Below, piece after piece: positions 1 to 64,000 of a stretch of DNA of 64,000 nt. The notes under the pieces were generated by a model that searched no databases, had not been told where the DNA came from, and saw nothing but the letters and a program-made list of their open reading frames with translations. The first letter of the stretch is position 1; each line of letters starts with the position of its first letter. The stretch is from Elioraea rosea (GTDB lineage: Bacteria > Pseudomonadota > Alphaproteobacteria > Acetobacterales > Acetobacteraceae): the NCBI RefSeq assembly GCF_007644105.1, contig NZ_VFAC01000022.1, forward strand, positions 1 to 64,000, read 5' to 3'. Both the position numbers and the translations under genes were made by a program.

Positions 1-235
1 CGGGCTCCTGCGGGCCGGCCACCTGGCCCTGCGGGGCCGCGGCGGGGCGCTGCGGCTGCGCGGCCGGGCGCTGTTGCTGCGCGGGCGGCCGCTGCTGTTG
101 CTGCTGCTGCTGGCCGGGCACGAACCATTGCTGGCCGCCCTGCTGCGCGAAGGCAGGCAGAGGGGCGAGCGGGGCGAGCAGAAAGGCGAACACGGCCGCG
201 GCTGCGGCCGCCGTGGAAAGGAGCGGGCTTTTCAT
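1..235 (-). CDS. skp: OmpH/Skp-family periplasmic chaperone, N-terminal part (runs off the window)
   Basis: Only the first 78 codons are present; the gene continues beyond position 1. It begins at ATG 235, two bases after the bamA stop. The visible protein has a signal peptide (MKSPLLS, an Ala/Leu-rich core, cleavage near PAFAQQ), then QQWFVPGQ and a Gln/Pro/Ala-rich stretch with a run of seven Gln. The family identity rests mainly on the position directly after bamA, where skp/ompH normally sits, because the coiled-coil arms typical of Skp lie outside the window. Skp proteins hold unfolded outer-membrane proteins in the periplasm and deliver them to the BAM complex. The low-complexity insert right after the signal peptide is not part of the usual Skp core. 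Confidence 0.7.
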   Translation of the reverse strand, partial: MKSPLLSTAAAAAAVFAFLLAPLAPLPAFAQQGGQQWFVPGQQQQQQQRPPAQQQRPAAQPQRPAAAPQGQVAGPQEP

Positions 236-237
236 GG

Positions 238-2583
238 TCAGAACCTCGTTCCGAATCCGAAGCGGATTGTCTCTGTCTGGTCGAAGTCTTCCTTGACCAC
301 CGCCTGGGAGATATCGACGTTCACCACGCCGAAGGGCGAACGCCAGGTCACGCCGACACCAGCGCCGACGCGCGGCCCGCCCGTGTCGACCACGTTGGGG
401 CCTGTGAAGCCCGGATCGGTCAGGTCGCCGACGTCGACGAAGGCGCGGCCGAACACGCCGAGATCCTCGGACAGGAACGGCATCGGGAAGCGCACCTCGG
501 TGCTCTGCGTCCAGATGAACCGGCCGCCGAGCGCGTCGTTGGTGCTGAGGTCACGCGGGCCGACGCCGCCGATCTTGAAGCCGCGCAGGTTCTCGCCGCC
601 GAGGAAGTAGTTGTCGATGATCCGTTCCTTCTCGCCGTACTGGAACAGGTAGCCGATGCTGCCGCGGAAGCTGAGCGTCCACTGCCTGCTGCCGGTCAGG
701 AAGGCGAGAGGCTGGTAGTACACGCCGTCCAGCCGCGGGCGGAAGAACCCGATGTCGCCGCCGAGGCCGGAGACGTCCGTCGACAGGCGGATCTGGTACC
801 CGTCCGTCGGGTCGATGCGGCTGTCGCGGCGATCATAGGTCAGGATCTGCGAGACCATCGAGTTCGTCGAGACGCCTTCCTGGTCCTTGATGTAGATCGA
901 GGCGAACTGGTCGATGTTGGTGATGTCGCGGCGGATCAGCGAGTAGGCCCAGTTCTGCCTCAGGTGCTCGTTGATCGCGTAGCCGACGCGCAGCACGATG
1001 CCGGCCCGCTCCTCGTTGAAGCCCGAGATGTCCTGGTTGTCGCGGGTGATGTAGAAGAGGTCGATGCCGGCGACGAGGTTGCGGTCGAGGAAGTAGGGGT
1101 CGGTCAGCGACAGGTCGACCTGGCTGCGCAGCTGGCCGATCGTCACCTCGCCGCGCGCCTCGAGGCCGGTGCCTGCGAGGTTCCGCTCCCGCAGCCCCAC
1201 CGTTCCGAGGAAGCCGACATCGGTGCCGTAGCCGCCGCCGATCGTGAGCTCGCCGGTCGGCTTCTCCTCGACCTCGACGGTGACGACCGCTCGGTCGGGG
1301 GCGCTTCCCTCGGCCGTCTGGACATCGACCTTGCCGAAATAGTTCAGGTCCTGGATGCGCTGGCGCGACCGGCGGATGCGGGCGGCGCTGTAGGCGTCGC
1401 CCTCGGCGATGCGGACCTCGCGGCGGATCACCTTGTCCTTGGTGCGCACGTTGCCGACGATGTCGATGCGCTCGACATAGACGCGCGGCCCCTCCACCAC
1501 CTCGAAGGTGACGTCGACCGTGAGCTCCTCGCGGTTTCGCTGGAAGCGGGGGCGGATCTCGACGAAGGCGTAGCCTGCGTTCTGCACCGCCGTCTCGAGC
1601 GCATTGACCGAGACCTCGATCTCGTCCCCGGCGTACCAGTCGCCGCTCTCGAGCGTCACGGCGCTGCGCAGCGATTCGGCATCGAGGTTGCGCACCCGGC
1701 TGTCGATCTCGACCTTGCCGACGCGGTAGCGCTTGCCCTCCTCGATGGTGAAGGTGACGAAGAAGCTCGTCCGGTCCGGAGAGAGCTCGGCCAGGGCGGT
1801 GCGGATCTCGGCATCGGCATAGCCGTTGCGGAGATAGAAGCGACGCAGCAGCTCGCGGTCGAAGGCGAGGCGCTCGGGGTCGTACTGGTCGGCCGTCGAG
1901 AGGAAGCGCCACCAGGCGCTCTCGCGGCTCGCGATCACGTCCTTGAGCTCGCTCTCGCTGAAGGCCTGGTTGCCGACGAAGCCGACGCGGCGGATCAGCG
2001 TGCTCGGCCCCTCGACGATCTCGAACACGACATCCACACGGTTCTGGTCGAGCTCGATGATCTTCGGCTCGACCGCCGCGGCGTAGCGTCCACGCCTCGC
2101 ATAGACATCGAGCAGGCGCTGGCGGTCCTCGAGCGCGAGGGTGCGCGTGAACACCGCGCGCGGGCGCGTCTGCACCTCGCCCCGAAGCACGTCGTCGCCG
2201 AGGTTGCGGTTGCCCTCGAAGGCGACACGGTTGACGATCGGGTTCTCCCGGACGGTCACGATCAGCGTGTCGCCCTCGCGGCGCAGCATCACGTCCTGGA
2301 ACAGCCCGGTGGCGTAGAGCGTCTTGATGCTCCGGTCCATGTTCTCGGCCTCGAACCGGTCCCCGGCCTGGATCACCATGTACGAGAGGACCGTTCCGGG
2401 CTCGATTCGCTGCGCGCCCTCGACGCGCACCTCGCGCACGATGCCGCCCGAGGCCGGCAGCACGCCGAAGGACGGCCCGAGCGACTGTGCGGCGCGCGCC
2501 GGTTGGCGCTGCGTCTGCGACGCAGCCGACAGGGGAACCAGGACCGCGGCGATCATCGCAACCGCGTGGAACAGACGCATCAT
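238..2583 (-). CDS. bamA: Outer membrane protein assembly factor BamA
   Basis: BamA is the essential barrel of the BAM complex that inserts beta-barrel proteins into the outer membrane. The 781-residue product begins MMRLFHAVAMIAAVLVPLSA, a clear signal peptide. About 400 residues of repeated POTRA modules follow (for example VRVEGAQRIEPGTVLSYM and RRVGFVGNQAFSESEL), then a C-terminal 16-strand-type barrel with the loop-6 motif LRGF and a terminal Phe (GFGTRF), the outer-membrane sorting signal. The reading frame stays open to 3030, but that extension would overlap rseP and precede the signal peptide, so ATG 2583 (or 2580) is the start. It is transcribed after rseP and just before skp, the standard envelope-biogenesis order. 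Confidence 0.96.
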   Translation of the reverse strand: MMRLFHAVAMIAAVLVPLSAASQTQRQPARAAQSLGPSFGVLPASGGIVREVRVEGAQRIEPGTVLSYMVIQAGDRFEAENMDRSIKTLYATGLFQDVMLRREGDTLIVTVRENPIVNRVAFEGNRNLGDDVLRGEVQTRPRAVFTRTLALEDRQRLLDVYARRGRYAAAVEPKIIELDQNRVDVVFEIVEGPSTLIRRVGFVGNQAFSESELKDVIASRESAWWRFLSTADQYDPERLAFDRELLRRFYLRNGYADAEIRTALAELSPDRTSFFVTFTIEEGKRYRVGKVEIDSRVRNLDAESLRSAVTLESGDWYAGDEIEVSVNALETAVQNAGYAFVEIRPRFQRNREELTVDVTFEVVEGPRVYVERIDIVGNVRTKDKVIRREVRIAEGDAYSAARIRRSRQRIQDLNYFGKVDVQTAEGSAPDRAVVTVEVEEKPTGELTIGGGYGTDVGFLGTVGLRERNLAGTGLEARGEVTIGQLRSQVDLSLTDPYFLDRNLVAGIDLFYITRDNQDISGFNEERAGIVLRVGYAINEHLRQNWAYSLIRRDITNIDQFASIYIKDQEGVSTNSMVSQILTYDRRDSRIDPTDGYQIRLSTDVSGLGGDIGFFRPRLDGVYYQPLAFLTGSRQWTLSFRGSIGYLFQYGEKERIIDNYFLGGENLRGFKIGGVGPRDLSTNDALGGRFIWTQSTEVRFPMPFLSEDLGVFGRAFVDVGDLTDPGFTGPNVVDTGGPRVGAGVGVTWRSPFGVVNVDISQAVVKEDFDQTETIRFGFGTRF

Positions 2584-2678
2584 CGTTGGGATCGCACCCT
2601 GACGGAACCCGGTTGCCGTGATGGCGCCGCCCGCACGGCGCGCCGCGCGGCGCACAATACCGGCACCCACCTCAGGTG

Positions 2679-3842
2679 TCACCCGACGAGCCCTGCCACC
2701 CAGTCGATCACGCGCAACTGCGTGAGGTCGTTCCAGGTGGCGAGGACGAAAAGCGCGAGGATCAGGGCCAGCCCGGCGCGGAATCCATACTCCAGAGCGC
2801 GCGGCGGCAGCGGGCGACCGCGTATCGCCTCGGCCGCGTAGAACATGAGGTGGCCACCGTCGAGAACGGGAATCGGAAAGAGGTTGATCAGTGCAAGGTT
2901 TATGGAGAGCAGCGCCATCAACCCGATCAGAGGGGCAAAGCCCCCCTCTGCCACCTGCCCGGAGAGCTGTGCGATGCGAAGCGGCCCGCCGATCTCGTCG
3001 GTTCCACGGCGGCCGGTGACCATCTGCCACAGCGCCACGAGCGTCTGCTCGGTGAGCCGCACGGTCTCGCCAGCGCCGGCGAGAAGCGCTGTGAACGGGT
3101 CGAGTCGCGCGTACTCGGGCACGCCACCCGAAACGCCGAGCAGGCCGATCACCTGCACGTTGCCGAACCGGTCGGTCAGCTCGCGCCGGTCGGGGGTCGC
3201 GGTCAGCGGCAGGCGCTCCCCCTCGCGCTCGACCTGTAGCGCAAGCGTCTGCCCGGGGCGAAGCCGGACGGTCGCCTGTACCTCCTCGAAGCGGGCGATC
3301 GAGCGGCCATCGATCGCGACGATCCTGTCGCCCGGAACGAGGCCAGCGCGAGCTGCCGCAGAGTTCTCCTGCACGCCTGTGACCACGGCGGCGGTGCTCG
3401 GCCGCCCCGCGGTGGCGTAGAGCGCGGCGAGAAGCACGGCGGCGAGGAGGAAGTTCGCGAGCGGCCCGGCCGCCACCACCCAGGCGCGGGCACCGACGCT
3501 CTTCTCGTTGAAGGTCTGCCCGTCGCGCCAGACGGGGACGGGCTCGCCCTTGCTGCGCGCTTCGGCCTCCGCGGCGGCGCGATCCTCCGGGCTTTCCTGG
3601 CCGTGAAGCTTCACGAAGCCGCCCAAGGGGATCCAGCCGATCTTCCAGTAGGTGCCGTCGCGCCCCGTCCAGCCGGCGATCGCGCGGCCGAAGCCGATCG
3701 AGAACACGTCGACATGCACGCCGACCGACCGCGCAGCGAGGTAGTGGCCGAGCTCGTGGATGAAGATCAGCACCCCGAGCACCAGGATGAAGGGCCCGAG
3801 CGTGCCGAGCACGCCGCCGAACAGCCCTGACAAAGCCTCCAC
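2679..3842 (-). CDS. rseP: Site-2 zinc metalloprotease RseP
   Basis: This inner-membrane intramembrane protease cleaves single-pass substrates such as anti-sigma factors and spent signal peptides. From the chosen GTG start the product is 387 residues. The zinc motif HELGH is at residues 29-33 inside the first membrane segment. A central PDZ domain is seen (GLVPGDRIVAIDGRSI), and the second metal-site motif is in PIPVLDGGHLMFY near the C terminus. The frame is open up to 3983, but that would overlap dxr by 71 bp. GTG 3842 is preceded at proper distance by AGGAGG, so it decides the start. It sits between dxr and bamA. Confidence 0.95.
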   Translation of the reverse strand: MEALSGLFGGVLGTLGPFILVLGVLIFIHELGHYLAARSVGVHVDVFSIGFGRAIAGWTGRDGTYWKIGWIPLGGFVKLHGQESPEDRAAAEAEARSKGEPVPVWRDGQTFNEKSVGARAWVVAAGPLANFLLAAVLLAALYATAGRPSTAAVVTGVQENSAAARAGLVPGDRIVAIDGRSIARFEEVQATVRLRPGQTLALQVEREGERLPLTATPDRRELTDRFGNVQVIGLLGVSGGVPEYARLDPFTALLAGAGETVRLTEQTLVALWQMVTGRRGTDEIGGPLRIAQLSGQVAEGGFAPLIGLMALLSINLALINLFPIPVLDGGHLMFYAAEAIRGRPLPPRALEYGFRAGLALILALFVLATWNDLTQLRVIDWVAGLVG

Positions 3843-3912
3843 CAGGTTCCTCCTCTCCGCGCGGGCGGGGGCCGGTTCGCCCGAACCGCCCGCCAGCGCC
3901 GCGCGCGCCGCC

Positions 3913-5106
3913 TCAGGCGAAGGTTTTCGCCTGCTCCTCGGCCACGGCACGGGCCGCCTCGTCGGCCGCGAGCACGGCGCCAAGATCCTCTGCCTCGGTC
4001 GCCTCGACGCGGTCCAGCACTGCCTCGATCATCGCAGCGATGGACAGGAAGCCGATCTTCCCGTCAAGAAAAAGGCGCACGGCCACCTCGTTGGCGGCAT
4101 TCAACACCGCCGGAGCGGTGCCGCCGGCGCGGAGTGCCGCGCGGGCAAGGCGAAGTGCCGGGAAGCGCGCCTCGTCCGGAACCTCGAAGCTGAGCTGGCC
4201 GGCCGCGGCCAGGTCGAGTCGCGCACCGGGCACGCGCATGCGCCGCGGCCAGGCGAGCGTATGCGCGATCGGCGTGTGCATGTCGGGCGGGGCCATCTGC
4301 GCCACGACCGACCCGTCGCCATAGTAGACGAGGCCGTGCACCAGCGCCTGGCGGTGCACGAGCACGCCGATGCGGTGCTCCTCGAGGTCGAACAGGTGGG
4401 CGGCCTCGATGATCTCGAGCCCCTTGTTCATCATCGTCGCCGAATCGACGGAGATCTTCGCGCCCATCCGCCACACGGGGTGGGCGACCGCCTGGGCGGG
4501 GCTCGCCTGACCCATCTCGGCGAGGCTCCAGCCCCAGAACGGCCCGCCCGAGGCGGTGAGCACGATGCGCTCGACGCCATCGGGCCCGGCGCTGTCCATT
4601 GCCTGGAAGATCGCGTTGTGCTCGCTGTCCACCGGCAGGAGCATCGTGCCTGCCTCGCGGGCCGAGGCCATCAGCGCAGCACCGGCGCAGACCAGGCACT
4701 CCTTGTTGGCGACCGCCACGAGCCCGCCCTGGGCGACGGCAGCGAGTGTCGGGGCGAGCCCGGCTGCGCCGACGATCCCGGCCATCGTCCAGTCCGCCGG
4801 CAGGGTGGCAGCCTCGATCACGGCCTCCTGGCCTGCCGCGCAGGCGATGCCGGAGCCCGCGAGCGCCTCCTTCAGCGCGGCATAGGCGGCCTCGTCCGCC
4901 ACCACGGCGCGGGCGGCGCGAACCCGGCGCGCGGCCTCGGCAAGGGCGACCGCGTTGCCATTGGCGACGAGCGCCTGTACGGCGAAGCTGCCCTCTGGCG
5001 CCGCGGCGATCAGGTCGAGCGTTGCCCGCCCGATGCTGCCGGTGGCACCCAGCACGGTGACGCGGCGCTGCGCGCTGCCGGCGCCGCCGGGTGCGGCGGG
5101 CATCAT
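3913..5106 (-). CDS. dxr: 1-deoxy-D-xylulose 5-phosphate reductoisomerase
   Basis: Dxr converts DXP to 2-C-methylerythritol 4-phosphate with NADPH, the committed step of the MEP isoprenoid pathway. The 397-residue product has the N-terminal nucleotide-binding motif VLGATGSIG, the substrate loop ASGGPF, and the metal and substrate segment KISVDSATMMNKGLEIIEA. The ATG at 5106 overlaps the cdsA stop as ATGATG. A GTG six bases upstream (5112) has better spacing from a GGAGGAG and is an alternative start. The longer open frame to 5805 runs through cdsA and is rejected. Together with uppS nearby it links isoprenoid supply to cell-wall lipid carrier synthesis. Confidence 0.96.
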   Translation of the reverse strand: MMPAAPGGAGSAQRRVTVLGATGSIGRATLDLIAAAPEGSFAVQALVANGNAVALAEAARRVRAARAVVADEAAYAALKEALAGSGIACAAGQEAVIEAATLPADWTMAGIVGAAGLAPTLAAVAQGGLVAVANKECLVCAGAALMASAREAGTMLLPVDSEHNAIFQAMDSAGPDGVERIVLTASGGPFWGWSLAEMGQASPAQAVAHPVWRMGAKISVDSATMMNKGLEIIEAAHLFDLEEHRIGVLVHRQALVHGLVYYGDGSVVAQMAPPDMHTPIAHTLAWPRRMRVPGARLDLAAAGQLSFEVPDEARFPALRLARAALRAGGTAPAVLNAANEVAVRLFLDGKIGFLSIAAMIEAVLDRVEATEAEDLGAVLAADEAARAVAEEQAKTFA

Positions 5107-5984
5107 GTCCACAGGAATCGTTCTCCTCCCCGCGTGAAGCCTTGGGCGAGCGCGATCACGCACGCCATGGGCACGGCGGCCAGCAACCCGTCCACCCGGT
5201 CGAGCAGCCCGCCATGCCCGGGGATGAGACCCGAACTGTCCTTCACATGGAAGCGCCGCTTGATCGCGCTCTCGAGAAGGTCCCCGGCAGCGGCGGCGAT
5301 GCCAAGCAGGGCGGCGATCAGCGCGACCTGCACGGGTCGGGCAAGGGCGTCGAACCAGAAGGCCACGGCAAGCCCGGCCGCGACCGCGGCGGCAAGCCCG
5401 CCGAGCGCGCCGGACCAGGTCTTGTTCGGGCTGATCGAGGGGGCGAGCTTCGGCCCGCCGACCATTCGGCCCACCATGTAGGCGCCGATGTCGGAAGCCC
5501 AGACGATCAGGACGATGAAGAGCACCGCTGCCCGGCCTGCCTCGCCCTCCCCGCGCATCCAGATCAGCCCCACTCCGGCAAGCCCGATATAGACGACGCC
5601 CGCGCCGAGCCAGAGCGCTGGGCCGCCCGGAACGCGGCGCGGCGGCGGCTCGGCCGCCCAGGTCGCGGCAAGCGCGCCGAGGGGCAGAAGCATGAGCGCG
5701 AGAAGGTGGTGGTTGGCCACCGCAGCGAAGCCTGCCGCGAGAAGCGCGACCGGCACGGCAAGGCCGGGCAGAGCACGCACCCGCTTGCCGCAGAGATGCA
5801 CCCATTCCCAGGCGAGGATCGCCGTGCCGGCCGAGATCATCAGCGTGTACCAGCCCGCGCCCAGCCAGATCGCGAGCAGCGCGAGTGGCCCGAGGATGGC
5901 GGCGGAGATGGCGCGCTTGCGAAGGTCGCGCCAGCGCTTCTGCTCGTCGCTCACCCGCGGCGGTTCAGCCGAGCCGTGCGCCAT
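5103..5984 (-). CDS. cdsA: Phosphatidate cytidylyltransferase (CDP-diacylglycerol synthase)
   Basis: CdsA makes CDP-diacylglycerol from phosphatidate and CTP at the inner membrane, the branch point for all phospholipids. The product (293 residues from ATG 5984) is highly hydrophobic with multiple membrane segments. It carries the family signature near the C terminus: SAIKRRFHVKDSSGLIPGHG followed by GLLDR. ISPNKTWSGALGG is another conserved stretch. The 3' end overlaps the dxr start. The start is uncertain: ATG 5984 overlaps uppS by 20 bp, while GTG 5954 would begin after the uppS stop, but neither has a good ribosome-binding site. Confidence 0.94.
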   Translation of the reverse strand: MAHGSAEPPRVSDEQKRWRDLRKRAISAAILGPLALLAIWLGAGWYTLMISAGTAILAWEWVHLCGKRVRALPGLAVPVALLAAGFAAVANHHLLALMLLPLGALAATWAAEPPPRRVPGGPALWLGAGVVYIGLAGVGLIWMRGEGEAGRAAVLFIVLIVWASDIGAYMVGRMVGGPKLAPSISPNKTWSGALGGLAAAVAAGLAVAFWFDALARPVQVALIAALLGIAAAAGDLLESAIKRRFHVKDSSGLIPGHGGLLDRVDGLLAAVPMACVIALAQGFTRGGERFLWT

Positions 5985-6723
5985 AGCGCCGCTCGCGCCC
6001 GGCATAGGCCTCGAGCACGCGTCCGAACCAGGCCTTGTCGAAATCGGGCCACAGCACGTCGAGGAACACGAGCTCGGCATAGGCGCCCTGCCAGAGCAGG
6101 AAGTTCGAGAGCCGCTGCTCGCCGGAGGTGCGCACGATCACGTCCGGATCGGGCATGCCCGCGGTCGAGAGGGCGGAGGCGAACATCCGGTCGTCGATCG
6201 CGGCGGGGTCGAGCGTGCCGGCGCGCACGCGCTCTGCGAGGATGCGCGCGGCGGTGGCGATTTCGTCACGGCCGCCATAGGAGAGCGCCATCACCACATC
6301 GAGCCTGTCATTGCCGAGCGAGCGTTCCTCCGCCTGCTCGATCTTGCCGCGCGTCGTCGCATCGAGCCTGGCGCGGTCGCCGATCATGCGCAGCCGGACG
6401 CCGCGCTTGATCATCTCGTCCATGTGCCGCTCGAGCCCCTGGTGCAGGAGCCGCATCAGCCCGCCCACCTCGTCCTGGGGGCGGCGCCAGTTCTCCGAGG
6501 AGAAGGCATAGAGCGTGAGCCAGCGGACGCCGTGGTCGATCGCGGCATCGACGGCGCGGCGCGCGGCCTCCGCGCCGGCGCGATGGCCGAACAGCGCCGG
6601 CCGGCCGCGCTTGGCGGCCCAGCGGCGGTTGCCGTCCATGATGATCGCGACATGCTGCGGGACCGGCGTCGCCGGAACGGGCGGCGCGTCGTCGGAAGGG
6701 TAGGTCTCGAGCGGCTTCTGCAC
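5965..6723 (-). CDS. uppS: Di-trans,poly-cis-undecaprenyl diphosphate synthase
   Basis: UppS extends farnesyl diphosphate with eight isopentenyl units in cis to make the C55 carrier used for peptidoglycan. The 252-residue product shows the cis-prenyltransferase hallmarks: HVAIIMDGNRRWA (catalytic Asp), LYAFSSENWRRP, and DVIVRTSGEQRLSNFLLWQ near the C terminus. The start is a GTG at 6723 with a GGAG seven bases upstream. It lies between frr and cdsA, the usual alphaproteobacterial arrangement. Confidence 0.96.
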   Translation of the reverse strand: MQKPLETYPSDDAPPVPATPVPQHVAIIMDGNRRWAAKRGRPALFGHRAGAEAARRAVDAAIDHGVRWLTLYAFSSENWRRPQDEVGGLMRLLHQGLERHMDEMIKRGVRLRMIGDRARLDATTRGKIEQAEERSLGNDRLDVVMALSYGGRDEIATAARILAERVRAGTLDPAAIDDRMFASALSTAGMPDPDVIVRTSGEQRLSNFLLWQGAYAELVFLDVLWPDFDKAWFGRVLEAYAGRERRYGARLG

Positions 6724-6747
6724 CGCGCGCTCCGGCTCTCTCGCGCC

Positions 6748-7323
6748 TCAGGGCTGCTTGATGTCCGCTTCCTTCGCAGCGAGCGCTTCGTCGATCCGCT
6801 TGATGTAGCCGTCGGTCAGCTTCTGGACGGACTCGGACCAGTCGCGCTGCAGGTCCTGGCTGATCGCTCCGTCCTTCTCGTGCTTCTTCAGCGTCTCCAT
6901 CCCGTCGCGGCGCACCCCTCGCACCGAGACGCGGGCGGCCTCGGCATACTTGCCGGCGAGCTTGGCGAGTTCGTTGCGGCGTTCCGTCGTCAGCGGCGGC
7001 AGCGGCACGCGCACGAGCTGGCCGTCGGAGGAGGGATTGAGGCCGAGGCCCGCATCACGGATCGCCTTCTCGACGGAACTCACGGCGCCGCGGTCCCACA
7101 CCTGCACCGTCAGCATGCGCGGCTCTGGCACGCCTATCGTGCCGACCTGCGTGAGCGGCATCTCGGTGCCGTAGAGCTCGACCTTGACCGGCTCGAGCAG
7201 GGCCGGGCTCGCGCGGCCGGTGCGAAGCCCGCCGAACTCCTTCTTCAGCGTCTCGAGCGCGCCGTCCATCCGGCGGCGTAGGTCGCCCGTGATGTCGTCC
7301 AGTGTCGGAGGGGGCTTTGCCAT
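6748..7323 (-). CDS. frr: Ribosome recycling factor
   Basis: RRF, with EF-G, splits the post-termination ribosome. The 191-residue product covers the full family length. Domain I helices are recognisable ([20 protein letters not shown]) and the C-terminal helix contains [19 protein letters not shown]. The ATG is at 7323. It is separated from pyrH by 67 bp and lies in the translation-factor part of the rpsB series. Confidence 0.97.
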
Positions 7324-7390
7324 GCTCGGCGTCTCCTTGCCTCGTCCGCCCGCGACCGCGCTCCCGAAGCACGGCGGGGCCCTTCTGGTG

Positions 7391-8152
7391 TCAGTTGTCA
7401 GTCACAACCGTGAACCGGCCGCGCCCCGCCATCACCTCGGCGAAGGCGCCGGGGGCATGGATCGAGAACACGACGATCGGCAGGCCGTTCTCGCGCGCGA
7501 GGCTGATCGCGGAGGCATCCATCACCGCGAGGTCGCGGGCGAGCACGTCGAGATAGGTCAGCCGCTCGTAGCGCGTCGCGCCCGGGTCCTTGCGCGGATC
7601 GGCGGAGTAGACGCCATCGACCTGCGTGCCCTTGAGCAACGCGTCGCACCCCATCTCGACCGCACGCAGCGCCGCGGCCGTGTCGGTCGTGAAGAACGGG
7701 TTGCCCGTGCCGGCGGCGAAGATCACCACCCGCCCCTTCTCCATGTGGCGGATGGCACGGCGGCGGATATAGGGCTCGCAGACCGACGCCATGGGGATGG
7801 CCGACTGGACCCGCGTCTGCACGCCGCGCTTCTCGAGCGCGTTCTGCACCGCGAGCGCGTTCATCACGGTCGCCAGCATGCCCATGTAGTCGGCCGACGC
7901 ACGCTCCATCCCCGCCGCTGCGCCGGAGACGCCGCGGAAGATGTTGCCCCCGCCGATCACGAGGCACACCTCGACGCCCATCGCGACCACGGAGCCGATA
8001 TCGGCAGCGATCTTGCCAACGACCTCGGTCGAGATGCCGTACTCGCGCGTCCCCATCAGCGCCTCACCCGACACCTTGAGGAGGACGCGGCGATAGGCGG
8101 GACGCCCCGCCTCCGCCGTGCTCGCCTCCGTCGTGTCGGGACCGGCGCTCAT
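7391..8152 (-). CDS. pyrH: UMP kinase
   Basis: PyrH phosphorylates UMP to UDP and is a hexameric enzyme of the amino-acid-kinase fold, unrelated to eukaryotic UMP/CMP kinases. The 253-residue product has an 18-residue N-terminal tail, then [14 protein letters not shown] (phosphate loop), GGGNIFRG and the C-terminal signature region [20 protein letters not shown]. The ATG at 8152 is two bases after the tsf stop, so translation is probably coupled. Confidence 0.97.
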
Positions 8153-8154
8153 GC

Positions 8155-9057
8155 TCAGCGCGCCGCCGCGGCGACCTCGGCCGCGAAGTCGGAGGCCTGC
8201 TTCTCGATGCCCTCGCCGAGCTGGTAGCGCACGAAGCCGGCAAGCGTCACGCCCGCCTTCTGCACCACCGCCTTCACGCGGCTCTCGCCGTCATGCACCC
8301 AGACCTGCTCGAGGAGGACGACCTCCTCGTAGAACTTGCGCACCCGGCCTTCGACCATCTTCTCGATGATTGCGTCGGGCTTGCCCGACTGTCGCGCCTG
8401 CTCGGTGAGCACATCCTTCTCGCGCGCGAGTGAGCCAGGGTCGACCGAGGAGATGTCGAGCGCCTGCGGCTGCGCGGCGGCGACATGCATGCCGACCTGG
8501 CGGCCGAGGGCGAGCACAGCCTCGGTCGCGTCCCCCGAGAGCGCGACGAGCACGCCGATGCGCCCCAGACCCGGCTTCAGGGCGGAGTGGACATAGCTCG
8601 CCACCGCGCCCTTCTCGACCGACAGCATCGTGCAGCGGCGAATCGACATGTTCTCGCCGATCGTCGCGATCAGGTGGGTGAGCTCGTCCGCTACGCTGCG
8701 GCCGCTGCCGGGGAAGGGCATCGCCTTCAGCTTCTCGACATCGCCGCCGGCCTCGATCGCGAGCTTGGCACAGGTCTCGACGAAGGCCTGGAACGTCTCG
8801 TTGCGGCCGACGAAGTCGGTCTCGGCGTTCACCTCGACGATCGCGCCCTTCGTGCCCTCGGAATGCACGCCGACGAGACCTTCGGCGGCGACGCGCCCTG
8901 CCTTCTTCGCCGCGGCAGAGAGCCCCTTCTTGCGCAGCCAGTCGATCGCCGCCTCGAGATCGCCGCCCGTTTCGTTGAGCGCGCGCTTGCAGTCCATCAT
9001 GCCGGCGCCGGTCTTCTCGCGAAGCTCCTTCACCAGCGCAGCCGTGATCTCGGCCAT
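8155..9057 (-). CDS. tsf: Elongation factor Ts
   Basis: EF-Ts is the guanine-nucleotide exchange factor for EF-Tu. The 300-residue product begins [20 protein letters not shown], the conserved UBA-like N-terminal domain. The core EF-Tu contact [13 protein letters not shown] follows at about residue 80. It has the full two-subdomain core expected of the bacterial family. It lies directly after rpsB and before pyrH. Confidence 0.97.
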
Positions 9058-9083
9058 GCTCTTTCCCCGGTCCTCTCTCGTAC

Positions 9084-9890
9084 TCAGGCCTGCGGCTGCG
9101 CGGCCTGCTCGTCAGCCCCCGCTGCGGGGGCGCCCTCGCCCTCGGGCAGCGCCTCCTCGGGCGCCTCCTCCGACGCGCCGAGATCGATGCCGGAGGCGAC
9201 CATCTCGGCGGAGATGCCGTCGAGCACGGCGCCGGAGATCAGCACGCAGTAGAGCGTGATCGCGCGGATCGCGTCGTCGTTGCCGGGGATCGGGTAGGTA
9301 ACGCCATCGGGGTCGGAGTTGCTGTCGACCACGGCGACGACGGGAATGTTCAGCTTCCTCGCCTCGTCGACCGCGATCTTCTCCTTGTTCGTGTCGATGA
9401 TGAACAGGATGTCGGGCAGCCCGCCCATCTCCTTGATGCCGCCCAGCGCGCGCTCGAGCTTCTCGCGCTCGCGGGTCAGCACCAGCGTCTCCTTCTTGGT
9501 CAGGCCGGTGACGTCCTGGGAGAGCTGGTCCTCGATCGTGCGCAGGCGCTTGATGCTGTTCTGGATGGTCTTCCAGTTCGTCAGCATGCCGCCGAGCCAG
9601 CGGTGGTTCACGTAGTACTGGCCACAGCGCTTCGCCGCCTCGGCCACATGCTCGGCCGCCGCCTTCTTGGTGCCGACGAACAGCACGCGACCGCCGCCGG
9701 CCACGGCATCGCGGACGGCCTGCATCGCGCGCGAGAGCATCGGCACGGTCTGCTGCAGGTCGATGATGTGGACCTGGTTGCGGACCCCGAAGAGATACGG
9801 GTCCATCTTCGGGTTCCACCGGCGGGTGTGGTGGCCGAAATGCACGCCGGCCTCGAGAAGCTGGCGCAGAGTGAAGACTGGCAGGGCCAT
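9084..9890 (-). CDS. rpsB: 30S ribosomal protein S2
   Basis: S2 binds the 30S head-body junction. The 268-residue product begins [20 protein letters not shown] and contains the family signatures [12 protein letters not shown] and [19 protein letters not shown]-terminal acidic, Ala/Glu/Gln-rich tail of about 40 residues extends beyond the conserved core. It starts a co-directional series running through tsf, pyrH and frr to bamA. The upstream 256 bp probably holds its promoter and the S2-responsive leader, but I could not identify either with confidence. Confidence 0.97.
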
Positions 9891-9973
9891 GGGCCTGACC
9901 TTTCCTGATCGTCCGGTTATGCCTCCGCGGAGCCCTGCGGCATGAGCCGACCGGAACCCGCCCCCCGAACCCT

Positions 9974-9986
9974 GTTCGTCACGAAC
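9974..9986. promoter_or_regulatory. Inverted repeat upstream of rpsB
   Basis: GTTCGT-C-ACGAAC is a perfect 6-bp inverted repeat, 84 bp upstream of the rpsB start in the 256-bp gap after dnaE. A second short perfect hairpin (GCCGGGG-CGGA-CCCCGGC) lies at 10032-10049 near the dnaE end but has no T-run. No clear -35/-10 pair was found. The repeat could be an operator or part of the rpsB leader; nothing in the sequence distinguishes these. Confidence 0.2.
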
Positions 9987-10146
9987 CGACTACGAGAAGG
10001 CGGGAAAGGTGCCCCGCGTGTGGATTGTCCGGCCGGGGCGGACCCCGGCGCGGCTCGGGCGGCGGTATGCCTGACCCTGACGGGCAAGGCAAGCCTCGGC
10101 GGGCGTCGGGCTGGGGTGCGCCACCGTCCGGCGCCCCCCGCGACGT

Positions 10147-13100
10147 TCAGACCTCCTCCACCGCCGCCACGCCCGGCAGCGCGCCGAGCGCCTGGATCAC
10201 GGGCGGGGTGATGCTGTGCGCCCCCGGCAGCGCGATCTCGACCTCGCGGCCTCCCGTGGGGGCGAGGACCGTGATGCGCCCCCGCCCCCGGGGGAGCGCG
10301 GCGAGCATCTCGCGGATGGGGTCGAGTGCCGCGTCGGAGGCAAGCCGGACGCGCATGCCGCTGCCCGACCGCGCTGCGGCAAGCTCCAGCGGCTCGAGCT
10401 CGACCGCCGTCAGCCGCAGCGTCTCGCCGTCGAGCCGCGCATCGGTCGTCACGAGGAGCGGCGTTCCCGCCTGGAGAAGCGGGCGGGAGCGGCCAAGCAC
10501 CTCGGAGAACAGCGTCACCTCCGTCGAGGCCGAGGGGTCGGAGAGGCGGAGCCAGCACATGCGGCTGCCGCTCTTCGTGTCCCGCTCCTTCGTGCCGACC
10601 ACCGACCCCGCGAGCTTCAGCCGCCCCGCGCCAGAGGCGACGCGGGCGGCGATGTCTGCGATGCGCACGACGCCGAGGCGCGCCAGCGCGCGCCCATAGG
10701 CATCGAGCGGGTGGGCGGTCATGTGGAAGCCGATCGCCTCCGCCTCGTGCTCGAGCTTCTCGTGCACCGGCCAGTCGGGGATGTCGGGAAGGCGAAGCTC
10801 CGGCTCGGCCTGCGGCAGGCCGCCGAAGAGGGCGATCTGGTCCGACCCGCGATCCTCGGCTGCCGCCTGCGCGCGGCGGATCACCGCCTCGGCGCCGGCG
10901 AAGAGGCGGGCGCGGTTCGGCTCGATCGCGTCGAAGGCGCCGGCGCGGGCGAGGTTCTCGACCTGCATCTTGTTGATGGCGCGCGGGTCGACGCGGCGGG
11001 CGAAGTCGGCAAGCGAGCGGAACGGCCCCGCGCGGCGCCGCTCCTCCACTACCTGCTGCATCGCAGCGATACCGACCTTCTTCACGGCGGCAAGCGCGTG
11101 GCGGATGGCAAGCCGGCCATCCGGCAGGGGCTCGATCGTGAAATCGGCATCGGAGCGGTTGATGTCGGGCGGCAGCAGCGTGATGCCCTGACTCTCCGCC
11201 TCCTGCTTCAGCGCGGCGAGCTTGTCGGTGTTGGTGATGTCGAGGCTCATCGAGGCGGCGAGGAACGCTACCGGGTGGTTCGCTTTCAGCCAGGCCGTCT
11301 GGTAGGAGACGAGCGCATAGGCCGCCGCGTGGCTCTTGTTGAAGCCGTAATCGGCGAAGCGCTCCATGAGGTCGAAGATCTCGGCGGCCTTCGCGGGCTC
11401 GATGCCCTGCGCCTCGGCGCCGTCGCAGAAGATCTTCCTCTGCGCCTCCATCTCCGAGCGGATCTTCTTGCCCATCGCGCGGCGAAGAAGGTCGGCCGCA
11501 CCGAGCGAGTAGCCGGCGAGCACCTGCGCGATCTGCATCACCTGCTCCTGGTAGACCATGATGCCGTAGGTCTCGGAGAGGATGTCGTGGATCGCGGGGT
11601 GCGGGGCTTCCCACGCCTCGCCGTGCTTGCGCGCGCAATAGGCGGGGATGTTCGCCATCGGCCCCGGCCGGTAGAGCGCGACGGCGGCGATCAGGTCTTC
11701 GAACCGGTCGGGGCGCATGGCGCGGAGCACGTCGCGCATGCCCTGGCTTTCGAACTGGAACACGCCCCCCGCATCGCCCTTGGCGAGCATCGCGTAGGTC
11801 GGGCCGTCGTCGAGCGGAAGGGCGGCGAGATCGACGGTGATGCCGAGGCCCTTGAGAAGGGCAACCGCGCGTTCGAGGACCGTCAACGTCTTCAGGCCGA
11901 GGAAGTCGAACTTCACGAGGCCGGCCATCTCGACATGCTTCATCGAGTACTGCGTGACCAGCATGTCGGATTTCGGGTCGCGGTAGAGGGGGATGAGCTC
12001 GACGAGAGGCCGGTCGCCGATCACCACGCCGGCGGCATGGGTCGAGGCGTGGCGATAGAGGCCCTCGAGCTGGAGCGCGATCTCGAGCAGGCGCTTGATC
12101 GTCTCGTCCTCGTCGCGCATGCGCTGAAGCAGCGGCTCGCCCTCGATCGCCTGCGCGAGCGTCACGGGCTTCGCCGGGTTGTTCGGGATCAGCTCCGCGA
12201 TCCGGTTCACCTGCCCATAGGGCATCGCGAGCACGCGGCCGACATCGCGCACCACCGCGCGGGCCTGCAGCTTGCCGAAGGTGATGATCTGCGCGACCCG
12301 GTCCTCGCCATACTCGCGGCGGACATACGCGATCACCTCGTCGCGCCGCTCCTGGCAGAAATCGATGTCGAAGTCGGGCATCGACACGCGCTCGGGGTTG
12401 AGGAAGCGCTCGAAAAGCAGCCCGAAGCGGAGCGGGTCGAGATCGGTGATGGTCAGCGCCCAGGCCGCGACCGAACCGGCGCCCGAGCCGCGGCCAGGGC
12501 CGACCGCGATGCGGTTCGCCTTTGCCCACTGGATGAAATCGGCCACGATCAGGAAGTAGCCGGAGAAACCCATGCGCTCGATGACGCCGAGCTCGTAGTC
12601 GAGCCGCTCGGTATAGACCGCGCGGGTCGCCGCATCGGCGCCCATCGCCTCCATGCGCCGCGCGAGCCCCTCCCGCGCCATGTCGGCCACCGTCTCCGCC
12701 TCGTTCCTGCCCTCCCCCACCTTGCGCGACACGGGCAGGAGCGGCTTGCGCGACAGCGCCATCACCGCGCATCGGCGCGCCACGAGAAGCGTGTTCTCGG
12801 CGGCATCGGGAAGGTCGGCGAACACGCGACGCATCTCGTCGGCGGGCTTAAACCACTGCTCCGGGCTCGCGCGGCGCCGGTCTGCCTCGGCGAGCACGCG
12901 CCCCTCTGCGATGCAGAGAAGCGCGTCATGCGCCTCGGCCATCTGCGGGGAGGCGAAGTAGCAGGGGTTGGTCGCGACGATCGGAAGCGAGAAGCGCTCG
13001 GCGAGTATCAGGAAGCCCGGCTCGGTGGCGGCGTCGCGCTGCGTGCCGAGGCGGGTGATCTCAACGAGCGTGCGGTCGCCGAAGGCGCGGGCGAAGCGTT

Positions 13101-13581
13101 CCATCAGAGCCGAAGCCGCCTCGACCTGGCCTTCCTCGAGAAGCCGCCCCAACGGCCCCTCTCCGCCGCCCGTCAGAAGGAAAACCCCCTCGGCATGCTC
13201 GAGCAGCGTCTCGACCGGAAGCTGTGCCTCCGCCCCCGCGGGCGGGTCGAGGAAGGCGCACGAGGAGAGCCGCATGAGGTTGGCAAGCCCCGCCTCGTTC
13301 GCGGCGAGCAGGCCCACGCGCTCCGGCCGCGGCGGCGGCAGGCCGGGGCGCACGGCACGGCCCGGCAGCATCAGCGGCAGGGCGAGGCCGAGGATCGGCT
13401 GGATGCCCTTCCTGGCGCACGCATCGGAGAACTCGAGCGCGCCGAACAGGTTCGCCGTGTCCGTCAGCGCCACCGCGGGCATCCCGCCGTCGCGCGCGAG
13501 AACAGGGATCTTGTCCACCTTGATCGCGCCTTCGGAGAGCGAATAGGCAGAGTGGACGCGGAGATGGACGAAGGACTGCAT
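10147..13581 (-). CDS. dnaE: DNA polymerase III alpha subunit
   Basis: This is the replicative polymerase subunit. The 1144-residue product starts MQSFVHLRVHSAYSLSEGAI, the PHP domain. The catalytic palm acids are in MPDFDIDFCQERRDEVI near residue 400. The fingers region (GYNKSHAAAY type, here FNKSHAAAYALVSYQTAWLK), a helix-hairpin-helix region and a C-terminal OB-fold domain follow. Length and domain order fit the DnaE1 replicative form rather than the shorter DnaE2/ImuC form. It starts 32 bp after lolD, in the proS-lolC-lolD-dnaE series. Confidence 0.96.
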   Translation of the reverse strand: MQSFVHLRVHSAYSLSEGAIKVDKIPVLARDGGMPAVALTDTANLFGALEFSDACARKGIQPILGLALPLMLPGRAVRPGLPPPRPERVGLLAANEAGLANLMRLSSCAFLDPPAGAEAQLPVETLLEHAEGVFLLTGGGEGPLGRLLEEGQVEAASALMERFARAFGDRTLVEITRLGTQRDAATEPGFLILAERFSLPIVATNPCYFASPQMAEAHDALLCIAEGRVLAEADRRRASPEQWFKPADEMRRVFADLPDAAENTLLVARRCAVMALSRKPLLPVSRKVGEGRNEAETVADMAREGLARRMEAMGADAATRAVYTERLDYELGVIERMGFSGYFLIVADFIQWAKANRIAVGPGRGSGAGSVAAWALTITDLDPLRFGLLFERFLNPERVSMPDFDIDFCQERRDEVIAYVRREYGEDRVAQIITFGKLQARAVVRDVGRVLAMPYGQVNRIAELIPNNPAKPVTLAQAIEGEPLLQRMRDEDETIKRLLEIALQLEGLYRHASTHAAGVVIGDRPLVELIPLYRDPKSDMLVTQYSMKHVEMAGLVKFDFLGLKTLTVLERAVALLKGLGITVDLAALPLDDGPTYAMLAKGDAGGVFQFESQGMRDVLRAMRPDRFEDLIAAVALYRPGPMANIPAYCARKHGEAWEAPHPAIHDILSETYGIMVYQEQVMQIAQVLAGYSLGAADLLRRAMGKKIRSEMEAQRKIFCDGAEAQGIEPAKAAEIFDLMERFADYGFNKSHAAAYALVSYQTAWLKANHPVAFLAASMSLDITNTDKLAALKQEAESQGITLLPPDINRSDADFTIEPLPDGRLAIRHALAAVKKVGIAAMQQVVEERRRAGPFRSLADFARRVDPRAINKMQVENLARAGAFDAIEPNRARLFAGAEAVIRRAQAAAEDRGSDQIALFGGLPQAEPELRLPDIPDWPVHEKLEHEAEAIGFHMTAHPLDAYGRALARLGVVRIADIAARVASGAGRLKLAGSVVGTKERDTKSGSRMCWLRLSDPSASTEVTLFSEVLGRSRPLLQAGTPLLVTTDARLDGETLRLTAVELEPLELAAARSGSGMRVRLASDAALDPIREMLAALPRGRGRITVLAPTGGREVEIALPGAHSITPPVIQALGALPGVAAVEEV

Positions 13582-13613
13582 GCGCGCAGTGTGCCGCGAG
13601 TCGGGCGCGGCTG

Positions 13614-14306
13614 TCAGCGCGTCGTTGCGGCCGGAACGATCCGCCCGTCGCGCAGCGTCACCGTCCGATCCATCCGCGCGGCGAGCTCGGGGTTGTGGGT
13701 GGCGACGAGCGCGGCCGCGCCATGGTCGCGCACGAGCGAGAGAAGCTCGCCGAACACGACATCGGCGGTCGTCGCGTCGAGATTTCCGGTCGGCTCGTCG
13801 GCCAGCAGCACCTTCGGGTCGTTGGCGAGCGCGCGGGCGATCGCCACGCGCTGCTGCTCGCCACCCGAGAGCCTGGCCGGGCGGTGCGACAGGCGCTTGC
13901 CGAGCCCGAGCTGGGTGAGCAGCATTCGCGCCCTCCCCTCCGCCTCGCGCCGGCCCGTGCCGAGGATCATCTGCGGCATCACCACGTTCTCGAGCGCGGA
14001 GAACTCGGGAAGCAGGTGGTGGAACTGATAGACGAAGCCGATCGCGCGGCCGCGCGCTTCCGTCCGCTCCGCCTCGCCCATGTCCTTCGTCGAACGGCCC
14101 GCGACGCGCACCTCGCCTTCGTCGGCCTTCTCGAGAAGCCCGGCAATGTGCAGGAGCGTCGACTTGCCGGCACCGGAGGGCGCGACGAGGGCGACGATCT
14201 CGCCGGCCGACAGGGTGAGATCGACGCCGCGCAGCACCTCGAGCATGCCGTCGCCGGTGCGGAAGCGGCGGACGATGCCGGTGAGCGAGAGCGGCGCCTC
14301 ACTCAT
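13614..14306 (-). CDS. lolD: Lipoprotein-releasing ABC transporter ATPase LolD
   Basis: LolD powers extraction of outer-membrane-destined lipoproteins from the inner membrane with LolC/E. The 230-residue product has Walker A (APSGAGKST), the signature [15 protein letters not shown], Walker B ([13 protein letters not shown]) and the switch His (VATHNPE). The frame is open to 14366, but the family N terminus [11 protein letters not shown] begins at ATG 14306, overlapping the lolC stop by 8 bp. This overlap suggests translational coupling and a fixed subunit ratio. Confidence 0.95.
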
Positions 14307-15549
14307 GCCGAAGCGCTTCCACAGGATCGAGCCGGGCGGCGCGGAAGGACGGGTAGAGCGTGGCAAGGAGCGACAGGCCGAGCCCCATCGCCGCGACCTG
14401 CGCCACCTCCCACGGATCGACGACCGAGGGAAGCCGAGAGAGGAAGTAGATCTCCGCCTGGAACAGCTCCTGCCCGGTCATCCCCTGAAGCCATTGGCGG
14501 ATCGATTCGAGATTGGCGGCGATCACGAGGCCGAGCGAGACGCCGAACACCGTGCCGAGCACGCCGATCGAGGCGCCGCACATCAGGAAGATGCGCATCA
14601 CCGCACCGCGCGTGGCCCCCATCGTGCGGAGGATGGCGATGTCCCGCCCCTTGTCCTTCACCAGCATCACGAGCGACGAGACGATGTTGAAGGCGGCGAC
14701 CACGATGATCAGCGTCAGGATCAGGAACATCACGTTCCGCTCGACCTGCACGGCGGCGAAGAACGCGCTGTTTGATTGCTGCCAGTCGAGGATGCGGATC
14801 TGCCGGTCGGTCACCGCCGCCCGGATCGCGCGGTTCACCTCGCGCACGCGGTCGGGGTCGTCGACGAACACCTCGATCTGCGTCGCGCGGTCGCCTGTCG
14901 CGAAATAGGCCTGCGCGGCGCCGATCGGCATGAACACGTAGGAATTGTCGTACTCGTACATGCCGACCTCGAACAGGCCGACGACGCGATAGGCGCGGAT
15001 GCGCGGCACCGTGCCCATCACCGTCACCTGGCCCTGCGGCGAGACGAGCGAGAGGCGGTCTCCCACCCTTATGCCGAGGCGGCTGGCCAGCCGCGAGCCG
15101 ACGACGATCGCATCGTCACCGCCGAACCCGTCGAGGCCTCCGGCGACGATGTTGCTCGCGATGATCGAGCGCGCGCGGAGCTCCTCCGGCGCGATGCCGC
15201 GCGCGAGAACGCCCGCCCCGCCGCCGCGCTCGCCCGTGCCGAGCACCTGGCCCTCGACGATCGGCGTCGCCGACCGCACGCCGGGCACCGCGCGGAGGCG
15301 GGCGGCGAGCGCATCGTAGTCGGCGAGCGTCTCGCCGAGGCCGTAGACGCCGAGATGCCCATTCAGCCCGAGGATGCGGCCGAGAAGCTCGGCGCGGAAC
15401 CCGTTCATCACGCTCATCACGATGATCAGCGTGGCGACGCCGAGGCCGATGCCGGCGAGCGAGAAGCCTGCGATGACGGAGACGAACCCCTCCGCCTTGC
15501 GCGCGCGCAGGTAGCGGAAGGCGACGAGCCGCTCGAAAGGCCCGAACAT
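14299..15549 (-). CDS. lolC: Lipoprotein-releasing ABC transporter permease LolC/LolE
   Basis: This 416-residue protein has one N-terminal membrane segment ([20 protein letters not shown]), a large periplasmic MacB-like domain (about residues 50-260), three C-terminal membrane segments, and the typical tail [13 protein letters not shown] single permease gene with lolD is usual in alphaproteobacteria, where one LolC/E-type subunit (often called LolF) replaces the pair. [14 protein letters not shown] at ATG 15549 is the family start; the longer open frame would overlap proS. Confidence 0.93.
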
Positions 15550-15553
15550 CGGC

Positions 15554-16870
15554 TCAGGCGAGCAGCCGCTCGAGGATCGCCGCCTTGTCGAGCTCGTGCC
15601 GCTCCCCGCCGCGGCGGCGCTTGATCTCGGCCCGGCCTTCCTTGGCACCGCGGGGCCCCACGATCACCTGCCAGGGCAGGCCGATCAGGTCCATGTCGGC
15701 GAACTTCACGCCGGCGCGCTCGTCCCGGTCGTCGTACAACACCTCGGTTCCGGCCTCGCGCAGCGCGGCGTAGATCTCGCCCGCGAGCGCATCCGCCGCC
15801 GCATCGCCGGGCTTGAGGTTGATCAGCCCGACGCGGAAGGGGGCGACGCTCTCCGGCCAGATGATGCCGGCCTCGTCGTGGCTCGCCTCGATGATCGCGC
15901 CAACGAGGCGGGAGACGCCGATGCCGTAGCTTCCCATCTCCGGATGGACGGGCTTTCCGTCCGGCCCCTGCACGCTGACGTCCATGGGCTTGGAGTAGGT
16001 GGTGCCAAAGTGGAAGATGTGGCCCACCTCGATACCGCGCGCCTCCAGCCGGTCACCGTCCGCGAGTGCGCCGAAGGCAATCGGGTCGTGCTTCTCGTCG
16101 GTCGCGGCGTAGAGCGTGGTCCAGGAATCGACAATCGGCTGCAGGTCGCTCTCGTAATCCAGCGCCTCGCCGAGGATGTCGCGCTCCACCAGCTCGCGGT
16201 GGACGAAGACCTGGCTCTCGCCGGTCTCGGCCAGGATAACGAACTCGTGGGAGAGATCGCCGCCGATCGGCCCGGAATCGGCGCGCATCGGGATCGCCTT
16301 CAGCCCGAGCCGCGCGAAGGTGCGGAGGTAGGCCACGAACATCCTGTTGTAGCTCCGCCGCGCGCCGGCTGCATCGAGATCGAAGGAGTAGGCGTCCTTC
16401 ATCAGGAACTCGCGCCCGCGCATCACGCCGAAGCGCGGCCGCACCTCGTCACGGAACTTCCACTGGATGTGGTAGAGCGTCATCGGCAGGTCACGGTAGC
16501 TCCGCACAGAGGCGCGGAAGATGTCGGTGACCATCTCCTCGTTCGTCGGCCCGTAGAGCAGCTCGCGCTCGTGCCGGTCGATGATGCGCAGCATCTCCTT
16601 GCCGTAGTCGTCATAGCGGCCGCTCTCCTTCCAGAGCTCGGCGGGCTGGAGGGTCGGCATCAGCAGCTCTTGGCAGCCGGCGGCGTCCTGCTCCTCGCGC
16701 ACGATGCGCGCGATATTGGAGAGAACGCGGTGGCCGAGCGGCAGCCAGGAGTAGATGCCGGCGGTCTGCTGGCGGATCAGGCCGGCGCGCAGCATCAGCC
16801 GGTGCGAGACGATCTGCGCCTCGGCCGGGTTCTCCTTCAGCGTCGGCAGGAAGTAGCGGGACAGGCGCAT
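15554..16870 (-). CDS. proS: Prolyl-tRNA synthetase, short alphaproteobacterial type
   Basis: ProS charges tRNA-Pro. The 438-residue product has class II motifs (motif 2 in [20 protein letters not shown], motif 3 around [14 protein letters not shown]) and a C-terminal anticodon-binding domain. The approximately 180-residue editing insert of the E. coli-type enzyme between motifs 2 and 3 is absent, as is usual in alphaproteobacteria. Mischarged Ala-tRNA-Pro would then have to be cleared by a free-standing editing protein, which is not in this window. It begins the proS-lolC-lolD-dnaE series. Confidence 0.96.
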
Positions 16871-16944
16871 GCGCGGTCATCACCCCCGGAGTGGCAGGGC
16901 GCGCACAATAGAGGCGGAGGGGGATGGGCGGAAGGGAGCGGGGC

Positions 16945-17346
16945 TCAGCGCCGCCGGGCCGCGGCGCACGCTGCCGCGAGGGAGGACTGGTCCTCCGCCG
17001 CGAGGGGGCGGCCGTTGAGAAGCAGGCGGTTGCCCTCGAGGGCGACGACACCGATCGGCAGGTCTGCCACGAGCGAGCGCGGCAGGCCGTAGCGACGCTG
17101 CAGGTCGACGCCGAGATAGAAGACAGGCGTCTCGGGCAGCACCTGGGGCGGAGGGGAGAGATCGGCCGGCGCAACGCGGCGCCCGCCTGCTCCGACGCCA
17201 GGCTGGTAGGCGACCGAGGCATCCGGCACGTGGGCGACGACGCGCGCACAATCCTCCGGCGACAGGCGCGCCTGCGCCGCGGCAGGCGCGGCGAGCAGGA
17301 GCGCGCACTGCACGTAGGATACGATCGATATGGCCAACCGGAGCAT
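16945..17346 (-). CDS. Small secreted protein of unknown function
   Basis: I do not recognise this family. From ATG 17346 the product is 133 residues. It has a signal peptide (MLRLAISIVSYVQCALLLAA, cleavage near AAAQA) and a mature part of about 105 residues. One Cys (SPEDCARVVAHVPDASVAYQPG) is in the mature N-terminal part and another near the C terminus (AAACAAARRR), so a disulfide is possible. The middle segment PVFYLGVDLQRRYGLPRSL looks like a compact alpha/beta fold. A start 33 bp upstream (17379) is possible but would put 11 residues before the signal peptide. It lies upstream of proS and downstream of a strong terminator, so it probably has its own promoter. Confidence 0.6.
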   Translation of the reverse strand: MLRLAISIVSYVQCALLLAAPAAAQARLSPEDCARVVAHVPDASVAYQPGVGAGGRRVAPADLSPPPQVLPETPVFYLGVDLQRRYGLPRSLVADLPIGVVALEGNRLLLNGRPLAAEDQSSLAAACAAARRR

Positions 17347-17430
17347 TCGGCAACTTTCTATCGCTTTGCTGCACTGCAACGCACGATCGTCACCGCTAGC
17401 CTATGGACGCAGGCTTATCATTCGGCTAAC

Positions 17431-17467
17431 AAGAAAAAGGCCGCGCGCCCCGAAAGGCAGCGCGGCC
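17431..17467 (-). terminator. Rho-independent terminator
   Basis: On the minus strand an 8-bp stem GGCCGCGC/GCGCGGCC with a 13-nt loop is followed immediately by TTTTTCTT. The plus-strand side has no T-run. It would end transcripts coming from DUF1467/rnj and, further upstream, the nuo operon, or from the candidate small RNA immediately upstream. Confidence 0.85.
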
Positions 17468-17530
17468 CAAGTTTAGGGAGGAAACGCCAGTCACACGGCA
17501 GGAAGAGGACACCCCTCTTCCTGCCGTTGA
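17431..17530 (-). ncRNA. Candidate small RNA (hairpin, CCUCCC linker, terminator)
   Basis: In the 337-bp gap between DUF1467 and the small secreted protein, the minus strand encodes three elements. The first is a perfect 13-bp stem with a 5-nt loop (arms at 17514-17526 and 17496-17508, CGGCAGGAAGAGG). The second is a 28-nt unpaired linker containing UUUCCUCCCUAAACUUG. The third is the terminator at 17431-17467. A stable 5' hairpin, a single-stranded anti-Shine-Dalgarno-like CCUCCC and a terminator is the design of several alphaproteobacterial trans-acting small RNAs. TTGATG-N17-AAGAAT just upstream is only a weak promoter match. The alternative is a structured 3' untranslated region of the DUF1467 mRNA. 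Confidence 0.5.
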
Positions 17531-17683
17531 TTCTTATCGGGCTGGCTTGCCGCATCAAAGCGGATTCGCCCGGAAATTCGGCAGTATTTCCTCGGTCCGG
17601 ACGTGACTTGCCCAATTCATCGGCACAATGCCCGGAGTTTGGTCACACGCGGCCTTCGCGCAGGGCATTCCCACCCCGACGGG

Positions 17684-17932
17684 TCAGCCAGCCTCCATCG
17701 CCCGGAAGCTGACGAGGTCGTTCTCGATGACGAGCCAGATGCCGAACCAGATCACCGCTGCGACGAGGGTGGTGACGAGCACCTTGCGCAGGAGCAACGG
17801 CCTCTCCGGCGCACCTCGGAAATGCTCCGGCGTCTCGGGGTCGACCACGGGCTTCGTCCAGAACGGCAGGACGGCGAAAAGCGTCAGCCACCAGACGAGG
17901 ATGTAGACGACGAGGCCGGTGAACCAGGTCAT
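17684..17932 (-). CDS. DUF1467 family small membrane protein
   Basis: This is an 82-residue protein with two predicted membrane helices (about residues 5-25 and 50-68) joined by a short polar loop containing KPVVDPETPEHFRGAP. It matches the DUF1467 family, found next to rnj or proS in many alphaproteobacteria. Function is unknown. It begins 3 bp after the rnj stop, so it is probably co-translated with it. Confidence 0.85.
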   Translation of the reverse strand: MTWFTGLVVYILVWWLTLFAVLPFWTKPVVDPETPEHFRGAPERPLLLRKVLVTTLVAAVIWFGIWLVIENDLVSFRAMEAG

Positions 17933-17935
17933 CGT

Positions 17936-19585
17936 CTAGACCCTGAGAACGTGCACGGAAACGACCGGTCGCTTGGCGGGCGCGGCCCGGCGCACCGCGC
18001 TCCGCAGCGCCGCCGCGGCGGCATCGCGCACCGCCTCGTCGTCGCGCAGCACCGTGTGCGAAAGCCCGGCGATCGCGCTGCCGAGGTCGCGCACCAGGAG
18101 CCGCGGGCCAACCTCGTCGTCGGTGAAGAGCCCGGGCGCGGAGATCACCGGCTCGCCAACAAGCCGCCCGACGCGATCCACCGCGAGGGAGGCGACAACG
18201 AGGCCGCTCTCCAGCATCCGGCGCCGCTCGGCCAGGACGGGACCGTCTACCGGCAGCAGCCTTACGCCGTCCACCGCGAGGCGCCCGGCCGGCACGCTCT
18301 CCACCACCTCCGGCGCGCCTGGCGCGAGGCGGAGCATGTCGCCATCCTCGATGAGGTGCGGGATCGCGCCGAGTTCGCGCGCGAGCGCGGCATGCTCGCT
18401 CATGTGCCGCCACTCGCCATGCACCGGAACGACATGCTTCGGCTTCACGAGACGATAGAGGCGGCGAAGCTCGTCGCGCGCAGGGTGGCCGGAGACATGC
18501 ACCATGTGGTCGTGCTCGGTCATCACCGTCACGCCGCGGCGGGCAAGCGCATCCTGAACCATCAGGATCGCCCGTTCGTTCCCCGGAATGACACGCGAGG
18601 AGTAGATCACCGTGTCGCCCTCGCCGAGCGACACGTTCGGGTGCGTGTCTGCGGCGATTCGCGACAGGGCGCTCCTCGGCTCGCCCTGGCTTCCGGCGCA
18701 GACGAACAGGACGGAATCGTCTGGCAGGTAGCCTGCCTCCTCCTCCTCGACGAAGGCCGGAAGCGTGTTGAGATAGCCCGTCTCGCGCGCAGCGGCGGCG
18801 ATGTTCCGAAGCGACCGGCCGACCAGCGCGACACTGCGCCCCGCAGCTTCCGCGGCCAGCGCGATGCTCTCGATGCGCGCGATGTTGGAGGAGAAGCAGG
18901 TGAAGGCGACGCGCCCGCGGAGCCCGCGAACGAGCGCGGCAAGGGTGCGGCGCACATCGGCCTCCGAGCCGGAATGCCCCTCCACCATCGCGTTGGTGCT
19001 GTCGCAGACGAGGACGTCCACGCCCTGCTCGCCCACGGCGGCGAGCGCGGCCTCGTCGGTGCGGGGGCCGACGAGCGGATCGGGGTCGAGCTTCCAGTCG
19101 CCCGTGTGCAGCACGCGCCCGTGCGGCGTGTCGATCACGACCGCCTGCGCCTCGGGGATCGAGTGGGCCATCGAAATGAACCGGAGCGAGAACGGCCCGA
19201 GTTCGAGCGATGCGCCTGGGGCGAACTCGTGCAGCGGCACCTGGCCCGCGAGGCCTCGCTCGCCGAGCTTCCGGCGAAGCACGGCGGCGGCGAAGGGCGT
19301 GGCGTAGACGGGGCATTGCAGCTGCGGCCAGAGCCAGGCGACGGCGCCGATGTGGTCCTCATGCGCGTGGGTGATGACGAGCCCGACGAGCGCGTCCCGC
19401 CTCTCGGCGATGAAGGACGGGTCGGGCACCATGATGTCGAGATCGGGCCGCGCGCTCTCGGCGAAGCCGAGGCCGCAATCGATGGCGAGCCATGCGCCAT
19501 CGCAGCCATAGAGGTTCAGGTTCATGCCGATCTCGCCCGTGCCGCCTAGCGGCAGGAAGACGAGACCCTCCTGGCGATGGATCAT
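17936..19585 (-). CDS. rnj: Ribonuclease J
   Basis: RNase J is a 5'-3' exonuclease and endonuclease of the metallo-beta-lactamase/beta-CASP family, used in mRNA turnover and rRNA maturation. The 549-residue product has the zinc motif HAHEDHIG, the GTGEIGMN N-terminal signature, the beta-CASP motif region ([12 protein letters not shown] and [10 protein letters not shown]) and a C-terminal domain. The ATG at 19585 overlaps the coaX stop as ATGA. Confidence 0.94.
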
Positions 19586-20361
19586 CCGGCGGGCGGCCTG
19601 TTCCGCTCGGCCAGCAGCACGAGCCCGTCGAGCGTGAGGTCGGGGTCGAGATGTCCGATCGAGGCGGTGGCGTCGGCGAAGAGAGGCGCGAGCCCACCTG
19701 TGGCGATCAGCTTCATCGGCTCGCCGAGCTCCGCCTCGATGCGCTTGGCGAGCCCCTCGATCAGCCCGACATAGCCCCAGTAGATGCCGGCCTGCATGGC
19801 CGGCACGGTGGAGCGGCCGATCACCGCCTGCGGCCGCGAGATCGCGACGCGCGGAAGCTGCGCCGCTGCCCTGTGAAGGGCCTCGAGCGAGAGGTTTATG
19901 CCGGGGGCGATGATGCCGCCGAGATAGGCGCCGGTACGGTCCACGACATCAAATGTGGTGGCTGTTCCGAAATCCACCACGGCGAGCGGGCCCTGGTAGC
20001 GAACATGCGCCGCAAGCGCGTTGACCAGCCTGTCCGCGCCGACCTCGTTCGGGTTGTCGACCAGGACCGGGAAGCCCCACTCGAGCCCTGCCGCACGGGC
20101 GATCAGCGGTTCCTGGCCGAACCACACCCGGCACAGGTTGCGCAGGTGGTAGAGCGCGGCAGGCACAACGCAGGCGATGGCGGCACGGGTGACCTGCTCG
20201 CGCCGGAGCCCCGCCCAGCTCATGAGCTGCGACAGCCACACCGCGTACTCGTCCGCCGTGCGGTCGGCCTGCGTCGCGAGCCGCCAGCGTCCGCGCCAGG
20301 CGGTGCCGTCCCACACGGCGAAGACGATGTTGGTGTTGCCCGCATCGATCGCGAGAAGCAT
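19582..20361 (-). CDS. coaX: Type III pantothenate kinase
   Basis: CoaX phosphorylates pantothenate, the first step of coenzyme A synthesis. The type III enzyme is not feedback-inhibited by CoA. The 259-residue product has the ASKHA-fold phosphate motifs: [30 protein letters not shown], and [17 protein letters not shown] 20361 gives the family N terminus; the longer open frame reaches into birA and is rejected. It lies between birA and rnj, as is usual in alphaproteobacteria. Confidence 0.95.
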
Positions 20362-20366
20362 GGACC

Positions 20367-21098
20367 TCAGACCTCCGCGAAGACCTCGCCGGCGACGACC
20401 CGGCGAAGCCCCTGTTCGGTGGCGAGCAGGAGCGCGCCGTCGCGGTCGAGCCCCGCATACCGCCCGGCGAGCATGCCAGACCGGGCCTTGACCGACATCG
20501 CGGTTCCCTCGGGCAGCGCACGCTCTGCCCAGGCGGAGACGAGGCCCGCCATCGCGCCCTGCCCATACGCCTCGAGCCGCGCCGCGAGGCGCGCGACGAG
20601 GCGGTCGGCGACCTCCTCCGGTGTCGGGGCAGCGCCGAGCGCAGCGAGCGACGTGGCCTGCCTGTCCGCAAGTTCCGGAGCGGAGGCGAGATTCGCGCCG
20701 ATCCCCGCCACGAGCCAGGGCGCGCCGTGGCGGGTCGTTCCGCCCTCGACGAGAACGCCGCCGAGCTTCGCCGCTCCGGCGAGGAGGTCGTTCGGCCATT
20801 TGAGCCGAAGCCCAGGCGCATATACGCTCAGCGCATCGTGCAGCGCGAGCCCGGAGAGCAGCGCTGCCGCGCCGCCGACGAGACCCTCGCCCGGCGGCAG
20901 CAATACAGAGCAGTAGAGATTGCCGGGAGGCGAGTGCCATTTCCGCCCCGACCGGCCGCGGCCGGCCGTCTGTTCCCCTGCGAGAACGACGAGCCCAGGC
21001 GGCTCGCCCGCATCGGCGGCCTCGATGGCACGGTCATTGGTGCTGGAGAGGCGCGCGTGCCGCTCGATCCGCCAGGAGACGGGCGGGGTGTCGCTCAT
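20367..21098 (-). CDS. birA: Biotin-[acetyl-CoA-carboxylase] ligase, monofunctional
   Basis: This enzyme attaches biotin to carboxylase carrier proteins via biotinyl-AMP. The 243-residue product has the adenylate loop [18 protein letters not shown] and LKWPNDLL, and a C-terminal SH3-like domain. There is no N-terminal winged helix, so unlike E. coli BirA it cannot act as the biotin operon repressor. The ATG at 21098 overlaps the nuoN stop (ATGA), tying it to the end of the complex I operon. Confidence 0.93.
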
Positions 21099-22534
21099 CC
21101 GCCGACGAGGGAGCGTGCCGCCATCGCCGCCGCGCCGAGAAGCGGCGCAGGAAGGGCGGCGAACAGGACCGTGGCGGCCCCGGTGGCGGCGACGACGAAG
21201 GAGATCGAGGCAGGCCGAGCATCGAGCGCGACATCGCCCGCATCGAAGTACATCACCTTCACGATCCGCAGGTAGTAGAAGGCCGAGACGACGGAGGCGA
21301 GGACGCCGAGGATGGCGAGCGGCCACAGCCCCGCCTGAACCGCTGCGACGAACACGTAGAGCTTGCCGAAGAAGCCTGCGAGCGGCGGGATGCCCGCCAT
21401 CGAGAACATGAACACCGCCATCGCCAGCGCCATCATCGGCGCGGTGCTGCCGAGGCCGGCGAGATCCTCGATCCGCTCCGTCGCCTTGCCGCCCTTGCGC
21501 ATCGCGACGATGCAGCCGAAGGCGCCGGCGTTCATGACCACGTAGATCGCCATGTAGACGAGCACCGCGCGGATGCCCGCCTCGTCTCCGGCAGCGAGCC
21601 CGATCAGCGCGTAGCCGACATGGCCGATCGAGGAATAGGCCATCAGGCGCTTGACGTTCGTCTGCCCGATCGCGGCGAAGGCGCCGACGAGCATCGAGGC
21701 CGCCGAGATCAGGATGATGATCTGCTGCCACTGAGCGATGACCGGAGCGAAGGGGCCTGTCATCACGCGGAGGAACAGCGCGATCGCCGCCACCTTGGGC
21801 GCGATCGAGAAGAACGCCGTCACCGGCGTCGGCGCGCCCTCGTACACGTCCGGCGTCCACATGTGGAACGGCACGGCGGAGACCTTGAAGGCGAGGCCCG
21901 CGGCGATGAAGCAGAGGCCGACGACGAGGCCCGCGGAGGCCGGCGCCGTGCCCAGCGCCTCGGCGATGCCGGCGAACCGCGTCGTGCCCGCATAGCCGTA
22001 GGTGAGCGAGGCGCCGTAGAGCAGCATGCCGGAGGCGAGCGCGCCGAGCATGAAGTACTTGAGCCCGGCCTCGGTCGAGCGAAGGTCGTCGCGCGCGAAG
22101 GAGGCGGCGATGTAGAGCGCGAGCGAGGAGAGCTCGAGCCCGACATAGAGGCTCATCAGGTCATTCGCGCTCACCATCATCATCATGCCGAGCGTGGCGA
22201 GCAGCACGATGATGGGATACTCGAACCGCGCGATGCCCTCGCGCTGGTGCCAGTCGAGCGCGAGCAGGAGCCCCAGCCCGGCGGCGAGAAGGATCAGAAC
22301 CTTCGCGAACACCGCGAACCCATCGACCACGAACAGCCCGGAGAAGGCGACCGCCGGTCCCTGCCCGCCAGCGATGACGAGCACCGCCGTGCCAAGAAGC
22401 GCGCCGAAGGAGAGCATCGAGACCATCGTCCACGCATCGCGTCGCGCGAACACGCCAACCATCAGGATCGCCATCGCGGCGCAGGCAAGCACCAGTTCCG
22501 GCGCGGCGATCGTCCAGTTCATCGTGGCCGTCAT
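21095..22534 (-). CDS. nuoN: NADH-quinone oxidoreductase subunit N
   Basis: NuoN is one of three antiporter-like proton-pumping subunits of complex I. The 479-residue product has about 14 membrane helices. The conserved helix pair around [16 protein letters not shown] carries the key Glu, and [20 protein letters not shown] carries the conserved Lys. It is the last nuo gene, 3 bp after nuoM, and overlaps birA. Confidence 0.96.
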
Positions 22535-22537
22535 CGC

Positions 22538-24052
22538 TCAGAGCCCTGCGAGCTGGCGTGTCGCCGCAATCGCCGCCTGGTGCTGGGCGATCAGGCGGGA
22601 CACGGACTGGTCGAAGAAGGCGGTGAAGGTGGTGGGGTAGATGCCCATCCACAGCGTCAGCACCGCGAGGGGCGCAAACACCGCGATCTCGCGCGGCGAG
22701 AGGTCCCCGAGCCCCTTCAGGTTCTCCTTGGTCAGCGCGCCGAAGATCACGCGCCGGTAGAGATAAAGCATGTAGCCCGCGCCGAGCACCATGCCTGAGG
22801 CGGCGAGAAGCGCGAGCAGCTTGCTCACCTGCCAGGCGCCGACGATGGCGAGGAACTCGCCGACGAACCCGGAAGTCCCGGGAAGGCCGACGGAGGCCAT
22901 GGTGAACAGCATGAAGAGAAGCGCGTAGCGCGGCATGGTGCTCGCAAGTCCGCCATAGGCAGCGATCTCGCGCGTGTGCATCCGGTCATAGATCACGCCG
23001 ACGCAGAGGAAGAGGGCGCCCGAGACGACACCGTGCGAGAGCATCTGGAAGATCGCGCCCTCGATGCCCTGCTGGTTCAGCGTGAACAGCCCGAGCGTCA
23101 CGAGCCCCATGTGCGCCACGGAGGAATAGGCGATCAGCTTCTTGATGTCAGTCTGCGCGAGCGCGACGAGCGAGGTGTAGACAACGGCGATGACCGACAG
23201 CGCGAAGATGAAGGGCGCGAGCTCGACGGTCGCGTCCGGCATCATCGGGATCGAGAAGCGCAGGAACCCGTAGCCGCCCATCTTCAGGAGCACGCCCGCG
23301 AGGATCACCGAACCCGCCGTCGGCGCCTCCACATGCGCGTCGGGCAGCCAGGTGTGCAGCGGCCACATCGGCACCTTCACCGCGAAGGAGGCGAAGAAGG
23401 CGAGGAACAGCCAGGTCTGTGCTGCGGGCGCGATGCGGTGCTGCAGCAGCGCTGGGATGTCGGTCGTGCCGGCGTCGAGATAGATCCAGATCAGCGCCAG
23501 AAGCATCAGCACCGAGCCGAGCAGCGTGTAGAGGAAGAACTTGAACGCCGCGTAGGTCCGCCGCGCTCCGCCCCAGACGCCGATGATCAGGAACATCGGG
23601 ATCAGCACGCCTTCGAAGAAGACGTAGAAGATCACCATGTCCAGCGCGCAGAACATGCCGACCATCATCGTCTCGAGGACGAGGAAGGCCATCATGTACT
23701 CGCGAACGCGGGTCTGGACCGATTGCCAGGAGGCGACGATGCAGATCGGCGTCAGAAGCGTCGAGAGCAGGACGAAGAGGACGGAAAGGCCGTCGACCCC
23801 CATGTGGTAGCCGATGCCGAGGCCCTCGAGCCACAGCCCCTGCTCGACGAACTGGAAGCCCGCGCTGTCGGTGTCGAAGCGGAACCAGAGGATCAGCGAG
23901 ATCGCGAAGACGATCGAGCTCGTCCACAGAGCGGTCCAGCGCGCATTCTGCGCCACGGTGCGCTCGTCGCCCTGGACGGTCGCGATGATCGCGGCACCGA
24001 GCAGGGGAAGGAAGGTGATGAGGCTGAGCAGCGGGAAGCCCGCGTCGTTCAT
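22538..24052 (-). CDS. nuoM: NADH-quinone oxidoreductase subunit M
   Basis: This is an antiporter-like complex I membrane subunit of 504 residues. It shows the conserved Glu region [20 protein letters not shown] and [20 protein letters not shown], the hallmark of the family with the pump Lys. Further sites include [19 protein letters not shown]. It starts one base after the nuoL stop and ends three bases before nuoN. Confidence 0.96.
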
Positions 24053-24053
24053 C

Positions 24054-25985
24054 TCAGAAGCGCCCCGTCGCGAACAGCGTCACCAGAACGACGATGCCGA
24101 TCATCATCGCGAAGGCGTAGTGGTAGACGAGGCCCGTCTGCAGCTTCACGACCTTCGAGGCCGTCGCCTTCGCCGCGGCGGCGATGCCGTCCGGGCCGAA
24201 CCCGTCAATGATCGCCCCGTCGCCGCCCTTCCAGAGCGCGCGCCCGATGACCATCGAGGGGCGGACGAACAATGCGTCGTAGAGCTCGTCGAAGTACCAC
24301 TTGTTCAGGAGGAACTGGTACACGCCCTGGAAGCGCGCCGCGATCCGCGCCGGCAGGCCGGGCGCGCCCATGTAGAGCGCGTAGGCGAGCGCGATGCCCG
24401 AGACACCCATGACGACCGGCAGCCACTTCACCCAGAGCGGAACGTGGTGGGCGTTCTCCATCGCGTCGTTGCCTGGCGCGACGACAATCGCGGTGCGCCA
24501 GAAATCCTGCCAGTGGTGGCCGACGAAGGGCTCGTAGAACACCGCGCCGGCGAACACCGCGCCGATGGCGAGCACGACAAGAGGCAGCACCATCACGGGC
24601 GGGCTCTCGTGCACATGCTCCATCACGTGATGGTCTGCCCTCGGCTCGCCATGGAAGGTGAGGATGAGCAGGCGCCAGGAGTAGAAGGCGGTGAGGAAGG
24701 CAGCGATGATGCCGCACCAGAACGCGTACTGGCCGACAGCGGTGTGCGCGCCCCAGGCCGCCTCGAGCACCATGTCCTTCGAGTAGAAGCCGGCGAAGAA
24801 CGGCACGCCGGCGAGAGCGAGGTTGCCGATCCACATCAGCGCATAGGTGGCGGGGATTTTCCGCCAGATGCCGCCCATGCGGCGGATGTCCTGCTCGTCG
24901 CTCATCGCGTGGATCACGCTGCCAGCGCCGAGGAAGAGAAGCGCCTTGAAGAAGGCGTGCGTGAAGAGGTGGAAGATCGCCGCCGGGTAGGCCGAGACGC
25001 CGGCTGCGAAGAACATGTAGCCGAGCTGCGAGCACGTCGAGTACGCGATGATGCGCTTGATGTCGTTCTGCACACAGCCGATCGTGGCGGCGAACAGCGC
25101 CGTCGAGGCGCCGATGATCGTGACGAGCGCGAGCGCGACCGGCGCCATCTCGAACAGAGGCGACATGCGCGCGACGAGGAAGACGCCTGCTGTCACCATG
25201 GTCGCTGCATGGATCAGCGCCGAGACCGGGGTGGGGCCCTCCATGGCGTCCGGCAGCCAGGTGTGCAGGCCGAGCTGGGCCGACTTGCCCATCGCGCCGA
25301 TGAACAGCAGGACGGCGCAGAGCTCGACCGCGCGCACCTCTCCGCCGAATGCACTCACCATCGTCGAGCCATGGCCGGCGAGGGCTGCGAACACCGCGTC
25401 GAAGGCGATGCTGTCTGTCAGCACGAACACGCCGCAGATGCCGAGCGCGAAGCCGACATCGCCGACGCGGTTGACGATGAAGGCCTTCATCGCGGCGCGG
25501 TTGGCGCTTTCGCGGTCGAACCAGAATCCGATCAGAAGGTAGGAGGCGAGACCGACGCCTTCCCAGCCGAAGAAGAGCTGGATCAGGTTGTCCGCCGTCA
25601 CCAGCATCAGCATCGCGAAGGTGAACAGCGAGAGGTACGCCATGAAGCGCGGGATGCTGCGGTCATGGCTCATGTAGCCGACTGAATAGATGTGGATCAG
25701 CGTCGAGATGAAGGTGACCATCCCGACCATGACGGCAGACAGCGTGTCGTAGCGAAGTGCCCAGTTCGCCTCGAAGCTGCCGCTGTCGATCCAGGTCGCG
25801 AGCACCACCGTGCGCGCGTTGCCGGCGAAGGCGACGTCGAAGAACAGCGCGACGCCGCAGGCGGCAGCGAGCGCCATGCAGCCGACGGTGACGAGCTGCG
25901 CCCCGCGGTCGCCGAGCGAGCGGCCGAAGAACCCGGCGATGATCGCGCCGAGCAGGGGGAAGAAGACGGCTCCGGTCTCGATCAC
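24054..25985 (-). CDS. nuoL: NADH-quinone oxidoreductase subunit L
   Basis: NuoL is the distal pump subunit of complex I, with the long lateral helix. The 643-residue product has [39 protein letters not shown] and the C-terminal helices that form the lateral arm. The start is GTG at 25985, 7 bp after nuoK. Length is normal for the family. Confidence 0.96.
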
Positions 25986-25992
25986 GGCCCGC

Positions 25993-26304
25993 TCACCCCT
26001 TCATCATGCTGATGTCCTCGACCGCGATGGAGCCGCGGTTGCGGAAGTAGACGACGACGATCGCAAGCCCGATTGCCGCCTCCGCAGCCGCAACGGTGAG
26101 GATGAACATCACGAAGATCTGGCCCGTCAGGTCGCCCAGATGGGCGCTGAAGGCGACGAGGTTGATGTTGACGGCGAGCAGCAGGAGCTCGATCGACATC
26201 AGGATGACGATCACGTTCTTCCGGTTCAGGAAGATCCCGAACACGCCGAGCGAGAACAGGATCGCCGCGACAGCGAGGTAGTGGCCGAGCCCGACGGCGA
26301 GCAT
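25993..26304 (-). CDS. nuoK: NADH-quinone oxidoreductase subunit K
   Basis: This is a 103-residue, three-helix complex I subunit. Two conserved membrane Glu residues take part in proton transfer and are present in [18 protein letters not shown] and [14 protein letters not shown]. The start ATG shares its last base with the nuoJ stop (TGATG), indicating coupled translation. Confidence 0.96.
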
Positions 26305-26987
26305 CAGTGGTGCCCTCCCCCGTGGTGGCCGTTGCCGTTCGCGTGCTCCGGCTGCTTCGCCGGCTCGTGCTTGGGTGGAACGACCATGCCCTGCCCGACC
26401 TCGACGTTGACCATGTCGAGCGTCTCGCGGCGGGAGCGGTCGATCTGCCGGGCGATGTCCTGCCGCTTGGTGCCGGGCCTGTCGCGCAGCGTCAGCACGA
26501 TCGCGCCGATCATGGCGACGAGCAGCACGATGCCGGCCGCCTGGAACAGGTAGATGTAGTCGGTATAGAGGACCCGCCCGAGCGCCTCGGTGTTAGTGAC
26601 GCCGCCCGGCACCGGTACGGCAATGAGCCGCGGCGCCGAAGGCGAGACCGACCACACCGCGCCGACCATCAACAGCTCGGCAAGAAGCACGAGGCCCACG
26701 GCGCCGCCGATCGGCAGGTAGCGCACGAAGCCCGAGCGCATCTCGGAGAAGTTCACGTCGAGCATCATGACGACGAACAGGAACAGCACCGCCACCGCGC
26801 CGACGTAGACGATGACGAGGATCATCGCGAGGAACTCGGCGCCCGCGAGCAGGAACAGCCCCGCCGCGTTGAAGAAGGCAAGGATCAGGAACAGCACTGC
26901 GTGCACCGGGTTCCGCGAGGTCACGACCATCGCCGCGGAGGCGACGAGCACCGATGCGAAGGCGTAGAAGGCGAGCGTTGCGATCAC
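26304..26987 (-). CDS. nuoJ: NADH-quinone oxidoreductase subunit J with His-rich tail
   Basis: NuoJ has five membrane helices, including the pi-bulge helix [20 protein letters not shown] near residue 60. The family N terminus ([18 protein letters not shown]) corresponds to GTG 26987, giving 227 residues. An ATG at 27017 would overlap nuoI by 17 bp and has no ribosome-binding site. The C terminus is odd: a soluble tail of about 60 residues ends in a Gly/His-rich stretch, [13 protein letters not shown]. The tail is not needed for the membrane core and might bind metal. Confidence 0.93.
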
Positions 26988-27000
26988 CGCGCGTGCGCCT

Positions 27001-27489
27001 TCACCGGTACGGTCCATCTGCCGCGAGGCGCGCGGCGATCTCGGCCTCCCAGCGGTCGCCGTTCGCGAGCAGCCGGTCCTTGTTGTACATCAGCTCCTCG
27101 CGCGTCTCCGTCGAGAACTCGAAGTTCGGCCCTTCCACGATCGCGTCGACCGGGCAGGCCTCCTCGCAGAGGCCGCAATAGATGCACTTGGTCATGTCGA
27201 TGTCGTAGCGCGTGGTGCGGCGGGAGCCATCCTCGCGCGGTTCGGCCTCGATCGTGATGGCCTGGGCCGGGCAGACCGCCTCGCACAACTTGCAGGCGAT
27301 GCAGCGCTCCTCGCCGTTCGGGTAGCGCCGCAGCGCATGCTCGCCCTTGAAGCGGGGGCTGATCGGGCCCTTCTCGTAGGGGTAGTTGATCGTGACCTTG
27401 GGCTTGAAGAAGTAGCGCAGCGTCAGCGCCATGCCCGAGACAAGCTCGGACAGCAACAGGCCGCGCACCGTGCGGTCCATCACGCCCAT
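27001..27489 (-). CDS. nuoI: NADH-quinone oxidoreductase subunit I (two [4Fe-4S])
   Basis: NuoI carries clusters N6a and N6b on the peripheral arm. The 162-residue product has two ferredoxin motifs, [12 protein letters not shown] and [12 protein letters not shown], separated by about 35 residues, and the conserved DMTKCIYCG context. The ATG is at 27489. A 78-bp gap separates it from nuoH upstream, the largest gap inside the nuo operon, with no visible promoter. Confidence 0.97.
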
Positions 27490-27567
27490 TCTACGCTCCT
27501 TCCTCGACTGCCGGGGTTCCTAGCCCCGCGCGTGCCGCGCCGCAACCGCCGATCCGCATGAGCCTGC

Positions 27568-28584
27568 TCATGTCTGGCCGGGCAGCCAGCCGAACGCCAT
27601 CAGCGCCCCGGCCGTCAGCACCACCCAGAGAAGCGAGAAGGGAAGGAACACCTTCCAGCCGAGCCGCATGAGCTGGTCATAGCGGTAGCGGGGGAAGGTC
27701 GCGCGGACCCAGAGGAACACGAAGAGGCAGAGGCAGATCTTCAGCGCGAACCAGATCGGCCCCGGGATCCAGTTCAGCGGCGCGATGTCCCACAAAGGCA
27801 GCCAGCCGCCGAGGAACAGGATGGTCGTCATCCCGCTCATCAGGATCATGTTGGCGTACTCGCCGAGGAAGAACAGCGCGAAGCTCATCGAGCTGTACTC
27901 GACGAAGAAGCCCGCGACGATCTCGCTCTCGCCCTCCGGCAGGTCGAACGGGGCCCGGTTCGTCTCCGCGAGCGCAGAGATGAAGAACACCACGAACATC
28001 GGGAAGAGCGGGATGGCGAACCACAGGCCCTGCTGCGCCAGCACCACCTCGGTGAGGTTCAGCGAGCCGACGCAGAGCAGCACGGTGATGATGACGAAGC
28101 CGATCGAGACCTCGTAGCTCACCATCTGCGCGGCCGAGCGGAGCGCGCCGAGGAAGGCGTATTTCGAGTTCGACGCCCAGCCGGCGATGATGATGCCGTA
28201 GACGCCGAGCGAGGAGATTGCGAAGAGGTAGAGCACGCCGACGTTGATGTCGGCGAGAACGAGGCCCGGCCCGAACGGGATCACCGCCCAGGCGATCAGC
28301 GCCAGCGCGAACGTCAGCATCGGCGCCATCAGGAACAGGAGGCGGTTCGACCCGGTGGGGACGATCGTCTCCTTCATCATCAGCTTGATGGCGTCGGCGA
28401 AGGGCTGGAACAGCCCGAATGGCCCGACGATGTTCGGCCCCTTCCGGAGCTGCATCGCCGCGAGCACCTTGCGCTCGGCGTAGGTGAGGTAGGCGACGCC
28501 GATCAGCACCGGCACCATGATCACGAGGACCGCGACGACGGTGAAGAGAAGCGTGCCGAACGGCGTGGCGAGGAACTCCTGCAT
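27568..28584 (-). CDS. nuoH: NADH-quinone oxidoreductase subunit H
   Basis: NuoH forms the quinone-binding channel of complex I at the membrane interface. The 338-residue product has eight or more membrane helices. Diagnostic stretches are [17 protein letters not shown] near the N terminus and [19 protein letters not shown] in the acidic loop. The start ATG 28584 is 6 bp after the nuoG stop. Confidence 0.97.
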
Positions 28585-28590
28585 GACCGG

Positions 28591-30651
28591 CTACTCCGCC
28601 GCCACGGCTTCGGGTGCCGCCACCGTCGCCGCGCAGGCCGCCATGGTCGGCGAGGCGCGGCCGATCGGGTCCGTCCGGTAGAAGTCGCGCACAGGCGAGG
28701 CGAAGGCATCGGTGGCGAGCGCCCGCGGGTCACCCGAGGGGCCGCCGAGATCGGCGCAGCCGCCGCCCACGGGGGCATCCAGCCGCCCCGCGCCGAGGGC
28801 CGCCGCACGGGCGCGCACACCGGCGAGGTCGTTGTAGGAAAGCGTCGCACCGAGCACGGCCGAGGCGGCGCGGATGATCGCCCAATCCTCCTTGGCCTCG
28901 CCTGGCGGGAACACGGCCCGGAAGCCCTGCTGCAGGCGCCCCTCCGTGTTGAGCCAGGTTCCATCCTTCTCGACATAGGCCGCGCCAGGAAGGATCACGT
29001 CCGCCCGCTTCGCCCCCGCATCGCCGTGATGGCCCTGGTAAACCACGAAGGCGCGGCCGAGCCGCTCCATCGGGATCTCGTCGGCGCCGAGCAGCCAGAC
29101 GAGATCAACGTCGCCCTGCTCGCACCCGGCGAGGATGCCGTCCCGGCCCCGTCCGTCGCCATGCGGCAGGAACCCGATGTCGAGCGCGCCGACGCGGGCC
29201 GCCGCCGTGTGCAGCATGTTGAACCCGTGCCACTCCTCCGACAGCGCGCCGATCTCGCGCGCGACCGTCCAGGCCGCAGCGAGCACGGCGGCGCCATCGG
29301 GCCGGGCGAGCGCGCCCTGGCCGACGATCACCATCGGGTGCTTTGCCGCCTTCAACGTCTCGAGGAAGGCGGCCGAGCCGTCAAGCAACGCGGTCAGCGC
29401 CGCAGGCCCGTCGCCCAGATGCTCGTAGCCGTAGGTGAGATCGGCCGCCTCGCCGATCACGCCGATGGGGAAGCGGCCGGCGAGCCAGCGCTTGCGGAGC
29501 CGCGAATTCAGCACCGCCGCCTCGCGTCGCGGGTTGGTGCCGATGAGCAGCGCCGCGTCGGCCCGCTCGATGCCTGCGATCGTCGAGTTGAACAGGTAGA
29601 AGTCACGCCGCGAGGCATCGATGCGCGCGCCATCCTGCCGGCAGTCGATGTTGCCCGAGCCGAGTGCGGCCATCAGGTCGCGCAGCGCGACCATGCTCTC
29701 GAGGTCGGCCATGTCGCCGGCAAGCGCGGCGATCCTGTCGCCGCCGAGCCCGCTGGCGCGTGCCGCGATCGCCGCGAACGCCTCGGCCCAGCTCGCTGGG
29801 CGAAGCTTGCCCCCTTCCCTCATCCACGGGCGGTCGAGGCGCCGGCGCGTCAACCCATCGACGCTGAAGCGCGCCTTGTCGCTGATCCACTCCTCGTTCA
29901 CCGCCTCGTTCAGGCGGGGGAGGATGCGGAGCACCTGCGGGCCGCGGCTGTCGATGCGGATGTTCGAGCCGACCGCGTCCGTAGCGTCGATGCCGTCGGT
30001 GCGCACGAGCTCCCACGGGCGCGCGACGAAGGCGTACGGCTTGGAGGTGAGCGCGCCGACGGGGCAGAGGTCGATCATGTTGCCAGAGAGCTCGGAGGTC
30101 AGCGCATGCTCGACATAGGTGCCGATCTCCATCTGCTCGCCGCGACCCGTTGCGCCGAGCTCCGGCACGCCGGCCACCTCGGTCGCGAACCGGACGCAGC
30201 GCGTGCAGTGGATGCAGCGGTTCATGGAGGTCTTGATGAGCGGGCCGAGCTCCTTGTCCTTCACCGCCCGCTTGTTCTCGGCGTAGCGCGAATGGTCGAA
30301 CCCGTAGCCCATCGCCTGGTCCTGCAGGTCGCACTCGCCGCCCTGGTCGCAGATCGGGCAGTCGAGCGGATGGTTGATCAGCAGGAATTCCATCACCCCG
30401 CGGCGGGCTGCCCGGACCGTCGGCGTGTCGGTGTGGACCACCATGTTGTCGGCGACGGGGTAGGCGCAGGACGCGATCGGCTTCGGCGCCTTCTCGAGCT
30501 CGACGAGGCACATCCGGCAATTGCCGGCGATCGAGAGCCGCTCGTGGTAGCAGAAGCGCGGGATCTCCTTGCCTGCCATCTCGCAGGCCTGCAGCACCGT
30601 CGCCCCGGGCGGAACCTCGACCTCGATCCCGTCGACTGTCAGTTTCGGCAT
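28591..30651 (-). CDS. nuoG: NADH-quinone oxidoreductase subunit G
   Basis: NuoG is the largest peripheral subunit, with several Fe-S clusters on a molybdopterin-oxidoreductase-like scaffold. The 686-residue product starts with a [2Fe-2S] ferredoxin domain (CEMAGKEIPRFCYHERL, NCRMCLVE). The His-Cys3 cluster HPLDCPICDQGGECDLQDQ and the motif MNRCIHCTRCVRFA follow. The C-terminal domain resembles formate dehydrogenase but has no cofactor site visible, as in other alphaproteobacterial and mitochondrial homologues. Confidence 0.96.
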   Translation of the reverse strand: MPKLTVDGIEVEVPPGATVLQACEMAGKEIPRFCYHERLSIAGNCRMCLVELEKAPKPIASCAYPVADNMVVHTDTPTVRAARRGVMEFLLINHPLDCPICDQGGECDLQDQAMGYGFDHSRYAENKRAVKDKELGPLIKTSMNRCIHCTRCVRFATEVAGVPELGATGRGEQMEIGTYVEHALTSELSGNMIDLCPVGALTSKPYAFVARPWELVRTDGIDATDAVGSNIRIDSRGPQVLRILPRLNEAVNEEWISDKARFSVDGLTRRRLDRPWMREGGKLRPASWAEAFAAIAARASGLGGDRIAALAGDMADLESMVALRDLMAALGSGNIDCRQDGARIDASRRDFYLFNSTIAGIERADAALLIGTNPRREAAVLNSRLRKRWLAGRFPIGVIGEAADLTYGYEHLGDGPAALTALLDGSAAFLETLKAAKHPMVIVGQGALARPDGAAVLAAAWTVAREIGALSEEWHGFNMLHTAAARVGALDIGFLPHGDGRGRDGILAGCEQGDVDLVWLLGADEIPMERLGRAFVVYQGHHGDAGAKRADVILPGAAYVEKDGTWLNTEGRLQQGFRAVFPPGEAKEDWAIIRAASAVLGATLSYNDLAGVRARAAALGAGRLDAPVGGGCADLGGPSGDPRALATDAFASPVRDFYRTDPIGRASPTMAACAATVAAPEAVAAE

Positions 30652-30655
30652 CGTC

Positions 30656-31960
30656 TCACTCCGCAGCGAGCGGCATCGGCCGCGCGCGCCCTGCCTTGTA
30701 GGCGGCGATCCGCTCCTCCATCAGCGGACGGAAATGCCGGATCAGGCCCTGGATCGGCCAGGCCGCGGCGTCGCCGAGCGCGCAGATCGTGTGTCCCTCG
30801 ACCTGGCGCGTCACCTGCTCGAGAACATCGATCTCCTCGGGCTCGGCGCGGCCCTGCACCATCCGCTCCATCACCCGCCACATCCAGCCCGTGCCCTCAC
30901 GGCAGGGCGTGCACTGGCCGCAGCTCTCCACCTTGTAGAAGCGCGACAGCCGCGCGATCGCGGCGATCACGTCGGTGGACTTGTCCATCACGATCACCGC
31001 CGCCGTGCCGAGGCCCGAGCGCACCTCGCGGAGGCTGTCGAAATCCATCAGCACCGTGTCGCAGATCGACTTCGGAAGGAGCGGCACGGAGGAGCCGCCG
31101 GGGATGACGGCGAGAAGATTGTCCCACCCGCCGCGCACGCCGCCCGCGTAGCGCTCAATCAGCTCCTTGAGCGGGATGCCGAGCTCCTCCTCCACGTTGC
31201 AGGGCTTGTTCACGTGGCCGGAGATGCAGAACACCTTGGTGCCCGCGTTCTTCGGCCGCCCGAGGCCGGCGAACCAGGCATGGCCGCGGCGCAGGATCGT
31301 CGGCACCACCGCGATGCTCTCGACATTGTTCACCGTGGTCGGGCAGCCATAGAGGCCGACGGCAGCGGGGAACGGCGGCTTCAGCCGCGGCATGCCCTTC
31401 TTGCCCTCGAGGCTCTCGATCAGCGCCGTCTCCTCGCCGCAGATATAGGCGCCTGCGCCGCGCGAGACGTAGAGGTCGAAATCGAAGCCCGAGCCGCAGG
31501 CGTTCCTGCCGAGCAGCCCCGCCTCGTAGGCCTCGTCGATCGCCGCCTGGAGGTTCTTGTACTCGGCGTGGAACTCGCCGCGGATGTAGATGTAGCCCGC
31601 ATGCGCGCCCATGCCGACGCCGGCGAGAAGGCAGCCTTCGATCAGCTTGTGCGGATCGTGGCGCAGAATGTCGCGGTCCTTGCAGGTGCCGGGCTCGCTC
31701 TCGTCGGCGTTGACCACGAGGTAGGAGGGCCGCCCGTCGGGCGAGGCCTTGGGCATGAACGACCACTTGAGCCCGGTGGGGAACCCCGCGCCGCCGCGGC
31801 CGCGCAGGCCCGACTGCTTGACCTCCTCGACGATCCAGTCGCGCCCCTTGGCGATCAGTGCGCCCGTGCCGTCCCAGTCACCGCGCGCGCGGGCGCCTTC
31901 GAGCCGCCAGGCATGCTGGCCGTAGAGGTTGGTGAAGATACGGTCCCGGTCATGCAGCAT
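30656..31960 (-). CDS. nuoF: NADH-quinone oxidoreductase subunit F (NADH/FMN site)
   Basis: NuoF binds NADH and FMN, and cluster N3. The 434-residue product has [18 protein letters not shown] for FMN/NADH and [19 protein letters not shown]. The [4Fe-4S] ligands are in [12 protein letters not shown] plus a downstream Cys in GHTICALGD. It starts 6 bp after nuoE and ends 4 bp before nuoG. Confidence 0.97.
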
Positions 31961-31966
31961 CGCTCG

Positions 31967-32668
31967 TCACTCCCCGGCGTCGGCTTGCGGCGCGGCTGGC
32001 TCCGGCGCCGGCGGGTCGGGCCTGTAGGGCTGGTGCGGCGGAACCTCTTTCAGCGTCGTCGGGCCGCCCTCGGGGGCAGAGGTCTGCCGCCCCTTCGCCG
32101 AGCCGGGGGCCGGGTGCTCGCCGCGCTTCAGCGCCTCGAGGATCCGTTCCGTGGCCTGACCATCCAGGTCCTCGTAGAAATAGTCGCCGACCCAGAGAAC
32201 CGGCGCGTTCACGCAGGCGCCGAGGCACTCGACCTCCTCGACGGAGAACTCGCCATCCTCGCTCACCGTTCCGTCGGGCACGTTGCCTGCGGCGCGACGG
32301 CAGGCGGCGAGCACCGCATCCGACCCGCGCAGCCAGCACGGCGTCGTCGTGCAGACCTGCAGATGGTGACGGCCGACGGGGCGCGTCTTGAACATCGTGT
32401 AGAAGGAGGCGACCTCGTAGACGCGGATCGGCGCCATGCCGAGGATGCCGGCGACATGGTCCATCGCCGCGCGGGGAAGCCAGCGCGAGCCGGTCTCGTC
32501 CTCCATCTGGCGCATCGCGAGGTCGAGCAGCCCCTTCACGGCGGAGGCCTGCTTGCCTTCCGGGTACTTCGCGATCTGCTTCTCGGCCAGCTTCCGGGTT
32601 GCCTCGCTGAAGGCGAAGTTGTCGGGGCCGCCCTCGTAGGCGGCGGCGGGGGACGCCCGATCTGTCAC
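31967..32668 (-). CDS. nuoE: NADH-quinone oxidoreductase subunit E with Pro-rich C-terminal extension
   Basis: NuoE carries the [2Fe-2S] cluster N1a on a thioredoxin-like fold. Ligands are in [11 protein letters not shown] and [11 protein letters not shown]. The start is a GTG at 32668 overlapping the nuoD stop as GTGA, giving 233 residues. The conserved fold ends near residue 165. The remaining 65 or so residues form a Pro/Ala/Gly-rich, probably disordered tail ending in [13 protein letters not shown] longer open frame into nuoD is rejected. Confidence 0.95.
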
Positions 32669-33867
32669 CGGTCGATCTCTCCGAACACGATGTCGAGGCT
32701 GCCGATGATGGCGACCGCGTCGGCCAGCATGTGGCCCTTGGCGATGTGGTCCATCGTCTGCAGATGCGCGAAGCCCGGCGCGCGGATCTTGCAGCGATAC
32801 GGCTTGTTCGTTCCGTCCGCGATCAGATAGACGCCGAACTCGCCCTTCGGCGCCTCGACGGCGGTATAGGTGCTGCCGGCAGGCACATGATAGCCCTCGG
32901 TGTAGAGCTTGAAGTGGTGGATCAGCGCTTCCATCGAGCGCTTCATCTCGCCGCGGCTCGGTGGCGTGATCTTGTGGTCCTGCGTCTTGATCGGCCCCTC
33001 GGGCATCCGTGCTAGGCACTGGCGGATGATCTTCAGGCTCTCGCGCATCTCGGCGACGCGCACGAGGTAGCGGTCATAGCAGTCGCCGTTGCGGCCGACG
33101 GGAATGTCGAACTCCATCTCGCCGTAGCAGTCATAGGGCTGCGACTTCCTGAGGTCCCACGCAGCACCTGAGGCGCGCAGGCACGGACCCGACCAGCCCC
33201 AGGCAAGCGCCTCCTCGAGCGACATGACGCCGATATCGACCGTCCGCTGCTTCCAGATCCTGTTCTCCGTCAGCAACGTTTCGAGGTCGTCGATGAATTT
33301 CGGGAAGCCCTCGGCCCATTCGCCGATGCGCTCTGCGATCCCCGCCGGCATGTCCTTCGCCACGCCGCCGGGACGGAAGTAGTTCGCGTGCAGCCGCGCG
33401 CCAGAGACCGCCTCATGGAACTCCATGAGCTTCTCGCGCTCCTCGAAGCCCCAGAGCGCCGGCGTGATCGCGCCGACATCGATCGCGTAGGTGGTGAGGT
33501 TGAGGAGATGGTTCAGGATGCGGCTGATCTCGGCGAACAGTACGCGCACATACTGCCCGCGCGGCGGCACGGCGATGCCGAGAAGCTTCTCGGTCGCCAG
33601 CGCGAAGGCGTGTTCCTGGCACATCGGCGCGACGTAATCGAGCCGGTCGAAATACGGCACCGCCTGCATGTAGGTCTTGTATTCGATCAGCTTCTCGGTG
33701 CCGCGATGCAGAAGCCCGATATGCGGATCGGCACGCTCGACCACCTCGCCGTCCATCTCGAGAACGAGGCGCAGCACGCCGTGCGCGGCCGGATGCTGCG
33801 GCCCGAAATTCATCGTGTGGGTGCGGATGGCGGGTGCGCCCGTGCCTTGCGTCTCTGCCTCGGCCAT
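32665..33867 (-). CDS. nuoD: NADH-quinone oxidoreductase subunit D (49 kDa type)
   Basis: NuoD lines the quinone site with NuoB and descends from the NiFe-hydrogenase large subunit. The 400-residue product has [19 protein letters not shown] near the N terminus, [16 protein letters not shown], and the C-terminal DIVFGEIDR. The hydrogenase metal-binding Cys pairs are absent, as expected. ATG 33867 is chosen because the upstream open frame runs into nuoC. It is a separate gene from nuoC, unlike the E. coli nuoCD fusion. Confidence 0.97.
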
Positions 33868-33872
33868 GTGCG

Positions 33873-34493
33873 TCAGCCCCTGCCCGCCTGGTCTCTGACT
33901 GCCTTCTCGTCTCCGGGAAGCGTCGTCATGCCTTCCCAGGGAGAGAGGAAGTCGAAGTTGCGGAACTCCTGCGTGAGCTTCACCGGCTCGTACACCACGC
34001 GCTTCTGCTCCTCGTCGTAGCGGAGCTCGACATGGCCCGTCAGCGGGAAATCCTTCCGCAGCGGATGTCCCTCGAAGCCGTAATCGGTGAGGAGCCGCCG
34101 CAGGTCGGGATTGCCGGCAAAGGGAATGCCGTAGAGGTCCCACGCCTCGCGCTCGAACCAGCCGGCAGACGGCCAGATGGAGACGACCGAGGGAACCGCC
34201 ACGCCGTCGGCGACCGGGACGATCACGCGAAGCCGCGCGTTCGAGGCCGGCGCGAGAAGATGGTAGACGACGTCGAACCGCTCCGCCCTCTCCGGCCAGT
34301 CGACGCCGCAGAGATCCATCAGCTGCGTGAAGGCGAATCGCGGATGGTCGCGCAGCCGCGCCATCAGCGGCACGAGCGCCTCGGCGCGCGCCACCAGCTC
34401 GTGCTCGCCGAGGCGAACCGCATGCTCGATCACCGCCTCCGGTGCCGTCTCGGCGATCAGCTCGCCGAGCGACTTCTGCGTCTCCTCGCTCAC
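33873..34493 (-). CDS. nuoC: NADH-quinone oxidoreductase subunit C (30 kDa type)
   Basis: NuoC is a structural peripheral-arm subunit. The 206-residue product carries the 30 kDa subunit signature around [20 protein letters not shown] and [20 protein letters not shown]. The start is GTG at 34493. It is 5 bp upstream of nuoD and 10 bp after nuoB. Confidence 0.96.
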
Positions 34494-34503
34494 GATCTGG
34501 CCC

Positions 34504-35064
34504 TCAGCGCCTCAGCACCGTGCCGGTGCGGCGGATCTTCTTCTGCAGCTGCATGATGCCGTAGACGAGCGCCTCGGCCGTCGGCGGGCAGCCAGGCACG
34601 TAGATGTCGACCGGGACGATGCGGTCGCAGCCGCGCACCACCGAGTAGGAATAATGGTAGTATCCGCCGCCATTCGCGCAGCTTCCCATCGAGATCACCC
34701 AGCGCGGCTCGGGCATCTGGTCGTAGACGCGGCGGAGCGCCGGCGCCATCTTGTTGGTCAGCGTGCCGGCGACGATCATCACGTCCGACTGCCGGGGGCT
34801 CGCCCGCGGAATGATGCCGAACCGGTCCAGGTCGTAGCGGCTCATGTAGGCGTGGATCATCTCGACGGCGCAGCAGGCGAGCCCGAAGGTCATCGGCCAG
34901 AGGCTTCCCGTGCGCGCCCAGTTCACGAGCTTGTCGAGCTGCGCGACGACGAACCCCTTCTCCTGCATCTGTCCGGTGACGTCGCGCAGCAGCGCATCCT
35001 GCGCCGCGCCCGGCGCCAGCGCCTCACGGTTCCAGGCGATCGTGGTGTCGTTGGTGGAGCTCAT
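34504..35064 (-). CDS. nuoB: NADH-quinone oxidoreductase subunit B (PSST type)
   Basis: NuoB carries cluster N2, the final electron donor to quinone. The 186-residue product has the adjacent Cys pair in LACCAVEM, a further ligand in [16 protein letters not shown], and the last in [15 protein letters not shown]. The ATG is at 35064, 19 bp after nuoA. Confidence 0.97.
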
Positions 35065-35083
35065 GCTCGGCTCTCCGCGGCGC

Positions 35084-35449
35084 TCATTCCCATTCCAGCG
35101 CCCCCTTCTTCCATTCGTAGATGAAGCCCACCGTCAGCACGCCGAGGAAGCCCATCATCGAGCCGAAGCCAAGCCAGCCGATCTCGGCGAGGCTGACGGC
35201 CCAGGGGAACAGGAAGGCGACCTCGAGGTCGAAGATGATGAACAGGATGGCGACGAGGTAGAACCGCACGTCGAACTTGCGGCGGGCATCGTCGAACGGC
35301 TCGAAGCCGCACTCATAGGCCGAAAGCTTCACAGGATCAGGCGCCTGGCGGGCCAGGATCAGCGAGGCCGCGACCATCGCCACCGCCACGCCCGCGGCGA
35401 TGCCGATGAAGACGAGAATGGGGAAGTACGCGGCCAGCATCGTCTGCAT
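35084..35449 (-). CDS. nuoA: NADH-quinone oxidoreductase subunit A
   Basis: NuoA is a three-helix membrane subunit next to the quinone chamber. The 121-residue product has the conserved loop [20 protein letters not shown] and helix 2 with [17 protein letters not shown] 35449 gives the family N terminus ([16 protein letters not shown]); upstream open sequence has no coding character. It is the first gene of the 14-gene nuo operon. The 182 bp between it and tRNA-Asp should hold the promoter, but I saw no convincing -35/-10 pair. Confidence 0.96.
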
Positions 35450-35631
35450 CGTCCAATGCACTCCCTCGGCCGGGCTCGCCCGCCCGGTCTCGCTGCGGCG
35501 CGACCTTATCCGGCTTCGGCAGAGGTTTCCACCGGCCGTTGGCATGCGATTGCCGCAGTGCAGCACCACGCGGACGGAGGGTGCGCCCAGGCCCCGGAAC
35601 GCGGCGGAACACATTGGAGATTGAGGGAAAG

Positions 35632-35708
<77 letters not shown>

Positions 35709-35794
35709 GCAACAGGAGGCGCGTGATAGGTGCTGCGCCCTGCGGTGTCAAGCGCGGTGGCTGGCCCGTCTGGCTGCCGAAGTGGGCTTCGGGC

Positions 35795-35869
35795 TGGTGG
35801 GCGATGACGGGATCGAACCGCCGACATCCTCGGTGTAAACGAGGCGCTCTACCGCTGAGCTAATCGCCC
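35795..35869 (-). tRNA. tRNA-Val (anticodon TAC)
   Basis: The minus strand gives a full cloverleaf of 75 nt. The acceptor stem is GGGCGAT/ATCGCCC. The anticodon arm CCTCG-TTTACAC-CGAGG gives anticodon TAC. The T loop contains GTTCGATCC, and CCA is encoded after A73. It lies upstream of tRNA-Asp and downstream of hup. A weak promoter-like pair (TTGCGC at 35897-35902 and TAAGCA at 35876-35881, spacer only 15) precedes it. Confidence 0.97.
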
Positions 35870-35921
35870 GCCTTGTGCTTAGGGCCGCGCCGCGCCGCGC
35901 GCAACAGGGCCCCGAAAGCGG

Positions 35922-35951
35922 AAGGGCCGGACGCGTTCCCGCCTCCGGCCC
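35922..35951 (-). terminator. Possible terminator after hup
   Basis: The minus strand forms an 8-bp stem GGGCCGGA/TCCGGCCC with a 14-nt loop, 27 bp after the hup stop, followed by TTCCGCTTTC. The T-run is poor, so termination may be partial. Confidence 0.45.
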
Positions 35952-35978
35952 CTCGCCTCACCGATCAGGATCGGGAGA

Positions 35979-36254
35979 TCAGTTCACGGCGTCCTTCAGC
36001 GCTTTGCCCGCCTTGAAGCGGACGGACGTTGAGGAGGCGATCTTGATCTGCTCGCCGGTGCGCGGGTTGCGGCCCACGCCCGCCTTGCGCTTTGACTTCG
36101 AGAAGGTTCCGAAGCCGACGAGGCGAACCTCGCCGTCCTTCTTCTTCAGCGCGGCGGTGATCGCGTCGAACACCGCGTCGAGCACCTCGGCCGTCTTGGC
36201 CTTGGGAAGGTCGGTCTTGTCGGCGACTGCGGCCACCAGGTCGTTCTTGTTCAC
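35979..36254 (-). CDS. hup: HU-type DNA-binding protein
   Basis: HU is a dimeric nucleoid protein that bends DNA. The 91-residue product begins at GTG 36254 (MNKNDLVAAVADKTDLPKAK), preceded by AGAGGG seven bases upstream. The beta-arm region GFGTFSKSKRKAGVGRNPRT and the C-terminal FKAGKALKDAVN are typical. The frame is open upstream to 36332, but that adds 26 residues of non-conserved sequence. It follows lon, as in most alphaproteobacteria. Confidence 0.96.
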   Translation of the reverse strand: MNKNDLVAAVADKTDLPKAKTAEVLDAVFDAITAALKKKDGEVRLVGFGTFSKSKRKAGVGRNPRTGEQIKIASSTSVRFKAGKALKDAVN

Positions 36255-36343
36255 GGGTCTGCCCTCTTTGTCGTGACTGGAGCGGAAAGGGTTGCGCGCC
36301 GCCCGCCGCGGAAACCCGCCACAAAGCCGCAACGCACGCGTGC

Positions 36344-36373
36344 ACTCTAGGCAGCGCGTTTTTGGCGCGTCAA
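36344..36373 (-). promoter_or_regulatory. Sigma-70-type promoter for hup
   Basis: On the minus strand TTGACG (36368-36373) and TAGAGT (36344-36349) are separated by 18 bp, 90 bp upstream of the hup start. A perfect 10-bp palindrome GCACGCGTGC (36334-36343) lies directly at the expected transcription start. Its position just downstream of the lon terminator supports independent hup transcription. Confidence 0.65.
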
Positions 36374-36481
36374 TGCAGCCGACCCTGTTTTCCCCAGGGA
36401 ATCCGCCATGTTTCGGCCTTTCGCGACCGAAACGCCACCGCTTGGACCTTGACCGGCGCCACGACTCGGGACGCGGGCGCG

Positions 36482-36512
36482 AAAAAAGGGCGCCCCCCGC
36501 GGGAGGCGCCCC
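36482..36512 (-). terminator. Rho-independent terminator after lon
   Basis: On the minus strand GGGCGCC/GGCGCCC forms a perfect 7-bp stem (10-nt loop) followed by TTTTTT, 27 bp downstream of the lon stop. It separates lon from hup. Confidence 0.88.
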
Positions 36513-36538
36513 TGTTCGCTTGCGCCGAGTCGCGCCCG

Positions 36539-38971
<2,433 letters not shown>

Positions 38972-39212
38972 TGCCTTTGGCTTCCTTCTGAGGCAGCCCC
39001 CGGGTCATGCACCATGCCCTGGCCCGAAAGCCCCAATTCCTTACGGGTTAAATGAGGATGCGGGGCACCCGATCAACCCCGCTTCCTTGAGCCCTGCCCT
39101 GCCGCCAGCCCCGCCTTCTCGCCAGCGATGCCCTGTGGGAGGGGCGGCCACGCGGTGCCGGCCTGGACGCCGGGGTGGTCCGACCCGGCCAGGGCGGCGC
39201 GGCCGCGGCGTC

Positions 39213-40472
39213 TCAGGCGCTGGTGGTCGCCTCGCCCCGGCGCTCGCCGTAGATGAAGAGCGGCGCCGAGCGCCCCTCGGCCACCTCGCGGTTGATCACC
39301 GTCTCGTCCACCCCGTCGAGGCCGGGAAGGTCGAACATCGTGCCGAGCAGGATGCCTTCCATGATCGACCGGAGGCCGCGCGCACCCGTTTTGCGCGCGA
39401 TCGCCCGCTGCGCCACGGTCCGCAGAGCGTCCTCCGTGAAGGTGAGCTTCACCCCCTCCATCTCGAAGAGCCGCGCATACTGCTTCACCAGAGCGTTCTT
39501 CGGCTTGGTGAGGATGTCGATCAGCGCCCCCTCGTCGAGGTCCTCGAGGGTCGCGACGACCGGGAGGCGGCCGATGAACTCCGGGATCAGCCCGAACTTC
39601 AGCAGGTCCTCGGGCTCGACCTCGCGAAGCACCTGGCCGGTGCGACGGTCCTCTGGGCTGCGCACATCGGCGCCGAAGCCGATCGCGGTGCCCTTGCCGC
39701 GGGAGGAGATGATCCGCTCGAGGCCGGCGAAGGCGCCGCCGCAGATGAACAGGATGTTGGTCGTGTCGACCTGCAGGAACTCCTGCTGCGGGTGCTTGCG
39801 GCCGCCCTGCGGCGGAACGGAGGCCACCGTGCCTTCCATGATCTTGAGCAGGGCCTGCTGCACGCCCTCGCCCGACACGTCGCGGGTGATCGAGGGGTTG
39901 TCGGACTTGCGGCTGATCTTGTCGACCTCGTCGATGTAGACGATGCCGCGCTGCGCCCGCTCGACATTGTAGTCGGCCGCCTGGAGAAGCTTCAGGATGA
40001 TGTTCTCGACATCCTCGCCGACATAGCCCGCCTCGGTCAGCGTCGTCGCATCCGCCATCGTGAACGGCACGTCGAGGATGCGTGCGAGCGTCTGGGCGAG
40101 CAGCGTCTTGCCCGAGCCGGTCGGGCCGATCAGCATGATGTTCGACTTGGCGATCTCGACGTCGTTGTTCTTCTGGGCGTGCGAGAGTCGCTTGTAATGG
40201 TTGTGGACCGCGACGGAGAGCACCCGCTTGGCGTGATCCTGCCCGATGACGTAGTCGTCGAGGACCTTGCAGATCTCGCGCGGCGTCGGAATGCCGTCAC
40301 GCGTCTTCACGAGGTGCGTCTTGTGCTCCTCGCGAATGATGTCCATGCACAGCTCGACGCACTCGTCGCAGATGAACACGGTCGGGCCCGCGATCAATTT
40401 GCGGACCTCGTGCTGCGACTTGCCGCAGAACGAGCAGTACAAGGTGTTCTTCGAGTCGCCAGACTTGCTCAT
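39213..40472 (-). CDS. clpX: ClpXP unfoldase subunit ClpX
   Basis: ClpX is the AAA+ unfoldase that feeds ClpP. The 419-residue product has an N-terminal zinc-binding domain with four Cys ([16 protein letters not shown] and [10 protein letters not shown]), Walker [12 protein letters not shown], the pore loop region [11 protein letters not shown], and the ClpP-docking IGF-type loop inside [15 protein letters not shown] 40472 starts the conserved N terminus; the longer open frame is rejected. It lies 162 bp downstream of clpP. Confidence 0.97.
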
Positions 40473-40634
40473 GCTCGCTCCCGCGCTCGGTGCGGCGCCT
40501 ACGGGTTGTAGCTTACGCCCCTCGCCAGGGGGGCACAAGCGAGCCTCCACGGCCGGCCCGGCCCGGATCCGGGCGCCGGGCCGCCACCTTGGCTGCGCTT
40601 GGGGCGTATTTCAGCCTTGGCCTGGGAGGCGGTG

Positions 40635-41273
40635 CTACTTCTTCTCTGACTCCGGGAGCGGCCGGCTCTCGACCACCTGGTCGACGATGCCGAACTCCTT
40701 GGCCTCCTCGGCGGACATGAAGCGGTCACGCTCCAGCGTCTGCTCGATCTTCTCGAGGCTCTGCCCGGTATGCTTCACGTAGATCTGGTTCAGCCGCGCC
40801 CGGACGGCAAGGATCTCGCGCGCCTGGATCTCGATGTCGGTCGCCTGGCCCTGGGCGCCGCCGGAGGGCTGGTGCACCATCACGCGGCTGTTCGGCAGGC
40901 AGTAGCGCTTGCCTGCAGCACCGGAGGCGAGCAGCAGGCTCCCCATCGACGCGGCCTGCCCGATGCAGACCGTGCTCACGGGGCTGCGGATGTACTGCAT
41001 CGTGTCGTAGATCGCGAGGCCGGAGGTTACCACCCCGCCGGGGCTGTTGATGTAGAAGGCGATGTCCTTGTTCGGGTTCTCGCTCTCGAGGAACAGGAGC
41101 TGGGCGCAGATCAGGCTCGAGACGCCGTCATGCACCTGGCCGGTAAGGAAGATGATCCGCTCCTTCAGGAGGCGCGAATAGATGTCGAAGGCCCGCTCGC
41201 CGCGCGCGGTCTGCTCGACCACCATCGGCACGAGCGTGTTGCTGTAGATCTCGAACGGGTCGCGCTCGGGCAT
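40635..41273 (-). CDS. clpP: ClpP proteolytic subunit
   Basis: ClpP is the serine protease core of ClpXP. The 212-residue product has catalytic Ser109 in [12 protein letters not shown] and His134 in [13 protein letters not shown], plus [13 protein letters not shown]. The ATG at 41273 gives [20 protein letters not shown], the short propeptide form. The tig-clpP-clpX-lon order is the conserved protein quality control cluster. Confidence 0.97.
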
Positions 41274-41331
41274 CGTCTGTCGTCGTCCTTCCTTCCTCAC
41301 CGCCCCTCGGGAGCAGGCACCGCGCGGCCGC

Positions 41332-42657
41332 TCAGGCGGCCTCGGGTTCCTTGGCAAGCTCCTCAGGGGTCACGGTCTTCTCGGTCACGGTCGCGAGCTC
41401 GAGCACGAAGTCGATCGCCTTCTCCTCGAAGAGCGGCGCGCGGAAGCGTTCGATCGCCTGCGGGTTCTGCTGGTAGAACTCGACGACCTTCCGCTCCTGC
41501 CCGGGATAACGCTGCGCCTCGGCGATCACCGCCCGCTTCAGCTCGTCCTCGCTGACGGAGAGATTGTTCGCCCGACCCAACTCGGCAAGGAGCAGCCCCA
41601 GCCGCACGCGCCGCTCGGCGATCGCGCGGTACTCGGCCTTCAGCGTCTCCTCGTCCTTGCCCTTGTCCGCGTCGTCGAGCCGGCCCTCCTTCAGGTCCTG
41701 CTCGACGCGCTGCCAGATCGCGCCGAACTCGCCCTCGACCATGCCGTCCGGCACGGGGAAGGTCGCAAGCTCTGCGAGCCTGTCGAGCAGGGTGCGCTTG
41801 ATGCGCATCCGGCTCATCTGGTCGTACTCGCGCTGGATCGCGCCGCGGATCGCGTCCTTCATGGCCTGGAGCGTCTCGAAGCCGTGCTTCTTGGCAAGCT
41901 CGTCATTCGCCTCGGACGGGATGGCCCGGCGGAGTGCCTTGCCGGTCACCGTGAAGGTCGCCGTCTTGCCGGCGAGGTCTGTCGCGACGTAGTCGGCGGG
42001 GAAGGACACGTCCATGTCCTTGGTCTCGCCCACCGAAAGCCCGACGAGCCCCTCGGTGAAGCCCGGCACGAAGCCCGGGCCGCCGACCTCGACCTCCATG
42101 TCGTTGGCCGAGCCACCGCGGAAGGGCTTGCCGTCGATCTTGCCGACGAAATCGACCACCAGCAGGTCGCCGGCCGCGGCGGGGCGAGCCTCCTCGACCG
42201 GCTCGGAATTGCGGTGCCGCTTGGCGATCTCGCCGAGCCTGGCCTCCACCTCGCTCTCCGCGGGGGTGGCGACGAGCTTCTCGATGGCGATCGCCTTGAG
42301 GTCGGGAAGCGCGATCTCGGGCAGCACTTCGATGTCGAGGTTGAACTCGAGATCCGCACCCTCGGACCAGTTCACGATCTCGACCTTCGGCTGAAGGGCG
42401 GGCTTCAGGCCACGCTCGGTCACCAGGGTGCGGGCGGCCTCGTCGAGGCTCTTCTCGAGCACCTCGCCCATGATCGAGCCGCCGAAGCGCTGCTTGACGA
42501 TGGCAGCCGGAACCTTGCCCGGGCGGAAGCCGGGAAGGCGGAGGTCGCGCCCGATCTCGGCGAGCCGCGCGTCACGCCGCTCGGCGAGCGTGGCCGCCGG
42601 CAGCACCACCGCGTAGGCGCGCTTCAATCCCTCGGCAGATTTCTCGGTGACCTGCAT
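41332..42657 (-). CDS. tig: Trigger factor
   Basis: Trigger factor is the ribosome-bound peptidyl-prolyl isomerase and chaperone. The 441-residue product has the ribosome-binding signature [17 protein letters not shown] near residue 45, an FKBP-type PPIase domain (about 150-240), and the long C-terminal helical chaperone arms. It starts at ATG 42657, 54 bp after tRNA-Leu, and lies 58 bp upstream of clpP. Confidence 0.96.
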
Positions 42658-42711
42658 CGTCCGTGTACTTTCCGTCGGCCCGCGCCTTGGCTGGCGCGGG
42701 GTGTTCTGGCC

Positions 42712-42796
42712 TGGTGCGGGCGGAGGGATTTGAACCCCCACGACTTGCGTCACCGGAACCTAAATCCGGCGCGTCTGCCAGTTCCGCCACGCCCGC
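42712..42796 (-). tRNA. tRNA-Leu (anticodon TAG)
   Basis: The minus strand folds into an 85-nt class II tRNA with a long variable arm. The acceptor is GCGGGCG/CGCCCGC. The anticodon arm CCGGA-TTTAGGT-TCCGG gives TAG. The T arm contains GGTTCAAATCC, and CCA is encoded. Confidence 0.97.
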
Positions 42797-42864
42797 GCCC
42801 GGCCCGGTGCGGGTTGCTCCGCATGCGCCATCGCCGGCGCGGCGGAGCCGCCCGAGAGGCCGCG

Positions 42865-42893
42865 CATGTAGCCTTGATCGCGCTTCCGCGCAA
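42865..42893 (-). promoter_or_regulatory. Promoter for tRNA-Leu (and possibly tig)
   Basis: TTGCGC (42888-42893) and TACATG (42865-42870) on the minus strand are separated by exactly 17 bp and lie about 70 bp upstream of the mature tRNA-Leu 5' end. No terminator was seen between tRNA-Leu and tig, so readthrough into tig is possible. Confidence 0.45.
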
Positions 42894-43043
42894 CCGCGCG
42901 CGACACCCCACGCCGAGCAATGCAGCCCAGGCGACGACGGGCCGCAAGCCCGCCCTCGCGCGCTCGCTTGTCGGGCAGGCGAAGATGGCGGACGCTCCGG
43001 CCGGATCGCTCCCACCCGGAACGCCGGAGCACGGTCCTCCTCG

Positions 43044-44162
43044 ATGTCGCCCCCTCTGTTCGATACCGCCGATTTCCGCCTGAGAGACGGCATCACCCAT
43101 GTCTGCGCGGGCGGGGAAACCGCGTTCCTGCTCCGCCACGACCAGGCCTTCCAGCGCTACGCCGAGGACAAGAGCCGCGGCCCGCGCGGGCGCATCGCGC
43201 AGGACGCGATGGTCGAGCGCGCGCGCGACCTCTCGGCCGCGCTGTTCGGCGTCGCGCGAGAGAGCATCGGCTTCGTCTCCTCTGTTGCCGAAGGAATGTC
43301 GCTCCTGGTCGAGAGCTTCGACTGGCGCGCCGGCCAGTCGGTCTGCGTCGATGCGTCGGAGTATCCCTCGCTCGTCGTGCCGCTGCGGCTTGCCCTGCCC
43401 GAGGGCGTGAAGGTTCGCTTTGCCCCGATGCATGACCCGGACGCGGTTGCCCGCGTGGTCGATGAGGGAACGCGGCTGCTCGCCGTCAGCCATGTCTCCT
43501 ACCTGCACGGGAGGCGCTACGACCTCGCCGCACTCCGGCGCGTCGCGGACGGCGTGGGCGCGATGCTTGTTGTGGATCACACCCAGGCAGCCGGCTACAT
43601 GCCGCTCGAGGCGGGACCGGCCGATTTCGCCTTCTCCGCGACCTACAAGTGGCTTCTCGGCATGACCGGCACGGCCATCGCCTACTGGAACCGCGACCGT
43701 CAGCCGGACTGGCAGCCGAGGACCGGAGGCTGGTTCTCGATCGACGGCATGGGCCAGCCCGACTACCAGGCGCGGCCGAGGCTGAAGCCGGATGCGATGC
43801 GGATGACGCGCGGCAACCCCGCCCACGCCTCGCTCTACGTCCTCGTCTCCGCACTCGAGTATCTCGCGGGCTTCGAGCCGGCCCGGGTCCAGGCGCATGT
43901 GCAGGGGCTGACAACCTCGCTTCTCGCGCACTTCGCCGGGCTCGGCCTTCCCGTCACGACGCCGGGGAACCCGGCGGAGCACGGCGCGAGCGTCTGCGTT
44001 GCGCTGCCCGATGCCGATGCCCTCGTCGCTGCGCTAGAGGATCGCTTCGGCATCCTTGCCTGGGGCGGGCGCGGGCGCGTCCGCTTCAGCTTCCACGGCT
44101 ACAACGGCGACCGCGACGTCGCCGCGATCGCCGACGCGATGCGGACGCTCCGGACGGCATGA
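43044..44162 (+). CDS. Class V aminotransferase / kynureninase-like PLP enzyme
   Basis: This PLP enzyme of fold type I has 372 residues. The cofactor sites are visible: Asp178 and Gln181 in VVDHTQAAGYMPLE, and the Schiff-base Lys202 in FSATYKWLLGMTGTAI. The C-terminal part has the GILAWGGRGRVRFSFHGYN stretch seen in cysteine desulfurase, kynureninase and isopenicillin N epimerase-like members. Class V enzymes act as aminotransferases, desulfurases, kynureninases or epimerases; the exact reaction cannot be read from the sequence. It is the first plus-strand gene after the housekeeping block and ends 15 bp before the convergent TPP enzyme gene. The ribosome-binding site is weak. Confidence 0.85.
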   Translation: MSPPLFDTADFRLRDGITHVCAGGETAFLLRHDQAFQRYAEDKSRGPRGRIAQDAMVERARDLSAALFGVARESIGFVSSVAEGMSLLVESFDWRAGQSVCVDASEYPSLVVPLRLALPEGVKVRFAPMHDPDAVARVVDEGTRLLAVSHVSYLHGRRYDLAALRRVADGVGAMLVVDHTQAAGYMPLEAGPADFAFSATYKWLLGMTGTAIAYWNRDRQPDWQPRTGGWFSIDGMGQPDYQARPRLKPDAMRMTRGNPAHASLYVLVSALEYLAGFEPARVQAHVQGLTTSLLAHFAGLGLPVTTPGNPAEHGASVCVALPDADALVAALEDRFGILAWGGRGRVRFSFHGYNGDRDVAAIADAMRTLRTA

Positions 44163-44177
44163 CCACCCTCGGCCGGC

Positions 44178-46589
44178 TTAGCCGAGCAGGGCGGCGGCCG
44201 CTGCGTCGAGGATCGCGTCCGTATCCAGCCCGTAGGCGCGGTAGAGCGCGGGGATGTCTCCGGTCTGGCCGAACCGGTCCACGCCGAGGGCCTGGATTCG
44301 CTGCCCGCGCACGGCGCCGAGCCAGGCGAGCGCGGCGGGATGGCCGTCGAGCACGGTCACCAGCCCGGCATCGGGGGCGAGCGGGGCGAGAAGCGTCTCG
44401 ATGTGCGACCGCACCGCCCTGCCCTCGCGCCGCGCCCGGCAGGCCGAGAGCCACTCGGCGTGCAGCCGGTCCGGCGAGGTGACGGCGAGAAGCCCCAGGC
44501 CCGGAACCTCCTCGGCGAGCGCTGCATGCGCCGCCTCGGCCTCCTCCGCCACCGGCCCCTCATAGGCGATGGCGAGGCCCGCCCCCTCAGCCGGCGGCAC
44601 GCGCCAATAGGCGCCCGCGATGATGGCCGCCTTCTCCGCCTCGCCGAGCGTCCGCTCGGGCTGGACGAGCGGTCGCGTCGAGAGGCGAAGCCACACGGAT
44701 GACCCGTCCGGCGCCTGCATGTGGCGGAAGGCATACGCCATCAGCACGCCGAGCTCGTCCGCATGGGCTGGCTCGTAGAAGGCGAGCCTGTCCTGCCCGA
44801 TGCCGATCAGGGGCGTGTAGACCGACTGGTGCTGCCCGCCCTCGGGCGCGAGCGTGATGCCCGAAGGCGTCGAGACGAGCAGGAAGCGCGCGTCCTGGTA
44901 GCAGCCGTAGAACAGCGCATCGAGGCCGCGCTGGACGAAGGTGTCATACACCGTGCCCACAGGAATGAGCCGCACGCCATTGAGATCGTGCGAAAGTCCT
45001 GCGGCGGCCAGAAGCAGGAACAGGTTCTGCTCGGCGATGCCGAGCTCCATGTGCTGGCCGTCCGGGGTCATCACCCATTTCTGGGCGGAGGCCACCTTCT
45101 GGTCACGGAACACGTCGTTGCGACGGTGCCGGCTGAACACGCCGCGGCGGTTCACCCAGGGCCCGAGGCTTGTCGAGACCGTCACGTCCGGGCTCGTCGT
45201 GACGATGCGCGAAGCCAGCGGCGCGAGCTCCCCCTGGCCTCGCCCGATCTCGGAGAGGATCTGGCCAAAGGCCTCTTGGGTGGACATCTTCCGGCCTGCC
45301 GCACGGCGGGGCTCGGGAAGGACGTCGGGCACGGGCACGGGCGGGGCGACGCGGCGACGCCCCTTCGTCTCGCCCTCCCCGGACAGCGGCGCGGCGAAGG
45401 GAACCGAGCGCAGGAAGGCGCGGGCTTCCGCCGCCGCGTCGGGGTCGAGCCCTGCGAAGGCCTCCCACTCGTCGCCCGGCGCGATGCCGAGCTGGGACCG
45501 GAAGGTTTCCATCTGCTCGACCGTCATCAGCCCGGCATGGTTGTCCTTGTGGCCCGCGAGCGGCAGGCCCATGCCCTTGATCGTGTAGGCGATGAAGGCG
45601 GTCGGGCGCGGCGCGGCGGCGGCCTGGCGCATGGCGGAGAGGACCGTCGCCATGTCGTGCCCGCCGAGATTGGTCATCAGCCCCGCAAGCTCGCCATCCG
45701 CAAGCGGGTCGATCAGCGCCTTGAGGCGACGGTCACGCCCGAGATCGGCCTCGAGCGCCTCGCGCCAGGCCGCGCCGCCCTGGAAGGTGAGCGCGGAATA
45801 GACGGAGTTCGGGCAGTCATCAATCCAGGCGCGCAGTGCCTCGCCGCCTGGCTGGGCGAAGGCGGCCTCGAGGCGCCGGCCGTATTTCAGGGTCACGACA
45901 TCCCAGCGCATGTCGCGGAACAGGCCCTCGATGCGATGGAACAACCTGTCCGGGACAATGGAATCAAGGCTCTGGCGGTTGTAGTCGATCAACCACCACA
46001 CATCCTGGATGTCGTGCTTCCAGCTTTCGAGAAGCGCCTCGTAGATGTTGCCCTCGTCGAGCTCGGCATCGCCGACGACGGCGACCATCCGCCCCGGCCG
46101 CGAGCCCTGGGGCGTGAGGCCCTTGAGCCGCACATAGTCCTGCACGAGCGCGGCGAAGTTCGTGATCGCCACCCCGAGCCCGACCGAGCCCGTGGAGAAA
46201 TCGACGTCCCCGCCATCCTTGGTCCGGCTCGGATAGGGCTGGGTGCCGCCGAACTCGCGGAACCCCTCGAGCCGCTCGCGTGTCGTCCGCCCCAGCAGGT
46301 ACTGGATCGCGTGGAACACCGGCCCGGCATGGGGCTTCACCGCGACGCGGTCCTCCGGGCGGAGGATGTCGAGATAGAGCGCGGTCATCAGCGTCGCGAC
46401 GGAGGCGCAGGAGGCCTGGTGGCCGCCGACCTTCAGCCCGTCGCGCGAGGGGCGGACATGGTTTGCGTGGTGGATGGTCCAGGCGGCGAGCCAGAGGATC
46501 CTCTGCTCGAGCCGGCGCAGCATGGCCAGATGCGCCTCGTCCTCGCCCGGACCTGCCGCGGCGCGGCCTGCGATCCCCTCCGGTGCCAT
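44178..46589 (-). CDS. AceE/transketolase-type thiamine diphosphate enzyme
   Basis: This 803-residue protein has the TPP motif GDAELDEGN (173-181) with the following DVWWLIDYNRQSLD, and an N-terminal HHANHVRPSRDGLKVGGHQA that resembles homodimeric pyruvate dehydrogenase E1 (AceE). The second half has the cofactor-activating Glu in LGIAEQNLFLLLAAAGL and GGQHQSVYTPLIGIGQ, matching the AceE rather than the tktA layout. It is about 80 residues shorter than E. coli AceE. No E2 or E3 gene is adjacent, so its acceptor is unknown; it may supply a complex encoded elsewhere or act alone as a 2-oxoacid decarboxylase/transketolase. It starts 26 bp after malonyl-CoA decarboxylase. Confidence 0.75.
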   Translation of the reverse strand: MAPEGIAGRAAAGPGEDEAHLAMLRRLEQRILWLAAWTIHHANHVRPSRDGLKVGGHQASCASVATLMTALYLDILRPEDRVAVKPHAGPVFHAIQYLLGRTTRERLEGFREFGGTQPYPSRTKDGGDVDFSTGSVGLGVAITNFAALVQDYVRLKGLTPQGSRPGRMVAVVGDAELDEGNIYEALLESWKHDIQDVWWLIDYNRQSLDSIVPDRLFHRIEGLFRDMRWDVVTLKYGRRLEAAFAQPGGEALRAWIDDCPNSVYSALTFQGGAAWREALEADLGRDRRLKALIDPLADGELAGLMTNLGGHDMATVLSAMRQAAAAPRPTAFIAYTIKGMGLPLAGHKDNHAGLMTVEQMETFRSQLGIAPGDEWEAFAGLDPDAAAEARAFLRSVPFAAPLSGEGETKGRRRVAPPVPVPDVLPEPRRAAGRKMSTQEAFGQILSEIGRGQGELAPLASRIVTTSPDVTVSTSLGPWVNRRGVFSRHRRNDVFRDQKVASAQKWVMTPDGQHMELGIAEQNLFLLLAAAGLSHDLNGVRLIPVGTVYDTFVQRGLDALFYGCYQDARFLLVSTPSGITLAPEGGQHQSVYTPLIGIGQDRLAFYEPAHADELGVLMAYAFRHMQAPDGSSVWLRLSTRPLVQPERTLGEAEKAAIIAGAYWRVPPAEGAGLAIAYEGPVAEEAEAAHAALAEEVPGLGLLAVTSPDRLHAEWLSACRARREGRAVRSHIETLLAPLAPDAGLVTVLDGHPAALAWLGAVRGQRIQALGVDRFGQTGDIPALYRAYGLDTDAILDAAAAALLG

Positions 46590-46615
46590 GGTGTGTTCTC
46601 TCCCGGCTTGCCGCC

Positions 46616-48013
46616 TCAGGACCAGCCGCGCGACAGCCGCCTCATCGCTGTCGAGGCGGCGCGCTTGCCCTGGCCCACATAGGCCTCGTGGTTCCCTTCG
46701 ATCGACTCCCGATCGTAGAGGTAATTGACCATGAGACCGAGGCTCTCGCGCAGCCCCTTTTCCGACCTATCAGCCATCCAATTCAGGCGTTCCGCCTGTG
46801 CGCCATTCGACAGGTGGAAATGCGCCACGGGATCACGCGCCCGCTTCGAGGCCCCGCCGCGACCCTCCGCGCTCTCGACGAGAAGGTAGCGGGCGCAGAG
46901 CCTGAGCAGCACCGGCTTGACCGCCCCGACCAGCCCGGCATCGCGATGCCAGGCTTTGCGCGCCAGCAGCGCAGCCAGTGGCGCGGGGGTCTCGGACTCG
47001 CCGCCGCCGAGTGCCTCGGCAAGGCCGGCCCGCTCGTCCGGGCTCAGAAGCGCCTCGTCGGAGGCTGCCGCCTCGAGCCAGCGGCGGAACCCTGGAATGG
47101 GAGAAAGTGTCGCGAAGGTCTTGATGTTCTGGAATTCCGCTGACAGCACATCGACGACCCGCTTGATCAGGAAGTTGCCGAAGCTGATCCCGCCGAGGCC
47201 CTGCTGGCAGTTGGAGATCGAGTAGAAGATCGCGGTGTCCGCCGCGCGCGGGTCACCCACCGGGGCCTTCTCGTCGAGCAGCGCGCGCACGTCTCCCGCG
47301 AGCCCCTTCACGAGCGCAATCTCGACGAAGATCAACGGCTCGTCGGGCATGCGGGGGTGGAAGAAGGCGTAGCAGCGACGGTCGCTGTCGAGGCGGTTCT
47401 TGAGGTCGCGCCAGCCGCGGATCTCATGCACGGCCTCGTAACCCACGAGCTTTTCGAGAAGATGGGCGGGGCTGTGCCAGTCGATCCGACGCAGCTCGAG
47501 GAAGCCCACGTCGAACCAGGCGGCGAGGAGCGCGCGCATGTCGGCCTCGAGCGCGCCGAGCGCCGGGTCCTTCTTGGCGAGTTGCAGCAGCGCGGCACGC
47601 AGGTCGACGACGAACTTTACGCCCTCTGGGATGGAGGTGAACTGCGTGACGAGACGCGCGCGCGGCGCCTCCAGCGCACGGCGAAGCTGCATCCTCGCCT
47701 GCGCCGCCGCCGTCTTGTCCTCGCCTGCAGCGCGCAGGGCCTCGACGGCGCGGGCGACCTCCTCGGGGTCGCTGTCGAACCCGGCGAGCGTGCGCAGGAA
47801 GGCCGCCTTGCCCTCCGCATCGGCCGCGAGATAGGCCTGGGCCAGCCGCGCCGACCGCGCCCGGGCCGATACCTCGCCGCCCTTCGCCTCGAGGCAGGCA
47901 CGCATCTGCGCGCCGATCTCCTCGTCGTCCGCCCCGCCGGCGACGTCACGCCAAGCCTCCAGCAGCCGCTTCAGTGCGCGGTCGAACAAGCCTGCCGAGG
48001 CAGCGGTTTCCAT
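46616..48013 (-). CDS. Malonyl-CoA decarboxylase
   Basis: The enzyme converts malonyl-CoA to acetyl-CoA and CO2. The 465-residue product has the helical N-terminal domain and the C-terminal GNAT-like catalytic domain. In the latter, FATLSPIPGFRRWL holds the conserved Ser region and DPVAHFHLSNGAQAERLNWM holds the catalytic His, followed by SLGLMVNYLYD. The usual malonate partners matB (malonyl-CoA synthetase) and matC (transporter) are not adjacent; instead the gene is between nnrDE and the AceE-type enzyme, with 24- and 26-bp gaps, so an operon is likely. Confidence 0.92.
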   Translation of the reverse strand: METAASAGLFDRALKRLLEAWRDVAGGADDEEIGAQMRACLEAKGGEVSARARSARLAQAYLAADAEGKAAFLRTLAGFDSDPEEVARAVEALRAAGEDKTAAAQARMQLRRALEAPRARLVTQFTSIPEGVKFVVDLRAALLQLAKKDPALGALEADMRALLAAWFDVGFLELRRIDWHSPAHLLEKLVGYEAVHEIRGWRDLKNRLDSDRRCYAFFHPRMPDEPLIFVEIALVKGLAGDVRALLDEKAPVGDPRAADTAIFYSISNCQQGLGGISFGNFLIKRVVDVLSAEFQNIKTFATLSPIPGFRRWLEAAASDEALLSPDERAGLAEALGGGESETPAPLAALLARKAWHRDAGLVGAVKPVLLRLCARYLLVESAEGRGGASKRARDPVAHFHLSNGAQAERLNWMADRSEKGLRESLGLMVNYLYDRESIEGNHEAYVGQGKRAASTAMRRLSRGWS

Positions 48014-48037
48014 GCGAACTCCTTTGGCCGACCGGCA

Positions 48038-49450
48038 CTATAGCGCAGCAAGCGCCCGCGGCAGCAGGGGCGGAAGGTCCTCAGCGATCAGACCGGCCCC
48101 GACGCGGCGCGCCGCCTCGCCCATCGCCCAGGCGGCAGCACAGGCGGCCGGGAAAGCCTCCATCCCCTGCGCGATCAGCCCCGAGGCGGCGCCGGCGAGC
48201 ACGTCTCCCGTGCCTGCTGTGGCGAGGTCGGGCGGTGCGGCAGCGTCGATCGCCACGCGCCCGTCCGGTGCGGCGATCACCGTGTCTGCACCCTTCAGAA
48301 GCACCACGGCCCCGGTCGCCGCGGCGGCGCGGCGTGCGGCGTCGGGCTTGTCGTCACCGACGGGGCCGAACACCCGGGCGAACTCGCCCGCATGGGGCGT
48401 GAGCAGCGCAGCACCCCGAAGCGCGTCCGGCCGGCCTTCGCAGACCGAGAGCCCATCCGCGTCCACGATCACGGATCGACCGGAAGCGAGCAGCGCGGCG
48501 AGCGCCTCGCTCGTGCGCGCGCCCCGGCCGAGCCCTGGGCCGACCAGCCAGGTTCGGCGCCGCTCATCCTCGAGAAGCGAGCTCACCGGTGCCTCCGAGA
48601 CGATCACGCCAGGCTCCGCGGCGCGGTAGGTCGCGGCAGAGGCGGCATCGCCCGCAGCGATGGTCACGAGCCCCGCGCCGACGCGCCGGGCAGAGGCAGC
48701 CGCAAGCCGCGCTGCGCCGGTCATCGCCGTGCCGCCGATGATGGTGAGGTGCCCGCGGGCATACTTGCTGTCCGTCTCGCGGCGACGAGGCAGCACGTCG
48801 CGCCAGAGGTCGGGGCCGTTCCGGGCGGCGGTGGGGCGGATGGTGTCCAGAACCGAGGCGGGAATGCCGATCTCGGCGACGAGCGTCTCGCCGCAATGGA
48901 GCCGCCCCGGCAGGAGGAGGTGCCCGGGCTTGAGGCGAAAGAAGGTGACGGTGAGCGCCGCCCGAGGGGCGACGCCGAGGACCTGCCCGGTGAGGCCCGA
49001 GACGCCCGAAGGCAGGTCGATCGCGACAATGGGCAGGCCCGCCCAGGCGGAGAGCGTCTCCGCCGCAGCACCGGTGACGGGCCGCGCGAGACCGGCGCCG
49101 AAGATCGCATCGACGACGAGGCCCGCGCCCTCGAGCACGGCGGGGGAGAGGGGCAGCACAGGGCCATCCCACAGCGCGGCCGCCTCTGCGGCATCGCCCG
49201 TAAGCGCCGCCGGTTCGCCGAGCAGGGCGAGGCGGACGGGCCAGCCGCGCGCTGCAAGCTCGGCCGCAACGACGAACCCGTCGCCGCCATTGTTCCCAGG
49301 ACCGCAGAGCACCGCGACGCGGCAGGGCCGGAACCGCGCGAGGATGGCGCGCGCGACGGCCCGCCCGGCATTGCGCATCAGGGCGAAACCAGGAATGCCG
49401 CCTTCGATCGCCGCACGGTCCGCCCGGCCCATCTCCTCGGGCGTCAGCAC
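48038..49450 (-). CDS. nnr: Bifunctional NAD(P)H-hydrate repair enzyme (epimerase + dehydratase)
   Basis: It repairs hydrated NAD(P)H: the N-terminal epimerase interconverts R and S hydrates and the C-terminal dehydratase restores NAD(P)H using ADP or ATP. The epimerase part has CGPGNNGGDGFVVA and IDLPSGVSGLTGQVLG. The dehydratase part has LVGPGLGRGA, LTPHAGEFARVFG, VLLKGAD and ATAGTGDVLAG. The canonical N terminus (V/M)LTPEEMGRADRAAI begins at GTG 49450, giving 470 residues. The frame remains open to 49570, but that start would overlap the divergent sorA start; neither start has a good ribosome-binding site. Confidence 0.92.
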   Translation of the reverse strand: MLTPEEMGRADRAAIEGGIPGFALMRNAGRAVARAILARFRPCRVAVLCGPGNNGGDGFVVAAELAARGWPVRLALLGEPAALTGDAAEAAALWDGPVLPLSPAVLEGAGLVVDAIFGAGLARPVTGAAAETLSAWAGLPIVAIDLPSGVSGLTGQVLGVAPRAALTVTFFRLKPGHLLLPGRLHCGETLVAEIGIPASVLDTIRPTAARNGPDLWRDVLPRRRETDSKYARGHLTIIGGTAMTGAARLAAASARRVGAGLVTIAAGDAASAATYRAAEPGVIVSEAPVSSLLEDERRRTWLVGPGLGRGARTSEALAALLASGRSVIVDADGLSVCEGRPDALRGAALLTPHAGEFARVFGPVGDDKPDAARRAAAATGAVVLLKGADTVIAAPDGRVAIDAAAPPDLATAGTGDVLAGAASGLIAQGMEAFPAACAAAWAMGEAARRVGAGLIAEDLPPLLPRALAAL

Positions 49451-49524
49451 CGCGCAGGACGGCGGCACGCCCGGCTCTATCTTCGCAGCCGCGATGACAT
49501 CCTCCTTTCCGATCCGCCGCGCCC

Positions 49525-49539
49525 GTGCAACGCTTGCAC
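49525..49539. promoter_or_regulatory. Palindromic operator candidate between nnr and sorA
   Basis: GTGCAA-CGC-TTGCAC is a perfect 6-bp inverted repeat, 30 bp upstream of the sorA ATG and 75 bp upstream of the preferred nnr start. Its place in the divergent gap fits an operator. The identity of the regulator is unknown and no regulator gene is adjacent. Confidence 0.4.
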
Positions 49540-49568
49540 CGACACGAACGCCATGTCGGGAGGATGCC

Positions 49569-50882
49569 ATGATCAGGTCCGGAACGCGCGAGCGGAGCCT
49601 CGCCGAACTCTACGCCGACGACGCCGAGCGCGCCGATGCGCTGGTGTTCCGCCGCCGCGGCGCCTTGAAGGGCGTCTCGCTCGCGACGATGGGGGCGGCC
49701 ATCGGCGCCGCGATCCCCTTCTCCTCGAGGATGCCTGCGGGGCTCGTTCCGGCGGCGCTCGCGCAAGGCGGTCAGGCCGGCCCGCGCATGCTCGAATTCC
49801 CCGGCAAGGACCCGCTGATCCTGCAGGGTGACCGCCCGCTCGTCGGCGAGACGCCCGAGACGCTTCTCGACGACGCGGTCACGCCGAACAACCGCATCTT
49901 CATCCGCAACAATGGCCAGATCCCCGAGCCTGCCGCGAACCCCGATGCCTGGAAGATCCGCATCGAGGGCGAGGTGAACACGCCCATCGAGCTCACCGTC
50001 GGCGAGCTGCGCAGCCGCTTCCCGGTGGTGACGCTGCAGCTGCAGATGGAGTGCGGCGGCAATGGGCGGAGCTTCTTCGTGCCCGAGACGCGCGGCAACC
50101 AGTGGGGCAACGGCGCGATCTGCAACGCGGCCTGGACGGGGGTGCGGCTGAAGGACGTGCTCACCGCCGCGGGGCTCAAGCCCTCGGCCTCGCACACCGG
50201 CCATTACGGCGCGGACCCGCACCTCTCGGGCGCGACCGACCGGGCCGCGATCAGCCGCGGCATGGTCATCGCGAAGGCGATGGAGGAGCACACGCTGATC
50301 GCCTTCGAGGTCAATGGCGGCCCGATCCCGCACATCAACGGCGCGCCCGTACGGCTGATCGTTCCCGGCTGGCCAGGCTCGCTCAGCCAGAAATGGCTCA
50401 CCCGCATTGTCATCCTCGACAAGCCGCACACCGGCCAGGGCATGGGCGGCACGAGCTACCGCGTGCCCGTCACGCCGATCGTGCCCGGCTCGCGCAATGA
50501 CGGGACCGATTTCGTCGACATGACGTCGATGCCCGTCCGCTCGGTTCTGACCAACGTCGCCAACGGCACCCGCCTGCCTACGGGAACGCGGCAGCTTCCT
50601 GTCCGCGGCGCCGCCTGGGCGGGGGAGAAGACCATCTCCGCCGTGCACGTGTCGGTCGATTTCGGCGCGACGTGGAAGCGCATGACGGTCACCGCGCCTG
50701 CCAACAAATACGCGTGGCAGCGGTGGGAAGGCACGGTCGAGCTGCCGTCGGACGGCTACTTCGAGGTCTGGTACCGCGCGACCGACAGCGACGGCCGGAT
50801 GCAGCCGCACGCCGCGGCGAACTGGAACCCCCAGGGCTATGGCGGCAACCCCGTCAGCCGCGCCGCCATCCTGGTGGGCTGA
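49569..50882 (+). CDS. sorA: Sulfite dehydrogenase molybdenum subunit (SorA-like)
   Basis: This periplasmic molybdopterin oxidoreductase belongs to the sulfite oxidase family and probably oxidises sulfite to sulfate. The 437-residue product has a Tat signal with RRR at 28-30 followed by GALKG and a hydrophobic stretch ending PAALAQGG. About 25 residues precede the twin arginines, longer than usual. The molybdenum ligand Cys162 is in QMECGGNGRSFF, and the C-terminal dimerisation domain has AWAGEKTISAVHVSVDFGA. No haem domain is present. ATG 49569 has GGGAGG eight bases upstream. The next gene encodes a c-type cytochrome 6 bp later, matching SorAB of Starkeya. Other family members act on other S or N oxides, so the substrate is inferred. 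Confidence 0.8.
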   Translation: MIRSGTRERSLAELYADDAERADALVFRRRGALKGVSLATMGAAIGAAIPFSSRMPAGLVPAALAQGGQAGPRMLEFPGKDPLILQGDRPLVGETPETLLDDAVTPNNRIFIRNNGQIPEPAANPDAWKIRIEGEVNTPIELTVGELRSRFPVVTLQLQMECGGNGRSFFVPETRGNQWGNGAICNAAWTGVRLKDVLTAAGLKPSASHTGHYGADPHLSGATDRAAISRGMVIAKAMEEHTLIAFEVNGGPIPHINGAPVRLIVPGWPGSLSQKWLTRIVILDKPHTGQGMGGTSYRVPVTPIVPGSRNDGTDFVDMTSMPVRSVLTNVANGTRLPTGTRQLPVRGAAWAGEKTISAVHVSVDFGATWKRMTVTAPANKYAWQRWEGTVELPSDGYFEVWYRATDSDGRMQPHAAANWNPQGYGGNPVSRAAILVG

Positions 50883-50888
50883 GGCTGG

Positions 50889-51236
50889 ATGCGGAGCCTG
50901 CTTGCCGCGCTGGTCGGGGGGATGCTTCTCGCATCCCCACTCGCCCCCTCGCCCGCCTTGGCAGAAGAGCCGGAGGAGCCGACCGTGCTTCCCGAAGGCC
51001 ATGGCCGCGACGAGACCTTCTATGCCTGCACCGCCTGCCACTCAACGGCGGTGATCCGCCGCTCCGGCTTCACGCGGCAGCAGTGGGACGACCTGATGGA
51101 CTGGATGGTCGAGAAGCAGAACATGAACCCGCTCGAACCCGATGAGCGGAAGCTGATCGTCGACTATCTCGCCGAAGTCTTCCCGCCGCGGCGGGCGCGG
51201 CCGCCTGCCTTCAGCAACCCCTTCTCCACCAACTGA
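50889..51236 (+). CDS. sorB: Small monohaem c-type cytochrome, SorB-like partner
   Basis: The 115-residue product has a Sec signal peptide (cleavage near ALA-EE, residue 25) and one haem site C47TAC50H51. A Met candidate for the distal ligand is in MVEKQNMNPL, with the following helix DERKLIVDYLAEVF typical of small cytochromes c. Its position 6 bp after sorA supports a role as the electron acceptor of that enzyme. The C terminus is Pro/Arg-rich and lacks a membrane anchor. Confidence 0.82.
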   Translation: MRSLLAALVGGMLLASPLAPSPALAEEPEEPTVLPEGHGRDETFYACTACHSTAVIRRSGFTRQQWDDLMDWMVEKQNMNPLEPDERKLIVDYLAEVFPPRRARPPAFSNPFSTN

Positions 51237-51238
51237 CG

Positions 51239-52522
51239 ATGCACGTCATCGTTCTCGGCGCGGGGATCGTCGGTGTCTCCGCCGCCTGGTACCTGCGCGC
51301 GGCCGGCGCGGAGGTGACGGTGATCGAGGCGCGCGAGGGGCCGGGGCTGGAGACGAGCTTCGCCAATGGCGGGCACATCTCCGTCGCCTCCGGCCCGTGG
51401 GCGGCGCCGGACGTTCCGGGCAAGATGCTGAAATGGCTCGGCCGCGAGGACGCGCCGCTGCTTCTCCGCCCCTTCCGGTGGGACCCGGCCCTGTGGTCCT
51501 GGGGCGCGCGCTTCCTCGCCAATTGCACCGCGCGGGACTACGCCGCGAACGCCGAGGTGATCGGCCGACTCTGCCGCTATTCCGGGGCGGAGACGGCCGC
51601 GCTTCGCGAGGCGCTCGGCATCGAGGACCAGAACTCCACCCTCGGCACGATCACGCTCCTGACCACGCCGGCCGAGATGGCGTCTGCCGAGGGGAAGGAG
51701 AAGCGCCTTCGCGAGGCGGGCTTCGAGGCCACGCTTCTCGACGCCGCGGGCATCGCCACGGCAGAGCCTGCGCTCGCCGAGGCGGCGCCGCGCTACGCCG
51801 GCGCCCTCTTCGCCAAGGACGGCGAGACCGCGGATGCGCACCTCTTCACCCGGGGCCTCGCGGAGGCGTCCGAGGCGCGCGGCGTGCGGTTCCGCTATGG
51901 CGCGAGGGTCGAGCGCCTCGTCGTCACGGCTGGGGCGGCAACAGGCGTCGTGCTCGAGGGCGGCGAGACCCTCCCGGCCGATGCGGTCGTCCTCGCGGCC
52001 GGAAGCTGGTCTGTCCAGCTTGCGCGCACGGCCGGGCTGCGCATCCCCGTCTATCCCGGCAAGGGCTATTCCTCGACCGTGCCGATCGCGGGCCGCAACG
52101 GCGCGCCGCGCATGGCGGTCGTCGACGAGCACGCGAAGATCTACGTCGCCCGGTTCGGCGACAGGCTGCGCGCGGCGGGAACGCTCGAGCTCGCCGGCTG
52201 GGACAAGACGCCGAGCCAACGTCGCGCGGATGCGACGCTGTCTGCGCTGAAGCGCCTCTTCCCCGAGGGGGGCGACTACGCCCGCGCAACGCAGTGGACC
52301 GGGCTCCGCCCCATGAGCCCCGATGGACGGCCGCTGATCGGCCGCACCCCCGTGCGCAACCTCTGGCTCGACACGGGCCACGGCCCGCTCGGCTGGACCA
52401 TGGGCGCGGGCAGCGGCAAGCTCCTCGCCGCGCTGATGACCGGTGCCACGGCCGAGCTCGACCCCGCCCCCTACCGGCCGGGCCGCTTCGGATGGTTGGT
52501 GCCGCGCGAGTCGGCAGGCTAG
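51239..52522 (+). CDS. dadA: D-amino-acid dehydrogenase (DadA type)
   Basis: This FAD enzyme oxidises D-amino acids to 2-oxo acids and ammonia, passing electrons to the respiratory chain. The 427-residue product has the N-terminal dinucleotide fold MHVIVLGAGIVGVSAAWYL, then EAREGPGLETSFANGGHIS, typical of DadA, and the C-terminal WTGLRPMSPDGRPLIGRTP and HGPLGWTMGAGSGKLLA. It begins 2 bp after the sorB stop. The pairing with sulfite dehydrogenase is unusual; a role in taurine, cysteate or D-cysteine breakdown can be imagined, but nothing in the sequence fixes the substrate. Confidence 0.9.
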   Translation: MHVIVLGAGIVGVSAAWYLRAAGAEVTVIEAREGPGLETSFANGGHISVASGPWAAPDVPGKMLKWLGREDAPLLLRPFRWDPALWSWGARFLANCTARDYAANAEVIGRLCRYSGAETAALREALGIEDQNSTLGTITLLTTPAEMASAEGKEKRLREAGFEATLLDAAGIATAEPALAEAAPRYAGALFAKDGETADAHLFTRGLAEASEARGVRFRYGARVERLVVTAGAATGVVLEGGETLPADAVVLAAGSWSVQLARTAGLRIPVYPGKGYSSTVPIAGRNGAPRMAVVDEHAKIYVARFGDRLRAAGTLELAGWDKTPSQRRADATLSALKRLFPEGGDYARATQWTGLRPMSPDGRPLIGRTPVRNLWLDTGHGPLGWTMGAGSGKLLAALMTGATAELDPAPYRPGRFGWLVPRESAG

Positions 52523-52531
52523 CCTCTCCCC

Positions 52532-53179
52532 ATGGCAGCGATCGTGCTCACCGTTGCGCAGCAGAAGGGTGGCGCGGGCAAGACGACGCTCGCGGCCCAG
52601 CTTGCCGCCGTGCTTGCCGAGCGCAGGCGGGTGGCCGTGCTCGACATCGACCCGCAGAAATCGCTCACGCGCTGGCACGAACTGCGCAAGGAGCACGCGC
52701 GCGCGGCGGCCGCGGGGCTCACCTTCGCCGACACCGCTGGCTGGCGGCTCTCCTCAGAGATCGAACGCCTCCGGGCCGACCATGACGTGGTGCTGATCGA
52801 CAGCCCCCCGCACGCCGAGACGGAGGCGCGGCTTGCCGTGCGCGCGGCCGATCTCGTGCTCGTTCCGGTGCAGCCGAGCCCGCTCGACCTCTGGGCGACC
52901 GGCCCGACGCTCGATCTCGCCAAGGCCGAGAAGCGCGAGGCACGGATCGTGCTGAACCGCGCCCCGGCGCGCGGGAAGCTTCTTCACGCCGCGCAGGCCG
53001 AGATCGCTCGGGGCACCTTCCCTGCCCTCGAAGCCTCGCTCGGCAACCGCTCGGCCTACGCGATGGCGATGGCTGCCGGCCTCGGCGTGACGGAGAGCGC
53101 GCCGCGCACGCTGGCGGCAGAAGAGGTTCGCGCGCTCGCCGCCTCGCTCTCGCCCTGGCTCGGAAAGGAACGGCGATGA
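52532..53179 (+). CDS. Orphan ParA-family ATPase
   Basis: This 215-residue protein has the deviant Walker A QQKGGAGKTTLA (from residue 10), Walker A' DIDPQKSLTRW, and Walker B VVLIDSPPHAET. It matches the short ParA/MinD group that positions cellular cargo. The long N-terminal DNA-binding extension of plasmid ParAs is absent. No parB or parS is adjacent, so the partner is unknown; the neighbour overlapping its stop codon encodes a CopD-like membrane protein. Cargo could be chromosomal, a protein cluster or a polar organelle. Confidence 0.88.
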   Translation: MAAIVLTVAQQKGGAGKTTLAAQLAAVLAERRRVAVLDIDPQKSLTRWHELRKEHARAAAAGLTFADTAGWRLSSEIERLRADHDVVLIDSPPHAETEARLAVRAADLVLVPVQPSPLDLWATGPTLDLAKAEKREARIVLNRAPARGKLLHAAQAEIARGTFPALEASLGNRSAYAMAMAAGLGVTESAPRTLAAEEVRALAASLSPWLGKERR

Positions 53180-53646
53180 CGGCGACGATCCCCACCACGC
53201 TGTTCGTCCTGCACCTTCTTGGCGCCATCGTCTGGGTTGGCGGGATGGCCTTCGCCATCCTGGTGCTTCGCCCGTCCCTCTCCGTCCTCGAGCCGGCGCA
53301 GAGGCTGCTCCTGCACGCGCAGGTTTTCCGCCGCTTCTTCCTGATCGTGTGGCATGCGATGCCGATCCTGCTGATCACCGGCTGGGCGATGCTGTTCGGC
53401 TGGTATGGCGGGTTCCGCGATGCGGGCGTGCATGTGCACATCATGAACCTCGCCGGTGTGGTCATGGCGGTGGTGTTCCTCGCCATCTGGTTCGGCCCCT
53501 ACGCCGTGTTCCGCGCCGCCATGACACGCGGCGAAGGCCCCGCGGCAGCGGCGGCCGCCAACCGCGTCCGCATTCTCATCACCGCCAACCTCGTTCTCGG
53601 CCTCGTCACCTCGGTCGTCGCGGGCTTCGGGCGCTGGGGGCTCTGA
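53176..53646 (+). CDS. CopD-family-like four-helix membrane protein
   Basis: The 156-residue product has four membrane helices. Its first helix LFVLHLLGAIVWVGGMAFA contains the conserved His and WVGG of CopD-like proteins. Other His residues are in VWHAMPILL and VHVHIMNLAG. Proteins of this group are linked to copper uptake or haem/metal handling, but the function here is not proven. The ATG overlaps the parA stop (ATGA), so the two are coupled. Confidence 0.75.
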   Translation: MTATIPTTLFVLHLLGAIVWVGGMAFAILVLRPSLSVLEPAQRLLLHAQVFRRFFLIVWHAMPILLITGWAMLFGWYGGFRDAGVHVHIMNLAGVVMAVVFLAIWFGPYAVFRAAMTRGEGPAAAAAANRVRILITANLVLGLVTSVVAGFGRWGL

Positions 53647-53732
53647 GAGGCCGTCCGAGACTACGCTGGCGTGAGCAGCGACCAGATGGCCGTGAGCACC
53701 AGAAGGCAGGCACGCGATGCCGCCGAGCCGGA

Positions 53733-53746
53733 TTGATCCCGGTCAA
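53733..53746 (+). promoter_or_regulatory. FNR/DNR-type box upstream of cytochrome c
   Basis: TTGATCCCGGTCAA is a 9-of-10 match to TTGAT-N4-ATCAA (the half-site A is G). It is centred 61 bp upstream of the cytochrome c ATG at 53801. A TTATGG at 53783-53788 could be the -10. FNR/FixK/DNR-family regulators use such boxes to switch genes at low oxygen or with nitric oxide. Confidence 0.6.
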
Positions 53747-53800
53747 GGTACCCCTCGCCGCGCCGGGGCAAGCTGCCCCCAGTTATGGGGAGCGTGCCGC

Positions 53801-54115
53801 ATGCGATGGATGATCCTGGCTCTGACGCTTGGCCTCGCCCTGCCTGCCGCCGCGCAGGACCCGTTGGGCGACCCCGTCTCCGGCGCGCGCATCGCCGAGC
53901 GTTGGTGCACGGGCTGCCACGCCGTCGGCCCGACACGGGGACCGGCGACCGACGGGGCACCGACACTTCGCTCGATCGCCGAGATGCCTTCGACGACCGC
54001 GATGTCGCTCAACGTGTTCCTGCGGACGCCACACGGCCGCATGCCAGACCTGAGCCTCACGCGCGATGAAACCGATGACCTCGTTGCCTATATCCTTGGT
54101 CTGAGGAGCCGCTGA
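53801..54115 (+). CDS. Small soluble or membrane-released cytochrome c
   Basis: The 104-residue product has a signal peptide (MRWMILALTLGLALPAAA, cleavage near AAQ-DP) and haem site C36TGC39H40. Met in THE HGRMPDLSLT segment is the likely distal ligand, and the C-terminal helix is DETDDLVAYILGLRSR. It resembles short class I cytochromes c of 80-90 mature residues. ATG 53801 is chosen because the open frame upstream includes the FNR-type box. It is followed by a hairpin region and the convergent permease gene. Confidence 0.85.
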   Translation: MRWMILALTLGLALPAAAQDPLGDPVSGARIAERWCTGCHAVGPTRGPATDGAPTLRSIAEMPSTTAMSLNVFLRTPHGRMPDLSLTRDETDDLVAYILGLRSR

Positions 54116-54246
54116 GGCGGCTTGGCCGCGTGCGACGCAGCTGTTTGCCTCGGTGCAACGCAACCGTCGCGTGCCGTTAACGCCAGCGTAACCGCTGCAT
54201 GCGATGCTCCTCAAACGCGGCGAGAAGGTACTGCCGCGGGTCGGAC

Positions 54247-54281
54247 CCCCGGTTTCCTAGCCTACTCAAGGAAAACCGGGG
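54247..54281. terminator. Hairpin in the convergent gap, possible bidirectional terminator
   Basis: CCCCGGTTT (54247-54255) pairs with AAACCGGGG (54273-54281), a 9-bp stem with a 17-nt loop, extendable with a bulge (CC/GG). It lies between the cytochrome c stop and the permease stop. The poly-T tails are missing on both strands, so efficiency is doubtful. Confidence 0.3.
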
Positions 54282-54324
54282 CCTCCGATGACCCTCCTCC
54301 CTGGCTCCCCCATCCCTCCTTCCC

Positions 54325-56157
54325 CTACAGCGGCAGGATCAGCGGCACGAGCAGCACGCTGACCACGAGCACGACGAGCGAGAACGGGACGCCGATCCGC
54401 ACGAAATCCCCGAACGTGTAGTTGCCCGGCCCCACCACGAGCGTGTTCACGGGCGATGAGATCGGCGTCATGAACGCCGTCGAAGCCGCGAGCGCGACGA
54501 TCATCGCGAACGGATAGGGCGAGGCGCCGAGCTCCTCGGCGAGCGCGAGCGCGACCGGTGCCATCAGTACGGCCGTCGCCGTGTTCGAGATGAAGAGACC
54601 GAGCGCTGCCGTGACGGCGAAGAGCAGCCCGAGCACGACCCTCGGCCCAGCATCGCCGACGAGCGCGACGAGCGCCTCGGAGGCGAGATCGACGCCGCCC
54701 GTGCGCTGCAGCGCCAGCGAGAAGGGCAGCATGCCGACGATCAGGACCAGGCTCTTCCACGAGATCGCCCGGTAGGCGGATGTCATGTCCACGCAGCCGA
54801 ACAGCCCCATCAGAAGGCAGCCGATGAGCGCGGCCTGCACGTTCGGCACCACGCCCGTGACCATCAGCACGACGACGAGCACGAGCGATCCGAGCGCGTG
54901 CACGGCCCGGTCGGCCGCCGGGGCGACGTCGTCGAGATCGGCCGGCATGTTCAGCAGGACGAGGTCGTTGCGCACCGACTGGATGCGCCTGAGATCGTCC
55001 CAGAACCCGACGAGCAGCAGCGTGTCGCCGGCCTGGATCGTCTCCTCGAGGAGCGGCGCTGCGATTACCTTCCTGCCGCGCCTCATCCCGATCGCGACCA
55101 GCGACGTCTCGTCGCGCAGCTTGGCCTGGCGGACGGTCTGGCCGACCAGCCAGCTGTCGGCCGGCACGACAACCTCGACCATGCCGATCGCGTGCACGCG
55201 GTCGGTGAAGAAGCCGATCCCGGGGTCGAGCGGGAGTTGCTCGAGACCGAATTCGGCCCGCACCGCATCCATGTCGACGTCCTCGCCCACGACGTCGATC
55301 AGCAGGATGTCGCCCTCCTGGAGCATTCGCTCCGGCGCGGCACGCAGCATGTCGATGCCGAAGCGCCGGGGCCGCTCCACCGCAAGCAGCTTCACCCCCC
55401 GATCGCGCAGCCCGAGCGTCTCGATGCGCTGGCCGATCAGCGGCGAGCCCGGGGCGAGGCCGACGCGGTGGTCGCGTGCGTCGAGCCCGTACTGCTCGAT
55501 CCAGTCGCGCACCGTCGGACGACGGATGGTCCTGGCGTCCCCTGCCTCTCCGCGGCCGAGGAAGCGGCGCGCAACCAGCATGTAGAGGATGGCAAGCACG
55601 AGCACGGGCAGGCCGAACGGCGCGATCGAGAAGAAGCCGAAGCCGGTGAAGCCCTGCCGCAGCAGCTCGCCATGCACCACGAGGTTCGGCGCGGTGGCGA
55701 CGAGCGTGAGCATGCCGCTGATCAGCGCGGCGAAGGAGAGCGGCATCATCAGCCGCGATGGCGGCGTTCCCGATTGCTGGCAGATGCGCAGAACGACGGG
55801 GATGAAGATCGCGACCACCGCGGTCGAGCTCATCAGCGAGCCGAGCCCCGCCACGGCGAGCATCAGGAGGACGAGAAGCTTCGTCTCGCTGTCCCCGGCC
55901 CGGGCGTACATCCAGTCGCCCAGCCTCCGCGCGACGCCGGTGCGAACGAGCCCCTCGCCGATGACGAAGAGCGCGGCGATCAGCACGATCGTCGGGTCGG
56001 CGAAGCCGGCGATCGCCTCGTTCATCGTGATCACGCCGGTGAAGGGGAGGGCGACGATCATGATCAGCGCTGCGGCATCCATCCGCGGCACGTTCATCAC
56101 GAACATCACGATCACCGACAGAAGCAGGCCGAGGACGAGCGCGAGGTCGAGCGTCAT
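54325..56157 (-). CDS. SLC13-type anion permease with two RCK_C domains
   Basis: This 610-residue membrane protein has N- and C-terminal permease halves flanking a soluble middle part with two TrkA-C (RCK_C) domains. The first is near VGLAPGSPLIGQRIETLGL and the second near VVVPADSWLVGQTVRQAKL. The permease halves show hairpin motifs SSTAVVAIFIPVVLRI and [20 protein letters not shown] of the DASS/CitT family, which import dicarboxylates or sulfate. The RCK_C domains suggest nucleotide or small-molecule control. It starts at ATG 56157 (a GTG 12 bp upstream is possible), 40 bp after the AbgT gene. Confidence 0.88.
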   Translation of the reverse strand: MTLDLALVLGLLLSVIVMFVMNVPRMDAAALIMIVALPFTGVITMNEAIAGFADPTIVLIAALFVIGEGLVRTGVARRLGDWMYARAGDSETKLLVLLMLAVAGLGSLMSSTAVVAIFIPVVLRICQQSGTPPSRLMMPLSFAALISGMLTLVATAPNLVVHGELLRQGFTGFGFFSIAPFGLPVLVLAILYMLVARRFLGRGEAGDARTIRRPTVRDWIEQYGLDARDHRVGLAPGSPLIGQRIETLGLRDRGVKLLAVERPRRFGIDMLRAAPERMLQEGDILLIDVVGEDVDMDAVRAEFGLEQLPLDPGIGFFTDRVHAIGMVEVVVPADSWLVGQTVRQAKLRDETSLVAIGMRRGRKVIAAPLLEETIQAGDTLLLVGFWDDLRRIQSVRNDLVLLNMPADLDDVAPAADRAVHALGSLVLVVVLMVTGVVPNVQAALIGCLLMGLFGCVDMTSAYRAISWKSLVLIVGMLPFSLALQRTGGVDLASEALVALVGDAGPRVVLGLLFAVTAALGLFISNTATAVLMAPVALALAEELGASPYPFAMIVALAASTAFMTPISSPVNTLVVGPGNYTFGDFVRIGVPFSLVVLVVSVLLVPLILPL

Positions 56158-56197
56158 CGGCCGCGGCACCGGTCGCGCATGAGGTCGGTCATCGAGG

Positions 56198-57733
56198 TCA
56201 GATCCCCCAGGGCAGCCCGAAGACGTGCCAGAGTGCGAAAAACACGGTCCATACCACGCAGAGGGCTGCGATGTAGGGAAGCATCAGCGCGATGACCGTG
56301 CCCACCCCGCTTTCCTTCTGGTAGCGCTGCGCGAAGGTGACGATGAGCGCGAAATAGGCGTTGAGCGGGGTGATCGCGTTCATCGGCGAGTCGCCCGTGC
56401 GGTAGGCGGCGAGCACCGCGTCGGGCTCGACGCCGAGGCGCATCAGGAGCGGGACGAAGATTGGCGCGAAGATCGCCCATTTCGGGATCGCGCCGGTGAT
56501 CACGAGGTCGAGGATGAACACGACGATGATGAAGCCGATGAGCAGCCACAGGGCATCGAGGTTGAGCTCCGTCAGCACGTCGGCGAGCGAGACGGCAGCG
56601 AGGGTGGCCATGTTCGAGTAGTTGAAGAAGGCGAGGAACTGGCTGATCACGAGCAGGAGTAGGATCAGCCCCGAGAGGCTGCCGAGCGCCTTCTGCATCG
56701 CGCCCACGACCGCCGCGCTGTCGGCGAGCGTTCCGGCGCCGTAGCCATAGGCGCCGCCGGCCGCGACGAAGATGAGCGCGATCGAGACGATCAGGCTCTG
56801 CATGAAGGGCGTGGTGCCGATGATGTCTCCGCTCACCGGGTCACGCAGCGGGGCGCCGGGCGGGAGCGTGATCAGCGCGATGAAGGCGACCGCGCCGAGG
56901 AAGCCCCAGAGCGCCCAGCGAAGGCCCCTCGCCTCCACCTCCGCCTCGTCCTCCACGTCCTCCGGCAGGCTGTAGTCGCCCGTGTAGGCGCCGAGGCGCG
57001 GTTCGATGACACGCTCGGTCAGCTGCGCGATCAGCACGGTGAGCAGGATGACCGAGGCCATCTCGTACCACTGGTTCGAGAGCAGGCCGACGGAGCGGTT
57101 GCGGTCGACGAGCGCGATCGCGTCGTTGGTGATGCCGACGAGGATGCCGTCGACCGGCACGACGAGGAAGTTCACCATGAAGGCCGACGCCACCGAGGCG
57201 AAGCCGAGTGCGAGCCCCGCCAGAGGGTGGCGGCCGACGCTGTAGAACGCCGCCGCGGCAAGCGGGATGACGACGAGGTAGCCCGCGTCGGCCGCGATCG
57301 AGGAAAGGATGCCGACCAGGGTAAGGATGTAGGAGAGCGACCAGGCTGGGGAGGACGCCACGAGCTTGCGGATGAGCGCCTTGATCAGCCCCGATTCCTC
57401 GGCGACCCCGACGCCGACCATCGCGACGATGATTACGCCGACGGCCTGGAAGCTCATGAAGTTGCCGACAACGCCGGTGTACATGAAGCGGATGCCGTCG
57501 ATCGTCAGCAGGCTTCGCGCTTCCGTCGCCGCGCGGACGATCTGGCCCGTTTCGACATCGTAGACGTCGTAAGAGACGCGCGCGCCGAGAAGCGCGAGCA
57601 GGGCCGAGAGCAGGATCACGGCGACGATCAGGATCACGAAGATGACGACGGGGTGCGGTACCGCATTGCCGACGCGCTCGACGGTGTCGAGCAGCCGCTG
57701 CATCGCCGAAGGCTTCGCCGCCTCCGCTGCCAT
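56198..57733 (-). CDS. AbgT-family transporter
   Basis: This 511-residue protein has about 12 membrane helices and matches the AbgT family, whose E. coli member imports p-aminobenzoyl-glutamate. Helix and loop landmarks include GVGVAEESGLIKALIRKLV, SSIAADAGYLVVIPLAAAAF and NYSNMATLAAVSLADVL. ATG 57733 has GAGGAG eight bases upstream; a TTG at 57748 would overlap the dipeptidase stop. It lies 11 bp after the M20 dipeptidase gene, pointing to uptake of a peptide or acyl-amino-acid substrate for that enzyme. Some AbgT members export sulfonamides instead. Confidence 0.9.
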   Translation of the reverse strand: MAAEAAKPSAMQRLLDTVERVGNAVPHPVVIFVILIVAVILLSALLALLGARVSYDVYDVETGQIVRAATEARSLLTIDGIRFMYTGVVGNFMSFQAVGVIIVAMVGVGVAEESGLIKALIRKLVASSPAWSLSYILTLVGILSSIAADAGYLVVIPLAAAAFYSVGRHPLAGLALGFASVASAFMVNFLVVPVDGILVGITNDAIALVDRNRSVGLLSNQWYEMASVILLTVLIAQLTERVIEPRLGAYTGDYSLPEDVEDEAEVEARGLRWALWGFLGAVAFIALITLPPGAPLRDPVSGDIIGTTPFMQSLIVSIALIFVAAGGAYGYGAGTLADSAAVVGAMQKALGSLSGLILLLLVISQFLAFFNYSNMATLAAVSLADVLTELNLDALWLLIGFIIVVFILDLVITGAIPKWAIFAPIFVPLLMRLGVEPDAVLAAYRTGDSPMNAITPLNAYFALIVTFAQRYQKESGVGTVIALMLPYIAALCVVWTVFFALWHVFGLPWGI

Positions 57734-57744
57734 CGCCGTGCTCC

Positions 57745-59130
57745 TCAACGCGAGAACGCGTCGAGGATCCGCGCCCAGGAGCGGATTCCCCGGCGGAAAC
57801 TCTCGAGCTCGTACTTCTCGTTCGGGCTGTGGATGCGGTCATCCTCGAGCGCGAAGCCGGCAAGCACCACGTCCATCCCGAGCTTCTCCTTGATCAGCCC
57901 CGTGACGGGGATCGAGCCGCCCCCGCCGATGAAGAATGCCTCCCTCCCCCACTCCTCCGCGAGCGCGGCCCGTGCCTTGGCGAAGGAGGGCGCATCGACG
58001 GGGAAGCGCACGGCGCGGCTGCCGCCATGCTTGATGAAGCTCGCCTCGCAATCGGGCGGCAGCAGCTTCTGCACATGCGCGCGGAACGCGGCGCGCACCG
58101 TCTCGGGGTCCTGGTCGAACACCAGGCGGAACGACACCTTTGCCGAGGCGACCGAGGGGATGACGGTCTTGAACCCCTCGCCCTGGTAGCCGCCGCCGAT
58201 GCCGGTGATCTCGCAGGTGGGCCGCGACCAGACCATCTCGAGAACCGAACGCCCCTTCTCGCCAGCCGGCTCCGACAGCCCCACCGCGCCCAGGAAGGCC
58301 TTCTCGTCGAAGGGCAGCTTCTGCCAGTCCGCCTTCAGCGCCTCGGGCAGTTCCGGCACGCCTTCATAGAAGCCAGGCAGCGTCACCCGCCCGGTCTCGT
58401 CGCGCAGGCTCGCGAGGATACGCACGAGAACGGCGTTCGGGTTCGCCGCGGCGTTGCCGTAGAAGCCGGAATGGAGGTCTCGGTCCGCGGCGCGGATCGT
58501 CACCTCGTCGTTGCAGAGGCCGCGCAGCATGGTCTGGATCGCGGGCGTCCTCGCATCCCACATGTTCGTGTCGCAGATCAGGCCGACATCGGCGCGCAGC
58601 TCGTCGGCATGGCTCGCGAGGAAGGGCGGCAGGTTCACCCCGCCCGTCTCCTCCTCGCCCTCGAGCAGAACGGTGATGCCGACGGGAAGCCTGCCCGTTA
58701 CCGCCTTCCAGGCGCGGCAGGCCTCGACGAAGGTCATGACCTGGCCCTTGTCGTCCGACGATCCGCGGCCGCGGATCGCCTTCGTGCCGTCCTTGCGCGT
58801 CTCGATGAAAGGCTCGAACGGGTCGTGGTCCCAGAGGTTCAGCGGATCTGTGGGCTGGACGTCGTAATGCCCGTAGAACAGCACCGACTTGCCCGAGGTC
58901 GAGCGGTCATGCCCGACAACGATCGGGTGGCCGGGCGTTGCGTGCGCCATCGCCTCGAAGCCGATCGACTTCAGGTCCTCGACATGCCATGCCGCGCAGG
59001 CCGCGCACTCCTTGGCGAAGGCGGGGTCGGTGGAGACGGACTTGATGCGAAGCACCGAGAAGAGGCGTTCGAGCGCGGCGTCGATGTCGCCGTCGATGCG
59101 GTCGAGAACCCTGTCGAGATCAGATGCCAT
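57745..59130 (-). CDS. M20-family dipeptidase
   Basis: This zinc dipeptidase has 461 residues. Metal-site motifs are FYGHYDVQPTDPL, AIRGRGSSDDKGQVM and VLLEGEEETGG, followed by the lid domain (about 200-320) and a late His in RIHSPNEKYEL. It hydrolyses dipeptides or N-acyl amino acids in the cytoplasm; no signal peptide is seen. It lies between asparaginase (12 bp) and the AbgT transporter (11 bp). Confidence 0.92.
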   Translation of the reverse strand: MASDLDRVLDRIDGDIDAALERLFSVLRIKSVSTDPAFAKECAACAAWHVEDLKSIGFEAMAHATPGHPIVVGHDRSTSGKSVLFYGHYDVQPTDPLNLWDHDPFEPFIETRKDGTKAIRGRGSSDDKGQVMTFVEACRAWKAVTGRLPVGITVLLEGEEETGGVNLPPFLASHADELRADVGLICDTNMWDARTPAIQTMLRGLCNDEVTIRAADRDLHSGFYGNAAANPNAVLVRILASLRDETGRVTLPGFYEGVPELPEALKADWQKLPFDEKAFLGAVGLSEPAGEKGRSVLEMVWSRPTCEITGIGGGYQGEGFKTVIPSVASAKVSFRLVFDQDPETVRAAFRAHVQKLLPPDCEASFIKHGGSRAVRFPVDAPSFAKARAALAEEWGREAFFIGGGGSIPVTGLIKEKLGMDVVLAGFALEDDRIHSPNEKYELESFRRGIRSWARILDAFSR

Positions 59131-59142
59131 GCCTGGTGTCCT

Positions 59143-60126
59143 CTACTGGTAGGGGGCGAAGGCGCTCAGGGCCGCCTCCCGCCCGCCTCCGCCACGCAGC
59201 GCGAGCCCCAGCAGGATGCGCGCCTTCAGCCCGGAAAGATGCCCCGCCGGAACGAGCCCGCGGCCGATCAGGTCGATCTCCCCGCCGGGATAGCCATAGG
59301 TGCTCGTGAACACCGGCCCGGTCATCGCGCGCGAGGCGAGGATGACTGGGATGGCGCGCGCCACCTCTCCGAGGATCGGCGCAACAGCGGCAGGCACATG
59401 CCCCGCCCCCATGCCCTCGATCACGAGCCCCGCATAGCCGAGGCCGGCGACGGAGCGCAGCATCCGCCCATCCTCGCCCATGCCCCATTTGAGGAGCGCA
59501 ACGGGTGCCGGCTCACCGGCCTCGGCGTCATGCGCCGGAGACCGCGCGGGACGGACATGGATCTGCGCCCGCCGCTCGACCACAGCACCGAGCGGGCCGA
59601 CGAGGGGGGAGAGGAATGCGGAGGGAAGCGCGGTGTGGGATTTCTGCACGAAGCGCGCGGCGTGGATGTCGTAGTTCAGCACAGCGAGCGTGCCCAGGCC
59701 CCGCGCCTCAGGCGAGGCTGCGACGATCGCCGCCGAGAGGAGGTTGGCCGGCCCGTCAGCCCCTGGTGCATCGGCGCCGCGCATCGCGCCGGTGATCACA
59801 ACCGGCCTGTCGCCCGGCACGAGAAGGTCGAGAAGGAAGGCGCTCTCCTCGATCGTGTCGGTGCCCTGGATCACTACGGCGCCGTCGAAGCCCTCGGCGA
59901 AGCCACGGTTGATCTCGCGCGCGACGGCGACGAGCTGGCCGGGCTCGAGCGAGGGGCTCGGCAGCCGGAAGGGAGAGCGCGCCTCGATCTGCGCGATCTC
60001 GCCGAGCGCGGGAACGGACGCGACCAGCTCGGCCGCGCCGAGCTTTGGCGCGATGCCGCCCTCCGCCGTCGGCACCATCGTGATGGTGCCGCCGAGGGAG
60101 AGGACGAGGAGACGCGGCTTCGTCAC
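59143..60126 (-). CDS. L-asparaginase (cytoplasmic type)
   Basis: It hydrolyses L-asparagine to aspartate and ammonia. The 327-residue product has the catalytic Thr14 in LSLGGTITMV, the second triad TDTIEE motif IQGTDTIEE (Thr89, Asp90), and DGPANLLSAAIVAAS with a Lys in HAARFVQKSHT. No signal peptide is present, so it is probably the cytoplasmic type I-like form, but the substrate may be broader (Gln). The start is GTG 60126, overlapping the MFS stop as GTGA. Confidence 0.9.
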   Translation of the reverse strand: MTKPRLLVLSLGGTITMVPTAEGGIAPKLGAAELVASVPALGEIAQIEARSPFRLPSPSLEPGQLVAVAREINRGFAEGFDGAVVIQGTDTIEESAFLLDLLVPGDRPVVITGAMRGADAPGADGPANLLSAAIVAASPEARGLGTLAVLNYDIHAARFVQKSHTALPSAFLSPLVGPLGAVVERRAQIHVRPARSPAHDAEAGEPAPVALLKWGMGEDGRMLRSVAGLGYAGLVIEGMGAGHVPAAVAPILGEVARAIPVILASRAMTGPVFTSTYGYPGGEIDLIGRGLVPAGHLSGLKARILLGLALRGGGGREAALSAFAPYQ

Positions 60127-61817
60127 CGCGCGGCCTCCGCCGCCTCCACCTCCGCCGCGGCCGCCCTCAGCTCCTCCGGTGACGCCGGCTCCGGATGGGC
60201 GGGAATCTCACCTGGCTTGTAGGCGGGCAGGCCTCCGGCGGGGAAGATCGCGAGAAGTGCTACGCCCGCCATGATCAGGAGCCCGATCTTGATCGCCTGG
60301 ATCCGGCTCTCCTGGTTCACCCGCACGGCCTCGACCACCTGCTCGGCCGAGGCGGTGGTCGCTGCCATGAGCTCGCCGAGCCTTGCGTCGGTGACGAAGT
60401 TGATCCGGTCGAGGTCGATCTGCGCGAGCACGGCCGGCGTCAGCACCGGGTTGTCGGCGAGCCGCAGCATCACCATCGAGGTGAGCAGCGTCACCATCAA
60501 CGCGCCGGCGACCGCGGTGCCGACGCCGGCGGCGAGGTTCTGCGTCGTGCCGCGCAGCGAGCCGACATCTCCCGCAAGCTGCTTCGGCGCGGCCGTGACG
60601 AGCACGTTGAACACCAGCGTGACGAGCGCGCCCTGGCCGATGCCGAAGGCGATCAGCCCGAACATCACCGCGACCGCCGTCCAGTCATTGCGCACAACCC
60701 AGGAGAGATAGAACAGCGCGAGCGTGCAGATGACGAAGCCGATGCGCCCGATCTGTCGCGGCGTCATCTTGTCGTAGAGCTTCACCACCAGCATCGCGGT
60801 GAAGAACACGGTGAGGTTGAACGGCATCATCGCGATCGCCGTCTCGATCGGCGTGCGGCCCTGCACGATCTGGATGTAGAGCGGCACGGAGAAGTTCAGC
60901 ATCGCCTCGAGCGCGACCACGGCGAACATGCAGTACACGGCCGCACGCTCCTGCTTCGAGGTGATGACGCGGAGGTCGAGCAGCGGCGTGCGCCCCGCCG
61001 CCTGGGTGCGGCGCGTCCACACCACGAAGCACTGGAGCAGGAAGATGCCGAGAACGATCATCACCGGCGCGGGCGAAAGCCCGGCGATGTCGAAGGGCGC
61101 GGCAGGTCGCGCCGCGCCGAGGCCCCAGCGGTTGAGGTTGTTGAAGCCGAAGCTGATCATCATGATCGAGGATGCGGCGAGAACCACGCCGACGATGTCG
61201 ATGCCAACCTCCGGCCGGCCCTCCTCCTCCTTCAGCTTGAAGGAGAGCCAGAACACCAGCGCCGAGACGCCGATCAGGATCGCGAAGACGGGCCGCCAGC
61301 CGATGAAGGTGCCGAGCATGCCGCCGACGAGGAAGGCGGTGACACCGGCGGCCGCGCGGGCAGAGCCGAGCGCGCCGACGGCGGTGGCCTGCTGCGCGCC
61401 GCTGTACTGGTTTGCGATGAGCGCGACGAGCGCGGGGACGATCACCGATGCGGCGAGGCCCGCGCAGAGCTGCGCGGCGAGCATCACCGTCGCTGTCGGG
61501 CTGATCACCATCAGCACCTGCGCCGCGCCGAACAGCGCGACGACATAGCGGAACACCTTCGTGGAGCCGAAGCGCTGCACGAGCTTCGCACCCAGCATCA
61601 CGAAGCCGGCGACGGCGAGCGAGTACATCACGATGCCGGTCGCGACGGTCGTCGGCGGCACGCCGAAGCTCTGCACCATCCCGCCCATCGAGACGGGAAG
61701 CGAGGCGACGTTGTAGGACATGATCGCCTGGCCGAGCGCGATCGCGATCATCGGCACCCAGGACTGGCGAGGCTCCTCGCCGACGGACATGGGCGCGCTG
61801 GGCGTCGTCGTCGTCAT
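60123..61817 (-). CDS. MFS transporter, DHA2-like, 14 membrane helices
   Basis: This 564-residue protein has about 14 helices. The motif A region is in GAKLVQRFGSTKVFRY and motif C-type Gly/Pro in GSARAAAGVTAFLVGGMLG. It resembles the drug:proton antiporter group, which exports hydrophobic compounds, but the cargo cannot be read. Its stop overlaps the asparaginase start and it begins 15 bp after glutaminase, so it may export a product or import a substrate of this cluster. The C-terminal tail is a charged Glu/Ala-rich stretch. Confidence 0.88.
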   Translation of the reverse strand: MTTTTPSAPMSVGEEPRQSWVPMIAIALGQAIMSYNVASLPVSMGGMVQSFGVPPTTVATGIVMYSLAVAGFVMLGAKLVQRFGSTKVFRYVVALFGAAQVLMVISPTATVMLAAQLCAGLAASVIVPALVALIANQYSGAQQATAVGALGSARAAAGVTAFLVGGMLGTFIGWRPVFAILIGVSALVFWLSFKLKEEEGRPEVGIDIVGVVLAASSIMMISFGFNNLNRWGLGAARPAAPFDIAGLSPAPVMIVLGIFLLQCFVVWTRRTQAAGRTPLLDLRVITSKQERAAVYCMFAVVALEAMLNFSVPLYIQIVQGRTPIETAIAMMPFNLTVFFTAMLVVKLYDKMTPRQIGRIGFVICTLALFYLSWVVRNDWTAVAVMFGLIAFGIGQGALVTLVFNVLVTAAPKQLAGDVGSLRGTTQNLAAGVGTAVAGALMVTLLTSMVMLRLADNPVLTPAVLAQIDLDRINFVTDARLGELMAATTASAEQVVEAVRVNQESRIQAIKIGLLIMAGVALLAIFPAGGLPAYKPGEIPAHPEPASPEELRAAAAEVEAAEAAR

Positions 61818-61832
61818 GACCGTCTCCTGAAC

Positions 61833-62840
61833 TCAGGCGAAGGGCTTGGATGCGAAGAGGTTGAGGCCGAGCGCCTCGGAGAGGTACTTCGTCATGCGCT
61901 GGCCCTTCACGCTGTTGCCCGCTCCGTCGAGCGGCGGCGCGAAGGTGCCCAAGGCGCCCTTGCCGGGAGAGATCGTGACGATGCCGCCGCTCACCCCGCT
62001 CTTGCCTGGAAGGCCGATCTCGTAGAGCCAGTCGCCCGAGCGTTCGTACAGCCCCGCCGTGGCGAGCGCGGCCAGTGTGCGCTTGCAGATCGCGGCATCG
62101 ACCACCCGTTCCTTCGTGACCGGGTTCACCCCGCCATCGGCAAGGGTCGCACCCATCACCGCGAGGTCACGCGCCGTGACGGAGACCGAGCACTGCCTCG
62201 TGTACACGTCCGTCGCCTCGAGCGCGTCGCAGTACATCCGCCCGTAGCCTTCGAGCAGCTTGGCGATGCCACGATTGCGCAGGTTCGTCTCGGCCTCGGA
62301 TCGGTACACCTCCTCGTCGATCGCGAGAGGGCGGCCGGCGAAGCGCGAGAGGCCGGAGAGGACGAACTGCCATTTCTCCTCCGCCGTTCCGCCCGGGCAG
62401 AGGCTTGTCGTCGCGATCGCGCCGGCGTTGACCATCGGGTTCATCGTGCGGTCCGCGTTCAGCTCGACCGCCATGACCGAGTTGAAGGGAAGCCCCGTCG
62501 CGTTCACGCCCACCTTCGCGCGCACGACCTCCGCGCCGAGGACCTCGCACACCAGCGCGAACACGAAGGGCTTGGAGACGCTCTGGATCGAGAAGGCATG
62601 CTCAGCGTCGCCGACCGCGACCACCCTGCCGCTGACGCCGACGGTGCAGATGCCGAACAGGTCGCGCCTGGCTCGTCCGAGCGCGGGGATGTAGTCCGCC
62701 ACCACGCCCTCATCGATGCCGCGGTAGCGGGCATGCGCCTCTTCGACGATGCGGCGGACCTCGTCCTCCGCTGGCAGCGAGCCTGTCGAGACGCGGCCGG
62801 GTACGGCGAGGTCTTCGTCCTCGCCAAGCACGTCCTTCAC
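61833..62840 (-). CDS. glsA: Glutaminase (serine type)
   Basis: It hydrolyses glutamine to glutamate and ammonia. The 335-residue product has the penicillin-binding-protein-like SxxK site Ser87-V-S-Lys90 in FSIQSVSKPF, then GLPFNSVMAVE, NPMVNAGAIATTSL and SVSVTARDLAVMGATLADGG. The start is GTG 62840 with GGGAGGGA just upstream; a longer open frame is rejected. It is the first gene of the minus-strand amide/peptide cluster. Confidence 0.93.
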   Translation of the reverse strand: MKDVLGEDEDLAVPGRVSTGSLPAEDEVRRIVEEAHARYRGIDEGVVADYIPALGRARRDLFGICTVGVSGRVVAVGDAEHAFSIQSVSKPFVFALVCEVLGAEVVRAKVGVNATGLPFNSVMAVELNADRTMNPMVNAGAIATTSLCPGGTAEEKWQFVLSGLSRFAGRPLAIDEEVYRSEAETNLRNRGIAKLLEGYGRMYCDALEATDVYTRQCSVSVTARDLAVMGATLADGGVNPVTKERVVDAAICKRTLAALATAGLYERSGDWLYEIGLPGKSGVSGGIVTISPGKGALGTFAPPLDGAGNSVKGQRMTKYLSEALGLNLFASKPFA

Positions 62841-62917
62841 CTGGTCCCTCCCCTGGCGCGCCGGTGGAGGGCTGGGCGGGCCGCACCGATGCGGCAGGGA
62901 TACGAGCACAGCGCGCG

Positions 62918-62939
62918 CCCGGAAGTCCATTATTCCGGG
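62918..62939. promoter_or_regulatory. Palindromic operator candidate upstream of glutaminase
   Basis: CCCGGAA (62918-62924) and TTCCGGG (62933-62939) form a perfect 7-bp inverted repeat with 8-bp spacing, 78-99 bp upstream of the glutaminase start. A second short hairpin (GCCGCA/TGCGGC, 62880-62895) lies in the leader. Both fit control of the six-gene cluster, but the regulator is not in the window. Confidence 0.4.
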
Positions 62940-63000
62940 AACGCCCCGACAGGCCGACAAGCGGGAAGGGCCGGATCGCAGGGACCAGCGGCAGGGAGGC

Positions 63001-63933
63001 TCAGCGCCCCCCGCCCTGCCTGCGCCGGATCACCTCACGGTGGAGGATGTAGAGCCCCGACGCGACGAGGACGGCGACGCCCGCCGCCATGGTCGGAGAC
63101 GGGGTCTCGTCGAACAGCATGATCCCGATCAAGGCGGTCCAGAGTATCCCGCTGTATTCAAAGGGGGCGACGATGGTCGGCTCGCCGCGACGGTAGGCAT
63201 CCGTCATCAGAAGCTGCGCGACCGTGCTCGAAAGTCCCACGCCGACGAGCGCGGCGAACTCGGTCCAGCTCGGCGTCACCCAGACGGGGATGGCGAGCGC
63301 GCCGGCCAGCACCGTTCCGCCGATCGAGAACCACGCGACGATCGCGACATTGCTCTCGCCCTGCTCGCCCATGCGGCGGATCGCGATCATCGCCAGCGCC
63401 CAGCACACCGCACCGAACACGACGACGAGCGCCGGCCCGAGCGGCACGTCCGAGGCGCCTGGGCGGAGGATCAGCAGAACGCCGAGGAAGCCGACGACCA
63501 CCGCGCTCGCCCGGCGTATGCCGACCTTCTCGCCGAGAAGCGGAATGGAGAGGATGGTCAGGAACAGCGGCATGGTGAAGCCCAGCGCCGTCACCTCCGC
63601 AAGCGGCAGGGTCGCGTAGCCGTAGAACGCCGTCATCATCCCGCCGAAGCCCGCAAATGTGCGCATTGCATGCAGGAGCGGCTGGCGAGTGCGCAGCACG
63701 CGAATGCCGCCCTCGCGCTGGATGATGGGCGCGAGCGCGAACAGCGCGACGACGCTGCGGAACAGCACGATCTGCGCCGTCGGGATGGCTGGGGCGATCA
63801 GCTTCACCAGCGTGGCGGCGACGGCGAAGGCGGCGGCGGCGGCGATGATGGCAACGATGGCGCGCGCGCGCCGCCGCGCCATCGCGGCCGGCGTCTCTGT
63901 CGGCCGTTCTGCCAGTCCTTGGGAATCGGTCAC
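63001..63933 (-). CDS. EamA/DMT-family permease
   Basis: This 310-residue protein has ten membrane helices in two EamA repeats, with EKVGIRRASAVVVGFLGVLL and FDETPSPTMAAGVAVLVASG at the repeat ends. Members export amino acids, nucleotides or drugs; the cargo is unknown. The start is a GTG at 63933. It is separated from glutaminase by 160 bp holding the palindrome, so it is probably a separate transcription unit. Confidence 0.88.
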   Translation of the reverse strand: MTDSQGLAERPTETPAAMARRRARAIVAIIAAAAAFAVAATLVKLIAPAIPTAQIVLFRSVVALFALAPIIQREGGIRVLRTRQPLLHAMRTFAGFGGMMTAFYGYATLPLAEVTALGFTMPLFLTILSIPLLGEKVGIRRASAVVVGFLGVLLILRPGASDVPLGPALVVVFGAVCWALAMIAIRRMGEQGESNVAIVAWFSIGGTVLAGALAIPVWVTPSWTEFAALVGVGLSSTVAQLLMTDAYRRGEPTIVAPFEYSGILWTALIGIMLFDETPSPTMAAGVAVLVASGLYILHREVIRRRQGGGR

Positions 63934-64000
63934 GGCGGCGGGCGCTCTCCTCGGCCGATCCTAGGCCCGCTCCCCCTGGCCCGGCCAGGGGCGAGCCTGT

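Follow-up and report, generated by a model that had tools for sequence, protein, structure and literature searches.

Small RNAs of the alpha-r8 family are present in most Alphaproteobacteria, and only MmgR and SisA of the family are known to have been studied; a recent account calls redundancy among alpha-r8 siblings an open question (PMC12559287). The element was discovered in 2005 by comparative analysis and was described as occurring in several copies per genome, with no specific neighbour genes (PMC1273637). As described for Caulobacter, the plan of the family consists of a weak hairpin followed by an unpaired 10-nt UUUCCUCCCU and a terminator, in an RNA that is bound by Hfq (PMC12559287). 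The known members, SisA of Caulobacter and MmgR of Sinorhizobium, are both Hfq-bound and trans-acting; the 10-mer is identical in SisA-D and MmgR, and in SisA it pairs, with Hfq, to a 5' UTR ahead of the start codon, blocks ribosome-binding sites and represses mRNAs (PMC12559287). In Sinorhizobium, MmgR limits the storage of polyhydroxybutyrate (PMC7143759). No paper on Acetobacteraceae sRNAs with anti-Shine-Dalgarno motifs was found in the collection searched.

Here, we describe a locus in a 64-kb stretch of DNA from Elioraea rosea, the whole of which is referred to as the window. Its minus strand probably carries, at 17524-17431, an independently transcribed trans-acting alpha-r8 sRNA that represents a second lineage of the family, fixed between rnj-DUF1467 and proS (Table 1). 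Judged by its sequence, the RNA is a member of the known alpha-r8 (MmgR/suhB, RF00519) family. With the whole window searched, the full RF00519 model (positions 1-77) is matched with 44.0 bits and an E-value of 9e-6, only 3 bits above the gathering cut-off of 41 bits, and the core GGCGUUUCCUCCCUAAACUU is the same as the RF00519 family core. An earlier note, made from the letters alone, had recognised no clear match to any named family, and this was wrong, given that the Rfam cut-off is passed and the 10-mer is exact. The terminator (17438-17468) and U-rich tail of alpha-r8 RNAs are also in place; the FGase gene that adjoins members of the SisA-orthologue group is not adjacent, the neighbours being DUF1467 and a small secreted-type protein. 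SorY (RF02651) shares with the window copy a 5' hairpin, a linker and a ACUUGGGCCG-type terminator, but its model scores 31.5 bits against a cut-off of 111 and it was rejected, as were RcsR1 and other Rfam families with scores far under their cut-offs. Among the matches listed, which covered the best of the related families only, no alpha-r15/AbcR model reached the Rfam cut-off.

Table 1. Coordinates of the predicted sRNA, its parts and its neighbours in the window.
Feature	Position	Strand	Basis
proS, prolyl-tRNA synthetase, downstream syntenic gene	15554..16870	-	synteny
Small secreted-type protein, 144 aa	16945..17379	-	homologues at the same locus in other families
Predicted sRNA, ~94 nt, alpha-r8/MmgR (RF00519), rnj-DUF1467-proS lineage	17431..17524	-	Rfam, fold and R1 scores
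Intrinsic terminator stem-loop, GC-rich, then UUUUCUU to 17431	17438..17468	-	fold; compensatory changes
Unpaired linker UUUCCUCCCUAAACUUG	17484-17468	-	sequence and fold
alpha-r8 core 10-mer UUUCCUCCCU, anti-Shine-Dalgarno seed, exact	17475..17484	-	sequence, Rfam alignment
Weak alpha-r8 hairpin equivalent GCC(GUGUGACU)GGC	17486..17499	-	fold, orthologue comparison
Hairpin 1 (5' hairpin), 14 perfect bp, 5-nt loop	17495..17527	-	fold; covariation
-10 element AAGAAT	17530..17535	-	footprint with conserved A2 and T6, a sigma-70 pattern
-35 element TTGATG, 17-nt spacer to -10	17553..17558	-	footprint in 95 orthologues
DUF1467 protein (PF07330), upstream syntenic gene	17684..17932	-	Pfam
rnj, ribonuclease J, upstream syntenic gene	17936..19585	-	synteny

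The non-coding gap that holds the sRNA comprises 17380-17683, provided that the downstream ORF begins at its TTG. Within it, the minus-strand hairpin, the unpaired CCUCCC linker and the terminator lie where the earlier note had placed them, in sequence as well as in the predicted fold. The hairpin is real and perfect, and is slightly longer than the 13 bp first given for 17496-17526 (Table 1). The 100 nt of the minus strand fold with -55.3 kcal/mol against -36.0 +/- 3.2 kcal/mol for 200 dinucleotide shuffles (z = -6.0), none of which was equally stable. The 5' arm of hairpin 1 is purine-rich (GGAAGAGG) and the 3' arm pyrimidine-rich, the latter with 86% pyrimidine over the orthologues. A second CU-rich stretch lies in a stem, and only one CCUCCC is exposed in the predicted fold; the 10-mer is accessible, with a mean predicted unpaired probability of 0.77 in the window and 0.78 over 95 orthologues. 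The equivalent of the weak alpha-r8 hairpin forms with a mean probability of 0.27 over the same 95 orthologues, and its GCC/GGC sequence is retained in nearly all of them. In the minimum-energy fold of the window strain, hairpin 1 takes the GCC and displaces the weak hairpin just before the 10-mer.

Further, the pairing of hairpin 1 is maintained through sequence change. Over 95 distinct orthologues, the arms within one RNA pair at 9.38 of 10 positions, compared to 8.59 +/- 0.06 for arms exchanged between orthologues (at most 8.80 in 2000 trials). In alignment A1, both partners have changed in 24 cells, compared to 10.2 for shuffles; both controls retain the phylogenetic relatedness of the sequences. 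The arm-swap test was used in place of MAFFT pair counts since the alignment of the 95 equal-length segments left the loop ungapped, and such counts would mislead. Variants of the paired arms that keep the pairing include CAGGAAGAGG/CCUCUUCCUG, CAGAGAGAGG/CCUCUCUCUG and UAGAAUGAAG/CUUCAUUCUG. Covariation in the 17496-17526 stem had been suggested as a check on the sRNA, and the pairing and the paired changes exceed the arm-swap and the shuffle controls, respectively. The terminator stem also carries compensatory changes among the orthologues. Hairpin 1 is a lineage-specific addition to the alpha-r8 plan.

The genome to which the window belongs has two RF00519 copies above the cut-off, further matches of 13-25 bits being left out of this count. 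The second copy, L001, is canonical (65.4 bits) and adjoins a GNAT gene and the gene for FGase (N-formylglutamate amidohydrolase, PF05013), at 0.74 kb; this is also the context reported for SisA (PMC12559287). The window copy has in common with the canonical FGase-linked alpha-r8 RNAs the same exact core, which is unpaired, a GC-rich terminator with its U tail and a full-length match to the model. In contrast to them, it resides at rnj-DUF1467-proS and not beside FGase, coexists with the FGase-linked L001, adds a covarying 5' hairpin and has an invariant GUGUGACUGGCG block in place of the usual short weak hairpin.

The separation of the two lineages is also seen in the scores of R1, a covariance model of the window lineage built from 20 orthologues picked by similarity. 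R1 matches of 55-112 bits occur in 97 of 150 Acetobacteraceae genomes, with no R1 match at all in about 30 of the 150, and the canonical and other alpha-r8 copies form a separate score group at about 30-49 bits. Across 289 genomes of the class, five of them from Acetobacteraceae, only the window copy scored above 53.5 bits, which is the best R1 score outside Acetobacteraceae. An exact 21-nt search of named genomes returned loci that are overwhelmingly of the Acetobacteraceae type (Roseomonas and relatives, Acidocella, Acidiphilium, Belnapia, Elioraea). DNA comparison found the sRNA conserved in 40 of 60 Acetobacteraceae genomes, and this conservation, together with an Rfam gathering score reached over 64 kb, points to more than chance. 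A 30-nt block is near-invariant in 20 genomes of 20 genera. The invariance of GUGUGACUGGCGUUUCCUCCC in loci L117 and above is by construction, since these were selected by a pattern that spans it; it is shown independently by the 20 similarity-chosen orthologues. The linker is thus conserved well beyond the Elioraea rosea strain, and its lack of conservation, which the earlier note had named as a finding that would speak against an sRNA, clearly does not hold. The RF00519 score near threshold might suggest a non-functional relic, with a terminator and a chance hairpin around an Rfam-like core, but the near-invariant block, the synteny, the compensatory changes and the conserved promoter all contradict such a relic and leave it scarcely credible.

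Around the sRNA, rnj, DUF1467 or proS is on the expected side at 164 of 166 matched places (redundancy included). The 144-aa protein has no match in Pfam or NCBIfam, and by the Acetobacteraceae comparison it stands beside the sRNA only in the genus of the window and near relatives, e.g. Elioraea. Given that in several other families homologues of 28-40% identity occupy the same locus, with the alpha-r8 gene on one side and proS on the other, it looks to be an old neighbour that was lost or diverged in many genera.

The upstream alignment of the 95 distinct orthologues reveals TTG(N)(N)C followed about 18 nt on by nAnnnT, the A and T columns of the -10 footprint carrying 1.8 bits each. A T-rich patch further upstream is also conserved, and most other upstream positions examined hold little information. 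The conserved TTG...C and A...T positions are the strongest of the sigma-70 -35 and -10 elements. A simple consensus promoter scan gave no hit at the sRNA, and the promoter is visible only by the comparative footprint. With the -10 element at 17535-17530, the 5' end is predicted at about 17524, in agreement with the position near 17525 proposed earlier, and the 3' end is taken from the terminator. The discrete trans-acting sRNA with a CCUCCC anti-Shine-Dalgarno seed that the earlier note had put forward is thereby supported, with a predicted size of ~94 nt, a promoter footprint of its own and a terminator.

The main alternative considered there was a structured 3' UTR of the rnj-DUF1467 mRNA, from which the sRNA would at most be a processing product. 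The sRNA is on the strand of rnj-DUF1467, with the hairpin 157 nt past the DUF1467 stop, and is always 3' of rnj or DUF1467 wherever these are seen; moreover, the discrete RNAs of SisA and MmgR speak for the family and not for the window copy. However, a conserved sigma-70-like -35/-10 pair lies directly upstream at a near-fixed distance, and some copies directly follow rnj with no DUF1467 detected. Further, at four loci of other families (L269, L282, L287 and L291) the sRNA is found 750-1100 nt beyond DUF1467, a distance too great for a simple 3' UTR. The footprint and these distant loci argue for an independent gene, and together with the copies in which no DUF1467 neighbour was detected they render the 3' UTR unlikely.

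Outside Acetobacteraceae, the sampled alpha-r8 loci were found with R1 and the sample is biased accordingly; among the 73 R1-found loci, 45 are linked to FGase and 11, one of them the window, are at the DUF1467/proS locus. Copies at the latter locus often read CGCCUGGUGGCGAUUCCUCCCUAAACU, a form of the 10-mer whose first U is replaced by A, and in many of them a 5' hairpin precedes the core. A search with the A-variant core brought additional loci, and when the search set out from the DUF1467 genes of 30 genomes that represent different families, the core was downstream on the same strand in seven (one being the window and another, L316, weak). In total, about 12 families besides Acetobacteraceae have a divergent alpha-r8 at the rnj/DUF1467/proS locus, which would make it a second ancestral alpha-r8 locus. 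Several of the proS-locus members outside Acetobacteraceae score under the Rfam cut-off and are missed by the Rfam model. Outside Acetobacteraceae, proS-locus copies typically have the core GGCGAUUCCUCCCU, with A in place of the first U of the 10-mer, as seen in L275-L294, and hence not every alpha-r8-like RNA has the exact 10-mer. A second lineage that is known by its locus and its added hairpin provides a defined sibling for comparison with the FGase-linked copy.

Caulobacter likewise has further alpha-r8 paralogues, SisB-D, which lie at other loci, share the core and are transcribed from promoters of their own (PMC12559287). AbcR1 and AbcR2 (alpha-r15) resemble the window copy in their CU-rich anti-Shine-Dalgarno motifs, which are unpaired; they bind Hfq and have many importer targets (PMC7143759). 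They expose two motifs in three stem-loops, and in S. meliloti they form a tandem near lsrB. The window copy, in contrast, exposes one core, and the best Rfam family for the stretch is RF00519. A different role is suggested by Caulobacter CrfA, which is described as a sponge whose G/A-rich stem-loop traps SisA-D (PMC12559287). The 5' arm of the window copy is likewise G/A-rich and resembles a ribosome-binding site, and either this arm or the whole RNA could act as a decoy that titrates CU-rich sRNAs, including the FGase-linked sibling. Yet the orthologues hold their purine arm in a stem of ~10 bp formed with the pyrimidine arm of the same RNA. What they expose without variation is the CU-rich core, which is the pattern of targeting sRNAs and not of CrfA; a sponge is therefore very improbable.

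For a targeting sRNA, the likely job, judging from the core, is the repression of mRNAs with the ribosome-binding site GGGAGGAA. A sigma-70-type promoter would start transcription just ahead of the lineage-added 5' hairpin, RNA polymerase would halt at the GC-rich terminator, and the U tail of the terminator may load Hfq, the gene for which is present in the genome. The unpaired UUUCCUCCCU core could then pair with GGGAGGAA-type ribosome-binding sites and block the translation of several mRNAs, with the periplasmic solute-binding proteins of nutrient importers as the probable target group.

GGGAGGAA, which is complementary to most of the core, occurs 30 times in the genome with an ATG 3-9 nt downstream, compared to once for the reversed control. 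Six of the 30 sites precede genes for TctC-type solute-binding proteins (PF03401), of which the genome has 55, and one a DctP protein. For the control AAGGAGG-N3-9-ATG, one of 70 sites precedes a TctC gene (Fisher p 0.003 against six of 30), an enrichment that is post hoc, as the target class was noticed after the search; related TctC genes could also share a leader by descent. In two other genera, seven of the 30 sites sampled lie before TctC genes, as a raw count, and further sites precede ABC or TAXI-type binding proteins. Since the core is common to the canonical copy L001, the targets are not assignable to the window sRNA alone. TctC-type leaders with a GGGAGGAA-type ribosome-binding site, for instance GGGAGGAAAC, are candidate targets and offer a lead. 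If true, the link to solute-binding proteins would tie alpha-r8 to nutrient uptake in bacteria with large sets of binding proteins.

A broader proposal, which we regard as tentative and rather doubtful, is that of a second, separately inherited alpha-r8 subfamily at rnj-DUF1467-proS-lolC in Alphaproteobacteria. Its Acetobacteraceae form would combine the covarying 5' hairpin with a latent second seed in the pyrimidine arm and a specialised repression of the solute-binding proteins of tripartite and ABC importers.

Finally, the number and arrangement of such RNAs vary among genomes. Two Acetobacteraceae genomes (G062 and G137) have 5-8 RF00519 matches each at E <= 0.001, so that the family has expanded locally, and in other genomes of a single family (L076, L253 and L260) three tandem alpha-r8 copies lie within ~0.6 kb near GNAT/FGase genes. 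In the genome of the window, two loci 14 kb apart on contig C2 (L003:1501-1578 and L004:1501-1579) carry near-copies of CGUCUCCCAGACGUGAAGCCUCCCUGUAUCACUUG followed by GC-rich terminators. Both match RF00519 weakly (25 bits), L003 is also SorX-like (19 bits), and they are possibly a separate pair of CCUCCC-bearing sRNAs.
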